Shown: piece after piece, positions 1-64,000 of the stretch | How the letters are laid out: each line of letters starts with the position of its first letter | How positions within the stretch are numbered: the stretch's first letter is position 1 | Assembly (NCBI GenBank): GCA_033807695.1 | Contig: CM066304.1 | Location: 2,418,001-2,482,000, forward strand | Direction of reading: 5' to 3' | DNA length: 64,000 bases | From: Daedaleopsis sinensis | Lineage: Eukaryota; Basidiomycota; Agaricomycetes; Polyporales; Polyporaceae | Notes under the pieces: model-generated | What the model was told of the DNA's origin: nothing | Database searches by the model: none | What the model saw: only the letters and a program-made list of their open reading frames with translations | Made by a program: the position numbers and the translations under genes

Positions 1-505
1 GATGGGCGCAGAGCATGCTTTGGCGTGAGCAACACATGCTTTAACGAAGCGGCGTCCGCGACTCGGGCACCGATCGGACGGCCGGCGAATGCGGACACAC
101 GGACGGCTCACCTAGTGCCTTGTCCCGCAGAGAGACTCCCTGCGGACATAGATGTAGTTAGCCAGCCGATAGCGCAGAAGACGGACACACAGAAGTAATC
201 ACGCACCATTGGGACATATGGACGTGCAACCGCGGCGGACACAAGACCCGCATGGTATCTTCTTGTCGCACTTGAGCTTGAGCCTGTTATCGCGCGAGAG
301 GTCAATCCGCGCGTCGCGAACCCTCGAGCAGGCAGCAGGATGGAAGGGAGGAACAGGAAAGGAAAGAGGATGGCGAGTGCGACCTGGCTAGTCTAGGCAC
401 GCACCTTCGGCACTCGGCGCACGATATCTCGCCCCTGGCCCGCTTGAGCTCGATCTCGTCGTCGTTGCTGGCCTTGCGCAAGTTACGCCGTGGTTCTGCA
501 GGCAT
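1..505 (-). CDS. Zn2Cys6 transcription factor, N-terminal part (cut by window edge)
   Basis: This is the start of a fungal zinc-cluster transcription factor, a nuclear DNA-binding regulator. The ATG at 505 opens a short basic lead (MPAEPRRNLRKASNDDE) followed by the conserved ELKRARGEISCAECRR. Exon 1 ends at about 405. A second exon (about 290-210) gives LKLKCDKKIPCGSCVRRG and CTSICPNG, completing the six-cysteine pattern C-x2-C-x6-C-x5-C-x2-C-x6-C. A third exon (about 149-113) gives GSLSAGQGTR, the usual sequence after the cluster. A last piece near the left edge may be the next exon. The rest, including any middle homology domain, lies outside the window. Introns cut inside and just after the cluster at the same places as in the neighbouring factor at 2283-5985, which supports a common origin. 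The target genes cannot be inferred. Confidence 0.85.
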
Positions 506-2282
506 GGTGGAGGGGTGTGGATGAGAGAGCGAGAGAACAAGAGCGCACAAAACGAGGAGGGCAAGAAGGGATTAGGAGGCCGAAACGCGTCGCATGTGCT
601 CCGAACTCCGAGCTCGAACAACGTCAGCACGGGCGTCCGTTCGACGACGCCTCTCCGGTAAATGCGGAATGGTTACCGCCTGCTTGACTCACCCGCGGAA
701 ACACGGTCTCCGAAATCCGCCCCCGACTCTCGACGCTGACACATCCCGCCCCGTCTCGTATCTCTACTCTGAAGGCCGAGCAGCATACCCCATCGCCGGC
801 CTTGCCAATACTCCAGCATGTCTTCGCAATATGAGCACTTCCCAGCTCCCAGAATGCCGGAGGATCACACACTAGCCGTGTCGCTCCGTCGGACCACAGA
901 CCGCACTCACCGGTTCGCAAGAAACACCATGGAAGCGCAAGGGGACCGGGCAGGCTTTTGCGCGCGGCCAGGGATTTCTAGAAGCACAGTGACCGAAGGC
1001 TGAGATAGACGAACATCTTGTACGTATCCAACTCAATCTCTTCCCGGCGAAGCGCGTGCCAACGGGGCTCTTCGGACATCCTCGAGGTCCTCGACATATC
1101 ACATTCGTCACGGCAACGCACAATGCACCGCGTTCCGAATCCCCGCACGACTGATCACTCCGTCACTTTAGTGCGCCAGCCATTCATCGGACTTTGAGAG
1201 TGGATACCTGCGTCGCGACAAGCTGAATCGTGCTCAAGTGGCAATCCTACATCGACATCACCCATCTCATCATGGCGGTCATGACATGAGAACGGGAGAT
1301 AACAGTACCCCATCTTAAACCCTCTCCCTGGCCCTCCACACCATCCCAGCCCGTTGACAGATCGACCCTGCACAACGTAAAGACAGGTCCATTGCACCTA
1401 TCTAAACCCCCAGCGGCAAGCACGTACTGAATTGCGCCACTCGAATACACTGTTGTACGGACCGATATCGTAATTCGATTCATCCCCCCACCCCCACACA
1501 CATCCATAGTGTGAAGTCTGCCACATAGACGCCACTCGTAACACCATGCATATGGCGGCATCTCTACTAAGTATAGGGCCTAAATCGACCTGAACCGCAA
1601 TTCGCCCGACTCCAAGAACGAAGCGGAAGAACTCCGGGCTACCGGTGGCCGGTGACGACTCGAGCTTGACACGTAGCAGTGGGTGGACAAGCCTGAGTTC
1701 TGCAGAGGCAACACGTAACCATACACATACAACGCGATAACAAGAAAAGAGGACGGGGCGGACGACGGACACCAATACTAGCTGTGTGTAAGTATAAGTA
1801 TACTCGTGCTGCTACGTGGGATCGACAGCAGTGGATTCGACAAGATCGCGGGGAGGAGACTACGAACACAGCAATGACGACGGGAACCGGTAACGTTAAG
1901 CTAATTCGAACGAAGAACGAAGGGGGGTAATCGATCTTGGAGGGTGTGCGCGCCCCTGCGACCGGTCTGGAGATCTAAGGTAGTGGTAATTCAATACGTA
2001 CTGTACACATCGCGAGGCAATAGAGACCGGAGACAGGGGATGCTGGGACCAGAGGAGGACACTGACAGACACGACGATGTTGAGAGAGCGATCCTGGATA
2101 ATGACGATAACAAGACCGGGATGATATAGGGGAGGGGAGGTCGAGATTTTGCGTGATGTAGTGGCAGGGAAGATGGCCGGCCGGCCATGCGCAGCCAAAG
2201 GCGGGGCCGCAGAGGGAGGACGAAGGACAAACGACGAGCACAAGAACATGGCAGACACTCACCAGCACCGACCCGCGGCCGC
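506..2282. other. Intergenic region between the two transcription factor genes
   Basis: About 1.8 kb between the start of one zinc-cluster gene and the stop of the next. Open frames are short, overlap on both strands and resemble no family. It must contain the promoter of the left gene and the 3' end of the right one. I see no repeat or RNA gene. Confidence 0.5.
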
Positions 2283-5200
2283 CTACAAGAACCCGTTCTC
2301 GTGCATGAACGACGTCCACCGCTCGTCCAGCCTCCCATGGCGCGACGCGAGGCCCAGGTCGACCAGCTCCGGCGGCGGCGCGTACGACGACTGCGCCTGC
2401 GCCTGGGATTGCGACTGTGGTGGCGGCGGCGGCGGCTGGTGTGAATGCGAATGCGAATGTGAGTGCGCGTGTGCATGCGCGTGCTGTTGCGTGTGTTGTG
2501 GGTGCGGCGGCGGCGGCTGGTGGTGCGGCTGGTACGCCGCGCCCGCATACCGCTGCAGCATGTCCGCCGTCGCCCCGCTCGCGAACGGCGGCGGCGGGGG
2601 CGGTGAGGTGTAGTGCGCCGGGGAGATCGGGGAGATCGGCGCGCCGAACCCCGCCGTCGGCGAGTGCTGCCCGACCCACCCGTGCTGGTAGCCCGGCGGT
2701 GGCGGCGGCGGATGGGAGAAGCTGAGCCGATACGGGTGCTGAGGTTGCGACGGGTGCGGGTGCGGGTGCGTCGGGGTGGTGTGCATCGGAGAGTGTGTCG
2801 TGGGCGATGGCCCGGCGGAGAAGGGGGATGAGGACTGTCCGTGCGGCGCGCCCGGGGTCGACGTGTGCACCGGCCACGCGTGGGTCAGGGACACCTCGTT
2901 GGAGGGGATGGGGATTGCTGTTGGCGGGGTGATGAGTGGGATCGGCGCACCGTGTTGCGGGACGGGCTGCGCGGGCGACGGGGAGGGCCGCTTCGACACG
3001 ACGGTCGTCCTGCCCGCGAAGATGTCGAGCTCGTCGCCGTCCGTGTCTCCATTGATGTTCCAGAGCGAGCCGTCGTAGAGTGCGTTCCCCGCCGGGTCGT
3101 TCTGCGCAGCCGCGAACGCACAGTGGGCCTTCTCACGCAGTCTGAGAAGGATGGGCTATGTGGCAGGGACACGGCGATATGGATGAGCGGACATCGCCAC
3201 AAAGCTAGGAGGTCCAACGGAGCGGAACTCACCAACGCCTTAGCGGCACAGCGACTGTGCTTCGAAGCTTGTGTGAACAGGTCGTACGCTTGGTCCAACT
3301 GTACAAGGGCCTGCTGTGCCATTGCCGAACGTGGTCCGCGGGTAACCACGGTAGCAAACACGACCTACCCACCGATAACAAGTCAGCCCGGACGAGCCCT
3401 GCGGATAAGTAGATAGCACACACCGCGGACGAGAACGCGAACGTCCAGATAACCCAGAAGCGGGCACACATCTCGGGATAGAGCGCAAACTGGTCTCGGA
3501 CGACCTTCAGGATTGTGCTCGACGACCGATAGGCGGCGAGGAAAGAGTGGGCGTATGCGCTCCTTAGCGGATTCCGCGGACAGTCGATGATGGACTGCGC
3601 GAAGAAACTACGGTGCAAGAATAGGAGGACTTACGGCACACACGTTCGATCATGAGACGCGGTCATGGGCAGGCAGGGGAGACGGGCACTCACTAACTTC
3701 GCGCGAGTGGGACAGCACGAACCGGATCATGCTGTCTTGTAGCGGTGGGGGCTCGCTGTCCGGCGGAGTTTCGAGGTCTTCCTGGAACGCAGCAGCGTCC
3801 GGCGGGATCGGAAATTCGCGCACCTTCATGTCGAGCTCCATGATGGTCTCGTACGACGGCGCCTCTGCGGTTAACGTCTTCGCCGCGACTTCTGCCACGC
3901 ATGTCAAGGCAAAACGGAAACCCCACGTCTCGACTGTGGAGAGTTTGCGGGACGGCGACTGGTGAGCGAATAGGAACGGAGGGAAGAACAAAAACGAGGC
4001 TCACAGGCTGCTTCTCGCTCCTCACCATCCTCCTCATCCAGCGGAGTGGACGGAGTCGGGAACTTACAGTCGATGAATTCCCGCGAAATGGCTGGCGGAC
4101 GGCCGGTCATCAGGCTCTGCGAACTGTCAGCGGACATTCAAACCAAGTCAGAATTAGGATAACCAACCTTCCACGCGTCGGCAACGAAGAGGTCCCAGAA
4201 GGTCACCCTGCGCCGCTCCACAATGTCTGGTGAGAACCCGAAGCGCGCGCTATCTCGATCTTATGCAGGGACATGTCAGCTCGTCAACAGGGTCGGTACA
4301 GAATGCGCATGCACTTACGCAACCCGATCTGATAGTCGGAGGAGGAGCAGCAGTCACTATTCAGCAGCGATCGATGAAACGTCTCGAGTTGTGCACATAC
4401 CGTATGAGACAGCTGCCCTGCAAGCGTAAGGAGTGACCAGGATAACTCCATGTGGTTGTCTTGCCCGCTTGGCTCGTTCCCGACCATGGCGACATATATG
4501 CTCTGTAAATGCAGCGCCTGGATCGTCACCAGCGTCGGGTTCGACAAGACCGGCTGGAGACACATTGCCGCCTGAGCGAGCTGACAGTAATGGTCTGCCT
4601 CGGAGTTGTACGGGTGCTGCTTCAGGTCGACGAGCGCTCCGATAGCGAAGCAGAGCAGAAGCAGAGCCAGGTCGTGGGGGCTGTTGTAGTCCGTGCTTGG
4701 CAGAGGCACGTCCTCGCCCGGCGCCTGCTTGTAGAATTGCGGGATCATGTCTTCGAACAGTTGCTTACGAGGGACACTGCGAAAGAGCCAGGCCGCGCGG
4801 GTGATGTACGACTCGGCGAGTTCGCACGCTCGCTGGTACGTCGGAAGATGACCCTCGATGAGCTCGTACACATGGTGGGTGGACCCCATCGGGGTGAAAG
4901 GGAAGGCGTTCGAGAAGCGGGTGACCTCGCCCGGCAGGGGCGGTGTCTTTGAGTCACGCAAGGATTCGGGAGATCTGCTACCGGTGCTGGGTGACGACGG
5001 GTCCTCGCTATCAGACTGGAGACAAGCCGGTAAGGACGCGACCGACATGCCAGCAGGAATGACATACGAAAAGCAGATACTAGACGTGGGCCGCGAGTGT
5101 TAGCTGCCGTTCGCGCGCGGAAGCAGGATCGCACATACTTCGGTTCCTCCGGTGGGGCCGAAGAACCTTGAGATTCCGCGGTCCGACATGGAGAGCATCC

Positions 5201-5985
5201 CGAAGGCTTTGACGACGTCACCAGAGGCTTGCTCGGTGGGGGGGATGTCCTCGTCCTCGTCCATGTTCGCGAACTTACTGCTCCCTTCTGAGAGAAGAGG
5301 GTGGGGGTCGTTTGATGACTTGGCTTGCATTATGGCTAGAGCATCTTCGAGCTGGTGTATTCGGTCGCTCATTTTGGCTATCCTACGATGTAGGTGTTCG
5401 GTTGCGGCCAGCACAAATCTTGGGGTAATTTATGGTTTGAGCATGCAAAGGGGAGTGGGAGAGGAGAGGAGTCAATGGACGCACCGAGTACCTTGTCCAG
5501 TGGCGAGGCTTCCTGTGCGGTTGTTAGGGGACAATGAACGCGATATGCGCGGTGTGCTCACTGACCATTTGGACACAGAGCCGCGCATCCTCGGCGCTGC
5601 GGAGTGTTCAGTATGTAGCGAATGGAAAGGGGTGTGTAGGGACGGACCTGGCATGACTGGCAAGGGATAGTCTTGTCACATCGAATCTAGAGAATATCGC
5701 TGAGGATGAGTGTGAGGAAGAGAGGGGTGTGTGCGCGGGTGAAGGGTACCTTGAGCCTGGTGAATGGAGTCGGTGAGGATGAAGCGCAGAGGAAGAGGGA
5801 AGGGCGCGGTGATCGCACCTACGGCACTCTGCGCACGAGATTTCTCCCCTGCTCCGCTTTAGCTCGATCTCGCGGGCGTGGCTGGAATCGAATTTGACGT
5901 CGTCGGCGGTGTCTCTCCGGAGGTTGTTGTTTCTGCGTCGGGCGGCGGCCGCGGCGATGGCGGCTTTGGATGTTTCTGCGGGCAT
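2283..5985 (-). CDS. Fungal-specific Zn2Cys6 transcription factor with Fungal_trans domain
   Basis: A complete nuclear transcription factor read over about ten or more exons. The N-terminus is Ala/Arg-rich, then EIELKRSRGEISCAECRR; small exons add LKIRCDKTIPCQSCQRRG and CAALCPNG to complete the zinc cluster, followed by GSLATGQGTR. A heptad-like stretch (TEHLHRRIAKMSDRIHQLED, about 5400-5340) is a likely coiled-coil dimerisation helix. The Fungal_trans core follows: FSNAFPFTPMGS, LALLLLCFAIGALVDLKQ, then IGLHRDSARFGFSPDIVERR (which uses a 10-nt mini-exon), VTFWDLFVADAWK and SLMTGRPPAISREF. The C-terminal 240 residues are disordered, rich in Pro, His, Gln and Ser, and end in WTSFMHENGFL. The ATG at 5985 directly precedes the basic lead. 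A close paralogue lies downstream at 1-505 on the same strand. Regulated genes are unknown. Confidence 0.88.
2441..2490. repeat. Hexanucleotide-type microsatellite inside the transcription factor gene
   Basis: Degenerate GAATGC/GAGTGC/GTGCAT units on the plus strand. Read on the coding minus strand they give an alternating His-Ala then His-Ser run (HAHAHAHSHSHSHSH) flanked by Gln- and Pro-rich stretches. It is probably length-variable between strains. Confidence 0.7.
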
Positions 5986-8900
5986 GAGAGGAGGCAGAAC
6001 GAGAGAGAAGGAGCCGGAGGCTAAGTACGAACGGAGCGACCACCATACGCGCTGCGCAGGGTATTTAGTTCTGCACGGACTTGAGCGCGATCACAACCGG
6101 CCCTACACCGGCACGACCCGGCACGATGGGATCTTGCCGCGGCCGCCTCCCAACCAGCGCCCTCCCGCCCTCCCGCCCTCGACGTCCCCCGCCGCACCCG
6201 CCACAACCCCCGAGCCACCACCCGCAGCGAGCACCCCGCCGCCGCCGTCCCCTCGACCCCCGCTCCCTCGCCTTCGACCCCGTTCTCACCACCGGCACCC
6301 GTCCTTCTGATTGGGCCGCGTCCCGCCCGGTTGGGCGTGTGCACCTGGACTCCATATCCGTACCGAATGCGGCATGCGCAATGCAAATCAGCTCCCAGCG
6401 CACACGCCCACACTCTTTTTCTCGCTGTGGGCCAATCTGATCGGCCACTGCGCACGTCGTCCAGGTGGCGAGATCCCCGCCGTCTGACTCAGGTCGGCGC
6501 GCGACTGTATCCCCGACACTGTCGAGATGACGAAGCGACGACGGCGACGAACCTCGACGAACCTGCCGCAGTTGTCTCCCTGGGCCTCAGGCTCTACTAC
6601 TGCCACCGCTCGCGTAGTCCCTTGGACATTCCCATACCACAGGTGCCCGGATCACCCCGACTCCCGTTGCGTCTGCCGCTAAAGGAAAGGATCGACTGGT
6701 TGGAAGCCTCAGAACCTAAGTATGTACTCCTAACTACCTTCTCCTCTGCTTCTCCGTACGCAGCATTCCGAATGAATGTGTATCGCCAGTCGGCCGATTT
6801 CGACCTGCCGATGAACAACCTCAGATTCGTGGCTACCCTGCTACCAGGCGCTCTGTCCAGCAAGCATGCTTCGGACTCATAGCCGCTCCAGCAGTAATGC
6901 ACTCGCCATCGATTCCACGACTAGCAGACATTGCACTACAAACCGTGTCGCCCTATCGCCGTGTCATCCCGCTCACACTGCTCTGTCATCAGCATACTTA
7001 TCATCTGGGCTACTTACTGTACCCAGTGACGTATGCGTGAGTAATTCGTTACCGACTCCAGCCCAGGAATCGTACGTTGCCAACAACCCTCCGATGAGAA
7101 AGAAACAGCACAAGTATATACGTCTTCGAATCGCCCCCTGCACTGGTGACTGCGCCAAAGGGTCGCATCCGAGGACACCCTGCATGAACAGTTTAAGCAC
7201 AGCAACGGTGGGCCTCCTTCTAATGCCTACTTACCGGAGGTCGAAGTCCCGAAATGTGATCAAACCCGGTACGTAAAGTTCTTGCACAATCTGTCCCCAT
7301 TAAGTAGTATACTTGTCCGCAGCTCCCGCTCGCCTTCTTTCTACAGCATTCCGTGACCAGCATTCCACCCTCGTATAACTGCGGCGGATGCCAATCACCT
7401 TCGGCTCGTAGGGGTAGCGACTACACGCGCGCCCAATTACCATGCCAGCACCCGTATCCTATTCACCCAGCTACGCCTGCTACTTACTTAACCTTCTCGG
7501 TTACGCAGGGTTGCACTCATTTCAAGGGTGCACCGTTTGAACCAGTGGTCACCTTCAAGATCGGACGGTGTCGGCAAGCCAGCCTCCATACATGAGCTCT
7601 CGTAGTAGGTAAACGGAGTACACGGTGACTAGGTCGCGGGCAACTTAACCGCCTTCGAATCGTACTTACCTGAGATAACGAAACACAGCAAAGCTGCCTC
7701 ATCCGGATCCCCGATCTGAGCCTCCTCGTTCTCGGTCTCGGCTACGACAGCGACACGGGCGCTCACCCCACAGAACGGGCCTCCCGACGAACTCGAACTT
7801 GGCCCGTCGTTATGCGACCGCCGCCGCTGCGCCCGCCCACAATTGGGCAAGCGCACCGCGTGCTACAAGCAATATGCACATCCTTGGCATTAGCTCACAT
7901 CTTGTAACTTGACTCCGCTTGGGCCTTGTCACAAGTCCGAGTCGGAGGAGCCCTGAGGAGCCCTAACTCTGATGCACCTTGTGGATGCCACTTCCTGGAT
8001 GTGTTCGAACTTCGTCAGTGCTCATGGGCCTTCTTCGCTTGGCTTTATCGCTGATGCTCCCGTTGTCAGAACTCGAGAAAGGCTCACAAGCTCCCATAGT
8101 CGCCCCGCAGCTCAGTGAACCGAGCTTCAACTTTGAACAGCATTTCCGACGGCGTAGACGCGTCGCTACTTTGTCGTGGCAGTCGGGACGCTACTCAATA
8201 TACACCGTCAGTAAATCCTCAAACGGGTCACAATCGCTAACAGAATTGCCACACACGGGTGGACGAGCCTGTACGCACTGCGCACGGCGGTCAGCGGAGT
8301 ATCGATATGTATACCCACCCGAACGGCCTCTACGCGACATCATCACGCACATCAAAGCATACGCGTACTGTAACTATTGTCGACCAGTCCAAGTCGATCC
8401 GCGCCTGCCGCTTCTCCAGCGGGCGCAGTGAGTATTCGTCTTCCATATAAGTCGCGAGAAGCGCATCATGCCGTGAGTCTCTATCTGGGCCGCCGCTCAA
8501 TCATCATCTTATGACGACGGTGCGCCTGCACGACCGATACATACCTACACCAGCTGTCCCACCACGGTGACTGCTGACACTGACAGGCTGCGCTTGCAGC
8601 ACCGGTACCCCCTTATTCATGCGCATGCGCCAAACGTTTTCAGTGCTTTCTCGCCGCGTCCATGGACCAAAGCGCCAGTAGGGCCGAGTCCTGGGGTACG
8701 CAGTGAGCCAAGGGCAAACGCAGGTCGCCAAATCCGTGCTGCAGCCTTCCATTGGAATTTCGAGCTTCAAGCTTCGCAAAGCTCTCCCGCGCCGACCGCT
8801 GCCATGTCCGCAGCAGGCCTGAGGCCAGGGCCCTCTCGGGCTGGGCTCTGATCGTCGCTCCTCTTTCCAACACAATCTCCGCCGGGGTGGTCCAGCTCGA

Positions 8901-11870
8901 CATGTCCTCCCGCCGCCTCCTGAGTCGCGTCCCCGTCATAAGCCATTCCGCAGTCCCCAATCGCTCGGACACCTCCTGTCTCGACTGTTCAGGATATCAA
9001 CAGGTTGCAAGTTAGATGCACACACTCACCTGTGAGTTCTCTTCAGTGCATTTCATGCTCATCGTTGATATAATGGAGGTGCAGACATCGTCGGCGCGTC
9101 TACCAGGTCGGAGTGCTCTTGTCTGATCACCAGTTGTGTTTGCAGGGACTGTCGATTCGGTGCTGGCATGGACATCATCATGGCTGTCAACCCACACCCC
9201 CGCATGCTAGGAGAATAGGACTTACAGGTAAGCCTCGGAGTCCGAGGCCAAGTTGGATGTGTGTTACCAATCACCCTAACACACTGTGCATTATACCAGG
9301 GCACTCGTAGTAGCTTGCGAAGTTAAATCCAGATGATCCTCGACACCTACAACATTAAGACCACAGCTTTCTACATGGAGGCTCGCGATCGAGCGGAATC
9401 TAGCCCATAACTGGTGGCGTCTAGCCTGACCTAACCCTCATTCTTTCAGCAGGACGACTCGTAGCGGCCGGAGGTACAAGCAATGAAGTAGAATGCACGT
9501 CGGGAGCGCTGTGAACGTCCTGATTGCATAATGCAACAATGCATCGAAGGTGCCTTGCAATAAAGTGTCACCCTCATCCTATCATCGATCCCTGCAGTGC
9601 CAGTGCTGCGGAGCTCATCATCGGTGCGCACGACGAATATAATCTACATGCGTACTTACTGAGCGTCGGTTTGTAGATCGCTTGCGCTGTACGCATCGGT
9701 ATTCTACTTATTCGCGTCTCGCGTCCATACAGGTTACCAGCGAATGTCGGGCTTTCACACTTTTCAAGTCCGGTTTGCACGTCGCGCGATACCTCTCATG
9801 TGAATATCCGTGCAGCTGGCTCGCTCGCGGGTGTGTACTTAAGAGCTCCTGCGCTATATGGACTGATGATCCCCAGACCCCAGTCCTCAAATCCACCAGG
9901 TCAACCTGTCGACACGGCGGCTCTACAAGGGATGCTCAAATTTAATATAACGGAGAAGAAGCGTCTTGTTCGGGGACTGCGTGGAGTTCTTGTCCGAGAG
10001 CTCGATCTGCGGCTGTTCAAACCTGGTTCAAACGTTCATGGCGTGAGCACTGAGTGGGGCTCGCGGTACGTATGTACGTAAGTGTACCGTTATGCGTACG
10101 CGCACTGTCATGCAGCGTGCATTGACCATCCGACATTTAGTAGCTCATGACGGCAATAACCATCCCAGCCTTCAATCTGCACAGTCCAGCGCGAAGGAGC
10201 CCGGCCGATCGCCTGCCCGCTGTGCAGCCATGCAGCCATCTGCAAGGTGCGATCGCCGATGGCGCCTTCAACTTGGTGCAAAGTTCCACACAACGTCAAC
10301 GTCCAGCAATGCCAACTGCCAGCAACTGCCTCTGATGGCACACCCTGGCCACACCACACGCCGGGATTCCTTCACCGTGCGCTACCGTCAGTGCGCCCCG
10401 GTATCTGCCACGACCTCGCATATCTCGATGTGATCCCTCAACGCAGTAGCCAGAAGGACAGGCTATGCAAGCAGTCCGTCACCGTCACCATCGACGTCGA
10501 CGTCGCATCTCCCTAGAAGCAGATCGGACTCGGAGAAGGCAGGGGAGCCACCAGTTTTATCCGCCCTTCAGGCGCAGACGCGGATGCGCGATACGTGGGG
10601 TGTAGTACGTATAGCCTCGTGGCGGTACGTGCCACTGCCAGTAGCTGCCAGTGCGTACTACGCGGCACGCCCGCGCATGACATGATAGCTCAACGAAGAT
10701 GCCGGGCTGCAGCCCGGCGGTACTGGCCATGTGCCACCTGCAGTCTCGAGTCGGGACATCCGACACACATACTCGCTCGTTTGCATGCATCTATCAAGGT
10801 TCGTCTAATCTCGCTGAGGCTCTTCGCCGCATCGATATGATCAAGGTGGCAGCCGTTCACACCATGTCACCGCGCAGACCCATGTCGCGATAATGTCGTA
10901 TTGCTTACACCAACTGCCTGGTGCCATCAAGCTCAGCCGCACGATCGGATGCGCGGGGAACCGCGCGCGCGCGTCCAGCAGCGTTTTAGCTCAGGGATGA
11001 CATGGACACCTTGACAGTGTTCGCCGTCGACTGGAACCGCGAGATTGCGACGGGGTCACGCGAGCGGCTGCAGTCTCAGTACCCAGTACCGAGCACCGAG
11101 TCCTGCGCAGTGTGCAGTGTGCACCTAGTCCGCAGACCTTGCAGCACGCACAATGCATACCATCTGCGATCTGAGGCCTGAGGGAAGAAGCACGAGAGGC
11201 TAGTTAACTTACGAGCCTAAGCTTACGAACGTTCGAGCGGTTGACAACGCCGGTCTTCCGTTCGTACAAGCACGAGGACCTCATGGCACGGTGGGCAGCG
11301 GCGCGTGACGATTGGGGATACATATTGAAGAACCTAAACACTGAGTACTAAACAGGGAGACAGGAACGGGCACTACTCGTTGGACGATGGTACAGTACAG
11401 CGCGGCGGCGACGTAGACGTGGGCAACAGCATATACACGGGGCGATATAAAATCTACGGTACATACGGGGGCCATAGCTCGGCCGAAGCGAACGTGCGCA
11501 TATCGGAGTCGGGTCGAATAAATAGGCAGCAGCGACCAGTGGATGTCAGTGTAAAAGTGTGTGTTGTGTGTGTGTAGTCGGAGAGCGTCCCGCAGGTGCA
11601 TCGCGCGATTCTCACCACCGCCGCACTCGTATCCCTAGGGCCTAGACTCTAGAATCCGAAACAGAGAAGAAGAAAAAGGTGTTTGTGCGCTGCGCGTCCC
11701 CCGCCGTCCCTCGCGCCTTCTCCCGCGGCCGCCCCCAGGACAGTGTGCACGCGGCACGGGGCACGAGGCGCGAGGCGCGGGGGTGCGCGGATGCGTGCTG
11801 CGTACGGGGGCAGCCCGGGCCGCGGGCGCGGGCACGTCATGTCCGTCTTCGAGAAAACATGTTGGCAGAG
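5986..11870. other. 5.9-kb region with no recognised gene; possible minus-strand spliced transcript
   Basis: No frame here matches a family I know. The 5' part (5986-6300) holds the promoter of the transcription factor and a C-rich stretch. Between about 6.6 and 9.7 kb the minus strand carries the donor-like heptamer GTAAGTA five times (plus-strand TACTTAC at about 7011, 7229, 7481, 7663 and 9653). Two open minus-strand stretches end exactly at such donors: one reads ETENEEAQIGDPDEAALLCF (ends about 7670), the other has a hydrophobic run IYLCCFFLIGGLLATYDSWA (ends about 7018). A multi-exon gene, its decayed copy or a non-coding transcript is possible, but I cannot assemble it. Confidence 0.3.
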
Positions 11871-13435
11871 TCACGTCGAATAGAACCCGGAGTCGCTCAC
11901 GCACTCGGCGGGGTTAGAGGGCGTCCCAAGGCGTACGGCATCTGCAGCGCAGGGACAGCGGCAGCGAGCACCGGCGCGTCAGGGAAGGCGGGGAAGACAT
12001 GGGGGGACAAGCGGTGATCAGTGTCGTCCGCAGCGCAGGAGCGATGACAAAGGACGGGGCGGGGCGAATTCGTTGCGTGTGGATGCGAGAGGGCGTACGT
12101 ACTGAAGAAACTGTGGGCGAGCGCCTCGCTCGCGGTGAGCCGGTCGTGGTGGTTGTACCGCAGCAGCTTGTCGAGAAGGTCGATGCCGTCTGGGTTGACG
12201 TTCGATCTGTTGTCCGGGGTCACGAACCTGCCCCAGGGTTGCTTAGGGTAGCTGCGCGCAACGCACGGTAATCGTCCCTTCCGAATCAGAATGCTGTCAG
12301 ACAAGACGACGGAAGCGCAGATACGCACCTCTGCAGCAGCTCTTCGCTGTATGTCTGGAGGAAGAGCCGGTGGGCAGTCAAATACCGTTCAAAGTCCTCC
12401 GTCCCGAGCACCTTGACGATCTTGAGCAGCTGGTCGTCGTTGTCTTTCCCACGGAAGAAGTTCTCTTTGCGGAAGAGCTGGGGCGGAGCAGTCAATATGG
12501 GCGGCAGATGGATATGAACTGGTGCGACAGGATGGCAACATACCATCGCTGCAAGGATACAGCCGACGCTCCATATGTCTAGGCTATAGTCGTAGTGCTT
12601 GTAGCCAACGAGGAGCTCCGGGCCTTTGAAGTACCGTGATGCGACGCGGATATGAAGTTCCGTGCCTGGGTGGTAGAACTCTGCTAGCCCCCAGTCTATT
12701 AGCCGAAGCTGTTATTCATTGAATGAATGAGCGAGAAGCTGCCGACCGCGCATGCGAAGCGCATACCTTGCGACGTGCCCGGTCGAACATGATGTTCCCA
12801 GGTTTCACGTCCCTGTGAATGATACCCCGCGAGTGCACAAAGTCAAGGGCCTGCGGCACGTTGGACGTCACATACAAAATTTTAAGCATGAAACGAGGTG
12901 CGCACCCGCAGAAGCTGGAAGAGATAGAACTTGATCTCCATCTCCGTCAAGGTTCCGTAGAGCTCCCTCCAGTCCGTGTTTTGCACATATTCCATGATGA
13001 GGCTGTTTGCGCGCGAGACGGGGTCGTGGACGATGTCCATGAGGCGGATGACGTTCGGCCCCCCCGCGAGATTGCGGAGGATCTTGATCTCCCGCTTGAT
13101 CTTCTTGCGCGCGACGGGCTTGAGGACCTTGATCACGCACGATTCCTCGTTGGACGAGTCGATCCCCTCGAAGACCTGGAGCAGCGCGAGCAGAGGTCAC
13201 GCCCCAGCTTCCATGCACGCACGAGGACGACTCACCTCCGAGTACCGCCCCCCGCCTATCCGCCGCACAATCTCGTATCGATCGGGGACGTTCCAGTCCA
13301 CGCTCATGCTCTCTGCCCGCCACGGCCGCCATGAGCCTACGCAGCACCTGGAGCGCAGCCAAAGCGATGGGACGCACCGTAGTCGTACCAGGACGGCCCT
13401 AAGCGTGCGTTGACGTCGGCGTAGACACGCGCCAT
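11871..13435 (-). CDS. CKA1: Casein kinase 2 catalytic alpha subunit
   Basis: A constitutively active Ser/Thr kinase of the CMGC group that phosphorylates acidic sites in nucleus and cytosol, usually with a regulatory beta subunit. The start [20 protein letters not shown] is typical; an intron follows, then [20 protein letters not shown] and GRYSEV (glycine-rich loop). The CK2 signature basic cluster [13 protein letters not shown], the catalytic loop [10 protein letters not shown] and the CK2-specific DWG in [11 protein letters not shown] are all present, as is the activation segment [10 protein letters not shown]. The C-lobe follows over several short exons ([25 protein letters not shown]). 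The last exon depends on the acceptor chosen; the version ending in SDSGFYST with stop at 11871 fits family C-termini better than the unspliced frame ending at 11897. The gene is divergent from the GLTP-fold gene at 14199. Confidence 0.93.
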
Positions 13436-14198
13436 GGTCGTAGAAGAAAAAAGCGGGGGGTCTTAGGCAGACGGAGGTCGAGGAGAGGATGCAAGGAGTA
13501 CCACAGCCGCCGCCCCTCAACACACGGACATCGTGGTGGGCCGCAGGATCGACGGCAGGCTCATCGGGTCGAGCCACCTCTCGGCGACACTGCCGCCCTC
13601 TCGGCGTCTGTACGACGCTGGCTCCTCGGGCGCCCAGGACCCGCCCCGGTCCCATCCGTGGTCCGTCCCGGCTTCTAGCGAGTTTCCCGTGTACCGGAGA
13701 CGCCCATTACGGGTGTGACTCACGCCGTCACGGCGCCCGATCTGGCCCCAATCAAGAGTCGCGAGGCGGGAGACGTGTTCTCTCCTCGTGCTTGGGCGCT
13801 TGAGCGTGCTCCTCTCCCGACCCCCTGCGCTGGCAGCTCTGGAGGTGGTGTAGAGTGTGCAGGACGCGGTGGGCGACGAATATCCTGCGGCCGGCGGCAG
13901 AGAGCCAACAGATCCCGCCACCACGCTCGTGCCTCTGCCAATCAAGCTTGACGAGATATCGATCTGCGCGATTAGGACGCCGTGTCCGTGTCGGGGACTG
14001 CCGAGGTGCGTCTTGGAGAGGCTCAGCGAGCTCGTGAGACACGCGCACCTGCTCCTCGCCGCCGCCGCACGTCCTCCTACCTGCAGCGCAGCCTGCAGCG
14101 CAGCACCGTGCACCTCCACTCACGACGCTTTTCTAGTGCGCGGCGAGCGAGCCTCCTGGACCACCTCCTGTTCTCTCGCTGCTCTCACCAACATCCCG
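13436..14198. promoter_or_regulatory. Shared upstream region of CKA1 and the GLTP-fold gene
   Basis: About 760 bp separate the two divergent start codons, so both promoters lie here. No convincing TATA box is seen on either side. The open frames in it are fragmentary and unlike any family. Confidence 0.5.
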
Positions 14199-15341
14199 AT
14201 GGCGCCGTATTTTGAGACCGCGAAGGTGAGAACGCTTCCGACCCTCTCAATCTCCGCGTCCCGCCAGCGACATACACACACGGGAGCTGTCTATAGCTTC
14301 AGTGGCGAGCCCGTCCGCACAGACCTCGCCCGTGCCTTGTGCTCACGGCCGTCCCTGTCCACAGTCCTTTGCCGATGTACCAATCACCGACGAGGGTGTC
14401 GACACCGCCACCTTCCTTCTCGCCTCGACGGACTTTGTGAACATGTTCGGTGAGTGAGAGAGAGAGAGCAGCGCCGACGGCCGCGAACTCTCGGGACCCC
14501 TGCTGACACGGTCCCTTGCCCTTACGTGTTCTCGCACAGACCTCCTGGGAGCCGGCGTTTTCGCATTTGTACAGAACGATCTGCGCGGCAACATAGCGGT
14601 ATGTTCCCCGTCGAACCCGCCGCATTTGCGCTCGCTGACCCACGTCCGGCCGCTTCGAACCCAAGGGTGTCCGCGCACGGTACGAAGCCGCCGCTGCCGA
14701 GTCGCGCACGCTCGAGAAGCTCGTCCGGAGTGAATGCGAGGGCAGGGACCGCGCCGGGACGGGCTGTCTGGTGCGCCTCGTCCGGTGAGTGGCCCTCGCG
14801 GTGTCGTAACCGTCTCGCACCAACGTCAGCGCGGCGTGCCCGCGCCTGCCCTGCCCATACGCTGCCCGAACGCAAAGCGGGCTCTGGTTCACGTGCGAAG
14901 CGCTCCGTGTGAGTCGTCCCGTCGCGGCCGGCGGGTGCGCTTGCTGACGGTCGGGCGTGTTCGCGGGGCGGGCGGGGCAGCACATGCGAGAGGACCGGAA
15001 CGCGGAGCTGCACGCGTGCTTCAAACGGTCGTTCGACGCGACGCTCGCCCGCAACCTGTCGTTCATCCCGCGCACGCTAGCGGCGGTAGGTGGCTCGCTG
15101 TGTGGTGTGTGCGATCGGATGCTCATGTCGTGGCGTGCTGGACTCCAAACGTGCCGGCATGTTCGTGATGCAGGTGGCCATCAGGGCCGTCCCGCACAGG
15201 CAGGAGTTGTACGCGCGGCTGAGCGAGGGCGGGTCGCATGAGGGGTTTGATAATGAACTTGGGAAGTGGCTGGCGGGGCTGGGAGGGATCATAGACCGTC
15301 TGCGGGCGTTCCTCGCAGACGGTCGCTACGGGACGGTGTAA
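14199..15341 (+). CDS. Glycolipid-transfer-protein (GLTP) fold protein
   Basis: A small all-helical lipid-binding protein of the GLTP/HET-C2 superfamily, which moves sphingolipids between cytosolic membrane faces. Exons (starts at 14199, 14365, 14540, 14666 and further) give MAPYFETAK, SFADVPITDEGVDTATFLLA, DLLGAGVFAFVQNDLRGNIA, GVRARYEAAAAESRTLEKLV, GLWFTCEALR, then IPRTLAAVAIRAVPHRQELY and the family C-terminus KWLAGLGGIIDRLRAFLADG, with stop at 15341. The Asp and Asn of the head-group site are kept in DLRGN. However, the following Lys is Gly (NIAG), the stacking Trp of the usual LLWLLRGL is Arg (CLVRLVRGL), and the His of the usual HSF is Leu (NLSF). Ligand preference has therefore probably changed. 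Exon borders were chosen to keep frame and homology. Confidence 0.87.
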
Positions 15342-16539
15342 GGCATCTGTCATTTGATGCCGTTCTTATCAGCCGTGTATGGTACTTGTGCGCCTTCTGT
15401 TCGGAGGGCGAGCTTCACGCGAAGGAGGGAATCTGTCCGCCCGCGTTTGTGGCCGTCGGATATAATTCATGATGCCGCGATTGTACGTCCTCCTCCTCAA
15501 CTCGACTCCCGACCGCTGCCAGCCCCAGACTGATGTCGCACATAGTGGGGTCCAAATAGAGTTAACGTTTCGAGGTGGGAACCCGCAGAAGCTCAACACA
15601 TAACATCGCGTCGCCAGGTTCTCGCAGCCGCCGGCGACGAACGCAAGGCTGGAGCCGCCTCCCTCGCGCGCACACGGTGGCGAGAAGGTGCTGCAGCGCG
15701 GTGGGAGGCTCGCGGGCGGCCAAAGCGGGCAGATTCGGTGTGGAAGGGCGGGGGGCTGCTGGATCTGGCGAATCGCGGGAGTGAGATTGCCCTGATGGTG
15801 GGCCTGGGAGACGACCTTGCGCTCACCTGCGCTCACACGTCTGCGGGGACCCGGGAGCGCAGAGAAGAAGGCCGGGCTGTTGGCCAAGAAGAGCGCCCCA
15901 AGGAGTATGTCCTGCCCGGAGCAGCAGAGAGGAAGGGCGATGGAAGACGTCTGCGGACGTCTGCGGACGCCTGCGTGGACTGGAAGACGCACACGCTGCA
16001 CCGTGAGGACGCCGGCGGACGGAGAACGAGCGACGGCCTCGCGCCTCCTCTTTTCCAAACACAACATATAATCTGACCATCTTGAGAGCCCACACACTCG
16101 CTGCCCCGACGACGGCCTCACGCACTCGTACGCAGGGTGCGCGGTGGACAATGTGAACGTGTGTGAGACATGGGACACGAACATAGCGTCTGAATATTGA
16201 ATCTGCGGGTGCTCGCGGGCGCCTGGGGCGGGAGGCGTTGGAGGAGCACATGGCACTGGACATGGAGGGCAGTCAGGACCCAGTCAGGACCCGTTCCCGA
16301 TCAGGCTGACGGACGTCTTCATCGGGCTGATTTCAATTTCGCACCTGGGAATGTTTTCTGTTTGTTTTCGATGGGATTTCGCCCGTTCTGAATTCAATGT
16401 TTTCCCTTCTTTCCTCAGCTGCCCTCACTCTTTATATCCCTCCCCTCCCTTCCACGTCAATCCCCTGCCCCCTCTCCGCCCCCGCCTCTCCGCGTCCTCC
16501 CCGACTCCCCCCTCCGTCCGCCCGACACGACGGTCCCCG
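15342..16539. other. Intergenic region downstream of the GLTP-fold gene
   Basis: No supported gene. A long minus-strand frame (about 15369-16256) is open but has compositional, low-information sequence. A short imperfect tandem of a 10-mer (ACGTCTGCGG type) sits at about 15947-15975. The last part (16400-16540) is strongly pyrimidine-rich, typical of the leader of a fungal gene, and probably belongs to the next gene. Confidence 0.4.
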
Positions 16540-18820
16540 ATGCACGTACCGTCGTCAGTCAAACCCCCCCGTATGCTCTACGCGTACTCATGCCCTCATC
16601 TTGTGCGCAGAACCACACAACCCCACTCCATCGCATCCCTCATGGCCTCACCTGCATGGTATCCAGCTTGTGTATTTTCGTGCCCGACGATCAGATCGCG
16701 CTTACCGTGATCGAACAGCATACCCCAGAAACGCAAAGAGCCACCCCCGGGCTCTCCCGCCCCGCCGCGGGACCAAGAGCGTGTTCTGCCAAAGACAGAA
16801 CCCGACACCGACCGCGACATAAAGAGAAGCCCGTCCGAGCCCAAGGACGACGAGTACGCCTCCGGGCGCATCGTCTGCGAGTCCTGCAGCGAGAGCATCC
16901 CCATCCGCGACGACGCCACCGGCCAGTTCACCGTCAAACACTGGGACGCCCACCGCAACGCCTGGTGCGTGCCCGCCGTGTCCCCCGCGCCGCGCCCGTC
17001 TCACCCGCCCTTGCAGCCAGAACGCGTCTCAGAGCACCACCGAGGTCGTGCCGGAGGCGCCCGCCGCCCCGCCCGACACTCCGACCCCGCCCCAGCCCAA
17101 GCGACGCCGGGCGAAGCGCACCGAGGAGGAGCGGATCGACTACCTTCGCTCCGACCCATACGTCGCCAAGTTCGAGGCCTACCGCGTCCTGTGCGCGTCC
17201 TGCGACAAGTGGATCCGCCTCCGCCCGAACTCCACGTACTGCTCGATCCCCTGGGACGCCCACAGGAAGAGCTGTTTGGCCAAGCGGGTGTAGGTGACCG
17301 ACCATGCCCGTATGCTCGCCGTGCCCGCTAACGGCGCACCGACCGCGGTCCGCATTTGCAGGGGTAAGAACGCGCACTCGGCCAACGAGCGCAGTGCCGC
17401 GTTCACGTCCGACCCGACGGTGAAGCGGTACGACCACTCGCGCGTCCAATGCCGCAACTGCGAGCGGTGGATTCCGCTCCAGGCCGACGACACGGCGACC
17501 GCGGTGCAGACCTGGAAGGAGCACCGCGAGTCCTGCCCCACGCCGCCGGCCGCTAGCCCCACGTCGTCCACGTCCAAGTGAGTAGTAGCCGTCGCTCCAG
17601 CTGCCTGTGCACGGGTACGGTGTGCCAACTCCCTCCTCCAGGTTCCACATCGCGAACGTGCCGCCGCCCCCAAAACACCTGCTTGCGCTCGCATCCTCGT
17701 CTTCCCTCCCTCCGCCGCCGTTCTCCTCGGCTCGCTCCGCCCCAGCCCAGTCTCCGTCGAGCAGCCAGCCGCCGCCCCGCCCGCCTCCGCTCACGACCTC
17801 CACCTCGTACGTCGGGCCGGCATTCAAGGACTACAACCCGCACAACTTCCCGGCGACGCAGGAGCCGCGCCGTCGGAACGCGGACCAGCGGGCGGCGGCG
17901 CTGCGCGCGGACCCATTGCTCGGCGAGGTCGAGCCGAGCCGCGTCTTCTGCAAGCTCTGCCGCAAGTGGGTGCAGCTCCGGCAGGACAGCACGTTCTGCG
18001 CGTACCCCTGGATGCAGCACAAGGCAAAGTGTCTCAAGCGGCAGTGCGTGCATTCCCCCGTCCGTCCCGCGTGCCCGTGCTTGACAGCCCCGCTGACCGC
18101 CCCCGCGCCGTCTCCTCCCCGCAGCCAAAAGCCGTCGGGCCGGGACGCGGAGAGCGCAGAGCTCGGCGCGCCGCGCGAGGACGAGCTCGACGTCTCAGAC
18201 TCGACCGAGACGGCGGACGTCGACGAGCTCGCGGACGACGACGACCAGGACGACCAGGACGACGGCGAGCGGGCGGACCGCGACGGGCGCAAGGCAGAGC
18301 GGCGGCACGCGAAAGCCATGGCCAAGGCGGAGGCCGTCCGTGTGCAGCAGCTCGAGGACCCGCGGGCTGGCCCCCCAGCGTCGAGCGCGGACGAGGACGC
18401 GGAGGGGGAAGACTGCATGGACGTCGACGTCGGCGTGGCCCCGGTCCCCGTGGCGGGGGCGGGGCTCGCGGACCTGACCTCGCCCACAGGAAGGTGAGTG
18501 CCCCGTACGCGTGCCGGCGCCGTCAGCACGGCGGGGCGCCCCGCCACCGCTCCCGCTACGTAACCATGTCATGCACGCACGCTGAGCACGCGGACAGGAT
18601 GGAGTTCGTGGCGCGCTCGCTGCGGCATCTGTTCCGCGCGACGTACGCGCGCGCGGACGAGCTCACGGTCGCGGCGCTCGTCGCGTACCTGAACGCGGCG
18701 CTCCCGCCGGACAAGCACGAGGACTACGAGACGGCGGAGGTGACGCGGGCGATGACCGTGCTGCACGAGCGAGGCGCGTTCGTCTTCGAGGGGGACGTCA
18801 TCCGCGCCCCGGACGCGTGA
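16540..18820 (+). CDS. Protein with four CCHC zinc-finger-like modules and acidic tail
   Basis: Not a family I can name. It carries four copies of the pattern C-x2-C-...-W-x2-H-x3-C: IVCESCSESIPIRDD...HWDAHRNAC (16870-16965), VLCASCDKWIRLR...PWDAHRKSC (17185-17275), VQCRNCERWIPLQ...WKEHRESC (17447-17537) and VFCKLCRKWVQLR...WMQHKAKC (17945-18033). Modules 2-4 are preceded by a similar basic helix ending in [FY]..[YS]RV. A Pro-rich linker separates modules 3 and 4. After module 4 comes a very acidic region (DELADDDDQDDQDDGERAD). The last exon (from about 18598) holds a small alpha/beta domain, possibly winged-helix, ending in ERGAFVFEGDVIRAPDA. The start is uncertain: the ATG at 16540 gives MHVPSSVKPP and needs one or two introns before PPPGSPAPPRDQERV. 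The composition suggests a nuclear, nucleic-acid-binding protein; this is inference. Confidence 0.72.
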
Positions 18821-19097
18821 CTGCTTCCCCGCCAGCTGTGTTCGCGGCGACGACGGGGACGGGGACGAGGACGAGGATCTAGCGAGCAAAAGCTGGCTTC
18901 GCGCCTGCAGTGGACGCTGTTCTTGGAATCTGGGGCGTCCGACGGACCTTGCAACTGTACGATGTGCGTGTGTGCGGCTTCGAAGCTGTGTGCTGTATTT
19001 AACACCCTGCTGTACCGGACCTCCTGTACTTGGTGGCTTCGCGAGCAACGCAGCTCTTCGCCATTGCGGATCGTGCGTGGACTTGCAGACGTCCCCA

Positions 19098-19132
19098 CGT
19101 TCGCCGTTCGCCGTTCGCCGTTCGCCGTTCGC
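19098..19132. repeat. Five tandem copies of CGTTCGC
   Basis: A perfect 7-bp unit is repeated five times with no interruption, about 280 bp downstream of the zinc-module gene. No coding role is evident. Confidence 0.9.
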
Positions 19133-20368
19133 CGCTGGACGTCGGACGTGCATGACCACCGCACAGGGGCGATGGGTGGATGAGTAGCCGAGTGAGAACC
19201 CGGGTAGTTCGCCGGGACGAAACGGGCAAGACACGCACGCGTGGCGTTACAGCGGGCGATTGTCGGACGCCACCCCGGGACGATGCATGGAAGCAGCCTG
19301 ATCAGTCCGAAATGAACCCATCGTGCATGGAAACAGACAGGCGCACCAGTTAAGACCACTTACTTATTGCTTATTCGCCGCGCGGGGCCATGTCACGCAC
19401 GCGTCGCGTAACGCGTCTGTCACCCGTGCGCGCGACATCCCATACTCGGCGCACCCGCCACGGACAGATGAGAGCGGACGGACGGAGCGTCGTGCGCGCG
19501 TGCAGGGGGAGGACGCTTTTACACACGTCCGTTGTCATTGTGATCAACACTGTGGCTGTGTACGCGCGCGACGGACGGACAGACATGGCACAACAGACGG
19601 GGGACAACAGCGCACAAACAACCCGCCGCATCCCCGACCGCGGACGCTCGGCGGGCAGCATCCGCGATCCGTACGCGTGTGCGTGCGCATGGCTTGCCTG
19701 ATCCCCGGACGGACGTGGGCGCCGGCTGGCCACAGCGGACTTGCAAACGAGCTGCAGCCTGCAGGTCGCGGCCGATCCTCGCGTGCTCGCTCTGGCACAT
19801 CGCCACACCCTCATCCGCATCCGGCGCCCGCGTCTCTCGTACCAGTAGATGGAAGCCCTGCATGAGCCACGCCACGACGCCGTCCCACTGCCCAGGGCCA
19901 GGCACTCCGACACGGCGATCGCATCCATCCCTGAGCCCGCCGCGGGGACTCGGATGGACCGTTGTAGGTCCACCGCCGATACGTACGTGCTGTGGTTCAA
20001 ACTGTGAGTACATGCATGTGCCAGCGGCCAACAGCACTCATCTGTCGGCAGTTCACAACGCCAACGGCAGCAGGCCGCCGCGATCCGCGCGCGTGCGAAT
20101 CTCGTCCGTAGCCGTCGCCCTCCCATGTGCTGATGCGGCGCGAGGCGACGCGACGCGATGGGTGGTTATTCAGTCGGGACTCGGGGGTAGACCCCGGAAG
20201 GGCGCAAATTTCCTACTGAGTAAGTACTTAGGGCCTGCTGGGTGGCCCGCGAGGCGTTGCGGCGGCCGTCATCGATCATCCGCGGCGCTGGGCGGCAGAG
20301 CCCAGCATCACGGATCGTCCTTCTAGCGTATCAGGCTCCGGGGCCGTGATTGACGACGAGCACGCTCA

Positions 20369-20400
20369 TACACTTACATACACATACATACATACACATG
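20369..20400. repeat. Imperfect CATACA microsatellite
   Basis: An alternation of CATACA and CATA units. It lies in otherwise unannotated DNA close to two other short tandem arrays. Confidence 0.75.
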
Positions 20401-20430
20401 CAGTCCTGCGTGTGGCTTTGAGCTAGGCAC

Positions 20431-20451
20431 GTCCGAGTCCGAGTCCGAGTC
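20431..20451. repeat. GTCCGA hexamer array
   Basis: Three and a half perfect copies of GTCCGA. It is one of a cluster of small arrays between 20.3 and 20.7 kb. Confidence 0.8.
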
Positions 20452-20655
20452 AAGGCCAGCGCTGTGCGGAATGCGAGTGGGTGCGGGTGTGTCCCGTGTG
20501 AACGCGCGGGGTTGTGTGCTGCACCCGTGCACCCGTGGGCGGACCTCATCAGAGCGCAGAGATCGCGCTGCGGTGGATGCGCCTGTCGGAGTGCGAGAAC
20601 CGCAGGAGCCTGGAGCGCGGCGCTGCAGGGTGCCGGCGCTATGGCCTGTGGGCCT

Positions 20656-20688
20656 TGGGGACGGGGACGAGGACGAGGACGAGGACTG
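20656..20688. repeat. GGACGA/GGGGAC purine-rich array
   Basis: Repeated GGACGA units preceded by GGGGACGGGGAC. A near-identical tract occurs at about 18850-18876 just after the zinc-module gene. Confidence 0.75.
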
Positions 20689-22407
20689 GGCAGCATGAGT
20701 GCCTGTTGCGTGGACGAGGGCGGCGTGCGTGAGAACGGGATGGCTGGAGAAAGGGGCAGGCTGCTATGTGCGTATGTGGTCTCCTCGATCTGCTGTGCAC
20801 GCAGCCTGCACGCGCCCTCGGATGTTTTCATGGCGCGCCTCGGGAGATCCTTGTCCTTGTGGCTCAGACGGGGAGGTCAAGCAGAGTTCCGGATTTTCCT
20901 CGAGGCGGACGGAAGGGATCTTCCGAGGGCTGAATGGAGCGTGTAGGCACCCACTGTAGGTCGCGGTCGACTCCTCGTTCGAGTACGCTTGTCTGGTATG
21001 CGACTTTGATCACCGCAGATGAGAGTCGGATAGCCTACAGGAGCCCGGATCAGTGCGAGAAGAGAGGAGCAGGGTCGACTGGCACAACAAGCTCACCAGA
21101 TACCACTTGCGGATGCGTTCTGAATCTCGGCATTCATGCACATGTCCTCCGGTGCATCGTCGGGTTATGTACGAGTGCTTTGCGTAAGGTACGCGTGCCA
21201 CATATCATAACATCTTCAGGCTCCGAGATCCCCATCGGTAGATGTTGTAGGAGCGCGCTATGCTAATGAATGGGCGAGTGCTCGAACAGCGTCATCTGCG
21301 GTGATACGCAAGTCCGGCGCAAATATGTCGTGAATTGGATGGCGCAGGGCGCCAGCAAATTCGCAGCAGGGAGATCTTGCGACTTCAATGTACGGCGGGC
21401 AGGGCCTAAGACACGAAGAGGAGGTCAGTGAGTTTTGAAAGATCGCAATGCGACCACTGCCTGCGTACTAGATTTCTAAGACCGCGATGGAAACAATCGA
21501 CCAGTACGGACAGTTCAAAGACGACGTACATACCTCTCAGTAGTCGGGCAGAGGGAACGCTCCTGAGCTTCTCTAGCCACGCAGATCAAACGCAGATGGC
21601 CTTGGAGAGGCTGGTTCTAACCATCATCGAACATTGAGTCCGAGTCGGCGTCGAACTCTCCGGTAGACGAACGGAAAGACAGAGACGCGGCGAGACGCGT
21701 AACGTCACGCGTGGCATGGAGCCGGGCCGTCCCGGAAGGGCGGACCGGCGTTCAAAGAGGAGAAGGAGGCTGCCTATGCTTTAAGGACGGGGGCCATGGA
21801 CTCTCTCAGCAGCAAGTGGGAGACGAACTTGTGGTCCCAGTGCAGTTCCTGCTTGACTGGTACCACTTTACCGCATGATTGACAATCCTGTGACTGCCGG
21901 CAGGAAAGAGCAGCAGCAGGAGACATGCAAAGTTTGTCTGAAACACTACCACGCACGGTGTATGCCCTGCAACGGAGTCAGCATGCATACTCTCCAGTAC
22001 GCCGGAGGGCTCACATACGCATATGCGGTCTTCCCTGTTTCATGAGGGAAGTCGGACTGGGAAGTATTTCGAGAGAGAAGATGGCAGCGACCCGCATCTC
22101 AGGATATTGACGGGGATGATGGAGACGTGTCGTTGAATGAGCCCGGCAAAGGGGGTGTGGTTGTAGCATCGCAATACCACACGATGCCTCAGGCCGGACC
22201 AACACTTCCATGATGACGGGTCAGGTCAATACCGATCGCCAGCGCCAGGTCGCTGTGTAATTCAGAGCTTGTAGGCCCGTCTTCCATGTCCATGTATGTA
22301 GTCCCAGCTAGCGCAATACGCCGTGTCTATGGACCCTGGCGCGGGAACTCGGGAATGCAACCGGACCTGCAACAGGGAGCCTCTCTGTCGTAGTTTCCTC
22401 CGCGACG

Positions 22408-22426
22408 TCCAGGTCCAGGTCCAGGG
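22408..22426. repeat. CCAGGT hexamer array
   Basis: Three copies of a CCAGGT unit ending in CCAGGG, in a region without a supported gene. Confidence 0.7.
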
Positions 22427-24410
22427 ACAAGGACCCATCCACGAGCAAGGGAAGCATGCGTATTTGACCTGGACCGGGCTGTCCGGATGTGGATACCCCG
22501 GGACATGGCGTGCGTCCGTCCGGTGCTGGAATTCTCGCCACTCAGGGTCGGGCGTAGTGCGCGAGAAGCGTCTCGCACACAGTGCTTCCACGTCGCGTCT
22601 ATCCGAGTTGTCGTCAAGTCTTGGAGGTCTTTCTCAGCGAACATTCTGTCCCACACCGGACTCTTATCTCTGTGAGCACGAGGTAATGAACTGCCGCACC
22701 ACCAGGCACGCTATGGTGACACGTACCGTGTGGAGGACTTCAATCCACGACATAACCTGTGTGCCGCCGAGCGCGAGAAGCTGGATGCTCTCCGGCCGAA
22801 TGTGCGTATTCAGCGGCTGACTGCTCACTTTCCGCACTTTTCCCTGCCCGTACTTCTGTCAGCACTGGCTCAGCAGAGATGTGAAGACGCTTACATTGCA
22901 ATCCCAAAATATATGATATTGATGAGAGCAGACTCCCTGAACAACGATGGCCGTAGAGGGAGATCGCGCTGTTCGTGCCCGCAGACTCCCGCAGTCGCTC
23001 GTTATACAGATGGAAAAAGGAACATACACCGATATCTCGGAGGTCGCGCGGGTGGACTGGCAACTTGAAAACATACAAAAAGAACGAGCTTAAGGATGCT
23101 TTACTATGTGCCAAGGTAAAATCTTTGCGCGCACTTGAGCAAGCAAAGTATCGTGTTCAAACACGCACCTACTTCATGTCGTCGTATCTCAACTACGAGT
23201 AGAGTTGTTGCAGAAACCTAGGATCACCGTGACCTGACCGTGACGCAGGTCTCTTCATGGGCCTGCGGCAGCTGCCGGACGGTAGCATTCACGATCATGT
23301 GACTATGACGGAGTAGTGTTATTGCGCGCCTATGTTCCTCAGCTTCAACGGCCAACTGGCAAACTCTTCGCTGGTTTCCCCAGCTGGGCAACTCAGACTT
23401 TTCCTATCCCGCGCACAATCTATGAGCTCATTCAGGATCACACTAGTGCTCACTACTCGCACCCACACTCTCATCACTTGCTATAGTCCAGATGGCGACC
23501 GAACGATGCTGGCAACAGTGCGCTGCACGGATGGGATCCGAGCCCGCCGGTAACGGCAGGGCGTTCTGGAAGTGCTACTGCTGAATATCTAGCCTTTAGC
23601 TCGGTGAAAGCGAAGGGTGAGTAAAAACCACTTTCCTGGACTCAGAGTCACCAGTCACCTTCCTCGATCTTCTTGATCACATTTACAAGTGAGCACGTCT
23701 TCCGCGCCCGAGGTCGCCGTGCGGGTGCGGGAGACACTTGACCTTGTGTCATATGGTCATCATACTGCTTTCGCAAAGAGAGCCCGACTGGCTGTGTGTG
23801 TAGGACTCACGAGTCAGAACCCCCGTGATCTCTCGAGCTCACAGGGCGGCCCACATATACGATCTGTCAGTGCGTATGCACTCGCCCTGCCTGCCTTCAG
23901 ACATATTCATGCCTGATGTGACTTAGCCCTGATGACGCAGGATCGCGTGCCCGCAGCCCATGTTGTGACAACACGATTCCGGCGATATGTTCATGACATA
24001 CGCCCTCACCCGTCTCCTTCAATCCTGTGCGACGCGGCACATCGTCGGGATCCGCACCTGTCTGTCCTCTTGCACTCCACTGCGCCTACGCTCGACAAGT
24101 CTTGTCCATGGCTGGTTTCGTCTGTGTCTCTGCCGCCCCAAGCCCGTAGTGCGCGGGCTTGAGCGAGGCCGAGCATCACCTGCCGGGACTGATCGCTACG
24201 CTCGCGGGCGTGATGGCTCTCGAGACCACGGCGACCGAGCCGGGGTTGCACACGGGGTTAGGCCGCGGCGCAGAATTGCGGGGGTGCCCGTTTCGTCTAA
24301 CGTGCATCTCGAGTCGCGCCTGCTTACTCTCTACGCGCCATCTTCGCCAATGGGCCACATGTTCTCTAGTGGGCTGGGGGCGACCGATGGGTTAGCGTTC
24401 ACGCAGGAAC

Positions 24411-24420
24411 GTATATAAGG
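24411..24420 (+). promoter_or_regulatory. TATA box of the GH12 gene
   Basis: GTATATAAGG lies 92 bp before the ATG of the endoglucanase, the right place for a fungal TATA element followed by a short leader. The same decamer stands at the same distance before the peptide precursor gene at 29793. Confidence 0.75.
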
Positions 24421-24502
24421 TGCAGAGAGTGGGTGGGGTTTCGTTAGATCGCAGCAACTCCAACTCTTCGACCGCAACAAGAACCACTTACAAGTTACGA
24501 CA

Positions 24503-25456
24503 ATGCACTTCTCGACACTCTTCGCCCTGGTAGCCGTCGCCACGTCTGTGGGTGCACAGACCATCACCGGCCAGTATGACTGCCTGCCCGCCGGCTCGTA
24601 CACTCTCTGCCAGAACCTCTGGGGCGAGTGTGAGTAGCTCCCTCTCGTCCGTCTTTGAGTGTCGGTCTAACCATGATGCGCAGCGGCTGGTGTCGGCGGC
24701 CAGAACACGACGCTCATCAGCACGAGCGGAAACTCCGTATCGTGGCGCACGCAGTGGACGTGGCAGAACGGCCAGAACAACGTCAAGAGCTACGCGAACG
24801 TCATCCACAACTCCGCTAAGGGCGTGCAGGTGCGCCGCTTGCTGCCGGCCATGTGCAAGGAGCTGATCGGGTGAGACAGCTCTCGGCTATAAGGAGTGCA
24901 CCGACGGTATGGCAGTGGAGCGAGACCGAGTCGTCTGGCATCCGCGCCGACATCTCCTACGACATCTGGACTGGAGTGCAGCCCTCTGGGAACCCCGCCA
25001 GCTCTGCGTCCTCGTACGAGATCATGATCTGGCTTGCCGACAAGGGCGGGTGCGCCTCTTCCTCTTTCTCCCCTCTCCCTGTGTATCTCATAATGACCCG
25101 AGTGTTGCAGCGTCCAGCCCGTCGGCTCTCGGATCGCCACGGGAGTATCCATCGCCGGCCACACCTGGACCCTCTGGAGAGGCCCTGCCGCGAACTGGCA
25201 GGTGCTGTCGTTTGTGAGCGCGACCGGGGATATCAAGGACTTCAATGCGAACCTCAAGGACTTCTTCGACTACCTCGTCCAGCACCAGGGTGTCTCTGCC
25301 TCCCAGGTAAGCAGCGTCTTTCGTGCCGCCTGCGGAGCTGGCTGACGAGGGTTGTGGTGTGATCAGTACCTCCAGGCCATTCAAGCTGGCACGGAGCCGT
25401 TCACCGGCAGCGCGAACCTGCTCACGTCGAGCTACAGCGTTGCCGTCAACCGCTGA
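24503..25456 (+). CDS. Secreted endoglucanase, glycoside hydrolase family 12
   Basis: An extracellular enzyme that cleaves beta-1,4-glucan (cellulose or xyloglucan) by a retaining mechanism. Five exons (24503-24629, 24684-24829, 24880-25049, 25111-25306, 25367-25456) join in frame to 242 residues, the usual size for GH12 without a carbohydrate-binding module. The signal peptide is MHFSTLFALVAVATSVGAQ. Then come QYDCLPAGSYTLCQNLWGE, WRTQWTWQNGQNNVKSYANV, the nucleophile strand SSYEIMIWLADKGG (Glu), GHTWTLWRGPAANWQVLSFV and the acid/base Glu in AGTEPFTG, ending SYSVAVNR. Two Cys near the N-terminus can form the conserved disulphide. It is convergent with the DUF4246 gene. It probably serves plant cell-wall degradation; whether it prefers xyloglucan or glucan cannot be told. 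Confidence 0.96.
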
Positions 25457-25683
25457 TCCACAACACGGAAGCAGAAAGGACAATTCATAATCGAGCAAAG
25501 ACTCCGAGTGCGGTTATATGTACAGAAGTTGTAGGGTTTGACGAATATTCGTAAATGTATGCAAATGAACTTCAAGTTTGAGTCTGAAAGAGCGGGGAGA
25601 CAGCTGCCTATTTTACAGTACGCCGGCACAGCAGGAATGAGGTGACGAACTGCAGTGGCATTGCATGGTCCGCGACACTTGTA

Positions 25684-27588
25684 TCAATGTTCGCACATGT
25701 TGAATCGTGACTCGTACACATTCCTGTTCTGAACCACAACATAGTCCGACCGTTCCTTCATGACTTCCCTTCGGTGCTCTTCTGCGTCCTGACGCGTCAT
25801 CGTATCTTGAAGCGCATAGTCCGCGACGATATCGAACACCTCTTCTGGCAGCTTCTTCATCAACGGTATCCGTCTCATCTCCTCGAGGTACCACTCGCGC
25901 TGCTGTGGGGGGACGTCCGTCGTCGAGTAGATCCTGCGGAACGGGTCGACGAGGAAGAAGCACAAGATCTTCCTATGCCCGGGCTTAGAAGCGTCGGCCA
26001 GCTCGAACGGCTCGACGCGGTGCTGCCAGAAGTTCGGGAACGCAACGCACACGTCTTCGGCCGCAACGACATGCCCGAGCTCCTGGTGTAGGAAGTCTTG
26101 CTTCGTGTAACCGAAGGCGTACTTCCAGCCGTCCTGGTCCCCGTACTGATACTTCGCTTCCGAGGAGTGCGTCCCGAATGTCCCGCGGAAGGCAAGGCGC
26201 GACTCGGTCATGTTCTCGCACGCATAGTAGTAGATCCCTGTAGCAACGATGCGCTCGTTGACCATGCCCTCGACGTGCCAGGATCCTCCCGGGTACTTGG
26301 GGTTAGCAGGGGTGAGGACGATGTTCGCAAGCTTGACGATCACTTGGAGCGTGCGGCCGTTGAGCGAGATAACTGTACGATTCTCCGTCCGGGGAGGCTC
26401 GAAGGTCGGGGGATCAGGTATGAGCGGGTCGTGGCCGCGTCCGGGGCGAATGTCTTCCTCTTCCTCCTCTTCCTCGTCACTTTGCTCTTCGTCGTCGCCA
26501 TGGTCCGAGCGTTCGCTTCCTTCGGGAGTTGGGGGCAGGTGTGAGTACCACGTCATGGGATCGACATCGATGACGCGCCCGGGGAATGGGGAGACAGAAT
26601 CAGAAAGGACGTTCTCAAACATGGGGAGGAAGCGTTGGAAGACCGAAGTGATGGTGGAGTAAAGGAGCCTGTGCTCGATTGGGTGGAGATGGTTAATGTA
26701 GCCTCTGCACGCCACCTCGCCCACTTCAGAAACGGCGAAGTCGGTTGGGAGCCACTGGAAGACGCGCGACGTCATGTTCGTGAGACGTTCCTCGCGCCAT
26801 GTGCCATATAGAGCTTCGGCTTCTCTCTGCTGCTCCTCGGCCATGCTTTCATCTTCATCTGAGTCATCCTCGCTGTTGTAATCCCAGATTCGCTTGTACT
26901 CATCCTCGCTATAGTATTCACCCAGCTCCAGGTACGCGATAAAGTCCTGGCGGTACGCTCGGTACTTCCTCCACGTACATCTGCGGAGAGCACCGGTCGC
27001 GGAATTGCGGACTACACTCCTGCCGATACGTAGACAATACAGCGAGGGGTGGACGAGGTCGAGTACCTGATGGTTTGAGCCCGGATGCCAGTCTTTCTTA
27101 TCGTCTGGTATACACTCAAGGTTGGACATTGAATGGCGCAAGGACATCTTGAGCTCTTCGGGAATGAGAGATGGGCATTCGTAGACTGCGTATATCACGG
27201 TGGGCTATGGAGATGTCTAAGCCGGCGTATGTTACCCCATCACAGTCAGAAAACATACCTGAATGGCAGTCTGCTCGTCCCGGTGGCCAGCGAGGAACCT
27301 CAACTCGTCAAAGACGTAATCGAGCTGTGCGGAGGTGATGGGCCACTTCGGCCACTTCTTGTTTCCGATGCGACGGTAGTTCGTACTAGTATGCCATTCC
27401 TCCTCGATAGCGACGCGGTCGAGCTGAACAAATTCCTCGCGCCATTTGGCGACGAGAACTTCGTCTTGGACTTTGATCCACCACCGTGGTTTCGCCCTGA
27501 TAAGTCCAGAGAGCCTGCGCATGCGGAGCTCAACAAGTGTTACAGGATCACGTTCGTTGAATTCGTAGGGTGAGGGGAACCAGTACAT
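25684..27588 (-). CDS. DUF4246 family protein
   Basis: A large fungal protein of uncharacterised family DUF4246. Two exons: MYWFPSPYEFNERDPVTLVE up to HRDEQTAIQ (27588 to about 27258), then after a short intron ending CATAG, PTVIYAVYECPSLIPEELK to the stop at 25684. Typical family blocks are visible: WREERLTNMTSRVFQWLPTD, RTLQVIVKLANIVLTP, PGGSWHVEGMVNERIVATGI, SRLAFRGTFG, QELGHVVAAEDVCVAFPNFW, QHRVEPFELADASKPGHRKI and LCFFLVDPFRRI. The His/Glu residues in WHVEG and QHRVEP and the jelly-roll-like order recall Fe(II)/2-oxoglutarate oxygenases; I infer that, it is not shown. An acidic run (DEEQSDEEEEEEED) interrupts the core. The length, about 610 residues, is normal. Confidence 0.9.
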
Positions 27589-29700
27589 CTTGTCCGTGTG
27601 GCCAGGTCGAGGGAGTCGTTTTAGGCTGGAGAGCTGCAGAAGCTAATCACACTTGATCAGCGAAGTTTCTCTATGCCTTCTGACATTGGTAGACACTCAC
27701 TTTGAGCTTGAAGGCCTTGAAAAGCTAGTTGTGGGTGGTGCCTACAGTTGGTGACAGATATGCAGCGAGGGAAACACGGTCGCCGAAGGGCCTCAATTCG
27801 GAGCTCCTTAAATTTCTGAGGCTGCGATACGGTTGGGCGCGCATTACGTGGAGCATCCTCACACGCCGGGGGCCGTAACGACGGGACACTGAATAGAGAA
27901 TGAGCACTTTAGGTGCAGTCATCAATCAGAATCAATACAGAAGGAATTGGTCGTTGAGATAGTAGCTCTGAATATACAGAAAGTAAGATAGGCGCTAGCG
28001 CTCTGCACACAGAAACTATATCGCAGAATGCAATCAACTCACCTGTTACGTGTTAAATAACAGAGGACAAGCCCTCCTGACCAGAAACAAGAGCACCAAA
28101 GGAGCAGGTCGCTAAAGGAGCCGGGATCTCAACCTTGATCCCATCCATTCACCTCTGAGGATGAGGTCGCATCGAATTCTGAACTCCATTCGGTTTTGAC
28201 GGTACATACTGTACAATCTAGCATGTTATATGCGATTCTATGCAGCCTGTGAGTGTGACTCGTGAGGGAAAGTGATGAGAAACGGTACCAAGAATAAAGA
28301 TGTGGTCGCTTCGAGAAATTTGACCTGCGTTGCTTATCGGCATGCGCACCTCTCCTCGTGACGCTGCAAATAGAAAATTTGACCGGTATCGCATCGTGAC
28401 GGTCTCGGCGGAGTCGGGCGCCGTCATACACGTAGGCCTACTAGGTGACTGCCAGCCTGAGTACTTAGATGACCCCCTTCCTAGTACGATTCCATGCCAG
28501 GTAGCATGGGCAATCGTGCAGAGTGGTAGAAAAGTATTCGAGCCCAGGTAATGGTTGATAGGACGTCTGACTCTGAGCAGTGAGCTAGTAGTGAGGCACT
28601 GTGAGGGCAGCTGGTCCTCGGAGGAGGAGGGAGGCTACTACCGTTTTCAACTTGGTACTTCCGAACTACGACAACGGTAGCGCCGAGAAACGAACACGTG
28701 ATGTTGTCGTCCGCGCAGCGCGGCACCGCCACTGGTAGTACGGCGGTTCTCCTCAAACAAACCCAAACCACCATCTGCCTTGGGTTCGTCGCAATTCCCT
28801 CTCACGTTAAATGACAGAGGCCGTCTGCTCCTCCGCAGCCGGCCATCTTCTCACTTGTGTATGCTACAATGCCAAGGAGAGCGAACAAGTTCGCCAAAGT
28901 CCCTGAAAGTTCTTCCTGGTGAGTGCTATTTAACGGTATGATGGAGTCTCATTTATAGGTGGATTAGATACGAATCACGTCTTATTCACAAGTTCTACGG
29001 TGATCACGATGGATGATAGTCTTCGCTTCTCGCTTTACCTCGTTTGCCACGGATGCGCGGCATGGAACCATGGCGAAGTATAGGCACGATTTCTCAGCTT
29101 GAACCGCCAACGTGGCGATCGTGCCGTGCGGCATAAAACGTACCCCTAGGCTTCTGTGCCACTATCTCATCAATGTGACACTGTGCCCAAGGTACTAGAG
29201 TGCACCGCCCTAAGTCGATTGCGTCAACACGAACTCCAGTGCGCTCCGATAGCGATTGATAGCGAGCATGTGGGCACTGGGTTTGGGCCTATGCGCGCCT
29301 CAGTGTACCCTACAACAAATCCAATAGCCTGAGGAGCGTCTTGCTGTACTCAATCTCAACCGAAGCATACCGAACGCACGCTACGCGGTATCGGTGTCCT
29401 ATCACTGAAACTGGGCTTTTCGTTGACCGTCCACAAACATGAATCGCCAACACTTTCGATCTTGCGATTTTCCGTATCATTCTCGATACGTACTGGGTCT
29501 ACTCAGGTCTACACCGCCCTGTAGAATATCGTGTAAGTCGTGCTCGAATGAATTGTCGCTCACCATTGTTAGCGCCATATGAATCACTCCAGCGACTCGC
29601 CGACATGCCATGATGTGCACAGACCCTGTCAAGAATATAATACAATCTAGTCTCTAACGGTATGCCATGCCCGGTAGCCGAGGTGAGTTGTCGAAATGTT
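27589..29700. other. Intergenic region upstream of the DUF4246 and repeat-peptide genes
   Basis: About 2.1 kb between divergent genes, less GC-rich than the coding parts. Frames are short and match nothing. It should contain both promoters. No repeats or RNA genes were recognised. Confidence 0.45.
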
Positions 29701-29710
29701 GTATATAAGG
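29701..29710 (+). promoter_or_regulatory. TATA box of the repeat-peptide precursor gene
   Basis: GTATATAAGG is found 92 bp before the ATG at 29793 and is followed by a pyrimidine-rich leader (CTTGCCTTCATCCGCTCGTC and on), a typical strong fungal core promoter. Confidence 0.75.
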
Positions 29711-29792
29711 ACTAACGACACGGCGGCACATTGCACCGCACCTTGCCTTCATCCGCTCGTCTGCATCCTCTAGCTACACCCAACTCTTCACC

Positions 29793-30190
29793 ATGTCGTT
29801 CAAGGCAGTAATCCTCTTCTTAAACCTTTTGGCTGCTGTTACTACTCCGGTATGTCTTGATATTGTTTCATCTTTCACTCAATCCTATCATGCGTGGTGT
29901 GTGCTAAATCACGCTTGTCTTCGTCGTTTGGCAGAGCGCGGCGACGCCGCTCGAAGACTCGATACACTCGGAGACTACTGGCGAGCCCGATGCGTATTGG
30001 GCTCTCAGTAACTGGGTTATCAAGCGCGATGAGGCTTCCGTAGCTCAGCCGGAGTCGGATGCCTCGGTCGAGCCTGACGCGTTTTGGGCTCTGAGCAACT
30101 GGGTAATCAAGCGTGCACCCAGTGAAGAGGTAAGCAAACGGTCATATCATTTATTCGTCGTCTATTGACAATCGCCAATCGAAGCAGTGA
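29793..30190 (+). CDS. Secreted repeat-peptide precursor with Kex2 (KR) sites
   Basis: I do not recognise a named family. Exon 1 (29793-29849) encodes the hydrophobic signal MSFKAVILFLNLLAAVTTP. After an 85-nt intron, exon 2 (29935-30129) contains two near-identical units, GEPDAYWALSNWVIKR and VEPDAFWALSNWVIKR, 29 residues apart, with spacer DEASVAQPESDASV. Each unit ends in Lys-Arg, the cleavage signal of the Golgi protease Kex2. The residues before the aromatic core pair up as EP and DA, dipeptides of the kind trimmed by Ste13-type aminopeptidases. This predicts release of the nonapeptides [Y/F]WALSNWVI. After RAPSEE a donor GTAAGC leads either to a 58-nt intron and an immediate TGA at 30188 (84 residues), or to a distant exon at 30776-30832. 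It has a TATA box and sits alone between unrelated genes. The role, signalling or a modified peptide product, is inferred. Confidence 0.75.
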
Positions 30191-30775
30191 GAGTATAACT
30201 GTAGTAAAACGTGCATCACGAGCGAGATCAGGTGTTCCTTCACTTCCGATAGAAGTCTAGCGTTGAAATCTTGTATCAGTGTTCATTGTTAAACAACTGA
30301 GTACTTGGATTTGCACAACGGCTTGCCGACTCTTTGCACAGTCACTTGAGGTCAAGTCTCACGCTACAACTTGCCTGGGTGCTGACATGAGATCTTATTC
30401 GTCATGCCTTTCAAGCGTTTCACTCCGTCTTCTGTGATTAAAATGCGACTCGAACATGAGGCAGCAAAGAGCAGCAGCAGGGTCGGCCACCACTCGTCCG
30501 ATCCACCGACAGCAGAACCCTTCGCGTTACGGCGAGAAGTAGGTGGTCTGTGTCAGTGAGTAGCGGGAGTGTCGACGGAGCGGATGGTGTCGAACCCCTT
30601 TAAGTTGCTGCTACTGGCCTGTGGGCCGCGGGGACGGGCAAGTTGCTCGCACTGGCCGGGTAGTCCGTGTTGACCAAATACACGAACGCTTAACGGGACG
30701 CTCTCGATCCGCACGTGGGCTTGGTGTGGCGTCACGGGTATACTACTTAATTATCCTCAACTGACGATTGACCAG

Positions 30776-30832
30776 CGTACCTACAACTGGTGGTACAGCT
30801 CGTACTACGGTGGTCGTCCGAGTCGGAAGTGA
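30776..30832 (+). other. Possible alternative last exon of the repeat-peptide gene
   Basis: After a good acceptor (GATTGACCAG) the sequence reads RTYNWWYSSYYGGRPSRK and stop, in the phase required by the donor at 30130. Used this way the intron would be about 646 nt, very long for this genome, and the precursor would be 102 residues with an aromatic tail. It may be a genuine tail or chance. Confidence 0.3.
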
Positions 30833-31115
30833 AACACAATCCGAGCTTTAACCTAGTTGTTTGTATCGCTTGCGCGCTGTGCTTTGCTATGTCATCTCCC
30901 AGGAAGAGCCCTCTGTCTACGAGTACGTTTGGCTTCTTCATATAGTTTACCAAGCTGGCCAAGCCCTCCGAGACCAGTTAGTCAAGCTTCAACGTCGAAT
31001 GCTCGTTTTGGGCCGCGTGAGTCCGTTGCTACAGCCTACAGGGGCCCTCGGCTGGCTTCGGCCGAACACATTGCTGTGCGATACAGCATACACGCGGTGA
31101 GCGGTACCAAACAAA

Positions 31116-32789
31116 TTACGCCTTACGAAACTTTCCCTGCATCCAGACCCGATACATCTTCAGCTGCCGCTTGCGGTTGACGATGAGTCGGCGATCGACG
31201 CCGAGCTGCTCAACGACGAAGAGCGGGTGCGACCCGTCCTTGAGCGGGAGAGGTGCGGACAGGATAGGATGGACCGCGCCTGCCTTGAGAGGACTCTGGG
31301 GCAATGCGTCTGCCGAGGAGAACTCTGCCAACGCGCTGTCGACCTCGCTGGTGCTGCGGCCTACTGGCTTCGACGCGGACGGCGCGTGCGAGCCGCTAGC
31401 AGTCACGGGGATCGCGGACGGGGTGGCGTCTGCGTCGGACAGATCCTCGTTCTCCTCGATTACTTGGACGGGGCGGTGTTCTCTCGAGGCTGCGGGGGCG
31501 GGGAGGCCGGTGAAGAGTAGGGCGAGCTCGTCTGCGCGCTGCGGTGAGCAAACGCAAATGTCGAGGAAGCTGATGAGACCGTCGTCGACCCACCGAGCTC
31601 AAAGAAGTACACTCGGGTCTTGTCGCCCCGGATGTAGAAGTTGTCGTCGAGGAGACGGCCGCCTTTGAACCTGAGCTGCGTGAGATCGTATCGGCCGTAG
31701 TCGCGGAAGAGAAGTCTTCCGCCCGGCTTGAGGAGCTAGCGCGGAGAGACATGCTGTAGGTAAAGGGAGGCTAATTATGGTGGATTCTATCCTCACCTTG
31801 TGGACGTTAGAGACCGCGTTCGCCCATTCTGACGGGTGGAGCGCGCTCATGACGAAGATCAACACGACGATATCGAGGGTCCCGGGCTCTAGACCCGGCG
31901 GAAGGGACGTAGAAGTCAAATCCCAGACCGCGGCATGGATCGTGCCAACGGGCGGAGATGTATAGAGCGGGTTGTTCTGTTATGAGTTCATCAAAATCAA
32001 ACAATGTACGAAGAACACGAAAGGATTCTCCTACCTGTACGAGCTTAACCGCATGGGAGGAGTAGTCGTAGGCTAGCAGCTTCAGATGCGGGTTCTGGTT
32101 AGCGGAGAGAAGCGGAAAAACGGCGTTGCCAGCTCCTAAAAGCCAAACTATCTAAGAGTCTAATCCAATCAAGCAAAGTCGACAGGTACACACCACAGCC
32201 AATCTCGGCGACGGTCATTGGTCCTGCCTAGGACACATCAATGATACAGTTCCGCAGTCGTATAAGGAAGACGGCTACGTCAGACTCGGCAGCTGCCTTC
32301 AATTCTGGGAATTCAAGGTGTAGCCTGTATAGTATGGTCAGGTTAGAGTCAGAACAGGAAACAGGCCAGATAGCATTGACCATTTTCTGTTGCGGAAGAA
32401 GTTGTTCGCGTTCATCTTGTAAAAGTTGTCCCTATCGGTATCTGTGAGTAGGTATTTTCATACGTTTTGACGTTAAGGGGCCGACCAGTGTCGCGCCGGC
32501 TTGTCGTTGTATTTTGCTTTCTCGGTTTCGGGCACCGGTGCGGTTTTCTGCTTCGTCAAGGCGGCTGCGATGATCTCGTCCTGGTCGTCTGGCGGCGGTA
32601 CATGGTCCCATGCGTTCTGGCTCCAGACGTCTGCGTCCTCGGTGAGGAATCTGTGGTTGAATGTGAGCTGAGTTGAGGACTCGGAGGTGTGAGCGGTGCA
32701 GACCTTGATCCGAAAGGGGGCTTGTCGGCCGAGACGTCGTGGACTGACGATGCGGTTTTCGGTATCCGCGCAGGCAGGGGTGTGGCCAT
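31116..32789 (-). CDS. TRM140: tRNA 3-methylcytidine methyltransferase, METTL2/Trm140 family
   Basis: An AdoMet-dependent enzyme that makes 3-methylcytidine at position 32 of threonine and/or serine tRNAs. The ATG at 32789 gives [20 protein letters not shown]; a short intron joins PPFGSR to [20 protein letters not shown], the family entry motif. Next come [20 protein letters not shown] and FFRNRKW, the substrate-side motif of this family, then AdoMet motif I as [18 protein letters not shown] with [55 protein letters not shown] and [18 protein letters not shown] finish the core. An insert of about 70 residues rich in Ser and Ala precedes the C-terminal block [20 protein letters not shown] and the stop at 31116. 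Divergent from the RhoGEF gene with 268 bp between starts. The exact tRNA target is not predictable. Confidence 0.93.
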
Positions 32790-33057
32790 ATTATCTGTCT
32801 GGGAGTTGTGAGTATATTTGCACGAAGGTCGTTGGTTTGTCGAAACGTTGATGGTTGAGATGGGCGGGGACGAGCGGCTAGATGGGCCGGCGAGGCCAGA
32901 GCCCCGGAGTCCGAAAAAGGCAGGTGCGCTGAGGGAGGGGGTGATTGGATTCAGTGACTGCTGCGCTCTGGACCTGACCGCGAGGTTGTACGAGTCCAAG
33001 TCCGATGCTCAGGGCTCTCGTTTGCTCATACTCTACACTTGCTTTCTAACTCTCACC
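32790..33057. promoter_or_regulatory. Bidirectional promoter between TRM140 and the RhoGEF gene
   Basis: Only 268 bp separate the two start codons, so control elements are shared or overlapping. The RhoGEF side ends in a pyrimidine-rich leader (ACACTTGCTTTCTAACTCTC) just before the ATG. No clear TATA box. Confidence 0.6.
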
Positions 33058-36000
33058 ATGTCCGCCGTCGCCCTCCAGCCCCCCAACGCCGGCGACGAGG
33101 ATCTCGCCCAACTCTACCACCAGGTCCTGGCTGGCTTTGCGGAAGAGTCTCCGACCGGCGACCATCCTACTTCTCCTCCCCAAGATCGTGACGTCGACTC
33201 GCTCTACAATCCCTACCATGATGGCGAAGGTACCCCCACTGCGAACAGGCCCCATCCATCTCTGCGGTCGACTTCCAACTGTGCGTCTTTTCTGTTGCAG
33301 TGCCCGCCCAGTCTGATCTGAATTCTCTCAAGCTTCCCACTACGGTCTTCCTATTTCACCACATCCATCTCAACCACCACTACCCCCCGCACCGGTCAGC
33401 TCTTTAGCCAGTCCTCAATCTCCCTCCCAACGCGCCCCTCGACCTCTGCCTCGTATCCCAGGCTTTACGCCCGTACCGCCCCCGCCTCCACTGCCTAACA
33501 ACTCCAGCATGTACGGTCACAGCATGCCCGAAGCCCGTCCGTACTCAGGAGAGGAGCTGCGACATCAACCTACGAACAGCAGTGAATCGTGCGTGTTTTA
33601 ATCCGTGTTCAGCCACTGGGTAAGTCGTATTGATGATCTTTTGTACTCGTAAAGTGGCCGGTACCTGCCCCGAGCTCCATCCACCAATGGCTACAACAAC
33701 GGTCCGGTGAACCCCCCTGCCAATAGTGCCATGCTCCCCAGACTACCATCACTGAATGGTGCGTACGTGCCCGACGCTCGGCCAGGGTCTTCCGGTCCTC
33801 GTCCTGGCTCTGCAGAGAGCTCGTCAAGAGGACAGTACACCATGCCAGTCCCTGACACGTCCGAGACGTATGGGTGGCGCTCGCCCTCCAGCGAACCGCG
33901 CCGCCCACCACCCGGCGCCCAGCCTTCCAAGATCCCTGGCTACAGCCCCTATAACAGCGTCTACGAGGATGATCGTCCACCCAGTTCTCCTTCGGTCCAC
34001 GAGATATCGGACTACCGACCGTATTCTCAGCAATCGTCTTCGTCACTCACACCATCACCCGCTCTTCACCATAATCAGAGCTGTGAGAGCACTGTTTGCA
34101 TTTCGTATGATACATCTCTCATTCTTGATCATCCAGATGGCTCGGCACAGGCGCTGGGGCGAACAACATCAACAGGTTCGGCGGGATCCCTGCCGTACCC
34201 GGGCGGACTCGAACGCAACTCATCCTACACTACGCGCACCACTGTATCCTCGACATACCAAGATAGCGACGGGATAAACAGGCCTAGTTCATCACTGGCC
34301 ACAACCGTCGATCGCGGTAACTCGGTGGGTTCATACGTCTCAAAGGGCTCAGACGGTGGCTGGTCCACCTCGACGCCGCCTTCCATCGCTCCGACGTTTC
34401 AGCAACCACCTTCCCAGCACAGCTATTTCGGCAATGTGGACGTGTATACTGCGGCCCCGTCTATGCAACCGGTTGCCTCTTCGTCGACATGGCGCGATCC
34501 AGATCTGGTGCGTACAGTCCAAGACATCAAGCGACCGCTGGAGCTACATGACGGCTATGCGGAGGACGACGACGAGTTCTACGACTACGAGGAGGATCCT
34601 TCTGAGGACGGCGACGACCGCTTCTTCAACCCAGCTCTCCTCAGTCATATTGCCGTGCGACTCCGTGACAAGGTTCCCCGCGGAACCCATGTCAAAGGAA
34701 GCATACCGTATCCTCGGGCTTTCACGGGCAAAGATGTCGTGGTGAGTCGCAGTCAGCATCCATTGTGTGGAATAGGCTCTCATCCCGTCACAGTCGACCA
34801 TCCAGTCGCAGATCCAGCGCGAGCTGCTCGTCACGCACGGCATCTCCACCAACGACCGCCGCGCGGCACTCCAGGTCGCGCGCAGTCTGCAGAGCCAGCT
34901 GTTCTTCTACGAGGTCGAGTGGGTCGATCGGCCGCTGCAGGATGGGGTCGAGGATGTGTACATGTTCTGGGACGATCAGGAGGGCATGTCAGACGCCCGG
35001 ATGGAGCGGGAGGAGCTGCCCACAGCTGTCATCACCCTGCTCACGCGTTGCTATGCGTCGCTTTGCGATGAGGATAATCCGTGTTACTCCTACACGTGCC
35101 CTCGACGGGTAGGTTCCCCGGTGCTTGACTGTTTCGGTCGTACCTAATGCCTTGCCTCCCAGAGGAGCGCCTTGCCGCTGATTGCGACTGTGGAAAAGGA
35201 TGAGGAAGAGGACAAGGTACGGTTTCGAATCCGATGTTCTGTGGTCGCACTGCTGACCGACCGTCTTTATTCAGAATGAGTGGACACGAACAGTGCCCAG
35301 AGAGTTGCTGGTTACATTACCCGACAGCGAAGTCACCCGTCAAAGGCGTGTACCACTCATGAGTTGCTATGTCTCCCACACTAACATTCGGTACGCAGCA
35401 TCATTCACAAACTCATCGTCAAGGAAAAGCAGTACCTTCGCGATCTGGACACGATCGAGACAGTAAGTTCTGAACGGAAGCCCGCGACGTATCCTAATAC
35501 ACTCAACTTCTATCTCAGCTCTTTATTCGGCCCCTGCGCAATGCGAACCCACCGGTGATACGCATGAGCGAGATTGACGAGTTCATCGACGAGGTCTTTG
35601 GCAACGTCTTGGACCTGCGCGAATGCAACCGCCGCCTCCTGGAGATGATTTACGTGCGGCAGCGTGAGCAGTCGCCCGTCATCCAGGGCATCGGCGACAT
35701 CTTCCTCGAAGCTGCGACGGAATTCCGCCTTGCCTACCCGAACTACCTCGGACATCTGCCTGTAGCAGAGAAGCGCATGAAGGACGAGCTGGAGAAGAAC
35801 GCTGAGTTCAAGCGTTTCGTGGAGGTTCGTGGGCTTCTCGCCATGCGCTCAATACTGCATCCTCACTCTACCATAGCAATGCTCGCGTCACCCCGATGCC
35901 CACCGGCTGGACCTCAAGCACTTCCTGAGCCGGCCGTCCGAGCATCTGCAGAAGTACCCGGTGCTGCTAGAGGCCATTTGCAACGAAACGACCGAGGGCA

Positions 36001-39000
36001 ACCCCGACGTCGAGTTCCTCGAGGAAGCCATTGCAGCCATCAGGAAGCTGCAGACCGTTGCGCAATTATGGACTTGGCAGTCTGCTATGGGCAAGGGCCC
36101 TACCGGAAAGATGGAATGGCACAACCTCGTGTCCGAGGAGCAACGGCAGACACTCTCCAAGCATGAAACAAAGCGCCAGAAGTAGGTGCCTTGACGGATA
36201 TGGCCTACGTTGTGACTGACGTGTTGGTTAGCATCATATTCGAAGTCATCAAGGGTGAGATGGACTACGTCCGCGATCTCGAGAATATCGAAGTGGTACG
36301 TCTCTTCCTTCACCTGACTCTGTCCAGAATGCTGATGCGTTCTTCAAGATGTACGTCGGCCCGTTGCGAGAGATGGACCCGCCCATCATCCCGCGCGATC
36401 GCCTCGAGCAGTTCATCCAGGAGGTCTTCCACAACTACGCGGAGCTCCACAGCCACCACCGGCGCATGCTCGAGAAGCTGCACGAGATCCAGCGCGACGA
36501 GCACCCGGTCATCCGGAGCATCACTGCAGCGATCTACGACGCGGTCCTGAACTTCAGGGAGGCGTACATGGAGTACATCCCGAACTACCCCATCGCGGCG
36601 TACCGTATCGACGACGAGATGGCGAACAACCCGCAGTTCAAGACTTTCGTTGACGTGGGTGTCTCATCTGCGATCTGCCCGAACGGTATTGACGAAGGTT
36701 GTCTCTTTGCAGCAATGCACGCGCCACGCCGATTCGCATCGCCTGGACATGAAGAACTTCATCAACCGGCCGATTCCGCGTCTCCTCCGTTACGAGCTGC
36801 TGTTGAAGAACATTCTCGACGAGACCCCAGAGGGTCACGAAGACCGGGACTACATCCCGCAGGTCCTAGACGTCATCAAGGCACTTGGCAAGGAGACAGA
36901 GCCGGGTGTTGTGTCTGCGAAGCAGAAGGTCGAAGTATGGCGCTACAACTCGAACTTAGTCTTCAAGACCGGCGAGTACATCGTACGTATCGCTCGCATA
37001 ATCATGGTTCGCCGTATGGAAAGTTCACTGATGTTATCCAAACGTAGGACATGGACCTGTTGAATGAGAACCGCTCGTTGATTCACACCGGCAAGTTGCT
37101 CCGCCAGCCTGACAGTGGTTTCGAATGGAATGGCTGGACCGAGCTGTTCGTTCTCCTCTTCGATAACTATCGTAAGTCAACTCGCAATTGGTGTTTCAGG
37201 GAACTATGTACTTAAAAGCGTGCTGGCCATAGTGGTGATGACAAAGCCGAGGGAGAAGGAAGGGGTCACCAAGTATTCTGTCTACCGACGGGTGAGCGCG
37301 CCGTCTCGCTCCCCTCATGACCACTGCTGACACCCTACCAGCCAATCCCTCTGGATCTGCTCACGCTCGCAAACTTCACCGACCCACCCACACAGCGCGG
37401 GAACAGCATCTTGCGCCTGGGTCGCTCAGAGCGCCACGCCGGTGACACAGGCACGCCGACAGGCATGGGTGCGACCTCGCCCGAGTCTGCGAATGACTCC
37501 AGGCTTGTGTACCCGTGCACCATCCATCACAACGGGCGTCTGGGCGGGCTGTACACCGTGTTCGCCGAGTCAACGCAGGCGCGGAGCGAGTGGAAGCAGA
37601 AGCTCGAGGAGGCGATCGGCCTGCGCAAGGTCGTGCAGGACTCGAACAAGGTGTTCGAGATCGAGACGTTGAGCGCGGACACCTTCCTCGTCCCGTCTAT
37701 GATGGCGAACTCGGGCGCGGCGTGGAGCCACGGGGAGGCGTTCACGGGGAAGGTCACTTGCTCGGTGCCCTTCAGTGAGTCCCTTTCTCTAGGCTGTTCG
37801 TGGTGTGTTTCTGATCAAGCTCACTCGTGCTAGCTACCGCGGATGGGCGTGGGCTTGTCGCGATCGGGTGTGCGGAGGGTGTCTGGATCGGGTTCCGGCA
37901 CGACTCGCGATGTACGTCTCCTTCTCCCACCTCGACGACGCTCAACCGCTAACGCAGATCTATCTGTCCACCAGCGCTCCGTCGTGTGCTCCATCTCAAG
38001 ATGGTCACCCAGTGTGCGATGTTGGAGGACTTCGGTATTTTCCTCGTGTTGGCCGACAAGGTGAGCTGTCTTGCAACGATCATGAATGCTCTCCGAGACT
38101 GATGATTGTGGTCGAAGTCGCTGTTCGCATATCACATCGAGGCGTTAGTGCCCTCATCGCCTCAGAGCGCCCATACGTCCCAGACCCCTCAGAAGCTCAG
38201 CGGGAACAAGGACGTGCACTTCTTCAGCGTTGGGAACCTGAACGGGCGCACTCTCGTCATCTACATGAAGAAGAAAGGAGTACGTGATTGCGTTCCGACG
38301 CTCTGGTCTATCAGACTGCTAATGTCGGAGTAGCTCGACAGCGTCTTCCGTGTCCTCGAGCCTGTCGTGGGCAAGATCAACGAGCGGACGAAGGCTCCGC
38401 AGACATTCGGGTCTCGGCTTGGTCTGCGCTCACAGCGATCGGAGTGGTTCCGAGTATACAGAGTGAGTGTTCTGTGTTCATATGGGGACGAGAGGTATTA
38501 ATATCTGCGTATAGGACTTCTTCCTTCCGTCGGAAGCCTTCGACTTGCTCTTCTTGAAAGCGAAGATCGTCATTCTGTGTACGAAAGGCTTTGAGATCAT
38601 GGACCTCACTGAGTAAGTACGGCGTCTAGCTGCCCCACCATAGTTATTGACGTTTCTTCAGCTTCAAGAGTGTCACCATTCCACAACGTGACGATCCTCG
38701 CCTCGAAAAGTTGGCTAAGCGATGCGAGAGCTGTCGCCCGATGGGGATGTTCCGGTCCAGCAATGACGAGTTCTTGCTGTGCTACGACGGTACGCATGTC
38801 ACCGCGATATCCGCTTGACGAGACCCACTAATGCCTGTGGATCGTAGAGTTTGGCTTGTACGTTGACCGTCATGGTGACCCCAGCCGCTCCAACGGTACC
38901 ATCGAATGGGAGGGTACCGCCGAACATGTCGCGTGGCACCCGCCATACGTCCTTCTCTTTGACAGCCGATTCATCGAGATCCGACATGTCGAGACCGGAC

Positions 39001-39347
39001 GACTTGCTCAGATCATCCCTGGCAACGATGTACGCTGTATCTGGGATGGTCGGGGCGTCACCGGTGTACCTCCTGCGACGCCGGTGCAAGATGGGTATGG
39101 CCAGGAGATGATTTCTCAGGAACCCCGCGTACATGGTGTGATGAACGCGACCGACGCCCCGGCGCTCGCCCCTCAATCCCGGGGTCCACGGCCGATCGCC
39201 CAACATGTCTTTGAACTCATCCCTACGATACCCCTCTACCTCCCTGGATCTCTGGCCTCGCCATCACAATCTACGACTTACTTCTCGCAGAATAACTCAC
39301 CCCCGCACTCCCCTCGCCTCAACCCAGCGCTTTCGTGGCGTTCATGA
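33058..39347 (+). CDS. ROM2: Rho1 guanine-nucleotide exchange factor (DEP-DH-DH-PH-CNH)
   Basis: An activator of Rho1 GTPase in cell-wall integrity and polar growth, acting at the plasma membrane. The ATG at 33058 gives MSAVALQPPNAGDEDLAQLY; a long Ser/Pro-rich N-terminus follows. A DEP domain lies at about 34620-35110 (FFNPALLSHIAVRLRDKVPR ... LQVARSLQSQLFFYEVEWVD). A first DH domain spans about 35400-36180 (IIHKLIVKEKQYLRDLDTIE, then HLQKYPVLLEAICNETTEGN), a second 36230-36980 (IIFEVIKGEMDYVRDLENIE, FINRPIPRLLRYELLLKNIL). The PH domain follows (LIHTGKLLRQPDSGFEWNGW, TELFVLLFDNYLVMTKP). The C-terminal half is a CNH (citron homology) domain, with VLHLKMVTQCAMLEDFGIFL, FLPSEAFDLLFLKAKIVILC and GIFLVLADK-type strands, ending PHSPRLNPALSWRS. 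About 15-20 short introns. I believe the tandem DH arrangement is shared by relatives, but cannot verify it here. Confidence 0.9.
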
Positions 39348-39849
39348 TCTATGATGATTACGAACCGTCTCCTTCCTGAACAACTCTAATCTGCACGCGC
39401 GAACCAATGCAGCGGATATGCGTTGGGGTGCACTATGCGAGACGACAGCTATTCACTGACAAGTATTTTATGTGAATATAGACATTCTGTAATAACATCG
39501 TCGACCTCGCCCCCGCTGTAGTTATCGCTCGTGTCTTTACTTATGTGATGGTTATCTCTCAGGCGTCACCATTCACCTGGAGGTGCCCAGTCCAACTGCT
39601 TGCGGGACCGGGAATGGTCCCCTGGTCCCTAGCTCCTGCCACACTCGTCTCAATAATGAAGAACTCCAGGAGAAGAGTGACCGACATTGCGAATGTCACG
39701 ATCCGTACGCGCGCGACACCTGCCAGGATACTGGCCCCTTAACGTCAACTGGCCCAGCCGGCAACCCGGTGCAGGAAGGCGATCCTCTCAGTGACAGACG
39801 GCAATATGTATGACGAACTAACCCGCACATGCCACGTCCTGATTCGGAG

Positions 39850-40004
39850 CGCGCAATCGTCGTCGTCTTGAACTTGTCGAAGGTGAGGTCGATGCGGGGG
39901 TAGTTCTTGAGTGCATCGCTGAGCAGCTTCGAATTCCAGTCGAACGAGCGGCGCTTGCCATCACCGACATGGGCCCGAATACTAGACTCGTCGGTACGAG
40001 CGGC
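39850..40004 (-). pseudogene. Coding-looking fragment, unknown family
   Basis: After an acceptor-like CCTAG the minus strand reads AARTDESSIRAHVGDGKRRS, FDWNSKLLSDALKNYPRID and LTFDKFKTTTIARSE, with balanced, protein-like composition. I do not recognise the family, and no start, stop or neighbouring exon could be fixed. It could be an exon of a small gene shared with 40190-40372 or a remnant. Confidence 0.3.
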
Positions 40005-40189
40005 CTAGGCAGCCTCGTCACCTCGTGTATGGTCAACGAGCGAAGGCACATGTTAGCGTGCTCTCAGTCAGCTCACTCAAAGAGAATAGAGTGCATCAGC
40101 AAAGGGGCGACGGTTGAGAGCTATAGTCAACGTACTCCTTCGTAGTCGCGATGCTATCGCGACGACGTCGACTGCTAGTGGTCCGCGAT

Positions 40190-40372
40190 CTAGTATGGGT
40201 CCCATGCAAGCAAGTGGTCGGCCACCGTGCCGGGCCTGACGTGGACGACGGCGTACGTTTCGCGTCCTCCCTTGAGGACGTACGCGCGGCCGCTGCCACC
40301 GGGCGGGCACGGCACGCAGGCTACACTCGGTGCCACGTCTTCTGAGGTCGCAGCGGCGCGGAGGATAGGAGG
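40190..40372 (-). pseudogene. Coding-looking fragment ending in stop, unknown family
   Basis: After an acceptor (CACATAG) the minus strand is open for 60 codons: PPILRAAATSEDVAPSVACV, PCPPGGSGRAYVLKGGRETY and AVVHVRPGTVADHLLAWDPY, then TAG. A matching upstream intron with donor GTACGTTTGG (67 nt) exists, but the exon before it is not clear. It may be the 3' end of a small gene or a decayed copy. No family recognised. Confidence 0.35.
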
Positions 40373-40841
40373 CTATGTGTGTTCGACTTGCCACGACGCT
40401 CGCAGCTGGGCTCTTGCTATCTCGTGCCCAAACGTACTGCCAGTGAGTACTACTGTAGTAGATGCATGCGCATGATGATGTACCGTGTCTTAGATCCTCG
40501 ACCAGGATAGTGTGCCAGGGTTAGACTCGAAGCCAGTCTGTCGGGACGTGATGTGCGTTTGGGTGTTCACCGTTCACGGCTTGTGCCGTCGATGAACCCG
40601 AACGGATGGGGACGAGCCTATGCCAGGGCCCTGTCCCTCGGTGGCAATGCCCAATCATCTACCGTTATAGCTGCGACGTTCCCTGACGTTCCTTCTTGCT
40701 GCAGGAGGTCGAAACGAGTGTCGTCGACGTCTGATAATGACAGGGCGAGCACTGTACATAGTAATCAACAGGTACTCAAGCAAGTCCATATATACTATAG
40801 ATACATTTTGCCATTTAATACAGATCTAACTAGCTTTCTCT

Positions 40842-42320
40842 TCACTTCGGCGTCGACACCATAGGCATCTTCCGCACTGAAACTACCACCTGCACCCCAG
40901 CCTCCTCAAAGGCTCTCAGGATTGATTTAACCTCGGCAGCTCTCCCTTCTGCCTCGTAGGCCATAGAAACGCCCGTCTCTGCGCAATACGAGGTTATCTC
41001 CTCCATGACGATGTCCAGTCTGCGGAAGCGGGGAAACCTCCCCTCCGCCGTCAGAGTGTGGCAGAGGGCAGCCCACGCTCTGCCGCATCGTCCCAAACAC
41101 TCGACGCTCCCAACGAGATGAAATTCCAGACCCTCGAGCTGCGGGAAGGGCGAGCCGGTGGTGGTGGTGATATGGCCCTGCGGACTCGAACCCGGGTCTG
41201 AGCTGGTCGGCTGAGCAGGATGCTCCACCTCGCGCGAGAGCATGACGTTGAGGGCGGTGAGGAAGTAGGGGGAGATAAGGGGGTTCGGGCTCGTCTGGGC
41301 GTCCCGGTTTCGTTGGTGGTCCATGATCTCGCGCACGAACGTCGGGTACGCGTCGAACCTGATCCGCAGGGAGCGCAAACCCGAACAGACGGAGAGCGCG
41401 TCGTAGAGCGACGCGATCTTGTTTTCTATCAAGTAAGCGATGTCCGTTAGCTGGCTGCACGATGGACACGCAGAAAGGAATCAGGCTCACGTAGTTGTTG
41501 CTCAGTTAACACCCGAGGCATATGCTCAATCGCCACCACGTCGTTGATAACGACCGCGAGATGCTGCAGCGTACCCTTCACGGTAGGAAAGTACGGGATC
41601 CACGCTTCGCTCGTCTCCGGATCGCCCAATAGCTCGAGCCGCACGAGTGAAGACAGCTCGCCCATGGCCTGCAGGCCCTTCGCCAGCCTGGAGATCTCGA
41701 CATGGATATCCGCATCGTCGTTCCTGGAGACTACCTCGCTGAGTACCAATACGGTGAGAGTCTTTGGACGGTTCAAAGGCTTCAGGAACGGCGATGGGTC
41801 AGTGACGGGCTCCTCGTCTCCATTGCGCCACGTGCACAGGTTCGCCTCTTCGATAATGAGCACTTCGAGCGCGGGAAAGGTGTTCACGGCGGCCTGTGCG
41901 ATGCCGAGTAGGCTATTTGCCCAAAAGCGCGATATGGCGAGACAGCGGACATGCTTCAGGTACGTCAGGGGCGTTAGGTGCTGGGCGATCCATCTGTCCC
42001 AGCCCGGCTCCTCGACGGCCGTGAGGCAGAGATTCTTGACGAGAGGTGTGATGTCGGGGTACTTGCGTAGAATGGCGTGGAAAAGTTCGCGCCGCTCGGT
42101 AGCGGTGTTTCTGATCGCGTAGTCGCCGACATCGAGCGAGTAGGGGAGGATGATGGTGCCGAACAGGTTGCGTCGTGCCCTGGCCCGCCAGTACCTGCAG
42201 ACGAGTGCGAAACGCGCGAGCCCTTGGGGGTCATCTTGCAAGGCATCGATGATATGGTCAACGATGTCTTCATTTAGACGTCCAGGTATCGAGCTTGTGA
42301 TGCTGTAGATGTCATAGTGA
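40842..42320 (-). CDS. F-box-like protein of Agaricomycete type
   Basis: Likely a substrate adaptor of an SCF ubiquitin ligase, though many basidiomycete F-box proteins are uncharacterised. The N-terminal part reads SIPGRLNEDIVDHIIDALQD then ARFALVCRYWRARARRNLFG, which is the F-box pattern (L...I...I...L ... LV CR.W...AR..LF). Long leucine-rich, LRR-like sequence follows (YLKHVRCLAISRFWANSLLG, FPALEVLIIEE, LSSLVRLELLGDPETSEAWI). One intron (donor GTGAGCCTGATT near 41490, acceptor CTTGATAG) links EQQL to QNKIASLYDALSVCSGLRSL and the C-terminus ending RKMPMVSTPK. No Met is in frame before SIPGRL without an upstream exon, so the 5' end near 42320 is approximate. Confidence 0.68.
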
Positions 42321-43317
42321 GTCCTCTGTCAAGCAGCACAAGGCATCGTAGACATACTACATGGTGTATCACGCTGTAGATGATCAGATTGAATGAGGCG
42401 TGATATTCGATCGGTCGAGCCGGATGAGTCCTACTGCGTATGTAAGTGAATGGTTCTCAGTCTCCTTGTGCCCGCTATAGTACACCCTAAGATCGGAGGA
42501 CATACTTGTCACTAACTTGAAGGTAGAGGAACACAGACAGGCGCTAATCTTGCGGTTTGATACGACTGTTCCAAATCCGGCATACCAGGCGCTTGTATCC
42601 CGCGGCACAAGAGTACACCCGTGTTCTTCGGGTGGTCCCGTTACACCCGCATGCGCGCTCGTCAGATGCAACACAGCATCGGTCGAAACCAAAACCTCAT
42701 AAGGTACTAGCAGAGTGCGAAACGAGTCTCGTCCCTGAGTACTAGTGCTACCAATTAGTAGATGCAGTACTACGCGCACTTCAAGACTACTTTTGGCAGA
42801 ACGTCCACGCTGGCAAATACCCGTGTGAACTCGCCGTATAAGTACTTGCCTTCTAATAAGTTCTATGCATTGAGTGTCCCCGCCGTGATCAATATTAAAA
42901 ATAAGGGCCCGCCGGCGGGCAGTCTCTCAGCTGAGCCTGAGGGCCTATTCTCGAACCCGGGTTCAAGTTCAGTGCATCAATGGGACCAAATAGTAGACCA
43001 GATAGGGAATGGGACCTTGAAGATGGGACCCTACGTTGACCCTACGTCCGAGGAAGGCCGGTAGTCAATATTCAATGGCAGTGTTAACTAGACGGCATAC
43101 CTTCCACGTACTACTACTAATATACTCTACCCTGTCTCACAATAACCGCTCCCATCGGAGGTTGGTTACTTGTGAGACCAGACATCTCAGATTCAGAGTG
43201 CATAAATAATGAGAATCGGCAAGACTAAAGGTAACCAAACCGTCCACTCTCTTTCGCCTGAGGCCTTTTCACGACTGCACCCAGCCTGCTCTTCACAGTC
43301 TCCGGCATACGCTCAGG
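42321..43317. other. Intergenic region before the cysteine-rich secreted protein
   Basis: About 1 kb without a supported gene. It contains a perfect 14-bp palindrome (GCCCGCCGGCGGGC, about 42907-42920) and a CGAACCCGGGTTC palindrome near 42953. A 101-codon plus-strand frame (42762-43064) has no family resemblance. A CATAAATAA element at 43201 may serve the next gene. Confidence 0.4.
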
Positions 43318-43811
43318 ATGTTCATATTTGCTGCCATCCTTCTTGCCTGCGCAGTCGCCGCCGTCCAGGGCGCGTCCCTCGTCCAAAGGAGTAAGTCACA
43401 CTTCCCCTATGAGCCGTATAGTAGTACTCACCGCAAGTCCCAACCTGACTCCTGGCAGGCTGCGACTCCTGGCCTGTCTGCCAGCTCAGCGACGGAAGCC
43501 CGCTGATCAGCGACTGCAAGGAGGCCCTGAACCGGCTGAGTGGCCGGTGCCATGTGTTGAACGCGGCCGGGTCGCATTGCTCGACGTTGTCATCGTATGG
43601 AACATGCAAGGTCGACATGTGCGGCGACTACAACACGTGGATCAAGAAAGACATCGACTGCAAGCAGTACTTTAGGGATATCCTCAACATGTGCTCGGGC
43701 AACGGCCGTGTCGGTGGATACCACGATCCCGATACGTGCGCCTGGGAGGTTGGCTTCCCGTCCCTCCCGACTACGGACTACCATGCCCGGCTCCAGTTCT
43801 CGCACACCTGA
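43318..43811 (+). CDS. Small secreted cysteine-rich protein
   Basis: A 141-residue secreted protein of unknown function. Exon 1 (43318-43390) encodes the signal peptide MFIFAAILLACAVAAVQGAS. A 68-nt intron follows, and exon 2 (43459-43811) joins in frame through a split Ser codon. The mature part has ten cysteines, enough for five disulphides: CDSWPVCQLSDG, SDCKEAL, GRCHVL, GSHCSTLSSYGTCKVDMCGD, DIDCKQYFRDILNMCSGNGR and DTCAWEV. The sequence VGGYHDPDTCAW and the end TTDYHARLQFSHT are not motifs I can assign to a named family. Small size, secretion and an even cysteine number resemble the effector-like or cell-wall-associated proteins common in basidiomycetes. It stands alone between unrelated genes. 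Confidence 0.82.
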
Positions 43812-44859
43812 AGGCCTGAACGATAGTGCATCGTGAGTCTATCTCTCTCCCTTTGCGCTGATGTCAATAATGTCCGGTGCTCATGAACCATTCGTTTGTA
43901 CCAGCTGGCCCTTCGCGTCCTCTTAATTCGGATCTAGTCCTCGTATTAATCGTACTCGCTTTCCAAGCCACCCGGGCCTCGAAAGATACATCAGGAGAGC
44001 GGGCGATACTGTACGCATGAGATAGGAATGTTGAGTTTATCATGAGCTTTATAATGAGGTCAAACTTGAAGGAATGCGACGCACTTCAATCGCAAACTTG
44101 ACACATGGACTCGCATATTGAACGTTGAACCCATGATCATGTCCACGTGTGGCAAGTCTCCCGTTGCAACAGTACGTACGAGTCGAACACTGTGGGATAC
44201 CCAGCCTTCCAAGCCTGATGCGTTCGCGGCCAACGACGCCGGTCCCGGAGTCGGACTTCGCTCAATCGCCACGTGGCATAGTTCCGTACTCACTACTTAC
44301 AAATCGCGGACGTCTATGCGGAGTGTGCGCGGAAAATCGCGGCGCTTCCTTGTGCGGTCTTGCGCTGACAGAAAGGAAGAATATTACCTCGCGGTCGCCG
44401 GTCGGAGGCTCGGAGCGTGCAAAAAATTGACCATGCGGTGATAGGTTAACCGCGCCTCTCTCTCTTCATGGACGGGTGGACAGATTGGGTTAAATTGCTG
44501 ACAAGAGCCGGGGCGAACGGCGCATCGCGTCTGCGAACTCCTCTTCCCGTGGGTCTTGTCTCTTGGTGGGTTTTCCATGTCATGGGGTTCTGACGCTAGC
44601 GTTTCGGAATTCGGATCGACTGTATGTTCCGAATGAGAGAGGACTGTCGTCCGTCGAAGAAAAACTAGGTACATGCGTAATGGTGATACATACAATGGCA
44701 AAAGAGAGGTGGTCGACGTGGTCGACGGGATTCCCGAGTCGACATATAGAGACCGAGGGACAAACCCCGATCGCAACGGTATACTTCGACGCGCGGGTCT
44801 AGTTCCGAGGAGCCATGGGAATGTGAGGTATGACCTTGACGGTCGACTATGCTGGATCA
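43812..44859. other. Intergenic region, no gene seen
   Basis: About 1 kb between the 3' ends of the cysteine-rich protein and the DUF6534 gene. Only short overlapping frames with no resemblance to known proteins. No repeats noticed. Confidence 0.45.
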
Positions 44860-47124
44860 CTACACCGCAATGCCGCCGTGCTGATCGTATTGGTCCGCGT
44901 CGGAGCAGCTGTGAGTGTCCGAACTGACGAGCACGGTGACGACCTTGAGCTCCATGCCCTGAGATTCCGATGCTTGTTTGGTGTTCGAACCAAGCTGTGA
45001 ACATTACACCTCTCAGTAAGTGCCAATGACTCGGAGGTGGGCATTAGCGGTGATTGAAACGCCCGTACCTCTGAAGGTTTGTGCACTGAGACATCCATTC
45101 CAGAGCTGGCGCGACGGGTGGGCCTAAGGACCGTATTGCTGAAGGGGAATTCCTCGTTGATGAGGGCAGCACGTTTGAGGATGAGGGATTGGCGGGCATT
45201 CACTCTGTAAGATGTTAGCTAACATTTCGCGCAAGAAGCAATGATTACACACGAGACAAGGAATGTGTTCGAGTACACTGTGATAGCGTTGAGTATGTAA
45301 GCCCTTCCGAGATCTCATGCGCTAATGATAGACTTACGCTTGGTGAGAATGATAGATATTGCCGTGTAGATGAGGTTGCTTGGCCAAAGAATGGACTATG
45401 CAGAACGTACTGCGCTGTCACGATTGATCGACTCTTACAATATTGGTGAAACTCACGAATGCGACATTCAACACGTTGAATATACTAAACATGGTCAGTA
45501 CGCATGATACGCAAAAACACGTTATCTGCTCACCAGATGATGAGGCCTGGTACGTATTTCATCAGTCACAATGGACAGGAGAGCACACAGGAGGGGTCTC
45601 ACCGCTGCTGACAGTGTACATGATCAGCAAATCCAAGATCGAGTCGGTGCTGGGCAGAATTATTAGTACGTGGCTCGACGTATGCCAATGGTCCCGTACC
45701 GAATGACACCTGTATGGTTGCGCCGTAGAAAAATGATGAGGACGATAGTCATCATTAAGTCAGCTACCATGATGAGTCCGGACGCGACAGATGCAAGCCA
45801 CTGTGATCAGAAACACTACTGTTAGTTCGAATATCATTCATTTAATCTATTGGCCTACCGAGAGGTCAAGGAACTCTCCCATCGTCGCCTTGTTCCATCT
45901 AGGCATACCACATGAGCAATCAGGCTCCACGATACCGGTTGTGACTACCAACGAACCCAAGCACTGTGAAAGCTGACGGTACGTTAGTCTTGGAATACAT
46001 GAACAAAGTAGCGATGTAAATTACCGGTGAAAGAGCCTGAGCGCTGGTTGGTGAGTACAACCCTTCTCTGCATGGACACCGCTACTTACCGCAGAACGCG
46101 AAGATCAACACGGCCTGTCGAAAGTCGAGAGTCAGTGGGAGCAGCGAGTAGTATACGGAAAACGCTCAACAGCTATCACAGCGATTGGACGAAATCGCGA
46201 GTTGACTGGATTCATAGCATTTCAGCCATAGGCACAGTTTGGCCGATGGTAAATATGCATCCTTACGGAGGAAGATACGACGAGCAAAGAATCTAGGTAT
46301 TAGGGCAACCCCGTTTGAGCAACGAAGCGGATCAGAGTTCGATCCAACACCACTCACGTCTGCGTGATCACCGCCGATAGAGACTAAGAAAATACAAGTG
46401 TTGATTAGCCCGGCGAGCTGATTGAACCTTGGCGCAATTACTCACAGCAGGAACGGGAAGCAGCTACTCGGAAAGCTGGAATCAGTGACAGGATGGAGTA
46501 ACGATTGCGAAAAGCTCCAACCTTCAGTGACCTAACAAAGAGTGATGAGTTGCAGTTTCGCGTTAACTAAAGTAGAACCCTCACCATACCGGTCCGACGA
46601 GAAGGACCGTGGGTTTAAAGTAGTTCGTCACCAGGTAATAGTAACTATGATAATCAAGTCAGCTTGTTCATCCCGCACACAGTGACGCGGCGACATTCTA
46701 TGAACTGCGTACGTCGTGTGCATGAACAAGGCGGTGTTACCGGTCTCTGTGATTCTGTCCGGACATATGAGTATTAGGGTGAGTTTGTAGTGCGGGTGCC
46801 CATACAGAAGCAGAACGACCTGTAAAGCCCGTTGCAGTCAGAAGCATGGTTTACGAGATTTAAAACGTGCATACCCATATCTTAAGGTAGTAGGGATCTT
46901 TAGGATAGAGCCTGAAGTACCGATATGTCTGATGGTACCCCACGCCCTGTAGACTGGAAAACGATAAGCAGAGACGTTATCCGGAGCTCGGTCAGCACTC
47001 ACAGTATACCGAAGAATGTGCCGAGAAGCCACGCTCCCATAGTGTCGTCGAGCGCGGGGAGGGCCGGGGGGACTGACATTGAGGAAATTGCCGACGAGTT
47101 CGCGGATGAGGTGCTCGTATCCAT
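44860..47124 (-). CDS. DUF6534 family seven-helix membrane protein
   Basis: An integral membrane protein of the Agaricomycete-expanded DUF6534 family, function unknown. It is cut into many very short exons. The ATG at 47124 gives MDTSTSSANSSAISSMSVPP and ALPALDDTMGAWLLGTFFGI, then QGVGYHQTYRYFRLYPKDPY, the family signature after helix 1. VVLLLITETGNTALFMHTTY, LVTNYFKPTVLLVGP, LSAVITQTFFARRIFL and WLASVASGLIMVADLMMTIV continue with IIFLRRNHTG; then STDSILDLLIMYTVSSG, LSIFNVLNVAF, LWPSNLIYTAISIILTK, LYSNTFLVS and RVNARQSL complete the helices. The cytosolic tail ends DADQYDQHGGIAV with stop at 44860. Exon joins around 46.4-46.6 kb and 45.9-46.1 kb were not fully resolved, so a defect there cannot be excluded. 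Confidence 0.83.
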
Positions 47125-48603
47125 GGACACTGGCCCTGAGGAATCCAAGGCGGGGTACTTATAGAGAGAGCCAGCTGAACAGGATTCTTTTCAGACCCTG
47201 AAAGAACTCCGGATCCTTACGCAGCGTCAGTGTCAGGGCGCTGGAAGGCGGGTTGGAAGCTTTCTTCGCGCCTATGCGGCGGTTCTTGTACAAGGACAGT
47301 TGTCCAGGAAGGCGACGTCTCTGCGAAACAATCCGACCGTCAAGAAGCAGTCTCCAATTGCTCTCCAGTATAACACACGATATCGAGTGCGAGACACAAC
47401 ACGCAGTTGAGCTCGGAGAGGAGGAGGAGGATGAATACTTGGTGACCAGCGCGATCCTGTGTCTAGGCTCTGGATGATGTGCCACTTCTGAATTCAAGCC
47501 CAGGCGTTGAACAGGCCACAAGGACATCCTGGGTCTATTGGGGGGCGTCCTTCAGGTCTTCTCTTCCCCGTCTTAGCTCCATGCGAAGCTGGGTACAGGG
47601 CGAGACATCGAATTCGTCTTCTCCAGAAAGAGAAAGCGCAACTTCGTGTTGCGATAAGATCCTCGGGCTGTTCGTCGGGCGACGCTCAAGTAGTTTTCCA
47701 CATACCTCGCAACTGCAAGAGAAGAAGTCAACCGGTTCAGAAAGTTGAATATCTCCTCACGGATACACGCCCGCTTCTACGGCACACGGCATCCTGACAG
47801 TAATTGCGAGCTTCGCTGATGCGCCGCTGCATGTGAGCTGCGCAGGCCAGAGAAGCCCCCGACTCGCGCCCGGACTTAATAAGAGAAGGCGCCGAGCAGG
47901 CGTTCGGGTGCAGCCGCTCCATGCTTGCTTGGACAGAATGCCGCACTTGCTCCCCGGACCCAAGGGTACCCGCCCATATCGCCTCAGACCGCCTCCCACA
48001 GGGCCGGCACTTTGGGTATGAGGCAGACTTCCTTTGTGCCACTCCAAGCCCGCAGTTCGCGGATGGACAGTTCACAAGGAGGGGCGTGCTCACCTTCCAT
48101 GGCCGCGGTCACGCCTGGCGACGGAATGGTGGTGCCAGCGGGTGTGAAGTCGATGTAAGTACTGATGATAACGCCGTGGCGAAGTAGAGCAGAAACAGTT
48201 CATTCAGCAGGTACCAATACTTCTACTGGAGAGTGTGTGATGGTAGTCATGGTCTACACAGAAGAGTCAAGCGCAGAGTCGGAGCTCGAAGCCGGAGACG
48301 ACATGGTGGTTCAAAGCCAAGAAAGGTAGTGTAGGCGCTCGTACAGACGGTACTTCATGGTCTTACTAGGCCTGGTGCGTGAACGGGTGAGCATTATTGC
48401 ACACCCATCTCAGGGCTCAGACAAGGATGGAACAACGTCAGCCAATGGCTCGATGTTCAAACCAACATAATTATCCTTCAGCGCTTAACGTTGAGGCCGG
48501 ATGCTCCTGGAATGAGACCAGGCTGCGTGCGTCAAACGAAGGGAATCCAAAGTCCACTTAGATATCTACTGATTCTACAGTCACAAACCAGCAGCAGCGC
48601 AAG
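47125..48603. other. Intergenic region upstream of the DUF6534 gene
   Basis: About 1.5 kb. Several 60-120-codon frames exist on both strands but resemble no family and have no consistent splice pattern. It must contain the DUF6534 promoter and the 3' flank of ALG5. Confidence 0.45.
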
Positions 48604-50089
48604 CTACCGACTCCTCCCATTTGGTCGTCCCTTCCCCTTCTGCCGCTCGGGCGACTCCGACGACGGCACGTTCACCGGCGCCTTCCACCTGCCCAGGAAC
48701 AGATTCGCGCGGAGGACGAGCAGGTCGCGGAGCATCTGCAGCGAGTCCGCGAAGACGTGGAGCTTGCTCCCGCCGACCTCGTGCCACTCGATCGGGACCT
48801 CCGCGACGGGTATGCGCATCGCCTTCGCGAGCAGGAGGAGCTCGACGTCGAAGATCCAGGTGGGGAGGTGCTGGTGCGGGAAGATGTGCTGCGCGGCGCG
48901 CCGGGAGAAGAGCTTGAAGCCGCACTGCGTGTCGCGGATGTGGCCGACGCCGACTATGCGGAGGATGGTGTGCAGGCCGTACATGAGCACGTTGCGCAGG
49001 AAGGAGCGCTGTGGGCAGATGCGAGTTAGCTTGCGGGCGGCCGGGCAATACGCAAGACGCAGAACGCAGAGCGCACCTTGACGACAGCGTCGGTTTTGAC
49101 TAGGTGTGCGCGGCTCCCCACTGCGACCGCCGCGCCGTCCTTGTCGTCTTCGAGGAGCCCGTCCATAGCCGTCCATAGTGCTTCCAGGTCTTCGAACCGG
49201 CTCGCTCCATCCGCGTCCACCATGAGCAGTCTGCGTCCCCTCGCATGCAGCATCCCGTGCCTGACTGCTCCGCCCTTGCCGAGGTTCTTCTCGAGCACGA
49301 CTACGCGCACATCCCCCGCGCTCCCCGCATAGGTCGCGCCGAGCTTGAGCGCGAGGTCAGCAGTGCCGTCGCGCGAGCCGTCGTCGACGACGAGGACTTC
49401 GTACGTGCGCCCCAGCGAGGTCCGTGTCGATTCAAGGTGGGCGAGGGTGGTCGAGAACATGTCCGGCAATCGTGCGGTCTCGTTATACGCGGGAATGACA
49501 ACTGTGAGGTCTACATTGGGTGGAGTATGGACACTAGGGAGGGGCAGTCGCGCGGAGGGTTTGCGCGCGGAGCGGTAGGTCTTCTCTGAAGGCTTTGGGA
49601 TGATGGTCGAGGGAGACCAAAGGACGAGGAGCGAGTATGCCTGTTGGGGAGGTGTAAGCGGATATTTGGAGGCATACGGAAACAAAGAGACAGATCAGAA
49701 GGAGACACCGCTCAGTAACAAGCCATGCAGGGCCTTGTCCAGCTGACCCTGGCCGCAGGCTCGATGGGGACGACGCGCTCAGAATAGACGGCTTGAGCCG
49801 AGCTGACCAGTGAATTCGTCAACCTCGCAGCGCACACCCGCGTCACAAGGACGCGAGCAGCCCACGAGTCTAAGAACAAGGATGATTGTGGATTCATCTT
49901 CGCGCGTCGCCTGAGCGTTCTCAAAGTTATCTCCCATCCTGAAGTGCGCCGTCCAAGAGGATCTCGCGGACTGCGCCAGGAATACGAGCAAATAGCAAAG
50001 GCTCTATAGAGTGAGGATGAAGCACGTACAGTGCCGAGCGTGGCGATCACAACCGCCAGACCACTGTAGACGAGCGTAGAGGTGTCCAT
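48604..50089 (-). CDS. ALG5: Dolichyl-phosphate beta-glucosyltransferase
   Basis: A family GT2 membrane enzyme of the endoplasmic reticulum that makes dolichyl-phosphate glucose, the glucose donor for the N-glycan precursor. The ATG at 50089 gives the membrane anchor MDTSTLVYSGLAVVIATLGT; an intron leads to AYSLLVLWSPSTIIPKPSEK. The catalytic domain has LTVVIPAYNETARLPDMFST, YEVLVVDDGSRDGTADLALK, VVVLEKNLGKGGAVRHGMLH, the metal-binding VDADGASRFEDLEAL, and VAVGSRAHLV; the last exon adds RNVLMYGLHTILRIVGVGHI, RDTQCGFKLFSRRAAQHIFP, TWIFDVELLLLAKAMRIPVA and EVPIEWHEVGGSKLHVFADS. The stop is at 48604. Length and motif order are normal. It shares a 387-bp upstream region with GCV1. Confidence 0.95.
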
Positions 50090-50476
50090 AGTGGACGCGA
50101 GTTTGGATCCACCTCCTGTCGAATATCCGTCGTGGGCCTAGTCGTGAGGCAATTGTCGTAGTTCAGGGATCAGGAGCGGTGGATCAGGTCGGCATGAGCG
50201 AGAAGGAAAGAGAGAGGCGGGGGCCGACGCAGACGGTGGCAGGGAGAGGGTGGCAGAACAGCATTGCGTTCTGTTGCAACACTTTCTTACGCGCATCCAG
50301 CGCGCATCCTCTGCCACGTCGGTCCGCGCGCCATCTTATCGCTTTAGATAAGATAGACGCCTCTTCATTTACGTCCAATTCCTCGCGCCGGGACTCCGCT
50401 CTCATCCGCTCTCCGTCTTTCGCCACCTCCACTGCCTCCCCGACGTGTCGACTGCATTCACTCAGCGACCAGGACG
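50090..50476. promoter_or_regulatory. Bidirectional promoter between ALG5 and GCV1
   Basis: 387 bp separate the divergent start codons. The GCV1 side is pyrimidine-rich before the ATG. A GATAAG appears twice near 50338-50350 (CGCTTTAGATAAGATAGACG), a possible GATA-factor site; this is only a sequence match. Confidence 0.5.
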
Positions 50477-52260
50477 ATGGCGACACGGATAGCGACGCGC
50501 GCAATCCTCTCGCGCGCACCCGCCACGCGACGTGTGTTCCTGCCGACGCTCGGCGCGTCCGCGAGGAGATGTATGGCCTCATCTTCTGAAGCAACGGTAC
50601 GCGTGTCTTCCACGGCGATGCATATACCAATCTCAATATCTCTGTGGGCACATAGTTGAAAAAGACGGGGCTGTACGACTTTCACGTCGCGAACGGCGCG
50701 AAGATGGTTCCCTTCGCTGGGTACTCCATGCCCTTGTCGTACGGCAACGTCGGCGCGGGTGAGTTCACGCATATGTTGCACGTCGATTATAAGCTCATAC
50801 AAACTGGACCTACAGTTGCCAGCCATCACCACGTCCGGAACTCCGTCGGTCTCTTCGATGTCGGACACATGGTTCAGTCCAAGTAGGGCTTCCCACTTCT
50901 TCCGTGGGCGTATCCCTCCTAACTCGTCCATGTGCAGCTTCCGCGGCCCTACCGCAACCGCCTTCCTCGAGCATCTCACACCCTCCTCACTGTCATCTCT
51001 ACCACACTACACCTCTACCCTTTCCGTACTCCTCAATCCTCGCGGAGGCATAATTGACGATACCGTTATCACGAAGCACGCCGACGACGCCTACTATGTT
51101 GTCACCAACGCCGGGCGCCGCGATCGCGACCTCGCGTGGTTTGCCGAGAAGGCGGAGGAGTGGAACGCGAGCGAGAAAGCGAAGAAAGAAGGTGGGGTTG
51201 AGCACGAGATCCTCGAGGGCTGGGGTCTGCTTGCATTGCAAGGTACGTGCCATTTTCTGGCACATCGGGTGCATCGAGATTGCCCCGCGAGCTTGGGTTA
51301 CGCCTCTCACGCAAGCTGGTTCCTGATCCCGTAATATAGGCCCGGAGGCAGCGCAGTACCTGCAAGGCCTCACGTCCTTCGATCTGCGCGAGCTCACCTT
51401 CGGCAAGTGCGCCTTCGTCCCCATCGAAGGATTCAACCTCCACGTCGCGCGGGGAGGATACACCGGTGAGGACGGTTTCGAGGTGCGTTACCACTCTAAC
51501 CTATTGCATTTTCACCGATTTTCGTCGCTCCTGACATATACCTGTCAGATCTCAATACCCCCCTCGGAAACAGTCGAGGTGGCGCAGCTCCTCTCGAAAC
51601 TACCCGTCCAGCTCACAGGGCTTGGCGCCCGTGATAGCTTGCGGCTCGAAGCGGGGATGTGTCTGTACGGCCAGGATCTCGACGAGGATACGACACCTAT
51701 CGAAGCCGGCTTGACTTGGGTGATTGGTGGGTTGTATGCTCTATTTCTGTGTGCCTCCGCTCACTGGTGAACATACTATATATAACCAGGTAAGGACCGG
51801 AGGGAGAATGGCGACTTCATCGGCGCCGAGGGAGTGCGAAAGCATCTGAAAGAAGGCCCGCCTAGGAGACGAGTCGGGCTCGTCGTCGAGGGTGCCCCCG
51901 CACGGCGTACGTCCCTCACAGAGCCCCCATTCTCCCCCGAAATCGACTGACCATACCTGCAGAGGGCGCGAAAATATTCACCCCGTCCGGCGAAGAACAG
52001 ATCGGTACGCTTCCCCGTCTGGGCCGACACCTTCTGCATTCTGCGTGGTTCTCGTTCTAACAGGTCGGTGCCGCTTCTTCCTAGGCACTGTCACATCTGG
52101 CATCCCTTCGCCGACGCTCGGCAAGAACATCGCGATGGCGTACGTCAAGAGCGGCTGGCACAAGAAGGGAACGGAGGTCGCCGTCGACGTGCGAAACAAG
52201 CTCCGCAAGGCGGTTCTGACCCCCATGCCCTTCTCCCCAACACGGTATTACCGCGGATGA
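50477..52260 (+). CDS. GCV1: Aminomethyltransferase, T protein of glycine cleavage
   Basis: The mitochondrial tetrahydrofolate-dependent enzyme that releases ammonia from the aminomethyl-lipoyl H protein during glycine breakdown. The ATG at 50477 starts a basic mitochondrial presequence ([20 protein letters not shown]). The fold then follows: [148 protein letters not shown] and [20 protein letters not shown], then [12 protein letters not shown]. The C-terminal barrel has [40 protein letters not shown] and the end FSPTRYYRG. The catalytic Asp (NPRGGIIDD) and the folate-contact [10 protein letters not shown] motif are kept. About eight introns. Complete. Confidence 0.95.
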
Positions 52261-52786
52261 GTAGTCCCGGCCCTCCGTACTCTGTGTAGTAGGCCAGCCT
52301 TGAGGCGCGCGCATTCAACATGCTTTGCGTCGGGGTGCTAAACTTGACATATTTTTCTTGTCTTCACTTTGAAGACCAGAGTGGACGACAACACGCGTCG
52401 ATGGATCTCAGAACGTTCGACCTAGAACGCATTTACGCCCGAGCTCAGCGACCGTGACATGCACAACCCGTCATATCGAGTGGCGACGAAATGCATGCGC
52501 AGGGTCTAATGCGGTCCATCATCCAAAAATTATGATAAGGTTGAGCAGCTCTGGTCCAAGAGATCCTTCGCTGTGGGACAACCGGGTAGACAATTCCGCA
52601 TGGGCGACGGAACTATTATGATTGATTCCAGCTCGCTGCATATCGGCGCATCTGAACGGGTAAATTCAACTTTCGAAGGTGACCTGAATGCGCATTCACT
52701 CGTGAAGCTGACAGGAGGGAGCATGTGAGACAGATGCCTTCTAGTCCTCCCTTCTAGTTCTTCGCCAAAGATATACCGCCATATCA
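52261..52786. other. Region between convergent GCV1 and WDR24-like genes
   Basis: About 530 bp containing both 3' flanks. No further gene, repeat or hairpin of note was seen. Confidence 0.45.
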
Positions 52787-55700
52787 TCAATTTCGCAGGA
52801 GGAGACTGTCGTGGACAGCCCAGCAATGATGCCCACAGCCAGCAGCACATAGCCGCCCCAGCACCGTGTTCGACGAGGGCACCACCATCGCCCGTCCACT
52901 GTTGTAGCTCCCGGTCGTCCCGTCCCCGTCTCCCTGCGCACTTGCCCCGTCGTCCGATTCGCCGTCCCCGGCGTACATTGAGTTCGTCCGAGACAGCGCA
53001 CGGCCGCGAGGCGGGTTCATGTCGATCGTGCGGCCGAGCCGCAGAGACGGCGGGAGAGGTGGAGGGGTGATCTCGTCTGGCGGCCGGCGCATGTAGAACT
53101 CGCGATAGCAGTCCTGATGTCCCCCATGGAGGCACACGGGACATTTGAACATGAGCGACCTGACGGGCAGATGACTGAAGAGCGTTTAAATAGCGTAGTA
53201 AGTTGAAACTCTCGACACCCGCACAACATGAGTTGCTCACCAAATGGAACACTTTGTGATGCTGGCTTGGCAGGAAAGACAATATGCGTAGCTCCCGGAC
53301 GGTTTTCCGGAACGGATCATGGGCCCGGCAGGCTGCATTATGGGCTTGCGGCACTTGCCGCACGTGCTATAGATGGTAGTTTGCATCTGCCGATGATTGG
53401 TGAGTCAGTTATGAGTGAGGTAGGTATAGGTGGTGCTTACAGTGGTTGTGGCCCGGATGTCTTCGACAGACACGAACTTGCGGATGTACGCAGCACAAGT
53501 GTGCAGACGTAGGCGGGTTAGTATTTCTACGACAGACTGTCAGCTATCACACACGTAGGCTGCACAGTACGACATACCGATATACGCTTCGACGAATCGA
53601 GCTACGCGAATCTTCGGGATCTTCAGTTCCTCGGGAACCACCAATGCGAGCATCGCGCACATGATCACATCGCCCTGCCATGGCGATCAGTTTAAGTCAG
53701 TCCCAGTGGCACAAGCAGATCATGTCTAGGCGTACCTCGTCGGCATACTGCTCGAACTGCTCTCGCATAGTATCCCAAGCTAGTGCCCTCAGCCTAGCCT
53801 CCGCGTCTCTGACAGCCGCCCTGGTCCTGTCACTCTGCGTCCTCGTCGTACTCATCGGCGTCTGCGATCCTACCAGGTCGTCTGTCCGCTCACCATCGTA
53901 CACGAGATCGTTGGACAGCGCCTCCGAACGCGCGCGGGTGTGCCGCAACGACGAGCGCACAGACGTAGCGCGCCGCGCTGACAGGTCGCGGATCGTGTCG
54001 TCGCGCTTCAGAACACCGTCCGCGCGGCTCAATGTACCGGCAGGGGTCGACTCCCCGACAGTCACGGTGCGGATGCTGCTCTGGGATTCTTGCTTCACAA
54101 CTTTCCGGAGCGAGCTCGGAGGCGGCGCGACGAGGGACGCGACGGTCGAGCTCCGGCTGCGCGTTCTGCTACGTGCGGAGCTCCGGCGCTGCATTTGAAT
54201 GGCGGAGGGCCGCCGCGCTGGGAGAATCCCGCTGCCACTCGCACCGTCCTCGTAGTCCGTTTCTTCCTCCTCCGAGGTCGACGCAGGGGAGGGCGACGAG
54301 CCATCGTCTCGCTCATCCTCGGTCCATGTCTGCTGCCCGGTTACAGCTATGCGCGAAAGCGGCGATGGGTGCGCGGTCGTCGAGCGGGGGCGATAGGGCG
54401 ATTTAGGCCCGCGCGATGAGCTTGCGGACGAAGTCGGGTGGGGATCCGCGTCCTTCTCGCTGTCCTTCTCGCCCCCATGCCTAGAACCGCCGTCGTCGCT
54501 CCCGCTGTCCGACGAGTCTGAGTCGTCCAACGCGCCTTCGCCAACGTGCCGGAGATTGAGTTGGCTGCGCAGACTGTCGCTTGGACTGTCGCTGTGTGTG
54601 CTGTGCAGGCTTTGCGTCGTCGAGAAGGAAGGCCGACGGAACGAGGACGGCAGGCGCGGACGATGAGGGGGCGGCAGTCCCGCACCAGACTCCCGCCGCG
54701 CAAATATCGCGGCAGGCACATTCGGCAGCCCGGTGCTCGACTTTCTCGGGGAGGATGCCGTGGAAGACGTAGGAGTGATTCCAAGAGGAGAGCCACGACC
54801 AGACGTCGACGGCCGATGCCGATCGTCGCTGTGCTTAGAGCGTGAACCTGGGCTGCGATCTTTATGCCTGACAAGACTCGTCCCATCTGACGTTGCTGAA
54901 CGCGGCGGGCGCGGAGGAGCTGGCGTCTGGAGGAGAGTGCCGACCGTAGGAATCGCGGCAGGAGCGGATGCAGAGTGTGGAAGTTGTGGGTTAGCGAACG
55001 GTAGTGGAGAGAGCGGCGGGGTAAGTGGGGTAGTCAGCTCAGTGAGTAGGGATTCCAGCATTAACCAGGTCTGCGCAGCGTCATGGGCGCGGACACTCAT
55101 AGCGACCTGAGATTATCAAAGGATGAGCGACCCATCAGGACCAGAAACATAGCATGCTGACATTCCCATTATGCGCACAGATATGTGGCTTCTCCATATC
55201 GGTGAAGATGTATCCTCGCGCGAGCTTCTCGATAGCGTCCAAGTCATCCATCGCGCCATCTGGCACGAATGCACCCACGTTCTGCGTGACCGGGCGATAT
55301 GGAGCATCGCCCAATGCCTTTGCGGGACTTTTGTCCTTCGCCAAAGGATCACTATCTATAATATCAGCACAACCATGTAAATCATGTAGAGGGAAAGCAC
55401 ACATGTCATCATACGGCACCTCCCATCGCCTCGGCCGATCGGTGACAAACGCGATCGACCCGGATGTACTCCACGAGATGGCGGAACGAGGAATTGCGTC
55501 CAATGGTTGATGCGCCTGCCTCAGGTCGAGCTGAGAAAACGTTCCGGATGAGTGCAACGCCCATAGTGCATGAGAATCTGCGAAGTCAATGTCTGAGGTT
55601 CGGCGTCAGGTCGTGCTTCAACTCTATACAGCGTAGCCAGCACGAACCTGTAACGCCACCCTCGACAGCAGACCCCCTGACGACCCACTTGGCGATGTAC

Positions 55701-57485
55701 CCTCGACGGACGTCCCATACCTCTACCGGGTCGCTCCCATCGAGTGGCGTGACCGACTTGGCGCGCTGAGCTGCAGAAGCTGAGCCAGATCCTTCCGCGA
55801 GCGGCGATGATTGATTACGAGGACTTGGCGCAGCGGAGCTGAGCCCGCTACTACTAGATGTGTTACCACCAAGGGCACCATGTCCGAAGTCCGCCCCGGT
55901 ACCAATGCCGAAGTCAGCGTTAGAGACTATTGCTAGCTCACACTCATACCCAGGACGCCACAGCACGCGGCGTACAGGGAAGGAGGTGTGGAGGGTGTAA
56001 GTAGGCTGGTGCGAAGTATGTCTGTTTGCGGAGGGGGTCAAGTCCCATACCTAGCGGACTAGCTCAGCATGCAAACAACGAGGAGTATATACAATCGACC
56101 TACTTTCACGGTTCTATCCATCCCTCCACTGATGATCCAACCTGGACCGGTAGTGTCGGCGTCAGGCGTCGGCGCAGTCCCAGATCCAGCGATAGGGACG
56201 GACGGCAATATATCTTCAAAGAAGCCCGCACCAGTCCCATACCAATTACCAGAGCCAGACGGACGCGTGCTCGAGGAGGTCGGGGACACCGATGAGGGCG
56301 GAAGCCAATCCAAAGACAATATCGGGCCCGCATGTGCCACAGGAATGCGATCCAGTTGCCCTCTTTGTCCCATGTGTAGGTCCCATCTGGAGAGAGGGAA
56401 CACGAGGGTTCGAGATAACTGAGACTTATGCGAGCATAGAAAAGGAAGGATGGTACCTGTACATGCTTCCGTTGTCCAGAGCGGCGACAACGTGGCGTGA
56501 TTGAGAGGATACAGGAGAGAAGGCGACGGCCCTGACGGCAGCAGGATGGTGTATTCTCATGATCGACTTAGTCAAATCTCTAATGTCCTGTGCGCAACTT
56601 TGTCAATGCGCGGCCACAAAAAGAATGAAGGCAACAGACCCATATACGAAGATCTCCATCCGCTGAGCCGGTCATACAGTATGATTGAAGTATAGGAGAG
56701 TATTGCAGGACATGAATAGAACGAGCGTGATCGCGAGTTCGTCTTTCTGGCAAGCACAAAATGTAAGCGACACAACCTTGCAAGTAGGTCTCCGCAATTT
56801 GTATACATGAAGGTCGCACAGCTGTGTGGAAAAAGAGGCGGAAAAGAGGCCATGAATCAGTTGTGAGATTCTCACCGAACTTGGACGGCCCATTCTTGTT
56901 CAAGTCCCACAATATCAACTCGCCATTACGCGCGCTGGTTAAGATCTTGTTATTGAACACTGGAGATGTATTCAAAATCATGCACGGGTACCCTCTCCCA
57001 CTACTGGGACATACCTCCGTGGCACCAAGCGACGTCGGTGCTTGAGCTGTCCACTTTCAGCCCGCTACCTTCCCAGAGGTTCCGCGAGGCTTCGATACGA
57101 TGGCCGCCCCTGCCAGTGCTGGATCTATGGTCACTCTGAGATTGTCCAGTCGGAGACGTATCCGACATGCGGAGAATGCGGAGTGCTGTACACCTAGTCG
57201 GTCATTCTGATCGAATGTGCGCAGAAAGTTGCGGGCTTGTACGCGTTGAAACAAAACGAAACCAGATAAATAGGACTCACATTCTCGTCCTGCAACAACA
57301 CACCTCAGCCCGTCTTCGGACTTGGCAATCGACCCTCCACCGTTGGTGGTGGCACGAGCATGGCGGACATGCCTAGTCGGACCTTGATAGCCATGTTCTC
57401 TTGAGTCTGAGTATACATCGGGTAATGTCAGGTTGAAACTACCGCTGCCGTGTACAGAAGACCGACGATTGAGTGGAAGCATCAC
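52787..57485 (-). CDS. WDR24: WDR24-like subunit of the SEA/GATOR2 complex
   Basis: A vacuole-associated WD40 protein with a C-terminal zinc module, part of the SEA/GATOR2 complex that signals amino-acid sufficiency to TORC1 (yeast Sea2 family). The ATG at 57485 gives MMLPLNRRSSVHGSGSFNLT. WD repeats are readable: FNNKILTSARNGELILWDLN, YSPILQSYCMTGSADGDLRI, AHAGPILSLDWLPPSS, GWIISGGMDRTVKVW, FPVRRVLWRPGYECELAIVS and ADSHALWALHSSGTFSQLDL. A Ser/Pro-rich disordered middle follows (about 55090-54000). The helical part includes MREQFEQYADEGDVIMCAML and EILTRLRLHTCAAYVRKFV. The C-terminus has CGKCRKPIM and CSVCHLPVRSLMFKCPVCLH with GGHQDCYREFYMRRP, a RING-like zinc fold, and ends CGHHCWAVHDSLLLRN. 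One WD repeat carries an insert of about 50 disordered residues. Confidence 0.92.
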
Positions 57486-57828
57486 ATTGACTGATCAACA
57501 CGGGGTTCAGGTCGACCTAGGCTCGTAGAAAGGCCTCTGATTCAAGCGGAAGACAGTCGTTCCTTTGAATAGAAGGTCGACAAGTGTTATTAGGGTGAGG
57601 ATAAAGCCAGGGGCACGGGGGCGTTACGGTAGCTGTTACGGTGGAAGGGAGAGCCTAGGCGCCCATGCGGCCTAACTGGGTAATTCAGCCGCCCGTACAC
57701 GTTACGTACGACAGCCCCGTACTGAGGTTAACGTTAAATAGTACTGACACGCCCTGCTCGCAGCCTCGCACCAAGCTTGGTGTGCCTGTATGGACTGACG
57801 AGCCATTTACGGCTTGACTGCCTCTTGC
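57486..57828. promoter_or_regulatory. Bidirectional upstream region of WDR24 and the LYR gene
   Basis: 343 bp between divergent start codons. The LYR side lies in a mixed stretch without an obvious TATA box. No repeats noticed. Confidence 0.5.
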
Positions 57829-59327
57829 ATGACGACCGTCCCCCTCCGCTCCCCCCAATCTATCCACCGCCCTCGTCTCGCCGCTCTTGTCTCCGAGCTT
57901 CGGCCTACACACTTCCGCGCCCCCTTGACAAGGCTGCTCGCGCACCGAATACCGGCGCTATGGACGCTCTACAGGGGAATCATGCGCGACGCGCCTACAG
58001 ACACGGTATGTGGTCCAATCGATGCTGCAGCTTGAGGTCGCGGGGAGGGGTCATGTCTGCGAACGATGTCCTCTGACGGTGGCTGTCAAGATCAGGTCGC
58101 GTATGAGCGTGTTCTTCCATGACCGCAAGAACATGCGTGCACAAGGAGACGTGACGCGGGAGTTGCGGACGGCCCACAAGGTGCGCGACTTTCGCGTCGA
58201 TTTCAAACGTTTTCGTTGATGACAGTCGGACACGCTCGCAAGTGGTGGGACACCTTCCGCAAGGCCCGCGAAGGAGATGCGCACCTGCAAGCCATCTGCG
58301 CTCGGTACAGCAGGATGCTCGAGGGTGTGCGCGCACAAGCCCGTGCCGACGACGTGTTCGCAGAAGAGATGGTACGCGTCCCTACGCCCCCATACCGCGT
58401 ATTCCTCTCACAAAGCCACAGGCGTGGTGCGAGCGCATGCGCACGCGCCCAATCATGACCGGGGCATACCTGCGGCCAACGCTGTTCAACGGCCCTCTGC
58501 CGCGACTCTCCCCCCAGCCCCTACACATCACCGGCATGATCACAGCGAGGCGTGCAGCTCGCGAACGTCGCATGGCCAAACACGACATCCTCCAGAACCA
58601 GATGCGGCTGCTGAACGCGGAGATACAGTTCGAGCGCGACCTTGCGAACGCAGTTACCCAGGAGGGACAGACCGTCGAGCGCGTGTTCACGGACGACGCT
58701 GCCGCCTGGCGTGAGTGCAGCCCTCGTCATCCCGGGCGGCCGCTGACGGGATAGGCTGCAGGTGCTCCGATCAAGGACGTTATGGACGGGATATCGGACA
58801 GCTTCAACCGGGAGAGGGCGCGCCTGCGGCAGCCATATCCTCCCCAGATGCTTGAGGCGATCAAGGAGGCGCGGCGGGAGAAGGTCCGCAATCAGACACG
58901 AGAACGAATGCGGTGGTGGCGCGGAGAGGTCACGAACCGGCTGCTGAGGCGCATGCGACAAGGACCGCCGGCGCATGTGCTCGCGCTGATGACGGATAAG
59001 CAGAGGCGCATGGACAATATTGCTCGGGGTGCTGGTGAGGCGGGTTATGTCGCTCAGGTCAAGCGTAGGCTTGGGCACAAGTTGAGGGACCCGGAGGCGT
59101 GGAAAGTCGAGTTCGGACAGGCGGAGAACCGGGAGATGCTAGAGCGGATGGGGGCAGACATTGAGGCAGAGAACCAGAGGCGAAGGGCAAGAATTGCGGA
59201 GCTTGGTTCACAAGGTGGGTTCGTCGTACACCATATCCTGGCCAGTGAACGTTCTGACCCCCAAATCCCAAACCTGGGCAGATTGACGCCGGCGACATCA
59301 TCAACGCAAACAGCAATACGTATGTAA
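57829..59327 (+). CDS. LYR-motif protein with long helical C-terminal extension
   Basis: LYR-motif proteins are small mitochondrial factors that bind acyl carrier protein and help assemble respiratory complexes or Fe-S clusters. The ATG at 57829 gives a basic, presequence-like start (MTTVPLRSPQSIHRPRLAAL) and the motif HRIPALWTLYRGIMRDAPTD. Exon 2 (acceptor GCTGTCAAG) gives TIRSRMSVFFHDRKNMRAQG, exon 3 WWDTFRKAREGDAHLQAICA, matching the helical hairpin of the fold. The next exons add about 200 Arg/Glu-rich helical residues (ITARRAARERRMAKHDILQN, EGQTVERVFTDDAAAW, VRNQTRERMRWWRGEVTNRL) that typical LYR proteins lack. Such extended forms appear basidiomycete-specific as far as I know. The 3' end is uncertain: the frame runs to 59327, but an intron after RIAELGSQ would shorten it. 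It may be a mitochondrial ribosome or assembly protein. Confidence 0.72.
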
Positions 59328-59584
59328 AGGCAATGTACTAAAGGGGGTTACTACTGCAGCGGATACAACCACACACCCCGCCCGTCTTGCTCAATTCGCG
59401 TGTGTGGTTCGAGGAGGATTACGACGAATGGACAGCAACGGGTCGACTCAAGAGTGCACGAAAATTGTAGTCAAATTACGCATAAATCACTGTCCGAGTC
59501 GACGCTTCTGTCATGCCAGCATGTGCAGACTACGCCTGACTTCAGTCCAGGTCAAGCATGACGCGGATGGGGTAGCTAGTGTCT

Positions 59585-62216
59585 CTAGAGCTTCGCCTTC
59601 TCCTTCTTACTCGGGGAAATGAGCCTGATATGGCCGCTCTGCAGACCGCTCTTCAGCTGGTCCCTGAGGAGCCTCCGCAACAGCTTGCCACTGGGATTCT
59701 TCGGGATGACGTCGATGAACTCGACGCCCGCGAGCCACTTGTATTGTGTCTTGTGGTCTGACACATGCTGTATGTACAGACAGGATCGCATCAGAGACGT
59801 CGCGCAAGATAAGAGTGTAGGAGTGTGACGACAGGCATGGAGGTACACACCTTCAGGATGGTGCTGCGGACGCGCTCCTCTTCTTTCCGGTCCTTCGCTA
59901 TACGCGCACGCACTTCTTCGTGAAGTGACACGAACGCGAACGGCAGCTCGCCACTGTACTCATCAGGCGCAGCCACGACACACACGTCCGCGACGTCCAC
60001 GTGTTCGAGCAGGTGGCCCTCGAGCTCCGCCGGGGCGACTTGGAAGCCGCGCACCTTTATGAGCTCCTGCGAGTGATACCGGGTCGTCAACAACACCACA
60101 CATACGCTTGAGAAGGCAGGAGCAGCACGGACCTTGATCCGGTCGACTATGAACAGATCCTTCTGCTCAGTCACATACCCCTCGTCGCCCGTGTACACCC
60201 ACCCGTCCTTGAACGTCTCCTCCGTCGCCTCCTTATTGTCCAGGTAGCCGAGGGTCATACTCGGCCCAGTCACGACGATCTGGCCCTGCTCGTTAATGCC
60301 ACCCCATGAGCCGTCTGCCTTCAGGATGCGGACGGCGACGCCCGGGATGAGACGCCCGGCGGACCCGACGGTACCGACACGGGTGTCGACCTGGTGGAAT
60401 GCTACAGCAGTGGCGGTCTCGGTCATGCCGTACCCTTGGCCGATGCTGCTATTCTTCGCCACGCGCGCGACTTGGTGCGTAAGCTCGGCGCTGAGGGGGG
60501 CCGCGGCACTGGTGAGGACCTTGACGCCGTCAAGATTGTAATTCTTGACGATGGGATGCTAACGGAGAGCCCATTGAGTGTAGAACTTGAATGTAGTTTT
60601 AAGAGAAGTAGAGATTACCTTGCACAGGAGCACGACCATGGGCGGAACCAGACTAGGAAGCACATGCAGGTTGTCGGTCTCCATCAGAGCGGTATAGAGA
60701 GAAGAGCGGTATAGAGAGAAGGGCGGCGTACGCGAGATGTGTCACTTTGTACCGTTGTATGCTCTTGAGCATACCCTCGAAGTTGAAGCGTTGTACAATG
60801 ACAAGGGAAATCTATTGAATTGGTCAAACATTCGCAAGAGCACTCCGAATGATAAAAAACATAAGACCTACTCCACAGAATAGGAACAGGTGGAGGCTAA
60901 CGATTATTCCATAGATGTCTAAATCACACGGATGAGTGTATACGGTTGAGCACTACGAAACTGTGCTCAGACGTACGATAGAATGGTAGCACTATGGGAC
61001 AGAGTGTGGATCAGTACGTGGGCAATACATGTAGGGGCATGGAGCACACCTCCGAGCGCGATGTCGCCAGAAGCGTACAGTTTCTGTTCGTTGGCCTTAT
61101 CCCCGTCTCTCAGGTCTATAAACTGCTTCATCTGTATGCAGTTCGCGATGACAGCATAATGCGGAATCATGACCGCCTTCGGCTTGCCGGTCGTGCCGCT
61201 AGAGAAGAAGAGCAGCGCGAGCTTCGTCTTCGACTCTCCAGGTGCCAGACGAGCCTCGACATAGCGCTTGGGTTGGGCTAGGCCCTCCTTGACTAGGTCG
61301 CCAACAGTGATGTGGTCGTCTCCCTTGACAGGATCGAACAGAACGATGCGGTCGTCGCGAATACCAGCTTTGCGGGACGCCTCAAGACCAACCTGGAGGG
61401 AGTCGGGGTGGACGAAAAGGATACTGGCTTTTGCCGTCTTGATCTGGTACACGAGCTCGTCTGCGGTGTACGACGGGTTCGCACCGCTGTGGCTAAGTTA
61501 GAGATTGCTAGCAATCGCGCGGGGAATAAAAGGGTGCGTACGTGACGACACCGCCCACTCGGTGTGTTGCCCTAGAGACGCCGTGTCACGACTCGCGTTG
61601 AACATCGCTGTCTCATGGTACGCACCATATCACGATAGGATAGTCTGTTCATACACGGTGAGAAATTTGAAGGGTTGGATAGGAGCAGAACTAACCAATG
61701 TGGTTGGGACCGAAGATGCAGACTAACGAGGCATCCCGCGGTGTAAGGGTCTGAAAGTATTCCATGCACATGGAAAAACTCACCGACGTCGTCGTTCCCT
61801 ATCAAAGATGTGACATCCCTTCAGCTCTTTCGCTACTGTGCTGCTAAAGCAGCAAGCTTCGACACTCACCGATGTTCCAGCGAACATGAAGTGAATTCGC
61901 AAGTCCCGCAACACGTGCTCGTACCTACCCGGGTACCCACACGTCTCTGTCTCCACTCGACAGCGGGGGCAATCACTGCAGCGATGAACTCACCTCGTCG
62001 CCCGTCACTTCACGTCCGGTCCCGTCCTCGACGAAGTATGCCGGATCGCGGAAATGCAACGCTTCGCCGCCCAGCTTGTCTCCCCTACCGCCCAGCGGAT
62101 GTTGCGAATCCAGGAAGAATTGCGGGATTGTCAGGTCGTCCGGGATGTGCGCCAGCGGTCCGCCGACGCCGTGGATCGTCTGCATGTTGCCAGTCATGTC
62201 GCGCAGGGTGGTCATC
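59585..62216 (-). CDS. Peroxisomal 4-coumarate-CoA-ligase-like AMP-binding enzyme, copy 1
   Basis: An adenylate-forming ligase that activates an aromatic or fatty acid with ATP and couples it to CoA. The ATG at 62216 gives MTTLRDMTGNMQTIHGVGGP. Many exons follow: VCIFGPNHI, DYPIVIWC, ANPSYTADELVYQIKTAKAS, ILFVHPDSLQVGLEASRKAG, the phosphate-binding [39 protein letters not shown] helix, the YGMTETATAVAFHQ motif, [40 protein letters not shown], the hinge [20 protein letters not shown] and the catalytic lysine region [20 protein letters not shown]. It ends KKEKAKL; AKL is an accepted PTS1 peroxisome signal. A very similar copy lies just upstream (62754 onward), a clear tandem duplication. The substrate cannot be read from sequence. 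Confidence 0.9.
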
Positions 62217-62753
62217 GTCAAAGATGCCACGGGCAGCCGCTCTATGTAAAGGACTTCTTCAGCGTGTGACCGGTGATCCCGGTGCGTCGAGCGTCGAGCC
62301 CGCCAGAGCCCATCGCGTTACTTACACGCGCGTAGTAATGGTATTTAGATGATCGCAACATTTATGCATTGCCCTGACCCTGGCCCACCATCACGACTCC
62401 TAGCCTCTGATCAGGCGAGTTTACATCCGTGTCCGACCTCGTCGACGGTCGTGTGAGATTTCCGCTGGAGGAGGCGTACACAAGCTTTACACGGGCTCAC
62501 GTATGAGCAGACCACATAATCGAGGGGAGGACACAAGCGAAGCGATGATTCAAGCTGAGATTGTGCAAGTACCCAGTGGGCGTCTACGTGTGTCTCTAAC
62601 AACGCGGCTACTGTGTTTATGATGTCATTGGTTTCCTGCTTGGGCCCGTTGAAGATGGAGAACGACGCAACACAAATGGACCAGGAGAAAGAAATGCTCT
62701 TATAAGTACAAACCGGTCAGTCAGTGCTAACACCTGTAAATATGTTCTAATTT
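62217..62753. other. Spacer between the two tandem CoA-ligase genes
   Basis: About 540 bp holding the promoter of copy 1 and the 3' flank of copy 2. No further gene was recognised. Confidence 0.5.
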
Positions 62754-64000
62754 CTAGAGCTTTGACTTCTCCCTCCTCCCAGGCGATAATAGCTTGATAT
62801 GGCCGCTCTGCAAAGCCTCCTTCAACTGGTCTCGCAGGACCCTCCGCAGAAGCTTCCCGCTCGGATTCTTCGGAACGACATCGACGAACTCCACCCCCAC
62901 AAGCCACTTGTAATGCGCTTTGTGGTCTGAGACGTGCTGTAGCAAGTACGCAGTCAGTGTCCCTCCGAGTCATGCGTCTCCCAGGACCCGCCCTGCGAAA
63001 CGAGTTATACCTTCATAAGTGCCCTCCGGATGCGTTCCTCCGCCTGCCGGTCCTTCGCTATACGTACGCGCGCTTCCTCATGTAGCGAGACGAACGCGAA
63101 TGGAAGTTCGCCGCTGTACTCGTCGGGTGCGGCGACGACGCACACGTCAGCGACGTCCGGATGGTCGAGCAGGTGGCCCTCAAGCTCCGCGGGGGCGACC
63201 TGGAACCCGCGCACCTTGATGAGCTCCTGTAAGTGTAAGCGCGTCCGCTTGCGCAGTCAGTACTGGACCTCGCGGTAACACGCAGAGCCCCAAGACGGAC
63301 CTTGATCCGGTCGAGGATGAACACGTCCTTCTTCTCGTCGACGTACCCCTCATCGCCGGTATGCACCCACCCATCCTTGAACGTCTCCTCCGTGGCCTCC
63401 TTGTTGTCAAGGTATCCCAGCGCGATACTGGGGCCGGTCACAACGAGTTCACCTTGCTCGTTGACACCGCCCCACGAGCCGTCCGCCTTGAGGATTCGAA
63501 CGGCGACCCCTGGGATGAGCCGCCCGCTAGACCCGATGGTACCGACGCGCATGTCCATCTGAGGGAAGGAGATTGCCACGGCGGTCTCGGTCAGACCCCA
63601 CCCTTGGCCAATCCTGCTGTTCTTCAGTACGCGCGCGACTTGCTGCGTGAGCTCGGCGCTGAGCGGCGCGGCCGCAGAGATCATGACCTTGATCCTGTCA
63701 AGGTTGTAGTTCTTGACTATCGGGTCCTGAGCCAGAGCCATGTGCGTGTGAGACCCCACCTGCGTAACTCGTGGCAAATATATCCCATACCTTGCACAGA
63801 AGCACGATCATGGGCGGGACAAGCCTGACGAACAAAATAGTGACTCCTGTGGTCTTGTGGCCGAAGGATGGGACGACCTGACGTACGAAAGATGTGTGAT
63901 ATTGTAGCGTTGTATGCTGTTCAGCATGCCCTCCAAGGTGAAGCGTGGTACGACGACGAGAGAGATCTGCACCGACCGGTCAGTAAATTCTCGACGCGGT
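62754..64000 (-). CDS. Peroxisomal 4-coumarate-CoA-ligase-like AMP-binding enzyme, copy 2 (cut by window edge)
   Basis: The C-terminal half of a second adenylate-forming ligase; the N-terminal half lies beyond the right edge. Readable blocks: [11 protein letters not shown] (near 63800), [86 protein letters not shown], then [20 protein letters not shown] and the last exon with [20 protein letters not shown] and [20 protein letters not shown]. It ends RREKSKL: SKL is the canonical PTS1 peroxisomal signal. Exon borders match copy 1. Near-identical blocks with scattered substitutions indicate a fairly recent tandem duplication followed by divergence. Confidence 0.9.

Follow-up and report, generated by a model that had tools for sequence, protein, structure and literature searches.

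The question raised by this locus is whether a polypore, Daedaleopsis sinensis, encodes a secreted repeat peptide of the alpha-factor build, and if so to which class its product would belong. Within the 64,000-nucleotide stretch of DNA analysed here (the window), a three-exon gene on the forward strand spans 29793..30190, exactly as a sequence-only reading had placed it. Joined, its exons form an open frame of 84 residues encoding MSFKAVILFLNLLAAVTTPSAATPLEDSIHSETTGEPDAYWALSNWVIKRDEASVAQPESDASVEPDAFWALSNWVIKRAPSEE, and both introns run from GT to AG. The features are as follows.

29702..29710, forward strand: TATA-like element TATATAAGG, about 90 bases upstream of the ATG; a promoter role is presumed from its sequence
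29793..29849, forward strand: exon 1, with the start codon and a hydrophobic, signal-peptide-like stretch MSFKAVILFLNLLAAVTTP; aligns without gaps to the D. nitida protein P0001
29850..29934, forward strand: intron 1, 85 bases, GTATGT..CAG; the junction agrees with D. nitida P0001
29935..30129, forward strand: exon 2, with the end of the signal region, an acidic pro-stretch, unit 1, the spacer, unit 2 and a short tail
29983..30027, forward strand: unit 1, EPDAYWALSNWVIKR
30028..30069, forward strand: spacer between the units, DEASVAQPESDASV, 14 residues
30070..30114, forward strand: unit 2, EPDAFWALSNWVIKR
30130..30187, forward strand: intron 2, 58 bases, GTAAGC..CAG
30188..30190, forward strand: exon 3, the stop codon TGA

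The start codon is directly preceded by CACC. Exon 1 is strongly hydrophobic, with a 9-residue Kyte-Doolittle mean of up to 2.78, and the residues S-A-A stand before the supposed mature start; judged from this hydropathy, a putative signal peptide is present. The gene lies at 2.448 Mb of contig C5 and is its own single match in the 51.6-Mb genome (E <= 0.001).

Sequence analysis revealed two EPDA[Y/F]WALSNWVIKR units, identical at 14 of 15 residues and each closed by Lys-Arg. Two units are the minimum for a repeat protein. At the DNA level the units differ at 7 of 45 bases, comprising six silent third-position changes and the single Tyr-to-Phe change; in 200,000 trials, seven random substitutions left at most one amino-acid change with a frequency of 0.0004. 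The repeat is thus old enough for its DNA to have diverged while the protein was held. Among the window frames of at least 40 residues, five pairs of 10-mers ending in (K/R)R share at least 6 of 10 positions: the pair in this gene reaches 9, and the other four, all arginine-rich and of low complexity, reach 8, 7, 6 and 6. In a control of 100 first-order Markov windows, which leaves low complexity unmodelled, 99 held no such pair and one held a pair with 6 identities. No dibasic site precedes unit 1, and the two predicted products therefore cannot be identical.

Searches of about 5.8 billion proteins, covering those of 0.55–1.75 times the query length that share exact 5-residue words and hence missing relatives with many more units, returned two relatives, P0001 and P0002, each about 80% identical. 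A profile search with the three-sequence alignment (E <= 10) recovered the same two among 592 candidates. P0001, an 89-residue hypothetical protein of Daedaleopsis nitida (Polyporaceae) and the only named relative found, aligns over its full length, starting at the first Met and continuing across the exon junction, in support of the spliced gene model. That the exons are merely chance open frames has a negligible probability, and we rejected it given the silent-biased divergence of the units, the full-length D. nitida protein spanning the same junction and the Markov control. P0002 is an 87-residue unspliced ORF on a 2.9-kb contig. In our reading it appears to start inside the region matching intron 1 and to read on through the intron end; its first residues would thus be intron-derived rather than a signal peptide, and its overall identity understates the likeness. 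At its other end, P0002 closes with VVSKRSYHV, resembling the end that the window gene would have if intron 2 were retained, in which case the frame would add VSKRSYHLFVVY with another Lys-Arg and stop at 30166-30168.

The stretch WALSNWVIKR, Lys-Arg included, is unchanged in both units of all three sequences. In unit 2 this stretch is preceded by Phe in the window gene and by Tyr in both relatives, and D. nitida P0001 has a Gly inserted before this Tyr and a Leu in the spacer. Identity to D. nitida is 29/30 residues within the units versus 38/54 elsewhere (Fisher P 0.004); the same test for P0002 gave P 0.00009, a value inflated by its intron-derived start. The loss of the repeat or of the Lys-Arg sites in relatives, which the sequence-only reading had named as evidence against it, is seen in neither P0001 nor P0002. 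In the spacer, DEASVAQP is also invariant in all three sequences. Being as invariant as the core, this stretch leaves the core boundary uncertain, and the core is not the sole constrained part. The precursor matched no sequence in PDB, no NCBIfam model and no Pfam family (E <= 10), MF_alpha and MF_alpha_N included. A Pfam SHIRT match on P0001 (E 0.092) fell below the cut-off and was taken as chance.

With its hydrophobic start, its units ending in Lys-Arg and a relative in another Polyporaceae species, the gene supports the earlier proposal that a basidiomycete encodes a secreted repeat precursor of the Kex2 type. We consider it to be, in all likelihood, a linear-peptide KEX2-processed repeat protein (KEP), an assignment drawn from the observed gene anatomy, the in-frame repeat and the conservation of units and Lys-Arg sites in two relatives. 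We further infer that the precursor is transcribed, processed and functional. The signal peptide would be removed near A22. Kex2 in the Golgi would then cut after each Lys-Arg, and Kex1 would trim off the Lys-Arg. The predicted secreted products are two linear peptides, both acidic and with a C-terminal half that is aromatic and ends in WALSNWVI, the first of about 26 residues, TPLEDSIHSETTGEPDAYWALSNWVI, and the second of about 27 residues, DEASVAQPESDASVEPDAFWALSNWVI. Further N-terminal trimming via EP-DA to YWALSNWVI and FWALSNWVI may follow, for which another cut would be needed first. The calculated masses (M+H) are 2931.368 for the 26-mer, 2933.348 for the 27-mer, 1151.588 for YWALSNWVI and 1135.594 for FWALSNWVI. 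In the genome, an exon-wise search, by which some may be missed, gave a single proprotein-convertase P-domain match, whereas C. cinerea and other agaricomycetes are stated to have three kex2 genes (PMC9769878). Two adjoining DPPIV_N matches lie on C5, the first with two internal stops that may be introns. Together, the P-domain and DPPIV_N matches suggest that the presumed processing enzymes are present.

A special case of the KEP assignment, with which its probability overlaps, is an alpha-pheromone-like hormone, in which Kex2, Kex1 and Ste13 would release the nonapeptide [Y/F]WALSNWVI for a seven-transmembrane receptor of the same species. We regard it as possible but rather unlikely. The window gene and ascomycete alpha-pheromone precursors share a secreted repeat build with Lys-Arg; the latter have an aromatic core of similar length. 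In the window gene and in P0002, two STE13-type dipeptides, EP-DA, immediately precede each core, as they do for core 1 in D. nitida; the genome has the DPPIV_N matches, and a core of 9 residues falls within the class of 9-24 residues (PMC6339444). Against this, Lys-Arg is followed in all three sequences by DE and AS, which are not dipeptides of the XA/XP type, and a Ste13-type enzyme would thus stall. For either unit of the window gene, the XA/XP run counted back from the core is two, and for unit 2 of D. nitida it is zero if the core begins at Tyr; the Gly inserted there shifts the register, and if it belongs to the core, EP-DA precedes this core too. Given an unbroken XA/XP run limited to EP and DA, and DE and AS following Lys-Arg, the alpha-factor build is, at the level of sequence, echoed and not fully reproduced. 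The earlier likening to alpha-factor therefore stands for the dipeptides just before the core, which fit STE13, and not for the rest of the spacer. Two relatives are also too few for showing a conserved signal, and the window gene differs from the ascomycete precursors in its incomplete STE13 run and in having no MF_alpha match.

The receptor searches also bear on the pheromone reading. STE2, the receptor type sought for an alpha-type pheromone, matched nowhere in the genome, and neither did the control, which leaves its absence unproven. STE3 gave 24 matches, 21 of them on C4 (1.30-1.42 Mb) and three at C5:1.53 Mb, about 0.9 Mb from the gene. As the gene lies beside neither group, we rejected it as a gene of the mating-type locus. 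The C5 matches (C5:1531118-1532125) stand apart from the C4 group, and one of the three pieces carries internal stop codons. We also considered a polypore-specific, unlipidated hormone, either [Y/F]WALSNWVI or the acidic form of 26-27 residues, which would pass from hypha to hypha via a novel receptor outside the CaaX-pheromone/STE3 system; this idea is speculative and we give it a low probability.

The neighbourhood of the gene was also analysed. Of the 173 window ORFs of at least 120 residues, we scanned 37 neighbouring ones, as exon pieces, against Pfam, 30 at E <= 0.01 and 7 at E <= 1. Matches over the cut-off were DUF4246, RhoGEF (2 ORFs), CNH, GT2 (two overlapping models), GCV_T and AMP-binding (2 ORFs, one with its C-terminal domain), and those below it were MCM3 winged helix, F-box, PH_5, fungal transcription factor and FLYWCH. 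Among these 37 ORFs, no UstYa, tyrosinase, P450 or methyltransferase domain was found, GCV_T (aminomethyltransferase), about 20 kb from the gene, aside, and no biosynthetic cluster was seen. These results bear on a dikaritin-like precursor of a modified ribosomal natural product, cyclised on Tyr or Trp. Its Kex2-repeat build is common to ustiloxin-type precursors (PMC7329392), the core is aromatic-rich and the genome gave 12 matches to UstYa (DUF3328). However, these matches lie on C3, C8, C10, C11 and C12 and none on C5 in an exon-wise search, the neighbours over the cut-off are those listed above, and unit 2 has Phe where unit 1 has Tyr. Such a product is thus highly improbable; a dikaritin cluster was rejected given that the exon-wise search gave no UstYa match on C5 and the 37 scanned neighbours showed no such gene, and a linear peptide is favoured.

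A surface or cell-wall peptide like the Rep1 repellent of Ustilago maydis, which releases 37-residue peptides (PMC6339444), also appears improbable. The predicted peptides, for which net charges were computed, have an amphiphilic build, with an acidic N-terminal half and an aromatic and aliphatic C-terminal half, but there are only two units, the peptides are shorter than those of Rep1, and no Pfam family is matched; the comparison with Rep1 was made by description.

The KEP assignment places the gene in a known class. The sequence-only reading had expected a product class different for basidiomycetes, a view that two reports do not support. KEPs were reported in 2019 from nearly all fungi, including basidiomycete ones, some with clear alpha-factor-like STE13 signatures (PMC6339444). 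In 2022, KEP peptides were detected in four mushrooms, with Coprinopsis, Lentinula and Pleurotus among those named (PMC9769878), so that the peptide class is not new. Another survey put the number of basidiomycete KEPs at 1680 and placed 103 of these close to DUF3328 genes (PMC7329392). According to PMC9769878, agaricomycetes are established producers of linear KEP peptides with minimal modification, many basidiomycetes have homologues of STE13, and for the most part it is not known what KEP peptides do. In contrast, the remark that no described family with the WALSNWVI core is known agrees with our literature search, which did not find it, although it may be listed in the supplementary tables of the KEP surveys; nor did that search find 'KEX2-processed' together with 'Polyporales'. 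The locus is therefore a real KEP-type polypore gene, of a known class, whose peptide we did not find described.

Compared by the text of PMC9769878, the C. cinerea KEP 490115 and the P. ostreatus KEP 1091723 share with the window gene a short secreted precursor, repeats bounded by dibasic sites, a core tryptophan and XA/XP dipeptides. They differ in that the window core ends in WVI rather than W or ADW, and that the window gene has two units and an incomplete STE13 run. The putative alpha-pheromone-like KEPs of Basidiomycota described in PMC6339444 likewise share the signal-like start, the Kex2 sites and STE13-type dipeptides adjacent to the core; their STE13 signature is described as very clear and repeated, whereas the window gene has an unbroken run of two dipeptides.

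A pattern search of the genome for W..xS/T-like[N/D]W..KR gave five matches versus one in the control, and two of the five are the window gene. The others were rejected as paralogues: L020 and L021 lie in frames of 23 and 54 residues without a repeat, and L022 (WACTNWSWKR) is a single copy in a 187-residue frame. Separately, we observed a second KEP-like frame on the minus strand (L025:1467-1700; C10 near 1,453,724-1,453,797), with a signal-like start MRSAFIAYLLAAVLLIGNVTA and DPQNGSKDWKR repeats, in which, as in mushroom KEPs already described, Lys-Arg is followed by the STE13-type DP and the core ends in DW. Its first repeat is preceded by an in-frame TAG, and this copy thus looks interrupted, unless spliced or misassembled. 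An identical 48-base match at C4:3024211-3024258 and C11:2517408-2517455 is probably a dispersed repeat.

As a yardstick for range, the neighbouring DUF4246 frame was searched, and 4184 of 7993 scored candidates passed E 1e-30. The best 120 of these 4184 include 30 named species that we take to belong to Polyporales, versus one named species, D. nitida, among the relatives found for the peptide precursor. This hints at a narrow taxonomic range of the precursor, and at no more than that, since DUF4246 is multi-copy and small genes often go unannotated. The closest match to the DUF4246 frame among the best 120 of 4184 is P0003, 89% identical, while the D. nitida DUF4246 protein P0008, 52% identical to the window frame, need not be its orthologue. 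The longest contig given for P0001, and likewise for P0008, measures 2,393,311 bases, consistent with one scaffold.

In summary, this locus offers a simple two-unit KEP precursor with one genomic copy found, exact predicted masses and a named relative, which make detection of the peptide and removal of the gene straightforward to plan. Its incomplete alpha-factor-like spacer is useful for asking how precursors gain or lose STE13 trimming. The peptide would most likely act extracellularly, mediating communication among hyphae or with organisms nearby, a role that we offer as a guess that could fall either way. It is in line with the agaricomycete KEP study in which knocking out six KEP genes had no visible effect in axenic culture and whose authors suggested that the peptides act toward the biotic environment (PMC9769878).
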